A DNA stretch of 64,000 bases from Prochlorococcus sp. AG-347-L17 (lineage in GTDB: Bacteria; Cyanobacteriota; Cyanobacteriia; PCC-6307; Cyanobiaceae), in assembly GCA_003278925.1 (NCBI GenBank), contig QCCN01000006.1, positions 42,081 through 106,080 on the forward strand, given 5' to 3'. The translations under genes were made by a program, and so were the position numbers. Below, one piece after another: positions 1 to 64,000 of this stretch. The stretch's first letter is position 1. The number at the start of each line of letters is the position of its first letter. Under the pieces are notes generated by a model. That model was given only the letters and a program-made list of their open reading frames with translations. It was not told where the DNA came from and did not search any database.

Positions 1-64
1 TAAAAATATATTTTCTTTTCTATAAAAAATAGCTATCTAGAATATAAAGGTACTAAATAATCAA

Positions 65-643
65 ATGAGTTTAAAAGCAATCGAATGTCCTGATGGAGTA
101 TGTCACAGTCATCATGGTGGACATGCTGTTCCACGGCAAGCTATGCAGAAAAACCTAGAAAAGCATGGTAAAGACTGGTGCGAGAAATTAGCAGAGAGAA
201 TTTATGAAATGTCAGTTGATACTTATTCACAGACAGTCATGCCCAGTCTCCACTCAGCAGGTTGGCAAAGAAGACATCTAGATTGGGAATTTAAGCTGGC
301 AGAAAATGATTCTGAACCGGATGAAGCTCTTGTTGAAGGAATTATTAATGCCACAGAAAGCTTTCTAAGGAGTAGTGAGGTTCATCGATTATTTATTCAG
401 GAATTAGTTCAGGGCACATTCGAGGAAGCAAATGACAAAAAAATAATTTCTAAAGCTATAAAATCTATAATTGAAGAAGAAATTGTAAGTTCACTAAGAG
501 AAAAAAAAGAAACTCTTTTGAAGAAAATATCTTCAAAATTAGTTTCAGAAGAAAAAGTTAGCGAGGAACTTGCAATAAATTCAGCCAAAGAGGGTTTCGA
601 GGAAGTCGAAAGGCTTCTTGCAAATCATAGCGAGGCCGTTTAA
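65..643 (+). CDS. conserved hypothetical protein
   Basis: 192 aa ORF with His/Cys-rich N-terminus (CPDGVCHSHHGGH); no recognised family. Confidence 0.75.
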   Translation: MSLKAIECPDGVCHSHHGGHAVPRQAMQKNLEKHGKDWCEKLAERIYEMSVDTYSQTVMPSLHSAGWQRRHLDWEFKLAENDSEPDEALVEGIINATESFLRSSEVHRLFIQELVQGTFEEANDKKIISKAIKSIIEEEIVSSLREKKETLLKKISSKLVSEEKVSEELAINSAKEGFEEVERLLANHSEAV

Positions 644-797
644 TTCTATTTCTTTATATTTTTTTTATAATTAGCTCTAAAATCCGCTCAAATATAAATT
701 AAAGATTAAATTATTGTTTGGAAGTACGAAGTTGTAACTTATTAGACAATATATAAGCTGTTTGATGTGTTTATCTATATACAACTTTTAAGTTTCA

Positions 798-1022
798 ATG
801 GAAAATTTCATTAGAAAAAGGATTGATATTGCAACCTGTTGGGCAACGAACAGAATTTCTGCAATGGATACATTAGAAAGATATGAAGATAGTTACGCAA
901 TTGCAGAAGAATTTAGAGAGTGGATATTACATATAGGCGAAAAGAACGAAAATTTAAAAGATTCTGTTTTAAACTTCCCAAAGGAATTAAAAAAATTATT
1001 AGACCAAAAAATCAACGATTAA
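798..1022 (+). CDS. small hypothetical protein
   Basis: 74 aa ORF, ordinary amino-acid composition; upstream of NTRC. Confidence 0.55.
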   Translation: MENFIRKRIDIATCWATNRISAMDTLERYEDSYAIAEEFREWILHIGEKNENLKDSVLNFPKELKKLLDQKIND

Positions 1023-1101
1023 ATAACAAATCGATCGAGTGGAACCCGCCCTACATTATTTGGGGTTGTTTATTATTATTAAAAGTGAAATTAGCAAATA
1101 A

Positions 1102-2478
1102 ATGGAGAATAAAGAGAACACTTCAAACGTTGAAAATGTTGTAATTATTGGTTCAGGTCCTGCAGGATACACAGCTGCAATTTATGCAGCAAGAGCAAAT
1201 CTTCAACCAATGCTTGTTACCGGATTTAATTCTGGTGGAATTCCTGGAGGCCAATTAATGACTACAACATTTGTTGAAAATTATCCAGGTTTTCCAGATG
1301 GTGTACTTGGCCCTGAATTAATGGATCTAATGAAAGCTCAAGCCGAAAGATGGGGCACTAATTTATACGAGAGTGATGTTGTCTCAATAAATACTGATTC
1401 ACATCCCTTTGAATTAAAAACTTTAGAAGGAACTATAAAATCTAACTCAATTATTATTGCAACTGGAGCAAGTGCAAATAGATTAGGCGTGATAAATGAA
1501 GATAAATTCTGGAGTAGAGGAATAAGTGCTTGTGCAATATGTGATGGAGCGACCCCACAATTTAGAGGTGAAGAATTAGCTGTTATTGGAGGGGGCGACT
1601 CTGCATGTGAAGAAGCAGCATATCTCACAAAGTATGGAAGCAAAGTGCATTTGATTGTTAGATCAGAAAAATTAAGGGCTAGCGCAGCAATGGTAGATAG
1701 AGTAAAAGCTAATCCAAAGATAGAAATTCATTGGAACACAAAAGTTGATAAAGCAGATGGCTCTGAATGGCTTGAGAAAATAGAAACTATTCACTCTCAA
1801 GAAGGTAAAGGGGAAATCAATATAAAAGGTCTTTTTTACGCGATAGGGCACACACCAAATACGAAGTTCTTAGGCAACAAAATTGATTTAGATAATAAAG
1901 GATATATTGCTTGCAAATCAGGAAGACCAGAAACATCTATTGAAGGCATCTTCGCAGCAGGTGACGTTGTCGATTCTGAATGGAGACAAGGAGTTACCGC
2001 TGCAGGAACTGGGTGCATGGCCGCATTAGCTACCGAAAGGTGGCTAGCCGAGAAAAACTTAGCAAAAACTATAGTCAGAGAAACACCCGAACCAGAAAAA
2101 AAACTTAATTCAGCGGATTTTAATGAAGAAGAAGTTAATGAAGATACTTTCGATTCAAATTCTGAATGGCAAAAAGGCAGTTATGCATTAAGGAAACTTT
2201 ATCACGAGAGTAAAAAACCTATCTTAGTAATTTTTAGTTCCCCAAGCTGCGGCCCATGTCATGTTTTAAAACCCCAGTTAAAAAGAGTCATAAAAGAACT
2301 TGATGGTGCAGTTCTTGGCGTTGAAATAGATATTGATAAAGATCAAGATATTGCAAAACAAGCTGGTATTAACGGCACACCAACGGTTCAACTTTTTAAA
2401 GAAAAATTATTAAAAAAACAATGGCAAGGTGTTAAACAAAGAAGTGAGTTTAAAGAAGCTATAAAAAATATTATCTAA
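1102..2478 (+). CDS. trxB: NADPH thioredoxin reductase with C-terminal thioredoxin domain (NTRC type)
   Basis: [19 protein letters not shown] motif, CAICDG redox motif, C-terminal SCGPC thioredoxin motif. Confidence 0.93.
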
Positions 2479-2487
2479 AGCAACTTT

Positions 2488-2754
2488 TTATTTATTATTT
2501 CTCTTGGGATTATTTTTATTAGTAGTAGGTCTAGCACCACCTGCATTCCTCTCTCTATAAGTTATCCTCCCTCTAGATAGATCATAAGGACTTATCTCAA
2601 CTAACACTTTGTCTCCAGCTAATAATTTAATTCTAAATTTAGTCAATTTACCTGCAGCTCTACATAAACATTGATGTCCTTCAGGTTGTTCTAAGGTAAC
2701 CAAATAAAATCCATTACCCTGCTCTTTTTCTATTACACCTGAAGTTTCAATCAT
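2488..2754 (-). CDS. infA: translation initiation factor IF-1
   Basis: S1-like IF-1 sequence (GVIEKEQGNGFYLVTLE...GDKVLVEISPYDLSRGRITYR). Confidence 0.95.
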   Translation of the reverse strand: MIETSGVIEKEQGNGFYLVTLEQPEGHQCLCRAAGKLTKFRIKLLAGDKVLVEISPYDLSRGRITYRERNAGGARPTTNKNNPKRNNK

Positions 2755-2846
2755 TAATTAATCTTTTACTAAGTACATATTATCAGAAAAAGATTGGCCA
2801 AAATTGATTTAAAAAAAATTACATACGTAAAAATATGCAATTTAAT

Positions 2847-3059
2847 TCAAATTGAAAATTTAATTTCATTAATTATTTGAAGTTGCCCATAATAAAAATT
2901 TGCTTTCGCAATTTTTTCAGAATCTTCTAATTGATCAAAAAAAACAAACCCAAGGCTTTCCCATAATGAAGATCCGCAAACATTATTCAATTCATTTTTT
3001 GCTTCTTTTGCAAAATTATCTAGTTTTCGTTCAAGGTTTTTAGACTTAGAAACAGACAT
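2847..3059 (-). CDS. small hypothetical protein
   Basis: 70 aa ORF in intergenic space on the same strand as neighbours. Confidence 0.55.
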   Translation of the reverse strand: MSVSKSKNLERKLDNFAKEAKNELNNVCGSSLWESLGFVFFDQLEDSEKIAKANFYYGQLQIINEIKFSI

Positions 3060-3115
3060 AATTCAATAATATTTAATATAGTACAAATATACTATCTAAT
3101 TTTAAAATTGCAATA

Positions 3116-4078
3116 TTAAAAAGGTAATCTCTTTTTTTCTTCAATATTAAGATCAGCTTCCATTTCCCTTAATCTTTTAAGTATTTGTTGATAATACTCC
3201 TTTATATAACTCTCTAGAGAGGTCATATCCTCTTTTTTAAGTTCCAATATTTCGAAAGTTTTGCTCATGTCAGCATCTAACGATTCACCACTACTAGTTA
3301 CTTCAGCAAAAGCCAATCGCTCAGCAACATTAAGAGAATCTTGGAAAAAGGAAACTACTTTTTGAGTAACACTAATAAGGAAGGGGGAAACTCTAAAAAT
3401 TTTCGCCTTTTTTTCACTAAATTTTTCACATAAAGATATAACTTCATTTGAATCCCATGCTTTGGGGCCTACTAATGGCAATGATGTTCTGTGAGTTTTT
3501 GGATTATTTACTGCTGCTACAACAACTTTCGCCATATCTTGAGTATTCATATAAGCAATTTTAGTTGGAGTCCCACTCATCCATACTGCTTGACTATCCA
3601 AGATTGGGATTGCGAATTGACCAATAACTCCTTGCATAAAAGCTGCACATTTGAAGATTGTATAGTCTAAATCAGATTTTTCGAGAAGTTTTTCAGTGCA
3701 AAATTTAATGTCCATTAAAGGAACATTTCTAAACTTTTCTGTTAGGAGGATAGAAAGGAATATTACCCTTTTTACGTTTAAAGATTCGCAAGAATTGAAT
3801 AAGTTAAGTTTTCCATCCCAATCAATTTCATAAATACTTTTAGGATCATCTGGCCTACTAGTCGCTGCATCAATAACTACTTCGATATCTTGCAATGCAT
3901 ATTTTATATCAGAAGAATTTAATAAATTACCTTTTGTTAGCTCACAACCCCATTCTTGTAGAAAGGAAGCTTTTCTTGGATTTCTTACAAAGCATCTTAC
4001 TTCATGTCCCTCTTCTATAGCTTGCTTTGCTATTTGTCTACCAAGTGTCCCTGTTGCTCCTACTAAAAGAATCTTCAT
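3116..4078 (-). CDS. ycf39: NAD(P)-binding atypical SDR, Ycf39-like (photosystem II assembly)
   Basis: MKILLVGATGTLGRQIAKQA Rossmann motif; Ycf39-like overall. Confidence 0.85.
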   Translation of the reverse strand: MKILLVGATGTLGRQIAKQAIEEGHEVRCFVRNPRKASFLQEWGCELTKGNLLNSSDIKYALQDIEVVIDAATSRPDDPKSIYEIDWDGKLNLFNSCESLNVKRVIFLSILLTEKFRNVPLMDIKFCTEKLLEKSDLDYTIFKCAAFMQGVIGQFAIPILDSQAVWMSGTPTKIAYMNTQDMAKVVVAAVNNPKTHRTSLPLVGPKAWDSNEVISLCEKFSEKKAKIFRVSPFLISVTQKVVSFFQDSLNVAERLAFAEVTSSGESLDADMSKTFEILELKKEDMTSLESYIKEYYQQILKRLREMEADLNIEEKKRLPF

Positions 4079-4135
4079 ACTTAAGATTTACTTAACTTTA
4101 AGACCATAACTCAAATTATGATGTATTCGTGAGAA

Positions 4136-4234
4136 TCAGTCTCCCTGAAACTTTAATAACAAGGCACCACCAACTAATCCTATTGGTATCAGTATCCAAA
4201 AAACTGCTGCAATACTAAAAATTTCTTTAGCCAT
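4136..4234 (-). CDS. petM: cytochrome b6f complex subunit PetM (not in the ORF track)
   Basis: Own translation: [32 protein letters not shown]; single TM, PetM-like. Confidence 0.9.
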
Positions 4235-4309
4235 AGTAAAATTAAATGATTACTATAATTTACATTCAAAATACATTTATTTGTTAAAAATGTAGATAAT
4301 TCAAATATC

Positions 4310-5269
4310 TTGAAAATTTTTGAATATATGAATAATAATTTAAAAAAAAATATAAACATCCCTAATTACTGGAATTGGAATGGTTTTAAAATTTGTTGGA
4401 GTGTTACAGGCGAAGAAAATGAGATTCCAATTATCTTTCTCCATGGATTTGGAGCAAGTCGAAAACATTGGAGAAACAATTTAGAGTATTTTGCGAAAAA
4501 GAATTTTGCCTCTTATTCTTTGGATTTAATAGGATTTGGGGATTCAGATCAACCTGGGATTAGACAAATTGGAAAATTAAATAATGAGATTTGGTGTGAA
4601 CAAGTGAAAGACTTTATTGCACAGGTAATAAGACCAAAGAATACTGGGAAAGTAATTCTTATTGGCAATTCCCTTGGATCACTAGTTGCTTTAACATGTG
4701 CTGTTTCATTAGAGGATCAGATTGCAACAGTTATTGCATCGCCTTTACCAGATCAAATTCTAGAAAATAAAAAGTCCATAACAAAAAAAACATCATTTAA
4801 AAAATTTCAAGATAGATTCATAACAATATTTTTTTTGTTTTTCCCTTTGGAGATTATTTTATTTTTAATAACTAAATTAGGGGTTATTAAACTGGGACTA
4901 AATTCTGCCTATTTCAAAAAAGATAATATTGATCGCGAACTAATAGATTTGGTAACAAAACCAGTTTTAAGGAGAAATTCAGCTAGATCATTAAGAGCAA
5001 TGTGTATTGGAATGTCTTCTAGAGATGAAAAATTTAAAGCTTCATACCTTTTGAGAAAACTTAGCGCTTCAAAAAAAGTTCCTTTTTTATTGATTTGGGG
5101 CGAAAAAGATAATTTCATACCTTTGTTTGTTGGTAAAAAGATTGCAAATTTCCATAGATGGGTAAAATTAAAAATAGTATCCAATTCAGGGCATTGTATT
5201 CATGATGAAGACCCTTCAGTATTCAATAGAATTTCTTATGAATGGATTAGAGATTTAAAAACCTTTTAA
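4310..5269 (+). CDS. alpha/beta hydrolase
   Basis: IFLHGFGASRKHWRNN oxyanion region, GNSLGS nucleophile elbow, GHCIHDEDP; TTG start, ATG alternative at 4328. Confidence 0.85.
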   Translation: MKIFEYMNNNLKKNINIPNYWNWNGFKICWSVTGEENEIPIIFLHGFGASRKHWRNNLEYFAKKNFASYSLDLIGFGDSDQPGIRQIGKLNNEIWCEQVKDFIAQVIRPKNTGKVILIGNSLGSLVALTCAVSLEDQIATVIASPLPDQILENKKSITKKTSFKKFQDRFITIFFLFFPLEIILFLITKLGVIKLGLNSAYFKKDNIDRELIDLVTKPVLRRNSARSLRAMCIGMSSRDEKFKASYLLRKLSASKKVPFLLIWGEKDNFIPLFVGKKIANFHRWVKLKIVSNSGHCIHDEDPSVFNRISYEWIRDLKTF

Positions 5270-5272
5270 AAT

Positions 5273-5797
5273 ATGAAACATACATTATCAGTTCTTGTAG
5301 AAGATGAATCAGGAGCCTTGAGTAGAATCTCAGGTCTCTTCGCTAGAAGGGGATTCAACATAGATAGCCTTGCAGTAGGACCCGCAGAATCTAAAGGGAT
5401 TTCAAGGTTAACAATGGTAGTAGAGGGTGATGATGAAACTCTTCAACAAATGACTAAGCAACTTAATAAATTATTCAATGTTCTGGGAGTTGTAGATTTT
5501 ACTAATCTCGCAGCTGTTGAAAGGGAATTGATGTTACTAAAAGTTTCATCTAAAGAAGATACTAGGAGTAATATCCTTGATATAGTACAAATTTTCCGTG
5601 CAAAAGTTGTTGATGTATCAGATATGGCCTTAACTCTCGAGGTAGTTGGAGATCCTGGGAAGTTAGTTGCTCTAGAGAAATTACTCGAGCCATACGGCAT
5701 ACTTGAAATAGCGAGGACTGGTAAGGTAGCTCTTAAACGCTCTTCAGGAGTTAATACAGAAATGTTGAAAATAAATAAATATTCTCTAGAAATTTAA
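5273..5797 (+). CDS. ilvH: acetolactate synthase small subunit
   Basis: ACT domain [37 protein letters not shown]. Confidence 0.95.
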
Positions 5798-6405
5798 TTA
5801 GATATCTGGACTGTCTTTATGAAGTCTTCTTTATTGATTTTTTCGAGTACGTCTAATCCTTTAATAATCTTTCCAAAAATCGAATATCTTCCATCTAGTT
5901 CTGGGATCTTAGTCGTTACAAAAAAAAATTCAGTAGATGAAGACTTATTCTTACCGCTTTTAACCATAGCGATTGATCCACTTTCAAAAGTATTAACTAA
6001 ATTTACTGTTTCACTAGGATTTTTTATTTGATAGTTATATCTTGGTTTTATTTCTTCTTTGAATTTTATTTCTAAAGGTATTGTTGGAATTGTCTTATTC
6101 AGGTTTTGTTTTCGTTCTATATAAGATTTATTTTCTGGATTAACGCCGCCATGTATAAACCTTATTTGAGGATAATTTATTATTTTATAAAATTTTTTAT
6201 TTTCATAAATATTATTGTCTATGTTTTCCAGAAAATTAGATACTGTTACTGGGTTATCTTTACCAAATAATTCCACCTCAAAATCACCTTTTGAAGTTTT
6301 AAAATTAACTAATTTATTACTCTTAATACAACTAAATTTAAGTTTTTGGCAGTAATAATTTGAATCAATCTTACTTTTATAACTACAAGCTTGAACCAAA
6401 AACAA
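5794..6405 (-). CDS. cyclophilin-type peptidyl-prolyl cis-trans isomerase, lipoprotein-like
   Basis: [26 protein letters not shown]...FIHGG...; N-terminal hydrophobic stretch with Cys. Confidence 0.85.
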
Positions 6406-6446
6406 AACCTGTATAAAAGATAATATTTTTAAAAAATATTTTTTTT

Positions 6447-7004
6447 TTATTTTAGGCCCTCCAAATTAACATCTAAAAATTTAGCTAAACGAGCCCCTTC
6501 TTCTTCAACCTGAAGCAGTGGTTTAAGTTCACCTGCTCCGCTTAAAGGGAGAGGTTTTTTTCTACCTTTTAATACTAAAGCAATTCTTCTTCTAGGATTA
6601 AATCCCTCGCTTATATCCAACTTAACAGATTTAATTTCATCAAAATTTAATTTAACTTCAACATCTTTAAATAATCCCTTTCTTTTTATTTCTACAGATT
6701 TTGAGGATTTATCAAAATAATTACTCCCTGAACCAAAGTTTATGTAAACCAGATACCACAAGTAAAAATTTAATAAATTAGCTATCACTCCGTATGCTCC
6801 CATTATTATTCCTTGAGGGATAAACAACAAAGTTGAAGGATTTCCTAAAGGTAATAAATCCCTTCCTGTGTAGCTAGATATAGAGGCCAAAAGAAAACCA
6901 ATACCTCCTATAGTCAACATTCCTCCAATAATATAATTTGAAATTTTTCTTGATCCACCAATTTTTTGTTCGATTTTATCGAATGACGTGAGGTCTGAAT
7001 TCAT
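6447..7004 (-). CDS. ycf4: photosystem I assembly protein Ycf4
   Basis: Ycf4-type sequence (YTGRDLLPLGNPSTLLFIPQGIIMGAYG). Confidence 0.93.
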   Translation of the reverse strand: MNSDLTSFDKIEQKIGGSRKISNYIIGGMLTIGGIGFLLASISSYTGRDLLPLGNPSTLLFIPQGIIMGAYGVIANLLNFYLWYLVYINFGSGSNYFDKSSKSVEIKRKGLFKDVEVKLNFDEIKSVKLDISEGFNPRRRIALVLKGRKKPLPLSGAGELKPLLQVEEEGARLAKFLDVNLEGLK

Positions 7005-7186
7005 TTTTATCTTTTTTTAGAGCCTAATCCAGATAATTTAACAAACTAAGGGAGTATTCTTACCTAATTTTTAATAAAAAAGTCAGGAAAGCTTTACAAG
7101 GCATTTCAGATATACAAATATTTCCCCACATTACTCTCAATCTTTGTTACAGTCACTGCGTATCCCGAAGCTAAAAACGATTTCTC

Positions 7187-8263
7187 ATGACGATCGCAGT
7201 TGGTAGCGCCCCACAAAGAGGATGGTTTGATGTCCTCGATGATTGGTTGAAGCGCGACCGCTTTGTATTTATTGGTTGGTCCGGACTACTTCTACTTCCT
7301 TGTGCATATCTTGCTATAGGTGGTTGGTTCGTCGGAACAACATTTGTTACCTCTTGGTACACACATGGAGTTGCAAGCTCATACCTTGAAGGTTGTAACT
7401 TTTTAACAGCAGCTGTAAGCACCCCTGGTGATGCCATGGGACACAGTCTTCTATTTTTATGGGGTCCTGAAGCCCAAGGTAGTTTCGTAAGATGGCTACA
7501 GCTTGGTGGACTTTGGAACTTCGTTGCATTACATGGAGTATTTGGCCTAATTGGTTTTATGCTTCGTCAGTTTGAAATTGCTGGCCTTGTTGGAATTAGA
7601 CCATACAACGCTCTAGCATTTTCAGCAGTAATTGCAGTATTCACAAGTATTTTCCTTATTTATCCTTTAGGACAGCATAGTTGGTTCTTCGCACCTTCAT
7701 TCGGGGTTGCAGCAATCTTCCGTTACATTCTGTTCATTCAAGGTTTTCACAATATTACTTTAAATCCATTTCACATGATGGGTGTTGCTGGGATTCTTGG
7801 TGGTGCTCTACTTTGTGCTATTCACGGAGCTACAGTACAAAATACTTTGTATGAAGATACAAGTATTTATACAGATGGTAAGGTTCAAAGTTCAACATTT
7901 AGAGCTTTTGACCCAACTCAAGAAGAAGAAACTTATTCAATGATTACAGCGAATAGATTCTGGAGTCAAATCTTCGGTATTGCTTTCTCAAACAAGCGTT
8001 TCTTACATTTCTTGATGCTATTTGTACCTGTTATGGGTATGTGGACATCTTCAATAGGTATTGTCGGCTTAGCACTTAACTTAAGAGCTTATGATTTCGT
8101 AAGCCAAGAAATCCGTGCAGCAGAGGATCCAGAATTTGAAACTTTCTATACAAAAAATATACTTTTGAACGAAGGTATGCGAGCATGGATGTCTTCTGTG
8201 GATCAACCACACGAAAACTTTGTATTCCCTGAGGAGGTTCTTCCACGTGGAAACGCCCTTTAA
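7187..8263 (+). CDS. psbD: photosystem II D2 protein
   Basis: Near-canonical D2 sequence, 358 aa. Confidence 0.98.
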
Positions 8264-9629
8264 TAATTTATTAAGAGCTCCAAACCAAAGTATTGAGGAA
8301 ACTGGTTATGCCTGGTATGTAGGTAACGCTAGATTAATCAATTTATCTGGACGTTTATTAGGAGCTCACATTGCTCACTCTGGACTAATCGTCTTTTGGG
8401 CGGGAGCAATGATGCTCTTTGAGGTTAATCATTTTACTTTTGATAAACCAATGTGGGAGCAAGGTTTAATCTGTATGCCACACGTTGCAATGTTTGGCTA
8501 TGGAATAGGCCCAGGTGGTGAAGTTACTGATATCATGCCTTTCTTCCAAGCAGGCGTGGTTCACTTGATAGCTTCCGCTGTACTTGGTTTTGGTGGTATT
8601 TACCATTCATTAGCAGGTCCAGAAAAACTTGAAGAAGATTTTCCATTTTTCTCAACCGATTGGAGAGATAAAAATCAAATGACAAATATCCTCGGATACC
8701 ATTTGATTGTTCTAGGTGTAGGTGCATTAGCATGGTCAGTAAACTGGTGTTTTATTGGCGGTGCATATGACACATGGGCACCTGGTGGTGGTGAAGTCAG
8801 ACTTGTAAACCCAACCTTAGATCCAAGAGTCATTCTTGGTTATCTATTTAGATCTCCATGGGGAGGAGCTGGTTCAATAATCGGTGTTAATTCCATTGAA
8901 GATATTGTTGGTGGACATGTTTACGTGGGTATTACTGCAATTATTGGAGGAATATTCCATATCTTTACCAAACCTTTTGGATGGGCTAGAAGAGCTTTTA
9001 TCTGGAATGGTGAAGGACTATTAAGTTACGCTCTTGGTGGAATTTGTGTAGCAAGTTTTATTGCTTCAACTTTCATCTGGTTTAACAACACTGCTTACCC
9101 TTCTGAGTTTTATGGCCCAACTAATGCTGAAGCTTCACAGGCTCAAAGCTTTACTTTCCTAGTGAGAGATCAAAGAATTGGAGCTAACGTAGGTTCAACA
9201 ATGGGACCAACAGGTTTAGGTAAGTATCTCATGAGATCTCCTACTGGTGAAATTATATTTGGTGGTGAAACAATGAGATTTTGGGATTTCAGAGGCCCAT
9301 GGTTAGAGCCTTTAAGAGGACCTAATGGATTGAGCCTTGAGAAAATTCAAAATGATATTCAGCCTTGGCAGGTAAGAAGAGCTGCTGAATATATGACTCA
9401 TGCTCCAAACGCTTCTATCAACTCTGTTGGTGGAATCATTACAGAGCCTAATGCTGTTAACTTCGTTAACTTAAGACAATGGTTAGCTGCAGCTCAATTC
9501 TTCCTAGGATGGTTTACATTCATTGGTCATCTTTGGCATGCTGGACGTGCTAGAGCAGCCGCTGCCGGTTTCGAAAAAGGAATCGACAGGAAGAGTGAAC
9601 CAGCTCTAGAAATGCCTGATTTAGATTAA
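8247..9629 (+). CDS. psbC: photosystem II CP43 protein
   Basis: GTG start at 8247 ([13 protein letters not shown]) preceded by GAGGAGG; 17 bp overlap with psbD. The ORF-track start at 8220 is too early. Confidence 0.95.
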
Positions 9630-9650
9630 TTTCTACCTCAACTAAAAAAA

Positions 9651-9678
9651 GCCCTATCTTTTGATAGGGTTTTTTTTT
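9651..9678 (+). terminator. rho-independent terminator after psbDC
   Basis: CCCTATC-TTTT-GATAGGG followed by a T run. Confidence 0.85.
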
Positions 9679-9689
9679 GCTCAATTTTA

Positions 9690-10301
9690 TTATCTATATA
9701 AATTTTCTCTAAGCCATGGCAAACTTAATCCCATTACATTACTGAAGCAACCCTCTATTTTTTCTATATATTTACCCCCAATACCTTCTAAGGCAAATCC
9801 CCCGGCGCAATATAAAGGTTCATTTGTATCTACGTAACTCTTAATTTCCCAATCTTCCAAATTAGAAAAATAAACTCTTGAACTTACTGTTTTTTTTATT
9901 ATTTCAGTGATTTTAAAAATTTTGGAAGTTGAATCAAAACTCCCAATTATTAGTGTATGACCAGTATGTAAAAATCCAAATTCTCCAGACATTTTTTTCC
10001 ATCTATTAAATGCTTCCTCTTTATTAGATGGTTTTCCATAAGCTTCTCCTTTAAATTCAAAAATTGAATCGCACCCAAGTATTTCCAAAGGACCATAATT
10101 AAATTCTTCGGGCAATGATACGTTTTGAATATTTCCAGATATATTATTAGCCTTTTGAAAAGATAATTCCAAAGCTAAATTAAATATATTCTTTTCTTGA
10201 ATAGTAGTTTCATCAAAGTCACTTGATATTTGGATAAATTCGATTTGACAATTTTCTAGTAATTTCTTTCTAGATTGAGAAGCAGAGGCTAGAATTAACA
10301 C
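9690..10301 (-). CDS. maf: Maf-like nucleotide pyrophosphatase
   Basis: [16 protein letters not shown] motif and [18 protein letters not shown]. Confidence 0.9.
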
Positions 10302-10367
10302 AAATTTTTTACCAAATTATAATTCAATTTAATAATTAATAAATTTTAAAATTAATATAAATTACTA

Positions 10368-11897
10368 ATGGAGTTAGAAGCAAAATTACATGAAATAAAG
10401 AAACCAATAATGGTCCTAGGTACTTCCAGTGGAGCAGGTAAATCGTTAACCGTTACTGCTATTTGCAGGATTCTTAAAAATTTAGGAGAAGAACCAATAC
10501 CTTTTAAAGGACAAAATATGAGTAACAATGCTTGGGTTGATTGGGAAGGTGGAGAGATGGCATATTCACAAGCACTTCAAGCTTTTGCTTGTGGTATTAA
10601 TCCCTCTGCAGAGATGAATCCCATTTTATTAAAACCACAAGGAAACTCAATAAGCGAGGTAATTCACCTTGGCAAAAGCATAGGGACCACAACCGCACAA
10701 AATTACTATAAAGATTGGGTTTCCCCAGGCTGGGAAGTAATTAAAAAAAGTTTAAAGTCTATTTATGAAGAGAATCCAAATTGCCGTTTAATTATCGAAG
10801 GGGCTGGAAGTCCGGTAGAGATGAATTTAATTCATAGAGATCTGACTAATTTAAGAGTTGCTAAGTATTTAAATGCAAATTGCATTTTGGTTACTGATAT
10901 TGAAAGGGGAGGCGTATTTGCACAAATAATTGGTACTCTTGAATTAATGAAGCCTGAAGAAAAGAAGCTTATTAAGGGAATTATTATAAATAGATTCAGA
11001 GGAGACCTTTCATTATTTGAAGATGGGAAAAAATGGATAGAGAATAAGACTCAAATCCCTGTTATTGGCATTATTCCATGGTTAAATGATTCATTTCCTC
11101 CAGAGGATTCTTTAGATTTAATAGAGAAAAAATCACTTTCTAAAAATCCTGAAATCAAAGTTGGAATTATAAAATTACCATCTATAAGTAACTTCTCGGA
11201 TTTTGATCCCCTAGAAAATGAAGAAACAATATTTATTGAATGGATTAGAAAATCACAAAACCTAAGTAAGTATGACTTCATTATTCTGCCGGGCAGTAAA
11301 CAAACAATTAAAGATCAAATATTTCTTGAAAATTCTGGCTTATCTAAGGATATAAGGGACTATTCAAAAAACCAAGGAAATATTATTGGCATATGTGGAG
11401 GTTTACAAATGTTAGGGACTACACTTGAAGATCCGTATTTTAAAGAGGGTTCCAAAAATTATTCTGAACAAAAAATTAAAGGTATTGGATTACTTCCATT
11501 AAAAACGACTTTCTTTAAAAAAAAATTAACACGTCAAATCAACTCTAAATCTATATGGCCGTGCCAATCAGAAATTAATGGATTTGAAATTCATAATGGT
11601 CAAACTGTATTAGATGACATCCAAAGTTCATTAATGATTAATCCTATTTTTGAAGATTCAGATCTTGGTTGGTACAAAGAAAATAATAAAGGAGGAACTA
11701 TTGCAGGCACATACATTCATGGGATCTTTGAAAATGACAGTTGGAGAGCACAATATATTAATTTAATAAGGAAGAGTAAAAATCTACCAATATTAAATAA
11801 AAACTCAATATCGTATAAAGAGAAGAGACAATCCATTATTGATAATCTTGCGAATGAATTTCACAAACATTTAAATCTCAAATCATTTTTAAATTGA
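10368..11897 (+). CDS. cobQ: cobyric acid synthase
   Basis: MVLGTSSGAGKSLTVTAICRIL...GQNMSNNA, GICGGLQMLG, TYIHGIFEND. Confidence 0.95.
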   Translation: MELEAKLHEIKKPIMVLGTSSGAGKSLTVTAICRILKNLGEEPIPFKGQNMSNNAWVDWEGGEMAYSQALQAFACGINPSAEMNPILLKPQGNSISEVIHLGKSIGTTTAQNYYKDWVSPGWEVIKKSLKSIYEENPNCRLIIEGAGSPVEMNLIHRDLTNLRVAKYLNANCILVTDIERGGVFAQIIGTLELMKPEEKKLIKGIIINRFRGDLSLFEDGKKWIENKTQIPVIGIIPWLNDSFPPEDSLDLIEKKSLSKNPEIKVGIIKLPSISNFSDFDPLENEETIFIEWIRKSQNLSKYDFIILPGSKQTIKDQIFLENSGLSKDIRDYSKNQGNIIGICGGLQMLGTTLEDPYFKEGSKNYSEQKIKGIGLLPLKTTFFKKKLTRQINSKSIWPCQSEINGFEIHNGQTVLDDIQSSLMINPIFEDSDLGWYKENNKGGTIAGTYIHGIFENDSWRAQYINLIRKSKNLPILNKNSISYKEKRQSIIDNLANEFHKHLNLKSFLN

Positions 11898-12148
11898 AAG
11901 AAACAAAAAATATAAAAGTAATATGGCCAAACAATAAAGAAACATTTGTTTCAGATGGTGATAACTGGTTGTCTTCTGCTGAAAAAGCAGGTTTTGAAAT
12001 CCCTACTGGCTGCCTCACAGGAAGTTGTGGAGCCTGCGAATTAGATGTAAATGGTGACACAGTGAGGGCTTGTATAAGTGAAATTAAAAATAATAAAAAA
12101 TGTACGTTACGGGTTTCTTTAACTACAGACCCCTTTTGGGAAAAATAA
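11894..12148 (+). CDS. 2Fe-2S ferredoxin
   Basis: CLTGSCGACELDV...C cluster ligands; TTG start overlapping the cobQ stop. Confidence 0.88.
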   Translation: MKETKNIKVIWPNNKETFVSDGDNWLSSAEKAGFEIPTGCLTGSCGACELDVNGDTVRACISEIKNNKKCTLRVSLTTDPFWEK

Positions 12149-12161
12149 ATTTCACTAAACA

Positions 12162-12704
12162 TTACCTAATTATTAGATAAAGGAAAACATAGTAAAAAAA
12201 TGATCCAAAAAATGTGTTGATTAGTATAACTTTCTTTTTTATTTTTGAAGAGGCAATAATATAGCTACCCAAAACATGAGGCAGGATCGGGAAAGATCTA
12301 ATGATTAAAATATAAAAAGATCTAAAAGTAATATTGTCAAAAAATTTATAAAGATTATTTTTTTCTGGTTTTTTTAAAAATAATATATTTCTAGAAAATT
12401 TAAATTTAATTTTCCTCAGAATAAGAACTTGAATTGCACTTAAAATTGTTAAAGCAGGAGAAAATAATAAAACATAATTAAACCCAAAAATCTTTAATAA
12501 TATAAAATCAAAAATAATTGATAGTGGGAGGCCTAAAAATATAGAAACTATATTTAAAGTAATCAAATATTTGTATTGAATATTATTAAATAAGGACTCA
12601 AGATCATAGGTATACCTGAATATTAAAGCAAAAAAATAAACCCCTAAATAGGTAAAAAATATTTTAAAAATTACTGATTTAAAATTTAGATCTTTTTTAT
12701 TCAT
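12162..12704 (-). CDS. multi-TM membrane protein, possibly TVP38/TMEM64 (DedA-like)
   Basis: Hydrophobic ORF with FRSFYILIIRSFPILPHVLGSYIIA resembling the TVP38 core. Confidence 0.65.
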   Translation of the reverse strand: MNKKDLNFKSVIFKIFFTYLGVYFFALIFRYTYDLESLFNNIQYKYLITLNIVSIFLGLPLSIIFDFILLKIFGFNYVLLFSPALTILSAIQVLILRKIKFKFSRNILFLKKPEKNNLYKFFDNITFRSFYILIIRSFPILPHVLGSYIIASSKIKKKVILINTFFGSFFYYVFLYLIIR

Positions 12705-12890
12705 ATGAGATAAATACTAATAAGCATTGTCAAAAACGTACAGGGCAAATATCATCTTTCCCTACAGAGGAGATTGTAGAACCAAAGAGGAAATATTTAG
12801 AAAGTAACTTATTTTATCCATTAGCGAATCTTTTATAGGGAATACTTGAAACGATACAGGAAAAAAAAATAGAAGAAGTAAATTTGGTTA

Positions 12891-12979
12891 AAAAAAGACC
12901 CCTTTAACGGGGTCTTTAATGGTTTCACTAAATCAAGTGTTTCCTTGTTTCCACTTTTTCCAATAAAACCAATCCTTCA
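12891..12979 (-). ncRNA. Yfr2-family cyanobacterial small RNA
   Basis: Minus strand GTGGAAACAAGGAAACACTTGATT followed by terminator AAAGACCCCGTTAAAGGGGTCTTTTTT; TAAAAT -10-like box at ~12984-12989; ~90 nt. Confidence 0.8.
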
Positions 12980-13194
12980 CACAATTTTAAGCTATGTCAT
13001 TAAATTCTTTTTCGTGGGAGGGCTAAGTGGAATGTTGCTTAACTGTCACAAGTGCCAGTTTTTCATTTCTGGACATATTGGAAAAACACTAATTCATAAA
13101 AAAGGGTGTTTACTTATCAGAGATTAACGTGTGAAGAGTTTCTTATTTGTACAACTTATTTGGAAAAGGTATAAATTATCTAAAGTATCGTTTG

Positions 13195-13389
13195 CTATTT
13201 CTTTTCCCAAAATAGATAAAGATTTGAAAACAGGTTTTTGGTATCTACTATTGCAGTGCTTGTTGAGATCAACTTCCATCTTGCAGAGTTGCGTTTTTTC
13301 ATAATTGCTGCAAGTTCATTTTCTTGTCTTTGAGTATTTGCATTTCCAACTGCGTAATATATATCAAGATCATTTTCTACTTTTGCCAT
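13195..13389 (-). CDS. small hypothetical protein
   Basis: 64 aa ORF MAKVENDLDIYYAVGNANTQRQENELAAIMKKRNSARW... Confidence 0.6.
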   Translation of the reverse strand: MAKVENDLDIYYAVGNANTQRQENELAAIMKKRNSARWKLISTSTAIVDTKNLFSNLYLFWEKK

Positions 13390-13482
13390 TTTTTAAGGTG
13401 ATGCTTTATTCAGAGTTAATATTACTCAATCTTTATTAGTAACTGGGAAAGATTCGATAGAGTGGCTGTAAATAAGTCTCAT

Positions 13483-13584
13483 ATGGTATTACCTTCACCC
13501 CAAATTGCGATTGGACTACTGCTTATAAGTATTGGAATAGTAGTTACTATCGATATTAAAATTGATCAGTTTAAAAGTAAATAA
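13483..13584 (+). CDS. very small single-TM protein (33 aa; not in the ORF track)
   Basis: Own translation MVLPSPQIAIGLLLISIGIVVTIDIKIDQFKSK*; one clear TM segment. Confidence 0.4.
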   Translation: MVLPSPQIAIGLLLISIGIVVTIDIKIDQFKSK

Positions 13585-13649
13585 TTAAAAAAAAGTTGGA
13601 TATCTGGGTGAATATCTATATTAATTTGATCAATAAAGAATTATCTTAT

Positions 13650-14252
13650 TTAGATCAAGAATAAAAAACACCCTGCAAAAAATCCGCTTATATGACCTAA
13701 TAAACTTACCCCTGGCAAAAATGAGAAAATCAAACCTATAAGGCATATTGTTTTTGACATTTTTTGCACTTCGTAATTGGATTTTAAACCAATTTTTTTG
13801 CCTAAAAAGTGACTCTTTCCATAAAAAGACGTTAATAGTAAGTATCCAAATAAAGCATAAATTATTCCACTAAATCCTAAAGCGGCATAATTCGGATAAA
13901 TATTAAAATACGATAAGATCTTTTCGTAAACCCAGATAATAAAAAAATTCAAAAAAGAACAAATTAAAATAAATTTCAGATAAAAAAATCTGCTTTCTAT
14001 TCCAAGTCTCATCAAAAAATATCTAGTAATGATTATTCCTCCAATATTTGATAATAAATGATTTAAATCTGCATGAACTAGGATTGATGTGAAAATCCTG
14101 TAAGGTTGATCACTAATTAATCTTGGTACAAAGAAAAAATATTCTTTATCAATAACTCCAATTAAATCTGTAAAAATAAAAACTGAGATTAAAAAAATTA
14201 CTGTTACAAAATACTGCAAATCATATTTAGATATTGAATTATTAATAGCCAT
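13650..14252 (-). CDS. rhomboid-family intramembrane serine protease
   Basis: HADLNHLLSN, GFSGIIYALFG (GxSG) and GHISGFFAG catalytic motifs in a multi-TM protein. Confidence 0.85.
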   Translation of the reverse strand: MAINNSISKYDLQYFVTVIFLISVFIFTDLIGVIDKEYFFFVPRLISDQPYRIFTSILVHADLNHLLSNIGGIIITRYFLMRLGIESRFFYLKFILICSFLNFFIIWVYEKILSYFNIYPNYAALGFSGIIYALFGYLLLTSFYGKSHFLGKKIGLKSNYEVQKMSKTICLIGLIFSFLPGVSLLGHISGFFAGCFLFLI

Positions 14253-14297
14253 ATTATCTTTAGTTTTATACTAAAAGAATATCTACTTACTTAGAAG

Positions 14298-14321
14298 AAA
14301 AGACCCTCAAAAGGGTCTTTT
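14298..14321 (-). terminator. rho-independent terminator
   Basis: AAAAGACCCT-CAAA-AGGGTCTTTT downstream of the minus-strand small ORF. Confidence 0.7.
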
Positions 14322-14345
14322 TAACGTCTTGAATTTATATTAACT

Positions 14346-14510
14346 TTAGTAAACTTTGCAATGAGAACTTGTTGGGTGGTCTATACATTCTTTTTCCCAA
14401 TAATCTTGTCTTTGATCTTTTGGTAGTTGATAATTAAAATCATGCATTCTCCAAATATCTGAAGTTGCATTTCTAAGGGCAGTAAATGGAGTGGTGAGTC
14501 TCATAAACAT
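14346..14510 (-). CDS. small hypothetical protein (54 aa; not in the ORF track)
   Basis: Own translation MFMRLTTPFTALRNATSDIWRMHDFNYQLPKDQRQDYWEKECIDHPTSSHCKVY*; followed by a terminator. Confidence 0.65.
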   Translation of the reverse strand: MFMRLTTPFTALRNATSDIWRMHDFNYQLPKDQRQDYWEKECIDHPTSSHCKVY

Positions 14511-14580
14511 AAAACCTCCTATATCTCTACACTTTAATTATCCTCCTATTCAATTGAAATTAATAGAGTATTAATACCCG

Positions 14581-14727
14581 AGTATTAGTGCTTTGTGGTT
14601 GTCGCGACTATCTTTTCCCATTCAATAGGAGTAGAAATAATTCAGGATTCAAAAGCACTTCATCGACTTTGTGGAGAGCGAGGTGCGCAAGACTCGAAGA
14701 GGGCAAATAAATGCCCTCTTATTTTAT
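14581..14727 (+). ncRNA. candidate structured ncRNA with terminator hairpin
   Basis: No ORF; AGTGCTTT/AAAGCACT closing stem (14587-14594 / 14652-14659), locally GC-rich, ends in AGAGGGCA-AATAAA-TGCCCTCT hairpin plus T-rich tail; TATTAA box at ~14569. Confidence 0.45.
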
Positions 14728-14754
14728 TTTGGAATTTCTAGAAACTATTATTAA

Positions 14755-14839
14755 CGGAGAGGGTGGGATTCGAACCCACGAATAGTTTCCTATTAAACGA
14801 TTTCGAGTCGTTCGCTTTCGACCACTCAGCCACCTCTCC
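14755..14839 (-). tRNA. tRNA-Ser (CGA)
   Basis: Reverse complement GGAGAGGTGGCTGAGTGGTCGAAAGCG...ACTCGAAAT...GGTTCGAATCCCACCCTCTCC folds as a class II tRNA. Confidence 0.95.
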
Positions 14840-14901
14840 TGCTTTTTATAAGTATGCACATAAAAAAGAAGAAATTTTGAACTATATAATTATCTTAATT
14901 T

Positions 14902-15924
14902 TTAATTCCAATCTGCATCTTTCATCAATTTAATAGCTAGAGAATTTTTTTCTCCAAGGTCTTCTACAGTGACACTATCAGGGGTAAACGCTCCAAAGTT
15001 CTTTACTATTTCATTCTGATTAACTTCCTTCAAAGGATGTTCAAAAGTAGGAGCAGCTAAACCTTTACTTCCTTCTGGAGATGCTAAGAATTCAAGCAAC
15101 TGAATAGCTTCATTTTTATTTGTTGCATATTTTGCAACTCCACCGGCACTAATATTTACGTGAGCAGGATTAGGAGTAATCACACTTATTTTTTTTGTAA
15201 ATTTTGCATCTCTTTTCCCGTTTACCCCAGCCAACATTCTTGCAACATAATAATGATTTACAATTCCAACACCGCATTTACCCTTATAAACAGACCTAAT
15301 TACAGAAATGTCTCCTCCAAAAAATGGTTGGGAGACGTTTGAAATCATTCCGCTTAACCAATCTTTAGTTTCTGATTCACCTTTGTTAATTATTTGATTG
15401 GCAACTAAAGATTGATTATATGGACTTTTTCTATTTCTTAAACATACTTTTCCTTTTAAAGAAGGATCAGCTAAATCTGAGTAATCTTTAATCTTGCTTA
15501 CATCAACCTTCTTTGGATTAGCTACCATAACTCTAACCCTTCTTGTTAATGCGTACCATTCCTTATCGGTATCTTTCAATCCAGCAGGTACGTTTTCTTC
15601 CAAAGATGGTGAATCAATTTTTTGAAGCAATCCTGCTTTTGCTGCATTAGTTATTCTTGCTGCATCTACTAGCAATATTAAATCTGCTTGAGAATTTTTC
15701 CCTTCTCTTTTTAATCTTTCAATTAAAGATATTCCTGCAGCTTCTATTAACCTGACTTTAATTCCTGTTTCTTCTGCAAATTTTTTATAAACATTTCTAT
15801 CTGTATTGTAATGTCTACCAGAATAAACTTTGACTTCTTTTTCTGTTGAATTAACAGGGATATTTACATTCATTAAAAATGTACATGTTAGTGCTGTATA
15901 AAATAGTTTTTTGAGTTTTTGCAC
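14902..15924 (-). CDS. futA: iron(III) ABC transporter substrate-binding protein (FutA/IdiA)
   Basis: Signal peptide, VYSGRHYNTDRNVYKKFAEETGIKV...; typical Fe-binding SBP. Confidence 0.92.
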   Translation of the reverse strand: MQKLKKLFYTALTCTFLMNVNIPVNSTEKEVKVYSGRHYNTDRNVYKKFAEETGIKVRLIEAAGISLIERLKREGKNSQADLILLVDAARITNAAKAGLLQKIDSPSLEENVPAGLKDTDKEWYALTRRVRVMVANPKKVDVSKIKDYSDLADPSLKGKVCLRNRKSPYNQSLVANQIINKGESETKDWLSGMISNVSQPFFGGDISVIRSVYKGKCGVGIVNHYYVARMLAGVNGKRDAKFTKKISVITPNPAHVNISAGGVAKYATNKNEAIQLLEFLASPEGSKGLAAPTFEHPLKEVNQNEIVKNFGAFTPDSVTVEDLGEKNSLAIKLMKDADWN

Positions 15925-16026
15925 TTTTTCAAATTAGTATCTATGGTTACTTTATACTTATCAAAACTGTAAAATCCTTAAAAGCGACCTTCTATACACA
16001 AAGATGTATCATTTTTTATATTGCTT

Positions 16027-16692
16027 ATGAATTATTTAACTCATCAGTTACTAAATGCTGAAGAAATTAACTTTATAAAGAAAGAATTAGAAGAAGCAAC
16101 TCAAGATTGGGAAGATGGGAAAAAAACTGCTGGTAGTCATGCGTCAATGGTAAAAAATAATTTGCAACTAAATAGAAATACTGAAGTATCAAAAAACAAC
16201 GCTCAAATAATTAATAAAAAAATCCTTTCCAGCCAATTAATAAAAAGTTTTTCTTTACCTAAAAGAATACATGGAATAATGTTCACAAAATCTTCAAATC
16301 AAATGCATTATGGGAGACATATTGACAATCCATTCATGTCTTCTGGTAGATCAGATTTATCTTTTACCCTTTCATTAACGAATAAAGATTTTTATGAAGG
16401 AGGAGAATTAATCATTGAAACAATGAATTCAGAAGAGAAATTTAAATTAAATTCTGGAGAGATGATAATATATCCAAGTTCTTACTTGCATTCAGTAAAT
16501 GAAATAATCAGTGGCGAAAGATTAGTATGCGTAGGCTGGATAGAAAGTTATGTTAAATCAGCTGAAGAAAGGGAATATTTATTTGATCTTGATGCCGGAG
16601 CAAGAGGACTCCTAGCAAAATACGGCAGAACAGATGAGGTTGATTTAATTTTCAAATCCTATTCAAATTTATTAAGAATATTAGGTAATTAG
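16027..16692 (+). CDS. piuC: Fe(II)/2-oxoglutarate PKHD-type hydroxylase PiuC-like
   Basis: MHYGRHIDNPFM (HxD) and YPSSYLHSVNEI...GERLV motifs; ATG at 16027 preferred over TTG 16021. Confidence 0.88.
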   Translation: MNYLTHQLLNAEEINFIKKELEEATQDWEDGKKTAGSHASMVKNNLQLNRNTEVSKNNAQIINKKILSSQLIKSFSLPKRIHGIMFTKSSNQMHYGRHIDNPFMSSGRSDLSFTLSLTNKDFYEGGELIIETMNSEEKFKLNSGEMIIYPSSYLHSVNEIISGERLVCVGWIESYVKSAEEREYLFDLDAGARGLLAKYGRTDEVDLIFKSYSNLLRILGN

Positions 16693-16765
16693 TAGAACAT
16701 TTTATACAACAAAAAGAAAAAGTTATTAGAAATATATAAGATAATTCATATACAATAATTAAAAA

Positions 16766-16993
16766 ATGCCTAGAAAAAGTTCAATTGCAATATTTATAGC
16801 TGCTACTAGTGCGCTAGCAATCTCATCTCCTGTTAGTGGAGGAGAAAAAGATTTAGGGGGTCTTAAAGAATGGAATACAGACATGTCAATTGATGCAGAA
16901 TTTCTTCTAGATGAAGATGCTCAAAAAATTGCGGATGAAGCCGCTAAATCGAGCACTTGTATCCCAGTTGGCGAAGGAGAAAACTGCTGGTGA
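16766..16993 (+). CDS. small secreted protein with C-terminal cysteines
   Basis: 75 aa, signal-peptide-like N-terminus (IAIFIAATSALAISSPVSGG), ends STCIPVGEGENCW. Confidence 0.65.
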   Translation: MPRKSSIAIFIAATSALAISSPVSGGEKDLGGLKEWNTDMSIDAEFLLDEDAQKIADEAAKSSTCIPVGEGENCW

Positions 16994-17150
16994 TTTAAAA
17001 AAGATTAAAAAAATCGATGTTTTATATAATGAAACATTGAAATATATCTAATTTTTATAGCTATTTCTAAAATTTTTGAGAAATTTAAATAATCTAATTA
17101 TTGTTCAACTATTTTAGTCAAATTTCTTCAATCAATATTTTTAATAGGCA

Positions 17151-17181
17151 AAAAAAACCCCCTATAAAAGGGGCATTTTTT
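17151..17181 (-). terminator. terminator downstream of the porin gene
   Basis: AAAAAAACCCCCTATAAAAGGGGCATTTTT hairpin with A/T flanks (may act on both strands). Confidence 0.75.
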
Positions 17182-17194
17182 ATTCCAAAAAAAT

Positions 17195-18454
17195 TTAGAA
17201 TTTGAATGTGGTTTGTAAAAGGTAACCTGTCATGTCAGCTTCCGCATCACTGGAGTTTTTGGAAGTTCCACCAAATATTGTTGGAGTAATTGAAACTGAA
17301 TCATTTACTTTATACTTATAGTAAAGTTCATACAAGAAAGGATCAACAGTTTCTCCTTCAACTTTTTGAGGCTGACCAAATGCTAAGCCAATTTTATCAT
17401 CAGGATTGATTACGTCAGTCCAGTTAAGTCCAACAAAATAAGCAGTTGTATTTGAGTTTGATGATGCATCGGTTTCTGAGGTGTCATAACCAACTGAAAT
17501 AGAAGGTACAGCAGTAGATGAATCTAATGGTCTCCACCAAGCTCTTAAACCATAGTTAGTACTATTACCGTCACCTGATCTTGCTTTTCCATCGGTTGTC
17601 ATGAAATAAGAGTCAGTCCAGCCATTATATTTCATGTTAACTAGAGCAGAAACAGAATAATTAGACTTTGTATACCCAATTTGAGTTGCCCAACTTTGTT
17701 TAGCTTCATCAGTTAAGACAGGGTTTTTGGATGTAATGTTAGAACTAACTGCAAAACCGTTATCTGCATTATAAGCCCAACCAGCTCCTGGACTTGTACT
17801 TGCACCATAACCAGCTGCATTACCTCCAAGAGTAAATGCCTTCAACACTGGTTCATATATTGAAGGAGTTGTGGCATGCATATAGTAGTTTTCGATCTTT
17901 GGACCGAAAGTTACAGTATGATTGGTGTCACCAACTGGAGTTGTGTACCAAAGTTTATCAACTTTAAGGGTATCTCCATTACCGTTACCTGAACTTAGGT
18001 ATGTATTGTAAACAGATTTTGTTTTAGACCAAGAAGAGTGATTACCAGTCTTAATTCTCGTATAGAGATTATCATCACCAGTAAAACTAGTATTTAAGTT
18101 CATTGTATATGTATACATGAACTGTGTTTGACCGGTGTATGTGTCGTCATCAGTATCAACACTACCTATATCGAAAATTGCTTTACCATCTAAAACTGTT
18201 GTATCGGAAAAGCCACCAGCTTCAATTTCATTTTGTTTGACCTCTAGGCCATCAACACGACCTTTAAGGATTGCAAGATCTTCACTAACTTCGTTAATGA
18301 ATGTTTTACTGTCAAGTCTTGAAGATTGATTATTGGTGCTACGAGAGTAGCTATTAATTTCTTCTAAGTTGACAACGTCAGAAGCTTGAGCAGCAATTGG
18401 AGCTAATAAGCTCGCAGATGCTCCTGCAACCAACATTTGTTGGAAGAGTTTCAT
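17195..18454 (-). CDS. som: outer-membrane porin (cyanobacterial Som type)
   Basis: Signal peptide, coiled-coil after it, beta-barrel C-terminus ending in ...LLQTTFKF. Confidence 0.87.
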   Translation of the reverse strand: MKLFQQMLVAGASASLLAPIAAQASDVVNLEEINSYSRSTNNQSSRLDSKTFINEVSEDLAILKGRVDGLEVKQNEIEAGGFSDTTVLDGKAIFDIGSVDTDDDTYTGQTQFMYTYTMNLNTSFTGDDNLYTRIKTGNHSSWSKTKSVYNTYLSSGNGNGDTLKVDKLWYTTPVGDTNHTVTFGPKIENYYMHATTPSIYEPVLKAFTLGGNAAGYGASTSPGAGWAYNADNGFAVSSNITSKNPVLTDEAKQSWATQIGYTKSNYSVSALVNMKYNGWTDSYFMTTDGKARSGDGNSTNYGLRAWWRPLDSSTAVPSISVGYDTSETDASSNSNTTAYFVGLNWTDVINPDDKIGLAFGQPQKVEGETVDPFLYELYYKYKVNDSVSITPTIFGGTSKNSSDAEADMTGYLLQTTFKF

Positions 18455-18458
18455 TTTA

Positions 18459-18491
18459 CCTCACACTAAAAATACCCAATAAAAATGGGTA
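18459..18491 (-). promoter_or_regulatory. porin leader: possible Yfr1 sRNA target site plus hairpin
   Basis: Minus strand GTGTGAGG at 18466-18459 just upstream of ATG; TACCCA/TGGGTA inverted repeat at 18473-18478/18486-18491. Confidence 0.55.
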
Positions 18492-18592
18492 ACTATACTG
18501 TATCGAGCGTAACAGAAAAGGAAAGATATAAAAGTTTCATTTCGATGTAGCTTATGATACTAACAAATTTTTTCTTGTCCAAATTATATATT

Positions 18593-19462
18593 TTAATTTT
18601 TCATCAATGGAAAGTTTAGTGATTCTCTTTCATCTACCCATGATGATGCAACTTCTCTTGCTAATTTTCGAATCTTTTCAATATATTGTGCACGATCTGT
18701 AACTGAAATTACTCCTCTAGCATCAAGAAGATTAAAAGTATGACTACATTTCAGAACAAAATCAAGGGCCGGATAAGTTAATTTCTTTTCGATTAAGTTA
18801 TTTGCCTCAGCTTGATAAATTTCAAATAATTTTCTGAGATTGTCAGCACTAGATTCAGTAAAATTATAAGAGCATTGACTTTTTTCAAATTGAAGCCAAA
18901 TATCGCTATATTTCAAATCTTTGTTCCAATTTAAGTTCCAGATACTTTCTTTATCCTGCAAAAACATCGCAATCCTCTCTAATCCATAAGTAATTTCAAT
19001 TGGGATTGGATTACAATCTATACCCCCACATTGTTGAAAATAAGTAAATTGAGTAACCTCCATTCCGTCCAACCAAACTTCCCAACCTACCCCCCAGGCT
19101 CCAAGTGTTGGAGACTCCCAATTATCTTCCACAAATCTTATGTCATGATTTCTAGGATTTATTCCGAGAGATTCTAGAGATTCCAAATATATTTCCTGGA
19201 TTCCATCCGGTGAAGGTTTAATTATTACTTGATATTGAAAGTAATGTTGTGCCCTATTAGGGTTATCGCCAAAACGTCCATCTGTGGGTCTTCTACATGG
19301 CTCTGCATATGCAACGCTCCAAGGCTCTGGTCCAATAGCCCTTAAAAAAGTATGCGGATTCATAGTCCCAGCACCCTTTTCTGTATCATATGGCTGCATA
19401 ATCAAACAACCTTTTTCTGACCAAAAATTATTCAAATTTTGAATTATATCCTGAAATAACAT
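18593..19462 (-). CDS. glyQ: glycyl-tRNA synthetase alpha subunit
   Basis: [49 protein letters not shown]. Confidence 0.97.
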
Positions 19463-19617
19463 TAAATTAAAATTGAGGAAAAATTTACATCGATGCCATT
19501 AGACATAATAACAAAGCTTAAAGTAAAAAATATTTTGAAATCCAATTCCTCAAAATTATCATCCGATAAAAAGCTTTCATAAAAATAGATCCTTGATAAA
19601 AATAAATGAGGAATTAA

Positions 19618-20004
19618 TTATGTAAAAAAATCTAATGGCAATGGTCCAAAAGTATTAGATTCATAAGCACCATCGTCATACTGACATGTTATTAAAATAC
19701 CTTCTCCAAGACCATTTTCAGATCTAATAAAAACATTACTAGTTTTTTGATTAGCTTTTAAAAAAACACCTCCATCAGCATGAAGGGAACCTAGATTCCC
19801 AAATTTAATTGAGGGATATTTCTTAGAAATTGATTGTAGTGCATCAATAGCTCTATTATCACTAGGTGCCATTATGCCTATCGTTATCCAATCGGCATTA
19901 AAAATATTTGCTTTTAGTTCCTCTAAAAGTTTTTTTTCTTGACTATTACTTAATTTAGGTGCAGTTCTAAGATTATTTAAATCGACTAATTTATTTATTT
20001 CCAT
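19618..20004 (-). CDS. DUF1824-like conserved cyanobacterial protein
   Basis: 128 aa, ITIGIMAPSDNRAIDALQSI...GEGILITCQ. Confidence 0.65.
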   Translation of the reverse strand: MEINKLVDLNNLRTAPKLSNSQEKKLLEELKANIFNADWITIGIMAPSDNRAIDALQSISKKYPSIKFGNLGSLHADGGVFLKANQKTSNVFIRSENGLGEGILITCQYDDGAYESNTFGPLPLDFFT

Positions 20005-20025
20005 TAGCTTTATATCTAAAAATTC

Positions 20026-20358
20026 TTAACCAAATGTTCTTCCATTCCAAGCCCACAATGAGGCTGGTACATCCTCGAAAGAAATATAAGTCCTATCTAT
20101 TGGGATCCCCATTTTCTCATATACAAAATCTGATATTGGCTTTGCCATTTCTGAAGGATTTAGAGAACCTATTGATTTGATTTCTAAAAAGCAAGAAGGT
20201 GTTTCATCATCAAAATACATTTGGCAATTATCATCTATTTTCGCCATAACAAAACTTCTTGATTTGTTAGTTAAAGATGAAATAAGAATTGAAATTTCTT
20301 CGAGCAATTTACTTTTATCATTTACTTTTGCTGAAGTCGAAACATTAATATAAGGCAT
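20026..20358 (-). CDS. MIF-like / tautomerase family protein
   Basis: MPYINVSTSAKV (N-terminal Pro) and NGRTFG C-terminus. Confidence 0.88.
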   Translation of the reverse strand: MPYINVSTSAKVNDKSKLLEEISILISSLTNKSRSFVMAKIDDNCQMYFDDETPSCFLEIKSIGSLNPSEMAKPISDFVYEKMGIPIDRTYISFEDVPASLWAWNGRTFG

Positions 20359-20360
20359 CT

Positions 20361-20534
20361 CTATGCAGCAAGATAATCTTTCTTAGAATCATTCTCTAGA
20401 TAAACAGTTTTATTTTTTAAATTTCTTTTTGATGAAAGATATGCCATATCGTATGAACTTATTCCGTTTTTATAAGGATTGAAAAGAGCATTTTTGGACC
20501 TGTTTTTTTTGCTCCTCTTGAACTCAATCATCAT
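20361..20534 (-). CDS. small basic hypothetical protein (57 aa; not in the ORF track)
   Basis: Own translation MMIEFKRSKKNRSKNALFNPYKNGISSYDMAYLSSKRNLKNKTVYLENDSKKDYLAA*; abuts the MIF-like gene. Confidence 0.6.
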   Translation of the reverse strand: MMIEFKRSKKNRSKNALFNPYKNGISSYDMAYLSSKRNLKNKTVYLENDSKKDYLAA

Positions 20535-20683
20535 TATTAAATCATTAATTAATAATTTAACTTTTTTTGAATAGATGTCTAGTTTTTTTGAGAATTTTTA
20601 ATTTATTAGATGAAAATAAATTGCTATACACAATTAGAATTTCTTTTTACTAGATTTGCTACGTAGGTTCTAAATTAGTTATT

Positions 20684-21322
20684 TTGGAAGTTTTAAATAA
20701 TTATCAAAGGAAAAAACTTGATGAGAGCAATGATGAAGAATTTTATTCTGATCCAAAATTTGTTTATCATTTAGACGCAAACTTCAGGCAAAATCTTTCA
20801 GATTTATATGAAAGAGAAATTGATAATAATTCAACTGTCCTTGATTTAATGTCTAGTTGGGATAGTTATTTACCTAAAGGGAAAAATTATAAAAAAATAA
20901 TTGGGCATGGTTTAAACAAACAAGAACTTGAAAGAAACAAAATTTTTGATTCTTACTGGATACAAAATTTTAATTTAAGTCAAGAACTTCCTCTAGAAAA
21001 AGAAAGCGTTGATTATTGCTTGATGGTTGCCGCATGGCAATATTTACAATATCCAGAGAATTTAACGAAAGAAATTGCAAGAATATTAAACGGAAATGGT
21101 AAGATTATTATTGCTTTCTCAAACAGAGCATTTTGGCATAAAGCTCCTAACATATGGACTTCATCTACTGAAGAAGAGAGGGTTAAATATGTAAGAAAAG
21201 TATTAATCTCAAACGGATTTAATGAGCCAAAAATTATCCAAAAGTTTACTGAACCAACACTTAATATCTTTAATTTTTTAAATAAAGACCCATTTTATTG
21301 TTTAATCGCAACCAAAGAGTAA
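20684..21322 (+). CDS. SAM-dependent methyltransferase-like protein
   Basis: VLDLMSSWDSYLP, VDYCLMVAAWQYLQYPENLTKEIARILNGNGKIIIAFSN. Confidence 0.75.
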   Translation: MEVLNNYQRKKLDESNDEEFYSDPKFVYHLDANFRQNLSDLYEREIDNNSTVLDLMSSWDSYLPKGKNYKKIIGHGLNKQELERNKIFDSYWIQNFNLSQELPLEKESVDYCLMVAAWQYLQYPENLTKEIARILNGNGKIIIAFSNRAFWHKAPNIWTSSTEEERVKYVRKVLISNGFNEPKIIQKFTEPTLNIFNFLNKDPFYCLIATKE

Positions 21323-21435
21323 TTTTTAATTGCATTGCATTACATTAAACAAAAACTCTATGAAAAAGTTATCAACAATTTTTCATAGCCATACTTTTAA
21401 ATTTTTACTAATATTGGGTAGTTAAAATCAATCAT

Positions 21436-21681
21436 ATGGGTTCTAAAAGAGAAAAATATCCTGAAAAATGTCCTTGGGATCTTGGACCTAATCAACATTT
21501 AGCAAAAGAAGAGAACTGGACTTTAAGATTAGGAGAAGCAAATGTATGCTTCAGCAAAAATAAATTAGATAATAATTATTTTCATGTAATTAGTAATGAA
21601 AATGAAGAGCAAATTCTAGCTTTTAGAGCAAGACTCTTGTATCAAAAACTACTTGATAAAGGTTTTAGATTGGTTGAATAA
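21436..21681 (+). CDS. small conserved hypothetical protein
   Basis: 81 aa ORF MGSKREKYPEKCPWDLGPNQHLAKEENW... Confidence 0.65.
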   Translation: MGSKREKYPEKCPWDLGPNQHLAKEENWTLRLGEANVCFSKNKLDNNYFHVISNENEEQILAFRARLLYQKLLDKGFRLVE

Positions 21682-21687
21682 AAAAAA

Positions 21688-22341
21688 CTAATTTAATAAG
21701 CATAGATCCTCGAATACAAACTTTTGTGTTTCTTCTTCTTGATTTTGGTTTAAGTATTTTATAGTCCTCGAATTTAATATCCAATAATCCTCTTTACCCA
21801 TATTTATAAATTCATCCTTGTATTCCAATTTTTGAGAATTTGTCTCAAGTGTATCTGGATCAATTTGTTGACTACTATATTTTTTACTAAGGGACCCTAT
21901 TCCTGTATCTAAAAATTCTTCAACAAAAATTTCTATTATAGTTCCATGAATTTTTCTGTAGACCATATTAATACAGTTATTTTTAACTCTATATTTATCT
22001 CCTTTATTCTTACCTGAAATACTCATTTCAATCCCACTTTCAGAATTTTTAAGAAAATTAAAATTATTTTCTGAATGTACTGATTCAAATTCTCTTTTTA
22101 CTCTATGTATACACACTTCAAATAACTGAGAGGCTATACTTTTAACAACTTTTTCATCTTCTATGTTTTGAATATTTGGTTTAAAGTCTTTACCTAATAC
22201 GAAGTTCCCTTTATGAATATTATTATTAGTCAATAAGATACATTTACCTTGGTAACCATGAAAATCATTCTTCCATGTGTAACGATTTTCATAAGCCTTT
22301 TTAAAAATCTCCTTACAATTAATTTCTTTTAGATTATCCAT
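21688..22341 (-). CDS. DUF3386-like protein
   Basis: YENRYTWKNDFHGYQGKC...HRVKREFESVH...GDKYRVKNNCINMVYRKIHG. Confidence 0.7.
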   Translation of the reverse strand: MDNLKEINCKEIFKKAYENRYTWKNDFHGYQGKCILLTNNNIHKGNFVLGKDFKPNIQNIEDEKVVKSIASQLFEVCIHRVKREFESVHSENNFNFLKNSESGIEMSISGKNKGDKYRVKNNCINMVYRKIHGTIIEIFVEEFLDTGIGSLSKKYSSQQIDPDTLETNSQKLEYKDEFINMGKEDYWILNSRTIKYLNQNQEEETQKFVFEDLCLLN

Positions 22342-22373
22342 TAATTTTTTTGGAAAGAGTTAAATAATTCTAC

Positions 22374-22407
22374 AAAAAAACCCTCCCTATTAGGGGAGAG
22401 TTTTATT
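22374..22407 (-). terminator. terminator downstream of pcb
   Basis: AAAAAAACCCTCCCTATTAGGGGAGAGTTTTATTA hairpin. Confidence 0.7.
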
Positions 22408-22418
22408 ATGATTTTAAA

Positions 22419-23477
22419 TTAGTTTTGAGTAATTTTTGTATTTTCAATATTGTCAAAAGCTTGACCAATTTTCTTAAAGTCAAATCCCATTGCTCTTAGT
22501 GCGTGCCAAAGATGACCTTGTAAGAAAAAGAAACCTAAATAAAAGTGAGTATTAGCAAGCCAAGCTCTTGAGCTATATGCTCCTGAACCTAAATCTACTG
22601 TGTCAGTAAAATAAGGGGCAAATTCAAATTGAAGCTTTAACGGTTCTCCATATAGATCAACAGGATATATGGTTGTATTTGAAGCGCACCAAAAAGCAGC
22701 AACAAAAGCCATATATGAAACGCCAACAACTGAGTATGACAAAATTGCCTCAGCGCCAAGTAATCCTTTCCCTTTAAATTCTGTATATTCTCCAAATTGT
22801 TTAGTACAAATATGGAAAACACCCCCAATTATTTCTAGGAAAGCTAGGAAAGCATGTCCTCCCATAACGTCTTCCAGACTATCTATTTTTAAAAAATCAA
22901 ATTGATGATTCCAGATAGCGGCAATATCTAGATTGTAAATAACTTGTCTTGTAGATCCTATTGCTGGGTCGTAAATTCCATGTATACGAGCCCATTCAAC
23001 GAACATAATTGCTCCAAGTCCTAGGAAGATTAGATGATGACCAAGAATAAAAGTTAATTTATCTGGGTCATCCCATTCGAAATCAAATTTTTGTGGCTTA
23101 CTATTTTCGGGGTAGTCTCCAAGATCACCTGCAAATTTGTTGGAATGTAATAATCCCCCAGCACCCAATACTGCTGAGAAAATTAGATGTAATGTGCAAA
23201 TTACAACAATTCCATATGGTTCAGTAATAACACCATTTTCAACGCCACCAATTCCAATACCTGCTAGATGAGGCAAAACAATTGCTTTCTGTGCACCCAT
23301 AGGAATACTAGCGTCGTAACGAGCTAATTCAAATAATCCAAAAGCTCCTGCCCAGAACATCATTAGGCCTGCATGAGCAGCATGAGCAGCTATGAATTTA
23401 CCTGAACGGCCTACAACACCAGAATTCCCTGCGTACCAGTCATAGGTGACATCAGATTTTCCGTAAGTTTGTAACAC
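22419..23477 (-). CDS. pcbA: divinyl chlorophyll a/b-binding antenna protein Pcb
   Basis: CP43-like six-TM protein lacking the large lumenal loop; MLQTYGKSDVTYDWYAGNSGVVGRSGKFIAAHAAHAG. Confidence 0.96.
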   Translation of the reverse strand: MLQTYGKSDVTYDWYAGNSGVVGRSGKFIAAHAAHAGLMMFWAGAFGLFELARYDASIPMGAQKAIVLPHLAGIGIGGVENGVITEPYGIVVICTLHLIFSAVLGAGGLLHSNKFAGDLGDYPENSKPQKFDFEWDDPDKLTFILGHHLIFLGLGAIMFVEWARIHGIYDPAIGSTRQVIYNLDIAAIWNHQFDFLKIDSLEDVMGGHAFLAFLEIIGGVFHICTKQFGEYTEFKGKGLLGAEAILSYSVVGVSYMAFVAAFWCASNTTIYPVDLYGEPLKLQFEFAPYFTDTVDLGSGAYSSRAWLANTHFYLGFFFLQGHLWHALRAMGFDFKKIGQAFDNIENTKITQN

Positions 23478-23620
23478 TTGATTTAAGTAAACAGCAAATT
23501 GAGCATATTGCTTATCAGTATTGTTTTTACATGTTCTTTACAGATTTAATTACTTATGTAAAAAAAACATATTGTGAAAGAACAAATGTTACAAACTAGG
23601 TAATTAATATCTGAGAAAGC

Positions 23621-24145
23621 TTACGCCAATGAAGGGATTTCAACCTTAAGCTGAGAAGCCCATGATTCAAGACGCGAATCCGTCAAATCAGATTCACTAT
23701 CCTCATCAAGAGGTAAGCCACAAAAACTTTCTCCTATAACACTTTTGGACTCATCAAATGTATAAGAAGATTTATCTACGTAACCGACCATATCGGCGCC
23801 AGCTTTTATAAAGTAACTATGAAGTTCTTCCATTGCATCACAATAGTTTTCTGTATATGTAGAGGAATCTCCTAAACCAAAAATTGCAACTTTTTTTCCT
23901 GATAAACTTAGTTCACCAATATCCTCTAAGATTGAATCCCATGCAGTTCCAGATCTTTCTTCATCGGCACCAGTATTCCAAGTAGGTATCCCGCAGATAA
24001 TCCCATCAAGACCTTCAAATTCTGAAAGATCATCCACATCAGATACATCTTTAGGTGCTTCTGCTGAAGAAATAAAGTTGTGAAGACGATCAGCAACGTC
24101 TTCAGTTTTTCCAGTTGTAGTTGCGTAATAAATTCCTACAGTCAT
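23621..24145 (-). CDS. isiB: flavodoxin
   Basis: IYYATTTGKTEDVADRL FMN phosphate loop; GIPTWNTG; GLGDSSTYTENYCDAM. Confidence 0.94.
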   Translation of the reverse strand: MTVGIYYATTTGKTEDVADRLHNFISSAEAPKDVSDVDDLSEFEGLDGIICGIPTWNTGADEERSGTAWDSILEDIGELSLSGKKVAIFGLGDSSTYTENYCDAMEELHSYFIKAGADMVGYVDKSSYTFDESKSVIGESFCGLPLDEDSESDLTDSRLESWASQLKVEIPSLA

Positions 24146-24285
24146 AACTTCAAAATGTTTACATTAAAATAATAAAATTTAAAAACGTTAAATTAATTTC
24201 TTTAAAAACTTTTTCATGTAAAAATTTATACTAATCAAGGTAAGAAAAATTTTTTGAGAATAATTTATACAATATTCAAACCATC

Positions 24286-25020
24286 GTGACTGACAAATTT
24301 CAAAATCTTATCAAAAATTTTGTTGAAGAATTCAAATTCAATGGGCATAAAAAATTCAAATTAATTGTTTTATTTGGTTTATTAGGAGATTTTGATAGCT
24401 TTGAATATGCAATAAATTTGAAAAATTTTATCGATAAGAATCAAGATAAAAATTTAGATATTTTTGCAATTGCCATTGGGAACGAAAATGGGAAAGAAAA
24501 ATTCTGTAAATTTACTGGTTTTAACAAAGAAAATTTAATAGTTGTTTCTGATAATCAAATCCATAATGATCTTAAAGTCTCAAGAGGATTAGATATTGGT
24601 TTAGGCGGTTGGATCAATATGCTTTTGATGTTATCAGGGATAAATTCCTTCAAAACTATTAAAGAAGTTATTAGAGGCTATACCGGCGACCGAAAAGCAA
24701 AGCAAATTTATTCAGAAGTTGACACAATTGATGTTTTAAAATTTTTAAAATTTTCAGGTAATTCTTTTAAAAAAGTTTTCGGGGATGGTTATTTGAGACC
24801 ATTTGAATTAGCAACATTTAGATTAAGTAATATGAATGAAATAATTCAAAATTGGAGTGATTATATTCTTAATGAAGAATACCTTCCACAAAGAGGGGCT
24901 TCTTTTCTATTGGACAATAAAAATCAAATTATTTATAAATTTTTTTCAAACGATGTGCTTGGATATTCATCAAATATGAGGGATCCCTTAGGATTTTTGA
25001 CTAATTTAATTAAAGAATAG
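24286..25020 (+). CDS. peroxiredoxin-like (AhpC/TSA-type) protein
   Basis: LIVLFGLLGDFDSFEYAINLK...GASFLLDNKNQIIYKF; Prx-like-2 style; GTG start. Confidence 0.6.
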   Translation: MTDKFQNLIKNFVEEFKFNGHKKFKLIVLFGLLGDFDSFEYAINLKNFIDKNQDKNLDIFAIAIGNENGKEKFCKFTGFNKENLIVVSDNQIHNDLKVSRGLDIGLGGWINMLLMLSGINSFKTIKEVIRGYTGDRKAKQIYSEVDTIDVLKFLKFSGNSFKKVFGDGYLRPFELATFRLSNMNEIIQNWSDYILNEEYLPQRGASFLLDNKNQIIYKFFSNDVLGYSSNMRDPLGFLTNLIKE

Positions 25021-25036
25021 TTTTTAAAATATTTTT

Positions 25037-25294
25037 ATGAATGTAGATATATTTGGATATTTTGCAGCGATATTAACAACAGCAGCATTTCTACCTCAAT
25101 TGATAAAAACTTTAAAAACAAAAAAGGCAGATGATGTTTCTTTGACAACATTAATAATGTTTATTATCGGTGTTTTGTCTTGGGTTATTTACGGTTATAA
25201 AATTTCATCTACGCCAATATTGATAGCAAATATAATCACCCTGATCTTAAATTTATTGATATTAATCTCTAAAATATATTTTTCAAAAAACTAA
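25037..25294 (+). CDS. SemiSWEET / PQ-loop membrane protein
   Basis: 85 aa, three TMs, TAAFLPQLIKTLKTKKADDVSL. Confidence 0.85.
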   Translation: MNVDIFGYFAAILTTAAFLPQLIKTLKTKKADDVSLTTLIMFIIGVLSWVIYGYKISSTPILIANIITLILNLLILISKIYFSKN

Positions 25295-25378
25295 ACTGAG
25301 TAAAATTTTTTTTAAAAGTAATAAACTTTATATTTAATACTTAAATCTTGATTAAAATAGAACAAAAATTTACTGATC

Positions 25379-25603
25379 TTGAAAACTTCAAAATGCTGGG
25401 TTTGGTTTAAAGGAAGCCTTAACGATAGTGGATATTGGAAAGAGGGGTTTACTTGTACTATTGATGAGAAACCTGGAGTTTTAATAGAAAGTCCTGCTTA
25501 CGTAACTTGTCGGGTTCCTTCATGGAGAGTTTTGACTAAAGAACCAGAAAATTTATATAAATCTCCTTTGATTCCTGAAAAAGCAATTTGGAAAATAATT
25601 TAA
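25379..25603 (+). CDS. small conserved hypothetical protein
   Basis: 74 aa, aromatic-rich ORF, TTG start. Confidence 0.6.
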   Translation: MKTSKCWVWFKGSLNDSGYWKEGFTCTIDEKPGVLIESPAYVTCRVPSWRVLTKEPENLYKSPLIPEKAIWKII

Positions 25604-25652
25604 TTTCTAAATGAGTTAGGAAAAACTTTTTGACTGCACTACGGCGAGTTAA

Positions 25653-26594
25653 TATTGCTTTAATAAATATTTAATTAATACCATCTACTCTCTTTTTATT
25701 AATATTATCCCTTTTTTAATCGTTGGTTTTCTTTTAGGAAAAAAGAATCCAAAGATTTCAAAATATATAGCAAGACCTTTAATAAGATTTGGCATTCCAT
25801 TAAGTGTAATGGGTCTCTTATTAAAGGAAGGTATAGATATAAACCTAATTAAAACTGCATTTTTAGCATTCTCTGTAATTGGATTTTTAATAACTTTAAT
25901 AAATATAAACCCAATATTTAAGAAGTGGCTTCCAAATTACACATTGCAGTTAGCAGGCCTAATAGGTAATACATCATTTCTTGGAATACCAATTGCGCTA
26001 GCTCTTCTACCTTCAACAACTATAAATTTCACTATTGGTTTTGATTTAGGAACAACACTTTTCGCTTGGATATTTGGACCTTTTTTTCTTCAAGAAAAAT
26101 CCAACAGCAACAATATACCAAACATCAAAGGACTATTAAATGCATTGATAAATAGCCCTGCATCAAGAGGAATTATTGGTGTACTTCTTGCATATCTTTT
26201 TCAAATAGATGAAATTCTGGGCAATTATCTTTGGATTCCTGCAAGAATAGTTATTGCTTTGGCAATAATAATTGTAGGAACAAGACTTGGAATAATCACA
26301 AATCAAAATGAGAAAATTTTGGATCTAAATGAAGAAATTAAATTTTCAATTTTATTAAAGTTAATTATTCTTCCCTTTATTATTTTTTTAGTATGCAAAT
26401 TCATAAATTTTAACTTCTATCAATCATCTGCAATAATTCTTCAGGCAGCAACCCCAACTGCAATATCCACGATATTAATGGCAGAGGCTTATGGTGTTAA
26501 ACAAAAAATAGCTTCAAAAATTCTTTTTACTACAACTTTAATTTCAATAATAACGATTCCTCTATTAAAGATATTTATGTATTTATTTATTTAA
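25653..26594 (+). CDS. AEC-family (auxin efflux carrier-like) permease; true start upstream of the ATG at 25809
   Basis: Multi-TM; open frame from TAA at 25650 encodes YCFNKYLINTIYSLFINIIPFLIVGFLLGKKNPKISKYIARPLIRFGIPLSV before ATG 25809. The 25653 boundary is the frame limit, not a mapped start. Confidence 0.75.
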   Translation, partial: YCFNKYLINTIYSLFINIIPFLIVGFLLGKKNPKISKYIARPLIRFGIPLSVMGLLLKEGIDINLIKTAFLAFSVIGFLITLININPIFKKWLPNYTLQLAGLIGNTSFLGIPIALALLPSTTINFTIGFDLGTTLFAWIFGPFFLQEKSNSNNIPNIKGLLNALINSPASRGIIGVLLAYLFQIDEILGNYLWIPARIVIALAIIIVGTRLGIITNQNEKILDLNEEIKFSILLKLIILPFIIFLVCKFINFNFYQSSAIILQAATPTAISTILMAEAYGVKQKIASKILFTTTLISIITIPLLKIFMYLFI

Positions 26595-26690
26595 GTAACT
26601 TCAGACGAGGAAAATGAAAATATATGCATGATTACTGATTATTGTAAAGATTATATCCTGATAACTAAATAATGTCTTAAGATTTAGGTT

Positions 26691-26942
26691 ATGAAGTCAG
26701 CAAACCCTGAAAATGAATTTATCCCTTTAAATCTTAGGATTTCTGTGAGGAGGGATACACTACGGCTTATCTCAGAAATGGCTCAAGATATGGGAATAAG
26801 CATTAATGAAGTTTTTAGTTTTCTAGCCGAAGATTCTGTCATCGACCTCGAATTAATGGAAGATTTGAACAATATCGATATCCCCAGCAAGTGCAGCCTT
26901 GATGACCTAAAAAACGCTCTTCTTAAAAAAAGACTTTGTTAA
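26691..26942 (+). CDS. small protein, possible ribbon-helix-helix
   Basis: LNLRISVRRDTLRLISEMAQDMGISINEVFSFLAED. Confidence 0.6.
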   Translation: MKSANPENEFIPLNLRISVRRDTLRLISEMAQDMGISINEVFSFLAEDSVIDLELMEDLNNIDIPSKCSLDDLKNALLKKRLC

Positions 26943-28744
26943 AATTTTTCAACTTTTCTATTTTCCCAATCAGATTTATAACCACTATTCACTAGAAATT
27001 TTGAATACTTATTTAAATCACTTTTTTGAATTCGCCATAAATTATAAATCCCAAATTTGCCCAATTTTTGATGATTAATTTCTGACCATTGCTTTTGTCG
27101 GGAAGAGTATTCATCTATCACGACCAACAAAGATTTGTATTCATAATCGGGTTTATCCTCATAATTTTCTCTCCTATCAGTATTTAGTCTGTCTGTCAGA
27201 TTAATTAATCCCTCCTCAGTATTTGGTTCATAAAAAACTATTTGCCTCGAATAATAATGTAATGACGGTTTTCTTATACCGATCATTGCTAAAGTTTCCT
27301 TCCCCTCTCGAACATTTGAAATTAATTTTGAGATATTTCTAAGAGGTAATTGCCTGGAAGAATCTGCTAGTTTTCTAATTGGCGACATCAAAAAAGATTG
27401 TCCAATTAATAGAAAAATTTGAACGTAAAGAAGGATATTTTTGGATTTTAAAGAAAATAAAATTATTACAAGAAGTGTAAATGAAGAGAAAAATAATTTA
27501 GCTTTAAAAATTATCCCAGAACTTATAAGTTCAGATGCAAGATTAGGCATTTCAGGATCGTTAATTAAACTTAACCAAATATTTGAGAAAAATAATGCCA
27601 TTGAGACACCAAACAAAATCAAAATATTAAAAATCCATAAATATGGATAACTTTTATTTGAATTTTTTAAGTTTACAAAACTATTACTAATTAATATTGC
27701 AGCTGCTGGAATTGCTGGCAACCAATAGCTTGGTAGTTTCGTAGCAGAAAGACTAAAAAAGATCAAAACTGATAATAGCCAACATAGAGAAAACGTATAG
27801 AGCGTTTGAGTGATATGGCAACTTTCATTTAAACTTTTCAAGAAATCCTTAAAGGCTTTAAATATCCCGAAATACAAAAAAGGAGTAAATGGCAATGAAG
27901 CCAATATCATTATGTAAAGAAAAAACCAGAATGGTTCTGCATGATTATTTACAACTGAGGTATATCTTTGAAAATTGTGATAACCAAAAAAATTGTCCCA
28001 AAAAGGCTTTCCCTCTTTTATGAGTTCTAAGATGTACCATGGAAGGCTTATGAATATTGTTATTAAAAAACCTTTCTGAGGATTTATCTTACGGAGCAAC
28101 GTTTTCCAATTCCTCTGACTAAATAAAAAAGATGTAATAGTCAATATTGCCAAAACGAATGCAACAGGTCCTTTAGTTAAAATTGCAAGCCCTAGAAATA
28201 CCCACGCTGAGACGCATTGATCATTCTTATCACTCGCCATTCTTCTCCAAAACAAAAGCAAGCTAATTCCTAATGTTCCTGTTAGAAGTGCATCACTCAC
28301 TGCAGTTCTACTCCAGATAATTATTAATGGAGAAAGTGCAAATCCTAATGACGCAACTATTGGAGTGAGGAATTGCCTATCGCCCTTTTGTGGCCAACAA
28401 AACAAGGTATCTCCAATCATCAACATTAAAAATAATGATGCCAAAGCTGAAGGAAGTCTTGCTGAGAGTGTCCCTAAACTATCCCAAATCTCGTTTTTCG
28501 GTAGTGAGAAAAAAAAACCCATTAACCAATAAATTAATGGAGGCTTATCGAAGCGAAACATTCCATTGACTTTTGGAGTTAACCAATCACCAGATTCACT
28601 CATTGCACGTGCTGCCGCGGCAAATAAAGGGGGAGTTTCATCTACTAATCCTGTAGTCCCTAAACCTAAAATAAATATTATGATCCCAGAAATTAAAACT
28701 ATTGTTGAGTTTAAAAGCCTTTTTTTTGAGTTAAGAAGAATCAT
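26939..28744 (-). CDS. PMT/ArnT-like membrane glycosyltransferase
   Basis: GTTGLVDETPPLFAAAARAMSESGDWLTPKVNGMFRFDKPPLIYWL. Confidence 0.87.
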   Translation of the reverse strand: MILLNSKKRLLNSTIVLISGIIIFILGLGTTGLVDETPPLFAAAARAMSESGDWLTPKVNGMFRFDKPPLIYWLMGFFFSLPKNEIWDSLGTLSARLPSALASLFLMLMIGDTLFCWPQKGDRQFLTPIVASLGFALSPLIIIWSRTAVSDALLTGTLGISLLLFWRRMASDKNDQCVSAWVFLGLAILTKGPVAFVLAILTITSFLFSQRNWKTLLRKINPQKGFLITIFISLPWYILELIKEGKPFWDNFFGYHNFQRYTSVVNNHAEPFWFFLYIMILASLPFTPFLYFGIFKAFKDFLKSLNESCHITQTLYTFSLCWLLSVLIFFSLSATKLPSYWLPAIPAAAILISNSFVNLKNSNKSYPYLWIFNILILFGVSMALFFSNIWLSLINDPEMPNLASELISSGIIFKAKLFFSSFTLLVIILFSLKSKNILLYVQIFLLIGQSFLMSPIRKLADSSRQLPLRNISKLISNVREGKETLAMIGIRKPSLHYYSRQIVFYEPNTEEGLINLTDRLNTDRRENYEDKPDYEYKSLLVVIDEYSSRQKQWSEINHQKLGKFGIYNLWRIQKSDLNKYSKFLVNSGYKSDWENRKVEKF

Positions 28745-28750
28745 TTAATA

Positions 28751-29827
28751 TTATTTATATTCGTGAATTACCTTATTAAGCCAATTCACAACCTTGTTAG
28801 CAAATATATCTGCGGAGGCATTTTTTTCTACCCATTCTCTACATTTCTGACGCTTTATTTTTTCAATAATCTCTACATAGGAAAGCATATTTTTTTTATC
28901 ATCAGGATCAGCAAGATAACCTGTTTGGCCATGCTGAATAATTTCACTTGGTCCTCCCCTTTTATAAGCTATAACTGGCACACCACAGGCTAGAGCTTCA
29001 ACGACAACGTTACCATATGCCTCATTCCATTTAGGAGTATTTAGCAACCCTCTACATTTACCAAGTTCTTTTTGCAATTCATCGGTTGATAAAAACCCCA
29101 TCCAATCTATAGCGCCTTTAGGGAATGATTTTTCTATCTTTGACGCATAAATCTCATCTTCAATAAGTCCCCAAACTTTTAATTTTTCGCCAAGTTCATT
29201 TGCCACATAAACTGCATCCTCCAAACCTTTTTCCGGCGCCACTCTCCCAACCCATGCCAAGGGTCCCTTTACTGAATCTTGAAAAGTGTAATTATCTAAA
29301 TTAAACCCATTCCCAATGATTATTGGTTTTTTTATAAATGGATAATCATTAACTTGCATTTTCGAATGAAAAGCAAAATTATTTGGATATTTAGCATAAA
29401 CCTTAGATATTAAATTACTAATTACTAAACTTTCAGAACCCATGCTAACAATATGTGCAATGGGTATCTCTAGATTTAGAGTCATCCAAATAGGCAACCA
29501 ATCATAGGACATGTTCAACAATACATCTGCATTTTTAGCGATATCTAATCCCTTTTCAAGCATTCCTGCTAAAAGTGAATTGTCTGGGATACTCACATGT
29601 GAATTGTAGTTTTGATGCTGCCAACTAATTTGATCTTCACCTTCCACAAAATGTAATTTTGCTTTTACATTACTTTCATCTAACTTAGAGTTTTTTGGAG
29701 CTACAACCTCAACAGAATGACCTAAAGAAATTAAACCTGAAACTAAAGAATTTAAAGTTAATTCAACTCCACCACCTTTGCCACTCCCTAAGAACCCTAT
29801 TGGAGTACTAATCAAAACTATTCGCAT
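28751..29827 (-). CDS. GT4 family glycosyltransferase
   Basis: GSGKGGGVELTLNSLVSGLISLGHSVEVVAP...VVEALACGVPVIAYKRGGPSEIIQHGQTGYL. Confidence 0.9.
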   Translation of the reverse strand: MRIVLISTPIGFLGSGKGGGVELTLNSLVSGLISLGHSVEVVAPKNSKLDESNVKAKLHFVEGEDQISWQHQNYNSHVSIPDNSLLAGMLEKGLDIAKNADVLLNMSYDWLPIWMTLNLEIPIAHIVSMGSESLVISNLISKVYAKYPNNFAFHSKMQVNDYPFIKKPIIIGNGFNLDNYTFQDSVKGPLAWVGRVAPEKGLEDAVYVANELGEKLKVWGLIEDEIYASKIEKSFPKGAIDWMGFLSTDELQKELGKCRGLLNTPKWNEAYGNVVVEALACGVPVIAYKRGGPSEIIQHGQTGYLADPDDKKNMLSYVEIIEKIKRQKCREWVEKNASADIFANKVVNWLNKVIHEYK

Positions 29828-29855
29828 TATTAGACTTTTTACAAAAAGACACTAA

Positions 29856-30797
29856 TTAAATAGTAGTGTCAGTAAATTTATTTTCCCATAAACTCTTTCT
29901 CTGGCTAACAAAAAATACCGAGATAAGAACAAATACCACTCCTATCCACTGCACAATAGTAAGTCTTTCATCTAACCAAACACCTCCACTGAGAAGAGCA
30001 AATACAGGTGTTAAAAAGGCGAGAGTGCTAAATCCAGTTATTTCTTTATTATTGGCAAAATAGAAAAACAATCCATACGCTATTGCTCCTCCAAAAATAC
30101 TTGCAAATGACATAAGTCCCCAATCAAATATTGACCAATCTGGAATTATTGTGAAATTTGATTGTAAGCAGTGCTTAATAATTAAGGGCAAACTCCCTAA
30201 AACCATATGCCAACCTGTAACTGCAACTGGATCACTTTTAGTACAAGTGAATCTAATTAAAATTGTTCCTAATGCCATAGCGAGAGAAGCTGCAAGCATC
30301 CAGATCTCTCCAAAATTAAAAGCAACATCATTTATAGACTTATCAGACATCAACCACCAATTTCCTAAAAACTCTTGTGGTACGCCTAAAAATACTATAC
30401 CTCCCAATCCGAAAAGTAATCCTAGCCAACCTATTGGGTTAATTAAATTTCCAAAAATTGCTCTAGCTAATATTGCTACCAAAAGCGGTTGAGAATCAAT
30501 TAAGACAGAGCCTAAACCTGCTCCAGTCTTTTCTATACCATAAGTTAAAAACAACTGAAAAAAAGTGGCATCGACAATAGTAAAAACAAAAAACCACTTC
30601 AAATCACACCTATAAATTTTTAAATCTCTTTTAAATAAATATGTTGTAATTAGAACAAGAATTCCTGCAGGAAGTAATCTTAAAGAAGCAACAAACTCCG
30701 GTCCAGCACTAGATACTAAGGGAGTCATAGCTGCCATTGAAGTACCCCAAAGTGCAAAAGGGAGAATCATTAAAAACCAATTTAGGATTGAATTCAT
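29856..30797 (-). CDS. EamA/DMT family transporter
   Basis: Ten-TM pattern, two repeats, C-terminal FLTPVFALLSGGVWLDERLT. Confidence 0.87.
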   Translation of the reverse strand: MNSILNWFLMILPFALWGTSMAAMTPLVSSAGPEFVASLRLLPAGILVLITTYLFKRDLKIYRCDLKWFFVFTIVDATFFQLFLTYGIEKTGAGLGSVLIDSQPLLVAILARAIFGNLINPIGWLGLLFGLGGIVFLGVPQEFLGNWWLMSDKSINDVAFNFGEIWMLAASLAMALGTILIRFTCTKSDPVAVTGWHMVLGSLPLIIKHCLQSNFTIIPDWSIFDWGLMSFASIFGGAIAYGLFFYFANNKEITGFSTLAFLTPVFALLSGGVWLDERLTIVQWIGVVFVLISVFFVSQRKSLWENKFTDTTI

Positions 30798-30849
30798 TAG
30801 TTCTGCTGATAATCTTTTTAAAGTAGTTTTATGAATTTACCTTAAAAGA

Positions 30850-31659
30850 ATGATTTGGCCTTTTAGACGAAAGTCAAAAAAAAGAATGGCTCGTGTAGTA
30901 ATTGATGAGCCTATTACAAGTTCAACAAGAGTTTCTGTCCTTAAAGCTCTTAAACAAATTGAGGATAGAGAATTTCCTGCTTTAATCGTGAGAATTGATT
31001 CACCAGGCGGTACCGTTGGGGACAGCCAAGAAATATATTCTGCTATTAAAAGACTAAAAGATAAAGGATGTAAAGTCATTGCTAGCTTTGGGAATATCTC
31101 AGCATCAGGAGGTGTTTACATTGGTGTTGCATCTGACAAAATAGTAGCTAATCCAGGAACAATTACAGGATCTATTGGTGTGATTATAAGAGGAAATAAT
31201 TTATCTAAATTATTAGATAAAGTTGGCATTAAATTCGAAACTGTCAAAAGTGGTGTATTTAAGGATATACTTTCTCCTGATAAGCCTTTAAGTGAGGAAG
31301 GGAGGAATTTGCTTCAAGGTCTTATTGATGAAAGCTACAAACAATTTACTGAAGCTGTTGCTGAGGGAAGAAATTTACCTGTTGAAGAAGTAAAAAAATT
31401 CTCCGATGGAAGGATTTTCACTGGTACTCAAGCGAAAGAATTAGGACTAGTTGATGAGGTTGGAGATGAATTTGTCGCGAGGGAACTAGCTGCAGAAATG
31501 GTGAATATTGATCCTAAAATTCAGCCCTTAACATTTGGGAAGAAAAAGAAAAAAATACTTGGACTAATTCCTGGAAGTAGAATGATTGAGAAAATTATTA
31601 ATAATATCTTTTTTGAATTTGACTCATCTAATAAAGTACTTTGGTTATACAAGCCTTAA
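30850..31659 (+). CDS. sppA: signal peptide peptidase SppA
   Basis: VRIDSPGGTVGDSQEIYSAIKRL...SASGGVYIGVASDKIVANPGTITGSIGVI. Confidence 0.93.
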   Translation: MIWPFRRKSKKRMARVVIDEPITSSTRVSVLKALKQIEDREFPALIVRIDSPGGTVGDSQEIYSAIKRLKDKGCKVIASFGNISASGGVYIGVASDKIVANPGTITGSIGVIIRGNNLSKLLDKVGIKFETVKSGVFKDILSPDKPLSEEGRNLLQGLIDESYKQFTEAVAEGRNLPVEEVKKFSDGRIFTGTQAKELGLVDEVGDEFVARELAAEMVNIDPKIQPLTFGKKKKKILGLIPGSRMIEKIINNIFFEFDSSNKVLWLYKP

Positions 31660-31665
31660 ATCGAT

Positions 31666-32049
31666 ATGTATAAAGAAATGAAAGATGATTATATAATTAC
31701 ATTTATTCGAGGTGCTACAACTGCATCTGGGAATTCCGTTAGGGAAATAGAAGTTGCTGTAGTGGAATTAATTGATGAATTAATTTCACGCAACAATTTG
31801 ATTAAGACGAATATATTATCTATTACATTCACAGCGACGAAAGATTTAAATGCATGCTTCCCAGCTTCAATTGCAAGGAAATTTAATGGACTTGATTCAG
31901 TTGCTTTTATAGACTGCCAACAAATGCACGTATGTAATGATGTTGATTTTTGTATAAGAATAATGGCTCAAGTTTTATTGCCCCCCAATTATGCAATAAA
32001 ACACCCTTATTTAAGAGGTGCGGCAAAATTAAGGATAGATAGATGTTAA
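31666..32049 (+). CDS. aroH: chorismate mutase AroH
   Basis: FIRGATTASGNSVREI...TATKDLNACFPASIAR...HPYLRGAAKLR. Confidence 0.93.
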   Translation: MYKEMKDDYIITFIRGATTASGNSVREIEVAVVELIDELISRNNLIKTNILSITFTATKDLNACFPASIARKFNGLDSVAFIDCQQMHVCNDVDFCIRIMAQVLLPPNYAIKHPYLRGAAKLRIDRC

Positions 32050-32121
32050 CCTTAGTGAAATGATTTTTTCCGCTTCAAGTCTGAAGAGCTCGAACAAAAC
32101 CTTTAAAATACCATCCCCTCA

Positions 32122-32700
32122 ATGTTAAAAATTACAAAGAAACTTACTTTAAATCTTAAAATTCTAAGATTTTTTATTTTTCCCACACTTTTAGTTTCAA
32201 CTCATTTTTTTAATAACATCCAAGATGCTAAAGCAGGGTTGGAATTTCAGTGGGATCAAGACTCTAGTTTTAGAAGATTAAAGTGGTTTCAAAAAGAAAA
32301 TAAAAGGAAATTTAGAAATACAATTTATTTTTTCTTGAAGCCATCTAATAGAACAACTGATCTTTTAAAGATCAATCTAGCAATCCCTAAAACCTTTAAA
32401 TCTACATTAAAAAACGAAAAAATTAATTTTTGCAAAGTAAGAATAGGTGGTTTTGAAAATAGAACAAAATGTTTAGAAGATATTCCAGCTGATATCGAAA
32501 TCAATACTGATGAATCAGGATTACGGTCACTAGATATTTACCCTTACAGCCCAATTCCCTCTAATAAAGAAAGTTATGCAATTGTCTTAAAAGTCTTTAA
32601 TCCAAAAAAATCAGGTTTATATCAATTTCATTCATATGGGCAACCTAAAGGAAAATCATTTTCAAGTTATTTAGGTAGCTGGACTATAGTGATCGATTAA
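32122..32700 (+). CDS. DUF2808-like secreted protein
   Basis: Hydrophobic N-terminus; LEFQWDQDSSFRRLKWFQ...NRTTDLLKINLAIPKTF. Confidence 0.75.
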   Translation: MLKITKKLTLNLKILRFFIFPTLLVSTHFFNNIQDAKAGLEFQWDQDSSFRRLKWFQKENKRKFRNTIYFFLKPSNRTTDLLKINLAIPKTFKSTLKNEKINFCKVRIGGFENRTKCLEDIPADIEINTDESGLRSLDIYPYSPIPSNKESYAIVLKVFNPKKSGLYQFHSYGQPKGKSFSSYLGSWTIVID

Positions 32701-32730
32701 ATGATAGATTAAATATGGATAATTAAACAA

Positions 32731-32868
32731 ATGACTAAAAGAACTTTTGGCGGAACCTCAAGAAAAAGAAAACGTGTATCTGGTTTTAGAGTAAGAATGC
32801 GTTCTCATACAGGTAGAAGAGTTATTAAAAGTAGAAGACAAAAAGGTAGAGAGAGAATAGCTGTATAA
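32731..32868 (+). CDS. rpmH: 50S ribosomal protein L34 (not in the ORF track)
   Basis: Own translation [45 protein letters not shown]. Confidence 0.97.
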
Positions 32869-32880
32869 TTTCAAATTCAA

Positions 32881-33267
32881 ATGGCCTTACCTAAGGAGAT
32901 GCGTTTAAAAGGTCATAGGACCTTTAGTTATATTCATAAAAATTCCACAACATATCATGGAAAATTAATGACATTTAAAATTGCAAGATCAAATCCAGAA
33001 ATACTCTTAACCCATAAATCCACAAATACCTCAAATAATTTTAGGGTCGCAATTGCTATTAGCAAAAAAGTTTCAAAAAAAGCTGTCGAAAGAAATAAAT
33101 TAAGAAGAATTCTGCAAGAGTGGTTATTAACAAATATGCAAAAAATTAATACCCACAAACCTTATTGGTTACTTGTTAACCTTAAATTTGGGGATTTCTG
33201 CAATAATAAAAGTACCCTTTTGGAGGAATTTCAAAACTTAATGTTCAAATCTCGCCTTATCAAATGA
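32881..33267 (+). CDS. rnpA: ribonuclease P protein component
   Basis: Follows rpmH; RVAIAISKKVSKKAVERNKLRRILQEW. Confidence 0.95.
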   Translation: MALPKEMRLKGHRTFSYIHKNSTTYHGKLMTFKIARSNPEILLTHKSTNTSNNFRVAIAISKKVSKKAVERNKLRRILQEWLLTNMQKINTHKPYWLLVNLKFGDFCNNKSTLLEEFQNLMFKSRLIK

Positions 33268-33677
33268 TTAACATAAATGAAGAAACCTTCTATGAGGGTG
33301 GTCCTGCCAAAAGTGATTTAATAATAAATCTTCTAGCAGGAATAACTATCCTTGGATTGCCATTTACCTTTGCAGCAATAGTTAGAGCATTGTGGTTGAG
33401 GTATAAAATTACAAACAAAAGAATTACCATAGATGGTGGGTGGTTTGGTAAAAGCAAAACACAAGTATCATTAAGTAACATTGAAGAAATAAGATCTATT
33501 CCAAGAGGATTCGGATCATATGGCGATATGGTTCTTATCCTTAATGATGGATCAAAGGTTGAAATGAAATCATTACCTCTATTCAGAGAAAAACAAAAAT
33601 TTATTGAAGAAAACATAAATAAAAGATCACAAATGCCTAATCTCAACGAGGTACAAGGTTTTGCTACTAAATCCTAA
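33264..33677 (+). CDS. PH-domain (YdbS-like) membrane protein
   Basis: Two TMs then RYKITNKRITIDGGWFGKSKTQVSLSNIEEIRS. Confidence 0.8.
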   Translation: MININEETFYEGGPAKSDLIINLLAGITILGLPFTFAAIVRALWLRYKITNKRITIDGGWFGKSKTQVSLSNIEEIRSIPRGFGSYGDMVLILNDGSKVEMKSLPLFREKQKFIEENINKRSQMPNLNEVQGFATKS

Positions 33678-33749
33678 ATAAAGTAATTACAAAAACCTTT
33701 TTTTCCTGTAAAATAAAATGTCTAATAAAATTACACTCTTTTTAATATC

Positions 33750-34892
33750 GTGATAGGGTTCATTTCTGAAAAACTACTTATCCCGATTCTAGATTTTTTC
33801 TACGGTTTAGTCCCTAGTTATGGTTTAGCGATTGTTGCATTGACAGTCGTAATTAGAATTGCACTTTTCCCACTAAGCGCTGGTTCCATTAGAAGCGCAA
33901 GGAGGATGAAGATTGCTCAACCAGTAATGCAAAAAAGGCAAGCAGAAATAAAATCTAAGTTTTCAGGTGATCCAAAGAAACAGCAAGAAGAACTCGGAAA
34001 ATTAATGAATGAGTTTGGAAGTCCCCTTGCTGGTTGTCTTCCTTTGATTGTACAAATGCCTGTGTTATTTGCATTGTTTGCAACCCTAAGAGGTTCTCCA
34101 TTCGCTGACGTCCCTTACAACATAAATCTCAAGGTAGTACCACAAGATCAAGTAGCAGCCATTGATCCAAAACCTTATAAATCCCCAAGACACTCTATAT
34201 TCATAACAGAAAAATCACATTTTCCTGTAGTAGCTACTATCTCCAATGGAACAAAATTAGGAACAGAAGAATCCATAAAAATAAATTTACAAACAACAAA
34301 TGGTAATAGCTATTCAGAAGTTTTATCTAAATACGACAATGGATCAAAATTTCTCCCCACTTGGAAAGTTTCTAAAGGATCCGAAAATATTAAAGTTTCC
34401 CAAGACGGTACAGTAACACCAATCAAACCCGGTGATGCAACAATTGAGGCCAAAATTCCTGGTCTAGCTGCTAAAAGTGGTTTTTTATTTATTAAAGCTC
34501 TTGGTCAAGTTGGCTTTTATGTAGATGGGGCAATTAATTGGGACATTGCTGCATTAGTAGGTGCCTTTGGATTAACCCTACTTCTCTCTCAAGTTTTATC
34601 AAGTCAGGGAATGCCTGCAAACCCACAGCAATCAACAGCAAACAAAATTACACCCGTTATGATTACCGGGATGTTTTTGTTCTTCCCACTCCCTGCAGGA
34701 GTCTTACTATACATGGTAGTTGCTAATATTTTCCAGGCATTTCAGACTTTTTTGCTTAATAAAGAAGCTCTTCCTGAGAATTTACAGAAAATTTTGGATC
34801 AACAATTATTGGCAAAAAATGAAGTAATAACAACTTCAGCTTCAACCATCTCAGAAAAAAGATTACCTTTCGAACCTAACAGTAAAAAATAG
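33750..34892 (+). CDS. yidC: membrane insertase YidC/Oxa1
   Basis: [48 protein letters not shown] start. Confidence 0.95.
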
Positions 34893-34907
34893 TCCGAATC
34901 TTAAATA

Positions 34908-36374
34908 ATGAATTCTTGGTGTAGAAATTTAGAATTACTCATAAAATCAAGAACCTCATTAATTTGGATCAGGACTAAAGAAGAGGAAAGATTAGAAAAA
35001 TTAGTAAATTTCTCATGTGAAAGATTAAATATAAAAAGATGCGTTTACTGGGATTGTGTTAGCGGTATAAAAGGATTAATAAATGAAGAAGGTAAATTTT
35101 CTAACAATCCTTTAGGAGTACTTAATTGGCTTAAAGAACAAAGTTCTGAAGTTTCAACAGTTTTATTAGTTAAAGATTTTCATAAATTTTATGATGATCC
35201 ATCTATCAATAGAACTATTAAAGAACTTTCTTCAGCGCTTAAAAAAACTACTCATAATTTAATTATTAGTTCTCATTTATTTCCAGCATCAGAAGATTTG
35301 GATGAATTAATGACAATTGTAAATTTACCTTTACCTGATCAAAAAGAATTGAAAAATTTAATAAAAAAAATTGCTATAAATACCAATTCAAATCTTCAGG
35401 AACAAGACTTAAACGAACTTTCTATAGCTTCAAGTGGGCTCACCGAAATAAAAGTAAAGCAAGTCACTGCAAAGGCACTTGCTCAAAGAGGAAAAATAAG
35501 TAAAGAAGATATTAAAGATATTCTTGAAGAAAAAAAACAAGTGATCGCCAGAAGTGAAATTTTAGAATTTTTCGAAGCCAAATCAAGTCAAGATGATATT
35601 GGTGGTTTAAATGTTTTAAAAATTTGGCTTAAACAAAGATATAGGGCCTTTTCTAAAGAAGCTCGAGACTATGGATTACCTATTCCCAAGGGAGTCCTAC
35701 TCGTTGGAGCTCAAGGTACAGGGAAATCGCTCACAGCAAAATCAATTTCTAAGAGTTGGTCAATGCCGCTGCTTAAGTTAGATGTTGGAAGACTATTTTC
35801 TAGTCTTGTTGGTTCAAGCGAGGCAAGAACAAGAGAAACAATATTGAGAGCTGAGGCTATGTCTCCTTGTATTCTTTGGATCGATGAAATTGATAAGGGC
35901 TTTGGTGGCGATGCTAGAAGTGATGGAGGAACAAGTCAAAGGGTTTTGGCAAGTTTGCTAACTTGGATGGCTGAAAAAGAATCAGCCGTATTTGTCATAG
36001 CTACCGCTAATGCTATAGATAAGCTTCCTGCTGAATTATTGAGGAAAGGTAGGTTTGATGAGATATTTTTTCTTGATTTACCAAATTCTGAAGAAAGATT
36101 AAGTATTCTGGATTTGCACTTAAAAAAAAGAAGACCAAGTTACAGTTTTCCTCTTTCCACTATAATCGATAGAACTGATGGATTCTCAGGTGCAGAGCTT
36201 GAACAAGCAGTAATAGAGGGGATGCATATTTCATTCTCTGAAAATAGAGAACTTATGGAGAAAGATTTAATAAAGGCGGTTTCTGAATTAGTTCCGTTAT
36301 CCAGAACAGCTAAGGAGCAAATTAATTTACTAAAAGAATGGTCATCTACAGGACGGGCTCGATCTGCTTCGTAG
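34908..36374 (+). CDS. AAA+ ATPase, Ycf46-like
   Basis: GVLLVGAQGTGKSLTAKSIS Walker A; CILWIDEIDKGF Walker B; N-terminal Ycf46-type domain. Confidence 0.9.
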   Translation: MNSWCRNLELLIKSRTSLIWIRTKEEERLEKLVNFSCERLNIKRCVYWDCVSGIKGLINEEGKFSNNPLGVLNWLKEQSSEVSTVLLVKDFHKFYDDPSINRTIKELSSALKKTTHNLIISSHLFPASEDLDELMTIVNLPLPDQKELKNLIKKIAINTNSNLQEQDLNELSIASSGLTEIKVKQVTAKALAQRGKISKEDIKDILEEKKQVIARSEILEFFEAKSSQDDIGGLNVLKIWLKQRYRAFSKEARDYGLPIPKGVLLVGAQGTGKSLTAKSISKSWSMPLLKLDVGRLFSSLVGSSEARTRETILRAEAMSPCILWIDEIDKGFGGDARSDGGTSQRVLASLLTWMAEKESAVFVIATANAIDKLPAELLRKGRFDEIFFLDLPNSEERLSILDLHLKKRRPSYSFPLSTIIDRTDGFSGAELEQAVIEGMHISFSENRELMEKDLIKAVSELVPLSRTAKEQINLLKEWSSTGRARSAS

Positions 36375-36498
36375 CAAAAAAAATTCTATTTAAAAATACT
36401 CCATAAGTTAGGAATCATTAATTTAGTTAATTTTTAGTCAAAAATCCCTAATAATGAATTTAGATTAATTATTTTAATTAAGGTATAAAAAAAAATTT

Positions 36499-37776
36499 GT
36501 GTTAGATCAAAAATTAATAAGAGAAAATCCAACTTCAGTTGAAGAAAGTTTATCCCTAAGAGGAAAAGTCTTTAATATTTCCCAAATACAAGAATTAACT
36601 CTTCAAAAAAAAGAAATTGATATAAAAATATCTAGTCTCCAATCTGAGAGCAAAAAGTTAAGTAAATTGATCGGTCATGAAGTCAGTAAATCTAAAAACA
36701 ATGATTCTACAGAAGTAAATAATTTAAAGAAAAAAGGAAATGCATACAGAACCAAAATTTCAGAATTTGAAGAAAAAAAAAGAACCTTAGAAAAAAATAT
36801 ACATAGTGAAATTTGTAATTTACCAAATTTACCTAGCAAAGATGCTCCTATTGGAAAAGATGAGAGTCAAAATGTACAAGTAAAAACTTGGGGAGATCCT
36901 TTAGAAACAGAAAATCTTAAATCTCACTGGGAAATAGGAGAAAGTCTTAATCTTTTTGACTCTGTTAAATCAACTAAAATTTCAAAAAGTCGTTTTATTA
37001 CACTTATTGGTAATGGGGCCAGATTAGAAAGAGCACTAATAAATTTTATGCTCGACATGCATACTAAAAATGGTTATTTAGAGTTAATGCCTCCAGCTTT
37101 AGTAAATTCAGAAAGTCTTACAGGATCTGGTCAATTACCTAAGTTTTCAAATGAAAGTTTTAAGTGTTCTAATGACGACCTTTGGCTTTCTCCCACAGCT
37201 GAAGTTCCACTAACTGCTTTTCATAGAAATGATATTATTGACCCTAAGCAATTACCCCTTAAGTATGTTGCATATAGCCCATGTTTTAGGAGGGAGGCTG
37301 GAAGTTATGGAAGGGATACTAAGGGTTTAATAAGACTTCATCAATTTAATAAAGTTGAACTATATTGGTTTTGTGATCCAAGTAAATCTACTGAAGCTCA
37401 TAAAAAGATCACGTCAGATGCAGAAAGCATCTTAAAAAAGCTCAATCTACCTTATAGACTAGTTGATATTTGTACTGGAGATTTAGGTTTTTCTTCAAGC
37501 AGAACTTTTGATCTTGAAGTCTGGCTACCAAGTAGTAAATGTTATAGAGAAATTTCTAGTTGTAGCAATTGTTTAGACTTTCAAGCTCGCAGATCATCAA
37601 TAAGAGCAAAAATTGATAAAAAGAATACATATCTGCATACCTTAAATGGTAGTGGGCTTGCAATCGGAAGAACGATGGCTGCCATTCTTGAGAATGGCCA
37701 ACAAACTGATGGGAGCGTAAAAATTCCAGATGCTCTAGTTCCATATTTTGGATCAAATTTTTTAAAAACTTCCTAA
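36499..37776 (+). CDS. serS: seryl-tRNA synthetase
   Basis: N-terminal coiled coil; [35 protein letters not shown] start. Confidence 0.97.
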
Positions 37777-37785
37777 TATAATTAA

Positions 37786-38865
37786 ATGAATGTATTAACC
37801 TCAATAACAGTTCTTGGATTTCTTATTTTTTTTCATGAGATGGGGCATTTCCTTGCAGCAATTTTGCAAGGTATCTATGTTGATGGATTTTCAATTGGTT
37901 TTGGGCCATCAATAATTCAGAAAAGATATAAAAATATTACTTATTCTCTTAGAGCTTTTCCCTTAGGGGGCTTTGTTTCCTTTCCTGATGAAGAAATTAA
38001 TAATATTGACCCCAAAGATCCAAATCTTTTAAAAAATAGGCCTGTTATTCAAAGAGTAATTGTTATTTCGGCTGGGGTATTAGCCAACTTAATTCTTGCC
38101 TACACGATCTTAATCGTAAATGTAACTACAATTGGGATTCCATTTGATCCGGAGCCTGGTATCTTGGTTTTGGCTACTCAACCGGAAAAGGCTGCTTCTC
38201 TTGCTGGATTACAAGCTGGGGATAAAATTTTAAAAATCGAAAGCAGTACTTTAGGAGTTGGCGATCAAGCAGTTTCTGCTTTAGTAAAAGAGATTCAAAA
38301 TTCATCAGATAATCCAATTTCAATAACAATTGATAGAGATGGAGTTCTGAAATATTTAACTTTAGTACCAAAAAATATAGATGGCAAGGGTACAATAGGT
38401 GCTCAATTGCAACCTAATATAAAAAAAGAAACAAAAAAGACAAAAAACATATTCGAACTTTTTAATTACACCAATAATGAATTTTCAACTCTTTTGGTAA
38501 AAACAATACAAGGTTATCGAGGATTAATAACAAATTTTTCCTCAACAGCTCAGCAATTAAGTGGGCCTGTGAAAATCGTTGAAATTGGTGCCCAACTATC
38601 ACAACAAGGTGGTACCGGGATATTATTATTCGCAGCATTAATTTCTATAAATTTGGCAGTTCTCAATTCTTTGCCTTTACCACTATTAGATGGAGGACAG
38701 CTTGTTTTCACTTTGATTGAAGGGTTTAGGGGAAAGCCCGTACCAGTTAAAGTACAAATGGTTGTTACTCAATCCAGTTTTTTTCTTTTAGTAGGACTTA
38801 GTATTCTTCTTATAATAAGAGATACCAGTCAGCTTTTAATAGTACAAAAATTATTAAACCAATAA
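37786..38865 (+). CDS. rseP: site-2 protease RseP
   Basis: FFHEMGHFLAA (HExxH), PDZ domain, LNSLPLPLLDGGQL. Confidence 0.95.
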   Translation: MNVLTSITVLGFLIFFHEMGHFLAAILQGIYVDGFSIGFGPSIIQKRYKNITYSLRAFPLGGFVSFPDEEINNIDPKDPNLLKNRPVIQRVIVISAGVLANLILAYTILIVNVTTIGIPFDPEPGILVLATQPEKAASLAGLQAGDKILKIESSTLGVGDQAVSALVKEIQNSSDNPISITIDRDGVLKYLTLVPKNIDGKGTIGAQLQPNIKKETKKTKNIFELFNYTNNEFSTLLVKTIQGYRGLITNFSSTAQQLSGPVKIVEIGAQLSQQGGTGILLFAALISINLAVLNSLPLPLLDGGQLVFTLIEGFRGKPVPVKVQMVVTQSSFFLLVGLSILLIIRDTSQLLIVQKLLNQ

Positions 38866-38927
38866 ATAAATTTTAAAAATTGTTAGCCAAGCTGTTAAAA
38901 TAAATTTTAGTTTACAATTTCTAATAA

Positions 38928-39230
38928 ATGGCAAAAAAGTCCATGATTGCAAGAGAGGTCAAACGCAAAAAGCTTGTAAATAAATATGCTGCAAAAAGAA
39001 AATCACTATTAGATGAATTCAATGCCGCAAAAGATCCTATGCAAAGGCTAGAAATACATAGAAAGATTCAGGGTTTACCTAGAAACTCAGCTCCTAATAG
39101 AGTAAGAAATAGATGTTGGGCAACTGGTAAACCTAGAGGTGTTTATAGAGACTTTGGTCTTTGTAGGAATCAGTTGAGACAAAGAGCTCATAATGGTGAG
39201 CTTCCTGGAGTAGTTAAATCAAGTTGGTAG
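38928..39230 (+). CDS. rpsN: 30S ribosomal protein S14
   Basis: [16 protein letters not shown]...[26 protein letters not shown]. Confidence 0.97.
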
Positions 39231-39402
39231 TGACTCTAGATTTTTCTTAGTACTTTATTTTCTACACTAAATTCAATATCAAAGAAATTAAAATTCATTT
39301 TTAGAACAATTTTAAGAATTTTTATAGCTTATCTAAATAATTTACTCAATATGTCCCTATAAAATGTAAGAATAAATTATGTATAGATTTATAATTTAAA
39401 AA

Positions 39403-41568
39403 GTGGAAGGACAAAATAAGTCGATCACGTTTGACGGACGAGAGATACGACTAACGACAGGACTATATGCTCCTCAAGCAAATGGGTCAGTAATGATTGA
39501 GTGCGGTGACACCTCTCTATTAGTTACAGCAACAAAAACAACAAAAAAAGATGCTTCAGATTTTCTACCTCTAATATGCGACTATGAGGAGAAATTATAC
39601 GCTGCTGGAAGAATTCCTGGTGGTTTTATGAGAAGAGAAGGTCGCCCTCCAGAAAGAGCGACCTTAATTGCAAGATTAATTGACAGGCCAATGAGGCCAC
39701 TTTTCCCCTCATGGATGAGAGACGAGATACAAATAGTTGCATCTTGCCTTTCTTTAGATGAGAGGGTTCCAGCAGATGTTTTGGCTGTTACTGGGGCTTC
39801 AATAGCTACTTTAATTGGAGAGATACCATTTTATGGGCCAATGGCTGCAGTTAGAGTTGGTCTTATTGGGGATGATTTCATTTTAAATCCAAGCTATAGA
39901 GAGATAGAGAAAGGAGATTTAGACATTGTTGTTGCAGGTTCACCTGACGGAATTGTCATGATTGAGGCAGGTGCCAACCAATTATCTGAACAAGATACTA
40001 TAGAAGCAATAGATTTTGGTTATGAAGCAGTTACTGAACTCATTAAATCTCAAGAAGATTTACTAAAAGATTTAGGCCTAAAACAGATTAAGCCATCTGA
40101 TCCTGAAGAAGACAAAACATTGCCCTCTTATCTAGAGAAAAACTGTACAAAACCAATTGAATTAATTTTAAAGAAATTTGATCTATCAAAAGAGGAGAGA
40201 GATCTTGAACTTGAAAAAATAAAAGTTGAGACTCAAGACAAAATTGAATCTTTGAAAGATGAAAACCAATTAAAAGTTTTATTATCAGAAAATGATAAGT
40301 TATTGAGCTCTGACTTTAAAAAACTAACAAAAAAATTAATGAGATACCAAATCATTAATGATGGGAAAAGAGTTGATGGACGCGATTTAGATGAAGTTAG
40401 AAAAATTTCGGCCTCTGCTGGAATCCTTCCAAAAAGGGTGCATGGCTCTGCGTTATTCCAAAGAGGTTTAACCCAAGTTCTATCAACAACCACATTGGGC
40501 ACGCCTAGTGATGCTCAGGAAATGGATGACCTGAATCCAAGCACTGAAAAAACCTATCTACATCACTACAATTTTCCTCCTTATTCAGTTGGAGAAACAA
40601 GGCCAATGAGAACTCCAGGTAGAAGGGAGATTGGCCATGGAGCATTAGCTGAGAGAGCAATAATTCCTGTATTGCCTGGGAAAGAAACATTCCCATATGT
40701 CCTAAGAGTAGTTAGCGAAGTTTTAAGTTCAAACGGATCAACCTCAATGGGGTCTGTATGTGGAAGCACGCTTTCATTATTAGATGCAGGGGTTCCTTTA
40801 AAAGCCCCTGTAAGTGGTACTGCTATGGGCTTAATTAAAGAAGGTAAAGAAGTACGAATTCTTACAGATATTCAGGGGATTGAAGACTTTCTTGGAGACA
40901 TGGACTTTAAAGTTGCTGGTACTGATAAGGGTATAACTGCTTTACAAATGGATATGAAAATAACAGGTTTACCAGTCTCTATTATTTCTGATGCAATTAA
41001 AAAAGCTCGTCCTGCAAGATTACATATTTTAGAAAAAATGCAAGCGGCAATTGATAAGCCTCAAGAATCCCTTTCTCCTCATGCTCCAAGACTCCTAAGC
41101 TTTAGAATTGATCCTGAGCTTATAGGAACAGTTATTGGACCCGGAGGAAGAACTATAAAAGGAATCACTGAAAGAACAAATACAAAAATAGATATAGAAG
41201 ATGGGGGCATTGTCACTATTGCTTCGCATGACGGAGCTGCTGCTGAGGAAGCTCAAAAGATTATAGAAGGATTAACACGCAAGGTTCATGAGGGTGAGAT
41301 CTTCTCTGGTGTTGTGACTAGAATAATACCTATTGGAGCTTTTGTAGAAATACTGCCTGGGAAAGAAGGTATGGTACACATCTCTCAACTATCTGAAGCA
41401 AGGGTTGAGAGAGTGGAAGATGTTGTTAGGCAGGGAGATGAAGTAACTGTCAGAGTAAGAGAAATTGATAGCAGAGGAAGAATTAATCTAACTCTAAGAG
41501 GTGTAGGACAAAATAATGGGATGTCTTATCCTGAACCAACCCCAACTCCAGTTGCACCGCTTAATTAA
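39403..41568 (+). CDS. pnp: polyribonucleotide nucleotidyltransferase
   Basis: Two RNase PH domains, KH domain ([14 protein letters not shown]), S1 domain; GTG start. Confidence 0.97.
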
Positions 41569-41571
41569 AGA

Positions 41572-42474
41572 CTAGAAAGGATAAATTTCGTTCTTCTCAA
41601 TAATTTTCTTTATTTCGCAACAAATATTACCGTGAGTTTTTCTATTATTTGTTGCGACTATAATCCCTCCTTGATTAAAATTATTTTTCCCATAAGATAA
41701 TTCTTGATTATCTAAATTTGTAATTGCTCCACCAGCTGCTTTCAGAATAGATTCTGGAGCAGCAAAATCCCAATCTTTAGGTGAGCTTTTCCCTGGCAAA
41801 CTAAGACAGATATAAATATCACTCTCCCCTCTTATAATTGAGGCTATTTTGCAACCAATGCTTCCCATAATTTCGACTTTGCAAAAATTTATTTTCTTAA
41901 TTAAATTTCCCAAAACATCATTTACATGATTTTTACTTGTTACTAAAGTCATTTCTCGAAGATTCTTATTTTTTAAGAGAATTGGTTTTTGTTTTGATCC
42001 ATCTCTTTTTTCACACCATGTTTTTTTTCCATCTGTAATCCAAAATTGATTCTTATTTGGTAATAAGACAAAACCTATATAAGGTTTACCTTTAAAGTTC
42101 AATGCCAAATGCATTGCATAATTACCTGTTCCTTGAATAAAGTCCTTCGTTCCATCAAGTGGATCAAGAACCCATATCCAATCATTCTTACTATCAAAAT
42201 TTTCTAAAGAATTTTTTACATTTTCCTCACTCAAAATATCCCAATTAATATTTTTATATTTTTCATTAATTCCCTTAATAATCAATTCATTAACTTTTAG
42301 ATCCGCCAAAGTTACAGGATCATCTTCATTATTATTTTTGAGTATTCTTCTTTTATCATCTGAATCTTCTAACAAATTTGAGTAATAAAGCAAAACATCT
42401 GCTGCTTGCCAGCTGATAATTCTTATATCATCGATAAGATGATTAATATCTACACCAAAAGGTAATCCAATCAT
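41572..42474 (-). CDS. cysQ: 3'(2'),5'-bisphosphate nucleotidase (inositol monophosphatase family)
   Basis: WVLDPLDGTKDFIQGTGNYAMHLAL; DWDFAAPESILKAAGG. Confidence 0.92.
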   Translation of the reverse strand: MIGLPFGVDINHLIDDIRIISWQAADVLLYYSNLLEDSDDKRRILKNNNEDDPVTLADLKVNELIIKGINEKYKNINWDILSEENVKNSLENFDSKNDWIWVLDPLDGTKDFIQGTGNYAMHLALNFKGKPYIGFVLLPNKNQFWITDGKKTWCEKRDGSKQKPILLKNKNLREMTLVTSKNHVNDVLGNLIKKINFCKVEIMGSIGCKIASIIRGESDIYICLSLPGKSSPKDWDFAAPESILKAAGGAITNLDNQELSYGKNNFNQGGIIVATNNRKTHGNICCEIKKIIEKNEIYPF

Positions 42475-42477
42475 TAA

Positions 42478-43341
42478 ATGAATAATAATTCTTCATTATC
42501 GCATAGGAAAGCTGAACCGGAAAACGGCATATTATATTTAGTTGGCACGCCAATTGGTAATTTAAATGATATATCCCAAAGAGCATTAAATATTCTTAAA
42601 AATGTCTCTTTAGTTGCTTGTGAGGATACAAGACAAACAAAAAAAATAATGAATAAGTTTAATATTTCAAATAAACTTATAAGTTTTAATAAACAAAATT
42701 CTTTAATAAAAACCCCAAATTTATTAAAAGATCTTAAAGAAGGAAAATCAATAGCGATAGTAAGTGATGCTGGTATGCCAGGAATTTGCGATCCAGGTGA
42801 AGATATTGCAAAAATCGCAAGATCTCAAGGTATTGATATAATTGGAATTCCGGGTGCATGTGCTGCCATAACAGCACTGATCTCAAGTGGTTTACCTTCC
42901 TCTACCTTTGTATTTGAAGGTTTCCTTCCCAGAAAGCAAAGTGAAAGAGAAGAAGTTCTTTTTGAAATTAGCAAAAATATAAAAACGACCATAATTTATG
43001 AGTCTCCTAAAAGGCTAAAAAAATTACTAAGGGAATTATATGAGTTCTGTGGAGGTGATAGAGAAATTATGATAGCTAGAGAATTAACAAAGAAATTTGA
43101 AGAACATATCGGGTATACTATTAAAGAAGTCTCAGAATTATTTAAAGATAAAGAGGTTGTGGGTGAAATAACAATAGTCATAAAAGGTATTAACAAAAAA
43201 AAAGATTTCAATTTAGATAAATTAATCATAAAAAAAGATCTAAACGAATTAATAAATGCCGGCTTAAGCTTATCAGCAGCTTCTAAATATTTAGCAAAGA
43301 AAAACGGAATAAAAAAAAGCGAAATATATAATTTGATTTAA
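42478..43341 (+). CDS. rsmI: 16S rRNA 2'-O-methyltransferase RsmI
   Basis: LYLVGTPIGNLNDISQRALNIL...ACEDTRQTKK...SDAGMPGICDPG. Confidence 0.95.
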   Translation: MNNNSSLSHRKAEPENGILYLVGTPIGNLNDISQRALNILKNVSLVACEDTRQTKKIMNKFNISNKLISFNKQNSLIKTPNLLKDLKEGKSIAIVSDAGMPGICDPGEDIAKIARSQGIDIIGIPGACAAITALISSGLPSSTFVFEGFLPRKQSEREEVLFEISKNIKTTIIYESPKRLKKLLRELYEFCGGDREIMIARELTKKFEEHIGYTIKEVSELFKDKEVVGEITIVIKGINKKKDFNLDKLIIKKDLNELINAGLSLSAASKYLAKKNGIKKSEIYNLI

Positions 43342-43366
43342 GATTAATACAAAAAAATTTATTTAT

Positions 43367-43585
43367 ATGAGCTTCATAATTAAAAAATTATTATTATCGG
43401 CAATTTTCAATTCTTGTTTATTTTTTCTCTTATTTATTGGGATACAAAACAGTTCACAAAAAAGCAAAGTGGACTTATTAATAGAAGAAACCATAGAACT
43501 ACCCATAAGTTTTATAGTAGGTTCTAGTTTTATAATAGGTTCTCTTTTAGGAAGCTTTCTAGTTTTAGATATGAATAATGAATAA
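43367..43585 (+). CDS. small two-TM protein (LapA-like)
   Basis: 72 aa ORF with two hydrophobic segments. Confidence 0.5.
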   Translation: MSFIIKKLLLSAIFNSCLFFLLFIGIQNSSQKSKVDLLIEETIELPISFIVGSSFIIGSLLGSFLVLDMNNE

Positions 43586-43593
43586 AACATTGC

Positions 43594-44277
43594 TCATAGA
43601 GCTATTAAAGTCTCTGGACAAACTATTCTTGAAATTCCTTTCTCCAGAAGAATAGGTGCTGTAATTCTAAATACATCAGTATTTGGTACTTTTAGTACCT
43701 TTTGCTCCTTATTACAAGATCTTTTAGCAAGACTTAAATCAAAAAATATTTCTATAGTTTTTCTTTTCAAATCATTGTCTGGCAAGAAATCCCATTCAGG
43801 AAAATCTTTTAATAATTTTATCTGCAATTCAATTTTCTTATCCACTATCATGTAAACAACTTTCGGGAAATCTACCTCTGATATTGGAATTGAAGTTAAC
43901 TCTTTTCGAGAAAAATTGTCTATCTCATAATCTAAAGGAGCAATTTCTAAAAAAGAATTATTTGTGTCAAAATTTGGAGTAGTTATATTTTCTTTTATAA
44001 GTTTAGGATTATTTGAATATTTAATTAAATCTGCATTATTAATATTTGTTTTTAATACATCACTACTTTGAATTTTATTTGTTTTAAATTTTCCTAATAA
44101 AGATTTATTTTTATTTAATAAATCAATATATTTTAATTCTCCAAGATTTTTCTTTAGATTTCTTGTAACTGTCAATTTGGTGCAATTAAATTGTTGAGAC
44201 AAAATATCTATGTTTGCTCCATCTTCAAAACATTTGATAATTTCTTCTATTTGTTCTTCAGTAAGTCTCCTAGCCAA
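43594..44277 (-). CDS. HTH-containing conserved cyanobacterial protein
   Basis: MARRLTEEQIEEIIKCFEDGANIDILSQQFNCTKLTVTRNLKK resembles an HTH. Confidence 0.65.
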   Translation of the reverse strand: MARRLTEEQIEEIIKCFEDGANIDILSQQFNCTKLTVTRNLKKNLGELKYIDLLNKNKSLLGKFKTNKIQSSDVLKTNINNADLIKYSNNPKLIKENITTPNFDTNNSFLEIAPLDYEIDNFSRKELTSIPISEVDFPKVVYMIVDKKIELQIKLLKDFPEWDFLPDNDLKRKTIEIFFDLSLAKRSCNKEQKVLKVPNTDVFRITAPILLEKGISRIVCPETLIAL

Positions 44278-44586
44278 ATCAAAAATTCATAATATTTTAA
44301 TTATAATTTAATTTTCAAGGAATAATTAAAATGATATTAAAGTTCCGAAATATAAAGTTAATTTGAGATCTTTTTAAAAACTTCAATGAAAAATTTATTA
44401 ACTTCTAAAAACATTTAAAAAGAATTTATTAAATATTTATAGTATTTATTTTTTAAGATTTACTACTTAGGGGGTACGCGTTTGATATAAAATAAATGGA
44501 TAATTTGAGTTATTAGCCAAAGGACTTTTTAAAGTAGTGATATTTTCTCTGCTCAAGTTCTTGAAGTAAATTCTCAAAATATCTAA

Positions 44587-44660
<74 letters not shown>

Positions 44661-44741
44661 TATATAAATATTTGTAAAATTTCAAAAACTAATCTTTAAT
44701 TCCAATATGTAGAGGTTACATTTAATATTAAATTGGATTGA

Positions 44742-45995
44742 TTTAAAAAAATTATATATTTAAAAAATAACTATAATTATTATTTTTTCTATATTGGATT
44801 ATTTTTATTACCATCAGCGTTTGCATTAGCTTCATTATTTTTATTAATATCTCTAATCATTAGTACCTGTATTCATAAAAAAGATCTTTTTAAAGATAAT
44901 TTAAATCTCTTTTTTTATGGTGGAGGGATTTTAATGATTATTAGTTCAATAATTCATACTTTTGCAAATAATCACTTACTCTATGACTTTAATCAAAATC
45001 TTTCATGGATAGGATTAGCTAATTGGATACCATTTTTTTGGTGTTTCAATGGGTTTAAGCCATACATCAATTCAACTCAAAAAAGAAGAAAAGCCTCATT
45101 AATGCTCCTAACAGGTTCCTTCCCTGTATTAATAACTGGATTAGGGCAGGCCTTTTTTGATTGGCATGGGCCGTTTCAAATTTTTAATGGATTAATAATT
45201 TGGTATCAAAGACCTTTAGAAAATGATATTACCGGTTTAACTGGTTTATTTAATAATCCTAACTATGCAGGGACATGGTTAAATGTAATTTGGCCATTTT
45301 GTATCGCAATTCTATTAGATAATAGAGAATATATTCTTCAGCGTCTTTCTGTATATTTTTTTACTATTGGTATTTCTTTTTCTACTGTTTTAACAAATTC
45401 AAGATCAGCTTGGTTCGGAATATTTCTGGGAAGTTTGTTAATGTTTGGAAGAAAAGGCTTGAGTTTAATAGGAAACTTAATTTTAGGACTAGCTTTGATA
45501 ATATCTTCAACGATTTTTCCTATTTTTGGAATCAAGATTCAAAAAATTTTTAAAGGCTTTATTCCTGAGACAATTTGGATGGAATTCAGCGATTTTCAGT
45601 TTTCTAGAATAGAGATCTGGAAATCAGGTTTTTCATCAATAATGAATTATCCAATATTTGGAACTGGGGCAGGCTCATTTCCTGAAATTTTCAAAATGCA
45701 AACCGGTTTATGGAAAGGTCATGCTCATAATTTACCTTTAGAATTAATTATTAGTTATGGAATACCTGTTGGAATATTAATATTTTTTCCAATATTCAAA
45801 ATTGCCTATATTTCTATAGAAAAAACATTCTTACATGTAAAACCAACTCAAAATATTTATGATAAATCTTGGGTAACTGCTCTAGTACTTATTTTATCTT
45901 CTCAAATGATTGATGTTCAATATTTTGACGGTAGAATTAGTTTGATATTTTGGATATTACTTTCAGGTTCAAGAAATATAATTAATGAAAAATGA
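44742..45995 (+). CDS. O-antigen ligase/polymerase-like (WaaL/Wzy) membrane protein; start uncertain, upstream of the ATG at 44934
   Basis: NNPNYAGTWLNVIWP, LTNSRSAWFGIFLG, GTGAGSFPEIF...HAHNLPLELIISYGIP; 44742 is the frame limit after TGA, not a mapped start. Confidence 0.8.
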   Translation, partial: FKKIIYLKNNYNYYFFYIGLFLLPSAFALASLFLLISLIISTCIHKKDLFKDNLNLFFYGGGILMIISSIIHTFANNHLLYDFNQNLSWIGLANWIPFFWCFNGFKPYINSTQKRRKASLMLLTGSFPVLITGLGQAFFDWHGPFQIFNGLIIWYQRPLENDITGLTGLFNNPNYAGTWLNVIWPFCIAILLDNREYILQRLSVYFFTIGISFSTVLTNSRSAWFGIFLGSLLMFGRKGLSLIGNLILGLALIISSTIFPIFGIKIQKIFKGFIPETIWMEFSDFQFSRIEIWKSGFSSIMNYPIFGTGAGSFPEIFKMQTGLWKGHAHNLPLELIISYGIPVGILIFFPIFKIAYISIEKTFLHVKPTQNIYDKSWVTALVLILSSQMIDVQYFDGRISLIFWILLSGSRNIINEK

Positions 45996-46078
45996 TCATT
46001 ATTTTTATGGAAGGAAATAAAAAATAAATTTTTTACTATAATTTACTGCAGTAGTATAAATAATATATATAGGAATAA

Positions 46079-47458
46079 ATGAATTTTGCATTACCATGGA
46101 TAATCAGCCGAAGAAGAAAAATTATAGGTATGAGCATAGATTGTTTTGTAAATATTTATTTGTATAACTTTATTTTCAATAAGGAAATAGGTTTATACCC
46201 AAATCAATATGTATCTGTAAGCCTAGCATTATTTTGGATAATAGTTAGTTATGTTCTAGGAAGGTATATCAAAATTGCGAATATAACATTTAATAGCTTC
46301 TCAAAAGCAGTTATTAAAGTAATAGTAATGCTTACATTGTGCAACCTTATTTACCTTATAGTAAATTGGTGGTTGCCACTTACTTTTTATTTCAACACAG
46401 TAGATTTTTCAAGTTTTTTATCACGAAAATTAAGTAATTTATTTATTAGATCATCTCTTTATATCTCTATATGCAGTCTATTCGTTCAATATTTTTTTAG
46501 TATAATTACGTACAACATTTACGACCAAAAAAGCAAGTGGATTTTTTATGGACCAGAAACTCAATTTAAAAAAATTATTGACGAAATCGGAACAAAAAAG
46601 AAAGATTTTTTTATTCAACACATTTCTAATGATGACAATCTTAATTTAGAAAATTTTGATAATACAAAAGGTATCATAATTGGTGAATCTACATATATAA
46701 ACGAAACTAATCTAGACATAATTTTTAAATCAAAGTTGAAGGGGGTATTGGTTGAAGGATTACTGTCATGGTTTGAGAGGGAATTCCATAGGATGCCAAC
46801 AAATATAATAGATCATAAATATCAACTGATTGAAAAACTAAAATCTATTGAAGATACTTATCAATTAAGAACGAAAAGGATTGGAGATATAATTGTAAGT
46901 TTTCTTCTTTTAATAATTACCTCACCCCTTTTTATAATAATAAGCATTTTAATTTTTCTAGAAGATAGGGGACCACTATTTTATAAACAAACTAGAACAG
47001 GTTTGAATGGCAATCCAATAGATATAATTAAATTTCGAAGTATGAAAATCGATGCTGAAAAAAATGGTATTCAATGGTCACAACGAAGGGATCCAAGGGT
47101 AACAAAAATTGGGAAAATTATTAGGGCGACAAGATTAGACGAACTTCCTCAGCTTTTATGTGTAATCAAAGGAACTATGAGTTTGATAGGTCCTAGACCA
47201 GAAAGACCAGAAATAGAAAGTGAGTTTTTAGAAAATATTCCTTATTATAACTGCAGATATATACTCAGACCTGGTATTAGTGGTTGGGCACAAGTTAATT
47301 ACCCTTATGGAGCAAGTATATTAGACACAACAAAGAAATTAAGCTTCGATATTTACTATATTAGTCATTTCTCAATTCTTTTAGATTTGTTGATTTTGTT
47401 TAAAACACTAAGATTAGTTCTTAATGCGCGAGGGTCAAAACCTACACCAAATAACTAA
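46079..47458 (+). CDS. undecaprenyl-phosphate sugar phosphotransferase (priming sugar transferase)
   Basis: RGPLFYKQTRTGLNGNPIDIIKFRSM...TRLDELPQLLCVIKGTMSLIGPRPERPE...LRPGISGWAQVN. Confidence 0.92.
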   Translation: MNFALPWIISRRRKIIGMSIDCFVNIYLYNFIFNKEIGLYPNQYVSVSLALFWIIVSYVLGRYIKIANITFNSFSKAVIKVIVMLTLCNLIYLIVNWWLPLTFYFNTVDFSSFLSRKLSNLFIRSSLYISICSLFVQYFFSIITYNIYDQKSKWIFYGPETQFKKIIDEIGTKKKDFFIQHISNDDNLNLENFDNTKGIIIGESTYINETNLDIIFKSKLKGVLVEGLLSWFEREFHRMPTNIIDHKYQLIEKLKSIEDTYQLRTKRIGDIIVSFLLLIITSPLFIIISILIFLEDRGPLFYKQTRTGLNGNPIDIIKFRSMKIDAEKNGIQWSQRRDPRVTKIGKIIRATRLDELPQLLCVIKGTMSLIGPRPERPEIESEFLENIPYYNCRYILRPGISGWAQVNYPYGASILDTTKKLSFDIYYISHFSILLDLLILFKTLRLVLNARGSKPTPNN

Positions 47459-47558
47459 TTTCATTTTTTTCCTCAAAAGACTATTTAAATTTCAAATTTA
47501 AAATTAATTTTTTATGACAATATTTGAAAAAGGTGATCTTTTTTGATAGTAATATTTA

Positions 47559-48500
47559 ATGATAAAAAACAATAACTCTAGAGTCGCAGTTATATTAGGA
47601 TTTTATAATGGGAATAAGTATATATTAGAGCAAATCGATAGTATTATTTGCCAAACTCATAAAAATATTTCAATTTTCATTTTTGATGACAACTCCAGTC
47701 AAAAAATAATTAAAAATGAAATTAATGGAAGACAAAAATTCAATAACCAAATAAAAATAATAAAAAGGGAGTCTAACCTAGGATATGCAAAGAATTTTTT
47801 ACATGGGCTAAAAGAGATTAAAGGTAATTTTGACTATTATGCATTTTGCGATCAAGACGACATTTGGGAAAAGGATAAAATAAAGGAAGCTTTAAAAACT
47901 CTAAAAAATAAAAACAAATTAACCGCTTATTTATATTTTTCTAGAACAAAATACTATAATGAAGATTGCACAAAAGAAATAGGATCTTCAAAAATATTTA
48001 AAAGACCTGCAGTTTTCAGGAATGCCATTTTGCAAAACATTGCAGGGGGTAACACTATCGTTTTAAATAAAAAGGCTAAAGAGATAGTAAGTAAAACTAT
48101 AAAATGTAAAAATTACATATCACATGACTGGTGGTGCTATTTGATAGTCTCGGCAGCAGGAGGTAAAATCATTTTCGATAACAAAAGAACAGTTAGATAT
48201 AGGCAGCATAATGAAAACCTAATTGGGATGAATAGCAGTACTTTTGAGAAAGTAAAAAGACTAATTACTTTTGTTTTAGGAAAATATCAATATTGGCTTG
48301 AAGTAAACATACGGAATTTAAGACAAAATGAAGAAATTTTTTCTAAGGAGAATCTTAAAGTTTTAAATTATTTCTCAAATGCAAGGAAATCAGGAAATCT
48401 TAAAAGAAAAATTACTTTCTTTATAAAATCAGGAGTTTATAGGCAATCAAAAATAGAGACTATTATCCTAACAATAGGATTATTACTTAATAAAATATAA
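47559..48500 (+). CDS. GT2 family glycosyltransferase
   Basis: VAVILGFYNGNKYILEQIDSIICQTHKNISIFIFDDNSS...AFCDQDDIW. Confidence 0.92.
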   Translation: MIKNNNSRVAVILGFYNGNKYILEQIDSIICQTHKNISIFIFDDNSSQKIIKNEINGRQKFNNQIKIIKRESNLGYAKNFLHGLKEIKGNFDYYAFCDQDDIWEKDKIKEALKTLKNKNKLTAYLYFSRTKYYNEDCTKEIGSSKIFKRPAVFRNAILQNIAGGNTIVLNKKAKEIVSKTIKCKNYISHDWWCYLIVSAAGGKIIFDNKRTVRYRQHNENLIGMNSSTFEKVKRLITFVLGKYQYWLEVNIRNLRQNEEIFSKENLKVLNYFSNARKSGNLKRKITFFIKSGVYRQSKIETIILTIGLLLNKI

Positions 48501-48565
48501 AAACAATAAATCTTTTAAAGTAAGATAAATTAATCATTAATCTCATAACTCGCTTAATTTACTAA

Positions 48566-49453
48566 ATGAATCTAGAAGAGTTAAAAGAAAGAAAAGGAAT
48601 TATCTTGGCTGGTGGAACCGGTAGTAGACTTTTTCCAATTACAACAGCAACTTGTAAACAGCTTCTACCAGTTTATGATAAACCGATGATTTATTATTCC
48701 TTGTCGATTTTAATGCTTGCAGGAATAAAAAAAATCTTGATAATTACAACCATTTCAGATAAATGCAAATTTCAAGAATTGTTAGGTGATGGCTCAAAAT
48801 TCGGAATTTCATTATCTTATGAGGTTCAAGAAAAGCCAGAAGGTATTGTTCAGGCTTTTTTAATAGGAGAACAATTTATAGGTCAATCCCCTGTCTCTCT
48901 AGTACTAGGAGACAACATATTTTATGGCAAAGGCTTGGGAAAGTTGCTTAAAGATGCAAGTAATTCATCTAAATCAACAATTTTTGCTTATAGGGTTTCC
49001 GACCCTGAAAGATATGGCGTCGTAAACTTTACAGAAGATAAAAAAGTTCTAAATATTGAAGAAAAGCCAACCAAACCTAAAAGCAATTATGCAATTACTG
49101 GTATTTATTTTTATGATAATTCTGTAATAGAGAAATCAAAAAAGATAAAACCTTCAAATAGAGGTGAACTCGAAATAAGCGACTTAAATTTACTTTATTT
49201 AGAAGAGATGGATTTGAATGTTGAACTGCTTGGGAGGGGGATGGCTTGGCTTGATACTGGCACTATTGATTCATTACATGAAGCATCTTCTTTTATTAAA
49301 ACCTTAGAAAATAGACAGGGGATCAAAATAAGTTGTCCAGAAGAAATCTCATGGCGAAACAAATGGATAAATGATGAATCTTTAATTTCTTTAGCAAAGC
49401 CTTTACTAAAGAGCGGATACGGAAAATACTTAATTTCCTTATTAGAGGACTAA
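48566..49453 (+). CDS. rfbA: glucose-1-phosphate thymidylyltransferase
   Basis: [34 protein letters not shown]. Confidence 0.97.
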
Positions 49454-49456
49454 AAA

Positions 49457-50056
49457 TTGAACATTAATTTTAAAAAAGCATTTACTACCAGTGGAGAGGA
49501 AATTAAAGATTTACTTTCCATCATTCCAAATGTTTTTGGAGACGATAGAGGCTTTTTCTTTGAGAGTTGGAATCAAAAAAGTTGGGAAGAAATTTTAAAA
49601 ACCAATAAGCAACCTACTGTAAATTTTGTTCAAGATAATCACTCTAAATCTTCTAAAGGGGTATTAAGAGGCTTACATTTCCAAAGTAATCCTATTCCAC
49701 AAGGGAAATTAGTGAGATGTATAAATGGAGAAATATTTGATATCGCTGTTGACTTAAGAAAAGCTTCAAAAACATTTGGGAAATGGGCAGGAATTAATTT
49801 ATCGGATAAAAACAAGACTCAGTTTTGGATTCCAGAGGGATTCGCACATGGATTCTTAACTTTATCCGAGACCGCAGAAGTTCTATACAAAACTAGTAAT
49901 TATTGGAGCAAGGAATGTGAAATCAGTATTTTATGGAATGACCCCGAAATAAAAATTGAATGGCCATTAGAATTAGTTAATTCAAATGTTCTCTTAAGTG
50001 AAAAAGATAAATTTGCAAAAAAACTCTCTGAAATAAATACGGAACTTCTTTTCTAA
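49457..50056 (+). CDS. rfbC: dTDP-4-dehydrorhamnose 3,5-epimerase
   Basis: DDRGFFFESWNQ...VQDNHSKSSKGVLRGLHFQ...IPEGFAHGFL; TTG start. Confidence 0.96.
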   Translation: MNINFKKAFTTSGEEIKDLLSIIPNVFGDDRGFFFESWNQKSWEEILKTNKQPTVNFVQDNHSKSSKGVLRGLHFQSNPIPQGKLVRCINGEIFDIAVDLRKASKTFGKWAGINLSDKNKTQFWIPEGFAHGFLTLSETAEVLYKTSNYWSKECEISILWNDPEIKIEWPLELVNSNVLLSEKDKFAKKLSEINTELLF

Positions 50057-50949
50057 TGAAAATCCTAGTAACAGGAATTAATGGTCAACTTGGTAAAGCC
50101 ATTGTAAATTCGGGAAGAAAACCTTACGAAGTAATAGGACTTGAAAAAAAACACTTTGATTTAGAAAAATTTGAATCCTGCAAGGATTTAATTTTAAATC
50201 TTAAGCCTGATTGGATTATAAATACAGCGGCCTATACACAAGTTGATCAAGCAGAGCATCAAAAAGAAAAAGCTTTTAAAGTCAATGCATTTGGTGTAGA
50301 AAACATTGCAAAAGTATTATCTTCTTATGGTGGTAAATTAATTCACATTAGTACAGATTTTGTTTTTGGAGGCGATAAATCTAAAAGTTATTTAACGCAA
50401 GATATTTGTAAACCACTAGGAGTATATGGCGCTTCAAAACTAAAAGGAGAGGAACTTATTCTTAAACTACCCAATGCGGTAATAATTAGAACAAGTTGGT
50501 TATATGGACCAGTTGGAAATAATTTTTGCTTAACAATGCTGAAATTGCATAAGAAATACTCGGAAGAAGGGAAATCCTTAAGAGTTATCTCAGATCAAGT
50601 AGGATGTCCAACATCAACAATTGATTTAGCAAAAGTATGTTGGGAGTTTATTGAGAAACTTAAAAATAAAGATTTCGAAAGCGAAGTTTTTCATTGGTCT
50701 AATTCTGGAGTAACAAGTTGGTATGATTTTGCGATTTCAATAGGAGAGTTAGGAGAAAAATACAACTTAATTAAAAAACCTGCAAAGGTAATACCAATCT
50801 CATCAGAAGAGTACAAAACGGAGGCAAAAAGACCAAGCTTCTCAATTTTAAACTGTACAAAAACAAAAGAAAAGCTAAACATTGAACAAACATATTGGAG
50901 GTCTTCATTAAATGAAGTTTTACAAAATATAAGTCATAAAGATTTTTGA
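50056..50949 (+). CDS. rfbD: dTDP-4-dehydrorhamnose reductase
   Basis: MKILVTGINGQLGKAI...NTAAYTQVDQAE...STDFVFGG. Confidence 0.96.
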   Translation: MKILVTGINGQLGKAIVNSGRKPYEVIGLEKKHFDLEKFESCKDLILNLKPDWIINTAAYTQVDQAEHQKEKAFKVNAFGVENIAKVLSSYGGKLIHISTDFVFGGDKSKSYLTQDICKPLGVYGASKLKGEELILKLPNAVIIRTSWLYGPVGNNFCLTMLKLHKKYSEEGKSLRVISDQVGCPTSTIDLAKVCWEFIEKLKNKDFESEVFHWSNSGVTSWYDFAISIGELGEKYNLIKKPAKVIPISSEEYKTEAKRPSFSILNCTKTKEKLNIEQTYWRSSLNEVLQNISHKDF

Positions 50950-51017
50950 AGTTTTATAGCTTTTAAATAAAAATTTATGACAACCAAGAATTAGAATTAA
51001 AAAAAATAAGTTATTAA

Positions 51018-52073
51018 ATGAAAATACTCATTACTGGAGGAAGTGGCTTTATAGGAGGTTGTTTAGTCAGAAAGTTAATAAATGATTATAGATTCTCAAT
51101 CTATAATATTGACAAATATGGTTATGCAAGTGATGACACGGGTATTGAAAATATTTTAAAAGAGAAAAAAAATATTAATTATAGTTTTTTTAAATTAAAC
51201 CTCACAGAAAAAAACAAATTAGACGATTTGGTTAATTCAATTGCACCAGATATAATAATGCATTTAGCTGCAGAAAGTCATGTTGATAGATCTATTCAAA
51301 CTCCTGGAGACTTCATTGAAAGTAATATTGTTGGAACATATAATTTATTAGAGGCCACAAGAAGTTATTTACGAAATAGGGTCCAAAATTCAGACAAAAG
51401 ATTTATTTTTCATCACATAAGTACTGATGAAGTCTTTGGCTCCTTGGGCAATACTGGTAAATTCAATGAAGAGACAGCATATGATCCAAGAAGTCCTTAT
51501 TCAGCTTCTAAAGCCTCAAGTGATCATTTAGTTAGGGCTTACTTTCATACATATAATTTGCCATGCCTCATAACAAATTGCTCAAATAATTTTGGACCTT
51601 GGCAATTTCCCGAAAAACTTATTCCACTCGTAATAACAAAAGCAATTAATAATCAGCCAATACCTATTTATGGTGATGGTAGTAATATTAGGGATTGGCT
51701 TTTTGTTCAAGATCATGTTGATGCTCTATTACTTTGTGCTTTAAAAGGTATACCAGGAGAAACTTATTGCATTGGTGGTTATGGAGAACAAACAAACAAA
51801 TATATTGTTAATAGGATTTGTGAGATAATGGACAATGAAAAATCATTACCAAGTAACCATAGTAAATTAATTACTTATGTACAAGACCGTCCTGGTCACG
51901 ACAAAAGATATGCAATAGATTCAACAAAAATCACTGCAGAACTAGGATGGATGCCAAAATATGGTTTTGAAAAAGGATTAGAGACAACTGTTAAGTGGTA
52001 TATAAATAATTATTCTTGGTGCAAAAAAATATTAGAAAAAAGCAAATATAATGGGGAAAGAATTGGTATATAA
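51018..52073 (+). CDS. rfbB: dTDP-glucose 4,6-dehydratase
   Basis: MKILITGGSGFIGG...HLAAESHVDRSI...STDEVFGSLG...PYSASKASSDHLVRAY. Confidence 0.97.
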   Translation: MKILITGGSGFIGGCLVRKLINDYRFSIYNIDKYGYASDDTGIENILKEKKNINYSFFKLNLTEKNKLDDLVNSIAPDIIMHLAAESHVDRSIQTPGDFIESNIVGTYNLLEATRSYLRNRVQNSDKRFIFHHISTDEVFGSLGNTGKFNEETAYDPRSPYSASKASSDHLVRAYFHTYNLPCLITNCSNNFGPWQFPEKLIPLVITKAINNQPIPIYGDGSNIRDWLFVQDHVDALLLCALKGIPGETYCIGGYGEQTNKYIVNRICEIMDNEKSLPSNHSKLITYVQDRPGHDKRYAIDSTKITAELGWMPKYGFEKGLETTVKWYINNYSWCKKILEKSKYNGERIGI

Positions 52074-52121
52074 TTTTATAAATCTATTTTTCGACTATAA
52101 TTTCCAGTATTAAATTAGTAT

Positions 52122-52880
52122 ATGCAGAAAACAAAAAAGGTAATTTTAACGGCAGATAATGTTTGCTTGGATATCCCAGTTATAAGTAAAACAGATCTAT
52201 CTTTAAAAAAAACATTTGTAAGATCGATTACTGGTGGTAAAGTTGCAAAAAACAAAGGCAATACAATAATTAAAGCATTATCAAACATTAATTTAACAAT
52301 TTATTCAGGTGAAAGAATTGCTTTAATAGGTCACAACGGGGCCGGTAAAAGTTCATTTATAAGGTTAGTTTCAGGAATATATGAACCCACCAGCGGAATT
52401 TTGAAATGTTCAACAAAAGCTTATCCAATGCTTCAAAGGTCTCTTTTAGTCTCAGATTTTCTAACTGGAATAGATGCAGCAAAGGCACATTACTTATTCA
52501 TTAACAACAACCTAAGAAATTTCAGTGATTTTTTAGAGGATATAAAAAATTTCTCCGATTTAGGAGATTACATTGCATTACCTGTGAGAACTTACAGTGA
52601 AGGTATGACTGCTAGATTGATTTTTTCACTATTAACTTATCAGACTCATGAATTTTTGGCTTTAGATGAGGGACTTGGCGCAGGGGATGCTGCTTTTTAT
52701 GAAAAGGCACAAAAAAGGCTCACTGAGTTTATAAAGAAAACAGGGACATTAGTATTAGCAAGTCATTCAAAGGAACTTTTAAGAAAGTTCTGTGAAAGAG
52801 GGTTAGTTTTTTCAGAGGGAAGAATTGTATTTGATGGTAAACTTGAAGATGCTTTAGATTTTTATGATTCAGGAAGTTAG
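52122..52880 (+). CDS. polysaccharide ABC exporter ATP-binding protein (Wzt/KpsT type)
   Basis: GHNGAGKSSFIRL Walker A, TYSEGMTARL signature, FLALDEGLGAGD Walker B. Confidence 0.93.
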   Translation: MQKTKKVILTADNVCLDIPVISKTDLSLKKTFVRSITGGKVAKNKGNTIIKALSNINLTIYSGERIALIGHNGAGKSSFIRLVSGIYEPTSGILKCSTKAYPMLQRSLLVSDFLTGIDAAKAHYLFINNNLRNFSDFLEDIKNFSDLGDYIALPVRTYSEGMTARLIFSLLTYQTHEFLALDEGLGAGDAAFYEKAQKRLTEFIKKTGTLVLASHSKELLRKFCERGLVFSEGRIVFDGKLEDALDFYDSGS

Positions 52881-53652
52881 AAAGTTAATTCAATACGGAT
52901 TTGAGACAAGGCGAGCATGGTGGTTCACAGCCACTGCAAGAACGAGAGCCAGATTCTCTCGAACTGTAATTGGTAGTCTTTGGTTAGGGATAGCAAATCT
53001 ATTATTTTCATTAGTTCTTGGTGGTGTATACGGAATAGTATTTAAAGTACCTGACATAACTCAATATTTTATCTATTTAGGATTAGGTTTTTCTATATGG
53101 GCAACATTAGGTGGAGCAATTAATTCATCTCCCTCTATTTTTGATCATAACTCATCTAACATATTGAATTCTAAGGTTCATCCAATATTTTATGTTTTAG
53201 AAGAATGGGCTTTTCAAATACAAACTTTTGTACAATCTTTTCTAATAATAATTATTTTCATAGCATTTTTATCCCCTAATATTCTTATTAATTTAATTAT
53301 TTTCTCTCCAATACATATTCTAAACTTATTTTTATTTATTTTTTGGCTACCATTATTAATTTGCCTAGCCGCAATTAGGTTTCAAGATTTATATCAATTA
53401 TTGCCAATAATAACTCAATTAATTTTTCTACTTTCACCAATTTTTTATACCGAAAAAAACCTTGGAGAATTAAAAATAATTGCAGATTTCAATCCAATTT
53501 ATCAAGTTCTTTCTCTATTAAGAAATTCATTAATAAATGGTGAATTACTTTTAACCCCAGCTTTTGGCTTACTAATTTTAAATTTTATAATGATATCTTT
53601 ATCTTTATTAGCTTTATCAAAATCAAAGAGGAATTTAGTTTTTTATATATAA
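52864..53652 (+). CDS. polysaccharide ABC exporter permease (Wzm/KpsM type)
   Basis: ABC-2 membrane protein with RTRARFSRTVIGSLWLGIANLLFSLVLG; overlaps the Wzt-type gene by 17 bp. Confidence 0.9.
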   Translation: MIQEVRKLIQYGFETRRAWWFTATARTRARFSRTVIGSLWLGIANLLFSLVLGGVYGIVFKVPDITQYFIYLGLGFSIWATLGGAINSSPSIFDHNSSNILNSKVHPIFYVLEEWAFQIQTFVQSFLIIIIFIAFLSPNILINLIIFSPIHILNLFLFIFWLPLLICLAAIRFQDLYQLLPIITQLIFLLSPIFYTEKNLGELKIIADFNPIYQVLSLLRNSLINGELLLTPAFGLLILNFIMISLSLLALSKSKRNLVFYI

Positions 53653-53655
53653 AAT

Positions 53656-55116
53656 TCAATTTTTTTCAAATTTGCAATTATCTAAAGCATTTTTAAAATA
53701 AATACTTTCTTTTGGTATTTTAGTTTTAAATTCCTTAGGAAATCCATCAACATATATATTTTTTTCATCAATATAACAAGTACTATAGACATATATATTT
53801 TTGTCGTAATCAGTTAAAATAAAATTACCTAATCTGGAAATTATTGAAATCATAATAGAAATAAATAAGATGGTGGTAAATAATTTTTTTTGAATTTTAA
53901 AAAAGGAATATTTAGAAAATTGTCCAAAATTAATATTTACTTGATTTATAGAAGATTTTAAATATTGACTATTAATAGTATTTGACAATAAAGTAAAAAT
54001 TATAACTGCATTGATTTGGTTTTGATATAAATAATACCTTTCTGGATAAGCGGAATTTGTAAACCCCGAAAGAAAATAAGCAAGTTCTGGAAAACGTGAA
54101 TAATAAAAAATTATTGTATTAGATATTATCAGTATTAATAAAAACAAATTAACTAATTCAATTGTTAAATTAGGCTTTTTTCTTTTTAAAAAATATCTAA
54201 AAGAGACTAAAAAAGTATCTAAATATAATATAAAATTGAACATCAATATTGTTAAAACTGCAGGAATCATTAAAAAATAAAATCCCAAATAATTATTATG
54301 GGTAAATAAAGAAGTAAAGGGTTCATTAAAGACTCGAATAAAAAACTCTGAATATTTGAAAAAATTCAAATTATTTATATTTTCTTCAATAATAGATCCA
54401 CTTCTATCTTTAATACTGAATAAATAAAATAAAAGAGTAATAATAGAAGAAATAATTATAATTTTATTTTTTATAAATAATTTTTTATCTAAGTAATTTG
54501 TCTTTATAACGACGAAAAAAATCTGAGATAATAAAACTAATATTGCGCAGATTGGGAACAAAAATGATGTTAAAAAGAAAATAATAAATATTAAATTAAA
54601 AAATTTATAACTTACTTTTTTTTCTTGATATCTATTATTTATTATGTAATAAAAAATATAGCAAAGAAGGTTAATTGTTAATAAAGGATAATACCAAACC
54701 AAATTATGTAAATTACCAAAAACCTCAAAATCTATGCTATTAGTTAATGGTACAAAACAAAAAACCGCCAAAAGTAATCTAATTTTTCTACTTAGAAAAT
54801 TATTAAGAAGATTTGAAATGGAAATTAAAAAAATTAAGAAATACGATAAAAAAGACTTTAAAATTGCAAACTGAGAAAGATTCTTAGCAATAGAAAGGCA
54901 TATAACCTGAGGCAATGAAGCGCCTAAAACTAAAAAATTAGATCTTGGGAACAGAGATTTATAAATATCCCCGCGTAAAAAATTATTTATCCAAGTAGCA
55001 TCCTCTCCATAAAGTAATTTATACGATTGCTGGTCGGTAAATACAAAAAAAATTAATAATAATAAAAGATAAAATTTATATGATTTATAAAAATTATTTA
55101 GCATTTTTAAATTCAA
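53656..55116 (-). CDS. multi-TM hypothetical protein (possible GT-C type)
   Basis: 486 aa, >10 hydrophobic segments; LLYGEDATWINNFLRGDIYKSLF acidic loop after TM1. Confidence 0.75.
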   Translation of the reverse strand: MNLKMLNNFYKSYKFYLLLLLIFFVFTDQQSYKLLYGEDATWINNFLRGDIYKSLFPRSNFLVLGASLPQVICLSIAKNLSQFAILKSFLSYFLIFLISISNLLNNFLSRKIRLLLAVFCFVPLTNSIDFEVFGNLHNLVWYYPLLTINLLCYIFYYIINNRYQEKKVSYKFFNLIFIIFFLTSFLFPICAILVLLSQIFFVVIKTNYLDKKLFIKNKIIIISSIITLLFYLFSIKDRSGSIIEENINNLNFFKYSEFFIRVFNEPFTSLFTHNNYLGFYFLMIPAVLTILMFNFILYLDTFLVSFRYFLKRKKPNLTIELVNLFLLILIISNTIIFYYSRFPELAYFLSGFTNSAYPERYYLYQNQINAVIIFTLLSNTINSQYLKSSINQVNINFGQFSKYSFFKIQKKLFTTILFISIMISIISRLGNFILTDYDKNIYVYSTCYIDEKNIYVDGFPKEFKTKIPKESIYFKNALDNCKFEKN

Positions 55117-55247
55117 CTTTTTTTAATATACCAATCCTTTGATCTATATCGAACTATGTAAATATAAATAAATCTTAAACCAAAAATCTTTTTTATTAAT
55201 ATTTTCTTATTCTAAAGATTCTTAAAAAACTATATTATGATTACAAA

Positions 55248-58200
55248 TTATTTATTAAATATTTTTTTGGGATCAAAAATTTGGCCTTGACATTTGGGAC
55301 AATTCAATAGGGGGCCTAAAGTATTATTATTCTTTTCTCTAGTCAAAGAGATTAATGATCTTGAAATTTCGTTTGCATTTGTTTTTGGTAAATTATAAAT
55401 ATTTTTATTCCTTATTGATAAATCCTTAGACTCATAAGTATTAGTGATAACATTTACGCCAAAAAGTGCCATTTCAATAGGCGGATAACTAGGGTGTGGA
55501 CTTTCCATTAACGAAATTCCAATACTTGCTTTTTTCATCAATTCTGCATATTTCTTAAGAGATAATTTATTTAATAATTCAGCATTTCTTATTCCACTAA
55601 TTAAATTTTTATCAAATTTTTCACCTACAAAATAAATTTTCCATAAATTAATATGATTTTGATCATCTACTTCCTGCCAATTAATTAAGCCTTTTTTAAT
55701 TAAATCAAAACAATTTCTTGGCGTTGATGGTCTTCCATAACAAATAATAATTTTCTCTTTTTTTGAATAATTATCATATTTTATTAACTCCCTTTTAAGT
55801 TTTTCATTCAATTCAAATGGGACATAATAAGAATCACTAAATTCAAATCTACTTATAAAGTAATTATAAAGCTCCTCTGAATTTATAATCGCAATAGTTT
55901 TAAGACCATTTTGATAAGTAGATTTTGCTATTGCAGAGATAGAACTATGAGGATAAAAGATTGGTTCATAATCCTGTATAAAGTAAACTAGTTTCTTAAA
56001 ATCATTAAAATACTTTTCTTGTTGATCAATTATTCGAAAACCTAGTTCTGCTGTCCACCATGCAGATCCAACATAAAAATCATCTTTTTTAATATCTAAA
56101 ACCCTATCGCTCATTATCTTAATTGGGATTATAGAAAAATAATTATTTTCTTTTCTACCTTTTCCTCCATTTATTACAAAATTTTTATCAAAATAATCAC
56201 TTACATAATTGACAGCCTTACATGAAACTAAGTCACTAGAGACTATAATTCTCACTTCATCAAATTTATTATGAATAATTAAACTTTTAAATAATCTTAA
56301 GGCTGTAGATATTCCGCCATATATCTTCTCTGGTTCCAAAGTAGGTATTATCAAATTAATCCTAGAACCATTATTATTATTCTTCTTGAAGATTACAGGG
56401 TATGTAATATTATCATTTTCAGGCAAAAATCCTTTAATTATTCTTTTAAATTCTGGTGAAAAGTATTTTTTGCAATAATCAATTAGATGATCAATCTTTC
56501 GAAAAGTGGGGACTCGCATTTTTTTTATTAATTTTGAAGAATCTTTTTCATAAGCAGGTTTTGTAATTGGAAGATAGTCATACCCATTACTTTTGCATAA
56601 GAAGAAAAACAATCTTTCAATGGCATGTGCTGTTGTCCCATCTTCTTGGCCTGCCTCTTCTTGGAACAAATCTTCATCAACATAATTTAGGATTTGCTTT
56701 ATAGAATCAAATTTAAACCACATCATTGAACCTGCTGGAAATAATAAAAAATCATTTACGTCAATATGTATATTTAGATCATTTAATATTGATGAAGCTG
56801 TTTTAAAATTATATCCCCAATTAATTCTATTTTTTATAATCTTTGGAAAATCTGGATAAACTATACCAATTTTTGTTTTTTCTAAAATTTCAATTATTGA
56901 TAAAACATTTTTTTGATTAAATATAAGTTTAGACAAAGTATCTTTACCCCAATCTTTTAAAGCCTCTTCATGAGGAGATTTTTTTGTATGAATATGCAAA
57001 ATTGGCAAATTTGTATTTTTTAGATTCTTAAGTTCTTTTAAAAAGGGAAGTATATCTCTGCCTTTATTTGGATGAATATTAACTTCAAAATCAAGATGGT
57101 TTTCTATACAAAAATCATTTATCTTTCTTTTCTTTTCTTCATCATCTGTAGTTACTACTAATTTGAATAGAATATTAAGTGCAATTAATTTTTTTATATG
57201 ATTAATACCTAAATCAGAATAAAAAGCATGAAGAATACATATATATTTAATTTCTCTAGTATTGCTTAAACTTAAATCTTGAATATCTAAAGCTATAGGT
57301 CTAAAGATAAAATATGGGGGATAATTTAAATCTTTTTCTTCTTTAATATTTTCGTATTCTTTATATAATATTCTTTCTTCAAGTTTACCTCTACTTTGGA
57401 TATGCGAATTTATATCATCGAGAACTTGATTATTAAGATAATTTTTATTTTTTATTTTGTTAGTATCAACAAAATTTTCCTCAAAGAGCTTTAATTTAAT
57501 AAATGGGAAAGATTCCCCTAAAAGCATTTCCCATTGGTTTATCAAAATATTTTTTTTGTAGTTTGAAAATTTATAAAGCGTATCAATTGTATAACCCTTA
57601 TATTTTAGAAAATGAGACATCCCAATTTCACCATCTCTAATAATTTCATTTTTATCTAAGTTGTGTGAATCGTATTTAAAGTTTTCTAATACTCCTTTTT
57701 TTATCGCAGATTCTTTAAATGTAAAAAAGTAACTTTGATTATGATTTAATACTTCATTATTTTCAGTAAGAAAAATTATATCTTTCTTAGAATCATTAAT
57801 CTTACGCTTTAATTTTTTTAGAAGTTTTATATCATAATTTATTAAACAAATACTATCATTAGTAAGCGTAATTGATTTAGCAATATTTAAATTATTAAAA
57901 ACACTTATTGCATTTGACCAACTTCCAAAGTCAAAACCTAAATTATTTCTTATCAATTCAATATCACTTTCATTACTAATATTTTGATCATAAAAATCGA
58001 TATCACTACAGGCTATTATTAATAGAACTTTATACCCTGCTGACTTATAAGCTTTTATTAAATTCTTTTGAAATTCTGAAAGTTTATCTTCATTACAATA
58101 AACAGCTAATAATAAAACTTCATCCTGATTACTAATTTTATTATTTTTATTAATGTAAAAATAATTCTCTATATTTAATTGCTGATTTTTAAATCCAAAA

Positions 58201-58382
58201 AAATCTTCAGCTTTTTTGACAAAATAATCTTCTTTACTAAATTCAAAATTCCCTTTTTTTTTAAATTCTGAATTTTGTTGATATAACATTTTAAACAGCT
58301 TAAAAACTGTATTAATATTTTTAATAGAACTATTTATTAAATATTTAATTATTTTTCTATGTGAATTTAGTTCTTGATCCAT
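55248..58382 (-). CDS. large RgpF-like / GT4 fusion glycosyltransferase
   Basis: RgpF-like segments (SITLTNDSICLINYD..., ILHAFYSDLG...VNIHPNKGRDILPFLKEL...LHIHTKKSPH) and C-terminal GT4-like half (RINLIIPTLEPEKIYGGISTALRL...GISLMESPHPSYPPIEMALFGVNVITN). Confidence 0.82.
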   Translation of the reverse strand: MDQELNSHRKIIKYLINSSIKNINTVFKLFKMLYQQNSEFKKKGNFEFSKEDYFVKKAEDFFGFKNQQLNIENYFYINKNNKISNQDEVLLLAVYCNEDKLSEFQKNLIKAYKSAGYKVLLIIACSDIDFYDQNISNESDIELIRNNLGFDFGSWSNAISVFNNLNIAKSITLTNDSICLINYDIKLLKKLKRKINDSKKDIIFLTENNEVLNHNQSYFFTFKESAIKKGVLENFKYDSHNLDKNEIIRDGEIGMSHFLKYKGYTIDTLYKFSNYKKNILINQWEMLLGESFPFIKLKLFEENFVDTNKIKNKNYLNNQVLDDINSHIQSRGKLEERILYKEYENIKEEKDLNYPPYFIFRPIALDIQDLSLSNTREIKYICILHAFYSDLGINHIKKLIALNILFKLVVTTDDEEKKRKINDFCIENHLDFEVNIHPNKGRDILPFLKELKNLKNTNLPILHIHTKKSPHEEALKDWGKDTLSKLIFNQKNVLSIIEILEKTKIGIVYPDFPKIIKNRINWGYNFKTASSILNDLNIHIDVNDFLLFPAGSMMWFKFDSIKQILNYVDEDLFQEEAGQEDGTTAHAIERLFFFLCKSNGYDYLPITKPAYEKDSSKLIKKMRVPTFRKIDHLIDYCKKYFSPEFKRIIKGFLPENDNITYPVIFKKNNNNGSRINLIIPTLEPEKIYGGISTALRLFKSLIIHNKFDEVRIIVSSDLVSCKAVNYVSDYFDKNFVINGGKGRKENNYFSIIPIKIMSDRVLDIKKDDFYVGSAWWTAELGFRIIDQQEKYFNDFKKLVYFIQDYEPIFYPHSSISAIAKSTYQNGLKTIAIINSEELYNYFISRFEFSDSYYVPFELNEKLKRELIKYDNYSKKEKIIICYGRPSTPRNCFDLIKKGLINWQEVDDQNHINLWKIYFVGEKFDKNLISGIRNAELLNKLSLKKYAELMKKASIGISLMESPHPSYPPIEMALFGVNVITNTYESKDLSIRNKNIYNLPKTNANEISRSLISLTREKNNNTLGPLLNCPKCQGQIFDPKKIFNK

Positions 58383-58557
58383 TGATTTATTTATAAAAAC
58401 TCAATCCATTATTTATTTAAATTTTTTTAAATATAACATGTCATAATATACCAAGAATTATATTATAGGTAATTAATGTTGCAAAGATTTAAAAATAAAT
58501 AAAATTTTATATATTGATTAGTAATAATAAAGTAAAAGTTCATTAATTTATAGTTTT

Positions 58558-60132
58558 ATGGGCCTAAAAATAACTACTAATAATGAATTAAAAAATTTAG
58601 CTTATTCAATTTTTATTATCTCATTCATATCTTTAAATCTTTTTTTAACACTTAAGTTTTTTGTTAATTTACATGCAGCTATTTTTGAAGAGCCCTCCAA
58701 TATTCTTTTTTGGGATGATTGGAGCATAACAAGTAATGATTTTCTTCAATCAATTATTAAAAAGCATAATGAGCACCAACTTAGTATCCCGATAGCACTG
58801 TCTTGGTTAAGTTATAAATTTAGTGGTTTGCCTGGTGGTTTTAACTTATTGTTATCAAGTTGTTTTAGACTAATTTGCTTAGTTTTTTATTTTTTAAGTA
58901 TAAAAAAGATATGTGGAATCAAATTTCAAAGAGGATTCAATATTAATTCACTTACGGTTACTTTTTTCTCCATAATTATAGGTATCATTTTCTTAAATTA
59001 TCCAATATCTTATAGAACATTGAATTGGGGATTTATGCTTCACTGGTATATACCTTTATTAATTTTATTCACAAATGGATATTTAGTTTTTTCTAGTAAT
59101 ATTAATTTAAAGTTATTTATAAAAACTTATTTTTTAGTCTTTGTATCTTTTTTTTCAGGAAGCCAATGGATAATTTGCTTAAGTGCATTGTCAATATTAT
59201 TTTTCATGAAATCATTAACTAATAAATTTAATTTATTAATCAATGCAATATTTTCTATTATTTCTCTATTAGTAATAGACTCTCTGGCAGGCAATAGTTC
59301 AACGCTAACTATAGATAAATTATTAAGTTTCAAATTTAGTTTTCTAATAGGAATTATTTGGCATACCTTTAATTTAAGTTTACCTTTTTTAGTTATATTA
59401 ATACTTATTTTTATTTTTAATTCAATATCAGATAACAAATTAAAGGAAATATTATTAGATTCTCATTTTCAATTTTCAACTTATATTTTTTCAGCAGGAA
59501 TAGTTTTTTCAATAATTGTAACTTTAGCTAGAGGTAGCAATTCAGATGCAAATATTTTTTCACCTTCATATCCTACATATACTGGATTACTTCCATTATC
59601 TCTTTTTACTTTCATTTTATTCCAAATGAATAAAAAAACAATTTTTGACGTTATTGGAAAAATTTATTTTATAATAGTTAGTCTGTTTTTTACTTTTTCA
59701 TTATCTAGCAAGTTCTATTTACAGAAAATTGGAATTATCAAACAAGAAAGATATTGGCAAACTTATTCTTTCGCATGTCGAATTATTGGATATGATTTCA
59801 TAAAAAAAGGATATGATGTAAAATTTGATCCATCCTGTGGCCAAACATATCCCTCTGATAAAAAAGTTTTTACTAATATGGGTAATCCAGTTTTCAATAA
59901 TGGATTTGAACAGATTATTATTGATTCAAATATAAGTACTGACAAAAAGTATAGGCTAATTAAGGTTCCCATATTAAGATTTGTTCCTTTCATAACAAAA
60001 TTAAAAATAAAAGAAATAAATAATGATTTTTTTAAAAAAGAATCTTATATAAATATTATCCCTGAGAAGGCTTCAGGGATTAAAAATAAAAGTGTAAAAA
60101 TAGCAATAGAAAACCATAAATATATTCAGTAA
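58558..60132 (+). CDS. multi-TM hypothetical protein with HNEH motif (possible GT-C type)
   Basis: FWDDWSITSNDFLQSIIKKHNEHQLSIPIALSWL; many TMs. Confidence 0.75.
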   Translation: MGLKITTNNELKNLAYSIFIISFISLNLFLTLKFFVNLHAAIFEEPSNILFWDDWSITSNDFLQSIIKKHNEHQLSIPIALSWLSYKFSGLPGGFNLLLSSCFRLICLVFYFLSIKKICGIKFQRGFNINSLTVTFFSIIIGIIFLNYPISYRTLNWGFMLHWYIPLLILFTNGYLVFSSNINLKLFIKTYFLVFVSFFSGSQWIICLSALSILFFMKSLTNKFNLLINAIFSIISLLVIDSLAGNSSTLTIDKLLSFKFSFLIGIIWHTFNLSLPFLVILILIFIFNSISDNKLKEILLDSHFQFSTYIFSAGIVFSIIVTLARGSNSDANIFSPSYPTYTGLLPLSLFTFILFQMNKKTIFDVIGKIYFIIVSLFFTFSLSSKFYLQKIGIIKQERYWQTYSFACRIIGYDFIKKGYDVKFDPSCGQTYPSDKKVFTNMGNPVFNNGFEQIIIDSNISTDKKYRLIKVPILRFVPFITKLKIKEINNDFFKKESYINIIPEKASGIKNKSVKIAIENHKYIQ

Positions 60133-60157
60133 TTTTTCAAAAAATTATTTTTTAGGT

Positions 60158-61861
60158 TTGAACATAATGTCTGTGCATAGATTAAAAAAATTAAATAATT
60201 TTTTGTTTAATAGAAAAGTTTTTTCATATAAAACTTTTATTTTTTTAATAATTTCTCTACTTATTATTGTAATAATATGGAGCTTTACTAATCTTTTTTA
60301 TTTATCTACTATTCATTGGATAAAACCAACTTTATATGCAGATAGTTATAGATTAGTTGAGCAAGGTAATGAAGATTCCTTATTAAAATGGATATTTAGT
60401 CAACATAATGAGCATAGAATAGTGATTTCAAAATTATCTGTTCTAATAGAAAGAAATATATTCAAAATTGCTCCAGGACAGTCTGCTCTTTTCCAAAACT
60501 TATCTTTGGTTTTATTATCAGGAGGTATTTGGACACTAATAAATATATATTTATTTAAAAACAAGACAATAAAGCTTATATGTACTTTTTCAGGAATTGT
60601 AATTTTAGTCCATCCTTGGCAGTGGCAAAACTTTATTTGGGAATTTCAGGTTCCCTGGTTTTTAACTAATAGTTTAGTTTTGCTGGGAGGATTAATTTTA
60701 GTTGGAGAATATAAACCAAAATCTAATTTAAATTTGAAATCTACATTAATATTTTTAATTCCTTGGCTATCTATATTTAGCACTGGGCAAGGAATCGCAG
60801 TCTCATTTGCTCTCTCTATAAGTTCATTAATAAAAGATATCCGTCTTGGTTTTGTATCTATCATCTCTTCATTTTTCTCATTATTGACATTTTTTTATTT
60901 TTTGAATTATTCAAAACCTGGATTTCATCCATCATATAAATTTGATTTAAAATTTTTCTTTGGAATGCTTTTTGGAGGAATATGGCATGGATTGTTTGTA
61001 TTAATTATAATTGCTATTCTCAGTTTCTTTATTGCAAGGCCAACCATTCACAAAGATAAATTACCGATATTACTATTACCTTGTATTTTTAGTGCTGGTT
61101 TTGCTTTTATGACAACTTTATCCAGATCTGATTTTGGTTTAAGAGTTGCAGGTAGTTCAAGATATACTACACACACTCTTATGATGGGTCTTTCTGCAAT
61201 TTTATTACTTGGAATAATTGCAGAAAGCAGAAAAAATAAAATATATAAACCTCTTATAGGAATTTCAACTTTATTAATAACTCTTGGAGGTTTCCCGCAG
61301 AGTCAAATTTTTAGAAATTTCAGAGGTGATTCATTCATTAAAATTTGGGATAAGATGTATGAATTAAGTGCGAAAAATAGGGAGAATTTTCTTTGTATAT
61401 CCGATCAAATCGCTTTTCAGAAAAAGGGAATAGATGTTCTTTGTAATGCTGCACCACACCATAAAGACTTAGCACCTGCTTATTTAAAAAATGAACTTAT
61501 TGTAAAACCACTTGGATGGCATAAATTATTAACATTAAAAGAATTATATAATAAAAAAAACCAAATAAAAATATATCATCAATTTAATAAGATAGATTTT
61601 AATCCAAAAAAAGGGGTACAAATCAGCGGTAGGATTATTGGCAAGAGTAGAAACAGACTAAATGAAAAAATATATCTTGTAGCAAATTATTCTGATTCAA
61701 AAAAGATTATTTTTCTTGCTAGCCATAAAAATATTGATAATAAAATTAATTATAATTTTCATAAATTTTTTCCCAGTAAGTATTTTAGTGAAAATCTTAA
61801 AAATATAACAATAGAAACGAGAAATAGTTCCAAATTAATTTGGAGGAATAATGATTCATAA
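60158..61861 (+). CDS. multi-TM hypothetical protein with HNEH motif, paralogous to the preceding gene
   Basis: YADSYRLVEQGNEDSLLKWIFSQHNEHRIVISKLSVL; many TMs; hydrophilic C-terminus. Confidence 0.75.
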   Translation: MNIMSVHRLKKLNNFLFNRKVFSYKTFIFLIISLLIIVIIWSFTNLFYLSTIHWIKPTLYADSYRLVEQGNEDSLLKWIFSQHNEHRIVISKLSVLIERNIFKIAPGQSALFQNLSLVLLSGGIWTLINIYLFKNKTIKLICTFSGIVILVHPWQWQNFIWEFQVPWFLTNSLVLLGGLILVGEYKPKSNLNLKSTLIFLIPWLSIFSTGQGIAVSFALSISSLIKDIRLGFVSIISSFFSLLTFFYFLNYSKPGFHPSYKFDLKFFFGMLFGGIWHGLFVLIIIAILSFFIARPTIHKDKLPILLLPCIFSAGFAFMTTLSRSDFGLRVAGSSRYTTHTLMMGLSAILLLGIIAESRKNKIYKPLIGISTLLITLGGFPQSQIFRNFRGDSFIKIWDKMYELSAKNRENFLCISDQIAFQKKGIDVLCNAAPHHKDLAPAYLKNELIVKPLGWHKLLTLKELYNKKNQIKIYHQFNKIDFNPKKGVQISGRIIGKSRNRLNEKIYLVANYSDSKKIIFLASHKNIDNKINYNFHKFFPSKYFSENLKNITIETRNSSKLIWRNNDS

Positions 61862-61939
61862 ATTTTAATATTAGATAAATTTTCAAATAAAAAATGTAAG
61901 TCATAATATCTCAAAAATATAATATTATTAAGTTAATTC

Positions 61940-62749
61940 ATGTTTTATATGACAAGAAAATTTATTAAGAAAGGTGCCATTTTTATTTTGGCTTATAACT
62001 GCGCTCCCCAATTAAAAAGGGTAATAAATTCATTAAATAATAAAGCAGATTTACTTATAGAAAGAGGATGGCAAAGCATTTATTTTGTGAATAACAAAAG
62101 TACGGATAAAACATTATCTATAATGAAAGATAGTCTTCAAGAACTTAAAAAGAATAATTTTAATTGCTCAATAATAAATAATCGCAAAAACTATGGACTT
62201 GGAGGGAGTCATAAAGTTTCTTTCTACGCAGCGGAGAAATTTAAATTTACACATGCTTGCATTTTTCATGGAGATGATCAAGCTGATTTAAATGATTTAA
62301 TTGATATTCCTGAAAACCTTTATAAAAATGATTGCATACTTGGAAGCAGATTCTCAAAAGGGTCAAAATTAAATGGCTATTCATCAGCGAGAATTATTGG
62401 CAATTTATTTTTTAATTTATTATTTTCTATTGTTCTTAAAAGAAAAATATATGACTTAGGCAGTGGATTAAATGTTTTTAGTGAAAAAGTATTCAAAGAT
62501 AGAAAAATTGTTCTATTTCCGGATGGAATGTACTTTAATCAGTCTCTTCTAATTCTTATTGCTAAGTACTATGATTATGAATATTTCCCTATTAGTTGGA
62601 GTGAAAAAGATCAGGTTTCAAATGTAAGAAATTTTAAAATGGGTATTGATACTTTGAGAAATTTATTTTCTGAAAAATTAAAAATAGGTTTAAGTAACAG
62701 ATCACTTTATAATGAAGCTGAAGATTATACTTTTGATTTAATTAAATAA
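61940..62749 (+). CDS. GT2 family glycosyltransferase (polyprenyl-phosphate sugar transferase-like)
   Basis: AIFILAYNCAPQLKRVINSL...FVNNKSTDKT...HGDDQADL...GSRFSKGS. Confidence 0.88.
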   Translation: MFYMTRKFIKKGAIFILAYNCAPQLKRVINSLNNKADLLIERGWQSIYFVNNKSTDKTLSIMKDSLQELKKNNFNCSIINNRKNYGLGGSHKVSFYAAEKFKFTHACIFHGDDQADLNDLIDIPENLYKNDCILGSRFSKGSKLNGYSSARIIGNLFFNLLFSIVLKRKIYDLGSGLNVFSEKVFKDRKIVLFPDGMYFNQSLLILIAKYYDYEYFPISWSEKDQVSNVRNFKMGIDTLRNLFSEKLKIGLSNRSLYNEAEDYTFDLIK

Positions 62750-63418
62750 ATGAATAGTAATACTATTATTCTTTTAGCAAATGGCAAGGGGACAAGATTT
62801 AAATCTAATTTTAATGATATTCCAAAACCTCTTATCAAATACAAAGACAAAGAATTAATAACTTGGAGTTTAAAAGCTTTAAAAACCATAATTCCTAAGT
62901 CTTGGGATAACACTATAGTTGTTTCAAAGTATTCTTCGGTTAGAGAATTTATAATTAAAAAATTTAATTTTAGAGTTTTTGATCCTGGAGAGACCAATTC
63001 GCCTGCAGAAACTATCTTAAAATCTAAAAAACTTTGGGAAGGATCAAAAATCTTATATACATTAGACTGTGATGTATATTTTGAAGCGCAAAATCTTTAT
63101 AAAATATCTCCTTATACCTTGTATACAGTTAATTCAAGTTCTGAAAATTTCTCATACGTAAAATTAGCTCAAAATGGAACAGTAAATTATATTAAAGAAA
63201 AAGAAGTAATATCAAACCAAGCAATAGTTGGGTTTTATTCTTTTGATACAGAAAAACTAAAATCACTTTTTAAAGATAAAAAATATATTGAATTATCATC
63301 TACAAGGGAAGTTTTTCTATCTGATATTGTTAGAGACCAAATCAAGAAAGGAATAAAGTACTCTACAAGTTTTGTCAAAAATTATAAATCATTAGGTACT
63401 CCAATTGATTTAGAATAA
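62750..63418 (+). CDS. sugar/alditol nucleotidyltransferase-like protein
   Basis: TIILLANGKGTRFKSNFNDIPKPLIKYKDKELI N-terminal nucleotidyltransferase motif. Confidence 0.82.
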   Translation: MNSNTIILLANGKGTRFKSNFNDIPKPLIKYKDKELITWSLKALKTIIPKSWDNTIVVSKYSSVREFIIKKFNFRVFDPGETNSPAETILKSKKLWEGSKILYTLDCDVYFEAQNLYKISPYTLYTVNSSSENFSYVKLAQNGTVNYIKEKEVISNQAIVGFYSFDTEKLKSLFKDKKYIELSSTREVFLSDIVRDQIKKGIKYSTSFVKNYKSLGTPIDLE

Positions 63419-64000
63419 TGAAAAAATTTTTTGATTTGGATGGAACACTCGTTTGGTCAGCAGAATATATTAAAATTTCATATCTAGATGCTTACAAAAG
63501 AAGTGGTTTAAATATTTCTAATTACACGAAAAATATATCTAAACTTTACTCTCTTAGTTTAAAAAATTATTTAAAAATTCTAGATGTTGATGAAAAATTA
63601 ATAAATGATTATTCCTCAATTCTAAGTAAAATCAAAAATAGATCCTTTTCAAAATTCTCAAATCTTCTAATCCCAAATTATGAACTAATAAATGAATTAC
63701 AAAGTGATAAATCATCATCTTATATAGTCTCAAATGCAAGTTTTAAAACTGCATTAAACTATTTAAAATTTTTTAAAATTAATTTTCCCGAAAAACAAAT
63801 ATATACAAGAGAAAAATTAATGGAAACAAAGCCGAGTAAATTAGCTTATCAAACCCTTATAAAGTTGTTTAAAAAAAATGAAGAATTTATTGTATATGAA
63901 GATTCAGAAGAAGGGATTATTAGTGCTAAGGAAGCAGGTATAACTAATATAATTAGAGTAAGATATGATGTTAATCTTGAAACTTGGGAAATGAAAGAAT
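63418..64000 (+). CDS. HAD-superfamily hydrolase (truncated by window end; not in the ORF track)
   Basis: Own translation MKKFFDLDGTLVWSAEYIKISYLDAYKRSG...YIVSNASF...KPSKLAYQTLI...VYEDSEEGIISAKEAGI; TAATG overlap with the previous gene. Confidence 0.85.
   Translation, partial: MKKFFDLDGTLVWSAEYIKISYLDAYKRSGLNISNYTKNISKLYSLSLKNYLKILDVDEKLINDYSSILSKIKNRSFSKFSNLLIPNYELINELQSDKSSSYIVSNASFKTALNYLKFFKINFPEKQIYTREKLMETKPSKLAYQTLIKLFKKNEEFIVYEDSEEGIISAKEAGITNIIRVRYDVNLETWEMKE

Follow-up and report, generated by a model that had tools for sequence, protein, structure and literature searches.

The porin gene on the minus strand of the window (the whole 64-kb stretch of DNA analysed here) raises the question of whether a small-RNA circuit proven on other porins also controls this one. 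In Prochlorococcus MED4, Yfr1 represses the porin genes PMM1119 and PMM1121 (Richter et al. 2010, as described in PMC6778093; Lambrecht et al. 2019); the initial annotation had pointed to this repression, and the literature bears it out (PMC6778093). When the PMM1121 leader is placed before a reporter in E. coli, Yfr1 represses expression about four- to fivefold and Yfr2 relieves the repression (PMC6778093). In Nostoc PCC 7120, Yfr1 represses alr0834, which is homologous to the porin genes targeted in MED4, and other envelope genes (PMC6974561). The Nostoc case resembles the present one in the repression by Yfr1 of an mRNA homologous to the MED4 porin targets, but it belongs to a distant lineage with a wider cell-wall regulon; the likeness is one of homology. 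The reading developed below, to which we assign a probability of roughly 0.85, is that Yfr1 or Yfr10 would repress translation of a hairpin-capped mRNA of the window porin.

The gene (17195..18454, minus strand) belongs to a 1.52-Mb Prochlorococcus genome of the high-light group and encodes an outer-membrane porin of 419 aa. Its product matches the NCBIfam SomB porin model NF033921 at 112.5 bits (cut-off 100); a Pfam search of the same protein returned no match. An AlphaFold2 model built with 33 orthologues as input forms a 16-strand barrel (mean pLDDT 78), and its Foldseek matches are general porins of the OmpF/OmpC type. The family match above cut-off and the beta-barrel fold together identify the gene as a SomB-type porin. 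Two further porins are encoded in tandem on contig C15 of the same genome and are 33-36% identical to the window porin, which is the third porin paralogue of its genome and is present in many high-light genomes, among them those of the cultured strains MIT 9201 and MIT 9107. It has no counterpart in MED4: a search of that genome for an orthologue found none, the best match having 35% identity, and this value together with the separate tandem pair on C15 rules out the window porin as the orthologue of PMM1119/PMM1121. This target was therefore out of reach for the studies made in MED4. The tandem porins (L009 and L012 on C15; L247 and L255 in MED4) have near-identical barrels and differing N-termini and leaders, as if each pair were a product of gene conversion; the leaders of both members still carry the octamer GTGTGAGG. 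Porins of most other genera (L196, L198, L200, L203) contain, after the signal peptide, a segment of ~80 residues that high-light porins do not have; by eye it resembles an SLH domain, although Pfam reported none.

In the window, GTGTGAGG occupies positions 18459..18466 (minus strand), 4 nt upstream of the porin ATG (18454-18452). In the mRNA it reads GUGUGAGG and, judged by conservation and complementarity, is a predicted docking site for Yfr1 or Yfr10 that includes the Shine-Dalgarno GAGG. The leader quoted in the initial annotation is found as given on the minus strand, with GTGTGAGG, the ATG, the hairpin and the TACAGT/TATAGT boxes all present, and the complementarity claimed at the Shine-Dalgarno holds for 8 of 8 nt against the Yfr1 core of the same genome. 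A pairing calculation had also been proposed there, using IntaRNA; with another program, the predicted net energy of the leader with the genome's own Yfr1, or with the Yfr10 on contig C21, is about -13.0 kcal/mol. IntaRNA energies published for MED4 targets, -13.4 and -10.5 (PMC3142192), come from a different program and are only loosely comparable with this value. The leaders of the other two porins of the genome gave -11.9 and -13.5 kcal/mol, and in a ranking that covered the 51 ORFs of the 64-kb window the leader of the window porin came first. The pairing extends over just 8 bp, which counts against an interaction with Yfr1 or Yfr10.

Candidate partners are encoded in the same genome. Yfr1 is present as one copy on contig C9 (RF01116, 58.0 bits; gathering score 38) with ACUCCUCACACAC between two stem-loops, and its ultraconserved ACUCCUCACAC core is unpaired in the predicted fold. 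The initial annotation had let its proposal stand or fall with the core of the strain's Yfr1, and that RNA does carry CCUCACAC, unpaired. Yfr10 lies on C21 beside a Yfr2-type RNA; its core is identical to that of Yfr1 and its pairing energy is equal, and the partner of the porin leader may be either RNA, since the pairing motif is common to both. Assignment of the porin to the Yfr1 regulon is supported by the site and by the genome's own Yfr1, but it has to be qualified in that the gene and the MED4 targets are not orthologous and Yfr10 is an equal candidate. Yfr2-type RNAs contain a GUGUG(A/U)AGGAG stretch that resembles the porin site. In MED4, GTGTGAGG precedes each of two porins arranged in tandem around 1.066 and 1.069 Mb, where PMM1119/PMM1121 are expected, and the Yfr10 motif starts at 346668, within the published Yfr10 interval 346661-346738. 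The window porin and PMM1119/PMM1121 thus have in common the sRNA motif, GTGTGAGG directly before an MKLF-type porin start and the expected block of the ribosome-binding site. They differ in that the window porin is a paralogue of its own (33-37% identity), with a conserved leader hairpin that is missing from PMM1119/1121-like leaders.

A second Yfr10/Yfr2 pair is located in the window (13068-13146 and 12916-12986, minus strand). Its Yfr10 core is ACTCTTCACAC and its Yfr2 has GTGTGAAGGA; through this change the two RNAs gain 8 perfect pairs with each other, and the hairpin around this Yfr10 core is decayed. The pair is also found in near relatives. Co-evolution of the two RNAs is unsupported, because GUGUGAAGGAG in orthologous Yfr2 RNAs also occurs beside unchanged Yfr10 cores. 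The window also contains Rfam IsrR matches at 8661-8844 (minus, 151 bits) and 22904-23075 (plus, 54 bits), the second of which runs antisense to an isiA/pcb-like gene for a chlorophyll-binding protein (22419-23477); these matches may reflect coding similarity only.

The single copy of GTGTGAGG in the 64-kb window compares with 0.38 expected from shuffles, so its mere presence is insignificant; position and conservation carry the significance, and it is these, not the window count, that rule out a chance occurrence of the 8-mer. Ten copies occur in the 1.5-Mb genome: three directly before the ATGs of the three porins, two as complements of the two sRNA cores (Yfr1 and Yfr10), and five elsewhere, none of them at a start codon. 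Among 80 orthologues the octamer is letter-identical in 79, with GTGTGAGTT as the sole exception, and the leader bases flanking it vary, a pattern that indicates selection on the docking site. A search of the genus for the motif before ATGAARYT matched 228 of 266 genomes and 84 of the 87 good ones (reversed control, 0 matches); the 38 genomes without a match, many of them incomplete, count against control by Yfr1 or Yfr10. Across the family the same search matched 237 of 300 genomes and 48 of 59 genera, with 2 control matches. A looser pattern applied to the whole class matched very many unrelated starts and was uninformative on whether other families share the site. By these comparisons the site is near-invariant in porin leaders, genus-wide and in the greater part of the family.

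Upstream of the docking site, a U-rich linker UUUUUA (18467..18472) follows a 6-bp hairpin, TACCCA-TTTTTAT-TGGGTA (18473..18491), which comparative stem tests place at the predicted 5' end of the mRNA. The predicted -10 box, TACAGT (18497..18502), lies within a conserved GATACA(G/A)T whose GATACA is invariant in a 20-sequence alignment; a second -10-like box, TATAGT, overlaps it just downstream. The -10 box and its constant spacing to the hairpin predict a transcription start at 18490 (±1 nt), upstream of the docking site, and a leader of ~36 nt. A GTTAC-N4-GATACA block over the -10 region (18497-18513) is conserved in most orthologues and is possibly a regulator site.

When the 30 nt upstream of the site were tested for a strong stem, 90% of 67 distinct high-light leaders had one, as did 20 of 28 leaders of other genera, against 3.6% of shuffles; of 25 leaders of PMM1119/1121-like pairs, only 2 did. 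The end of the 3' arm lies 6-8 nt upstream of the site in almost every high-light leader. Of 62 high-light leaders, 59 have a TANNNT box that ends 6-7 nt ahead of the first G/C of the stem, and the same spacing is seen in 17 of the 18 non-high-light leaders that have such a box (10 others have none). When box, spacing and stem were required jointly, 87 of 113 leaders passed, compared with 7.7% of shuffles; since the leaders are related and nothing but base composition is preserved in the shuffles, all these percentages are descriptive. The stem occurs with pairing kept as CCCA/TGGG, CTCA/TGAG, CCTA/TAGG, GTCTAC/GTGGAC, GCGC/GCGC and GCTTGA/TCAAGC. RNAalifold on a MAFFT alignment of the leaders gave weak stem covariation, an effect of unequal loop lengths and misaligned arms, and per-sequence stem tests were used in its place. 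Since the hairpin starts 6-7 nt past a conserved -10 box it should form the 5' end of the mRNA, and the simplest reading is that the porin mRNA begins with the stem. On comparative grounds, the suspected structure at the 5' end of this short leader is real. A literature search of partial coverage found no description of a hairpin in cyanobacterial porin leaders, and the conserved element, with pairing kept across genera by the stem comparisons, appears to be new here.

Both parts of the leader could be read differently. If the octamer were simply an extended Shine-Dalgarno sequence, or a relic of common ancestry among porin leaders with no sRNA control, one could point to the ability of GAGG to pair with the 16S rRNA end and to the fact that all site-bearing porins are related. 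However, the GTGT half has no pairing partner in the anti-Shine-Dalgarno and is dispensable for ribosome pairing, yet it is conserved equally to GAGG, and ribosome binding does not explain this conservation. GAGG itself is hardly used by other genes of the high-light group: among 508 high-light ATG ORFs of at least 120 aa, it stands at the Shine-Dalgarno position in 83, in 81 of them as part of GTGTGAGG, and the proteins of these 81 are porins starting with MKLF (80) or MILF (1, L027). The 508 ORFs come mostly from orthologous neighbourhoods of the window porin, so this rarity holds for the porin and a restricted group of further genes, not genome-wide. The rarity of GAGG elsewhere and a GTGT conserved without ribosome need lead us to reject the extended Shine-Dalgarno explanation, and a relic is hard to reconcile with neighbouring leader bases and a hairpin sequence that have fully diverged; we regard either as very improbable. 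The hairpin, for its part, might be a DNA operator, or a terminator of read-through from glyQ, instead of an mRNA 5' cap, given that glyQ lies upstream on the same strand and that a U-rich stretch directly follows the stem. An operator would not allow the stem sequence to vary freely with pairing kept, stems of 4-7 bp are short for a terminator, and the fixed distance to the -10 box described above also counts against this alternative; it is unlikely, if less so than the preceding one.

A closer competitor is that Yfr10, not Yfr1, is the main regulator of the window porin, for instance in darkness, when MED4 Yfr10 rises. The Yfr10 on C21 is indistinguishable from Yfr1 in core and predicted energy, and genomes without a Yfr1 match are relevant here. 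We tentatively take genomes G341 and G275 to be MIT9211 and SS120. Both strains are reported without Yfr1 (PMC2190773), and Yfr10 was detected in SS120 (Lambrecht et al.); the absence of Yfr1 from the genomes compared here rests on a filtered search and these published reports. In the genera of G341, G275 and a third (g17), the ACTCCTCACAC motif occurs in a small-RNA-like arrangement, GGAC-ACUCCUCACAC-N-GUCC, followed by a terminator-like hairpin. Such Yfr10-like elements, with the motif in a hairpin loop (L165-L167, L171-L173, L175, L176, L178, L180, L191, position 1501), lie mostly near a tRNA in genomes without a Yfr1 match, and the Rfam Yfr1 and Yfr10 models do not match them. In favour of Yfr10, MIT9211-like genomes without a Yfr1 match retain GTGTGAGG at their porins and possess a Yfr10-type element; in G341 all 3 of the porin leaders inspected carry the octamer. 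On the other side, the SS120 clade mostly has TGTGAGG or less, with GTGTGAGG in two leaders, so that the site is partly relaxed where Yfr1 is missing, a point that also weighs against control by Yfr1/Yfr10 in general. Where just a Yfr10-type RNA remains, the site thus persists, if somewhat relaxed. The MED4 porin-leader experiments used Yfr1, which is abundant at all times (PMC6778093), and we consider Yfr10 as main regulator somewhat unlikely.

For repression by Yfr1, probably also Yfr10, the following course is proposed. The porin mRNA would start at the small hairpin and expose GUGUGAGG, with its Shine-Dalgarno, as a single-stranded docking site; the hairpin would leave this site accessible and could protect the mRNA against degradation. 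Pairing with the ACUCCUCACAC motif would mask the ribosome-binding site and repress translation. Yfr2-type RNAs, rising in high light or nitrogen limitation, would bind Yfr1/Yfr10, relieve the repression and release the porin mRNA. We infer that repression and relief carry over to the window porin from its paralogues. Porins of E. coli are likewise regulated by small RNAs of the MicF/MicC type, and its ompA mRNA has a 5' stem-loop; outer-membrane mRNAs, sRNA control at the ribosome-binding site and the stem-loop are points of likeness, whereas the sequences and sRNAs are unrelated and the window leader is only ~36 nt long. In MED4, few protein-coding transcripts live as long as the som mRNA of PMM1121 (PMC2897979), but the leader of this mRNA lacks the hairpin, so its longevity does not establish a link between hairpin and stability. 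More tentatively, and somewhat short of an even chance, picocyanobacterial porin leaders may be two-part: a 5' hairpin, free in sequence and fixed in position, that would protect the mRNA and keep the next nucleotides open, and a frozen GUGUGAGG that would serve as Shine-Dalgarno and also let any sRNA carrying the Yfr1 motif dock, with stability and translation set separately.

The experimental base of the link between Yfr1 and porins consists of two MED4 genes and a Nostoc homologue. By the comparisons made here, the circuit proven in MED4 very probably also governs the window porin and its relatives across marine picocyanobacteria. The docking site is among the most conserved porin-leader elements of the picocyanobacterial family, including in a porin absent from MED4. 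Lineages with a Yfr10-type RNA but no Yfr1 retain the site in full or in part. The conserved 5' hairpin makes the question of porin mRNA stability directly testable with reporters.
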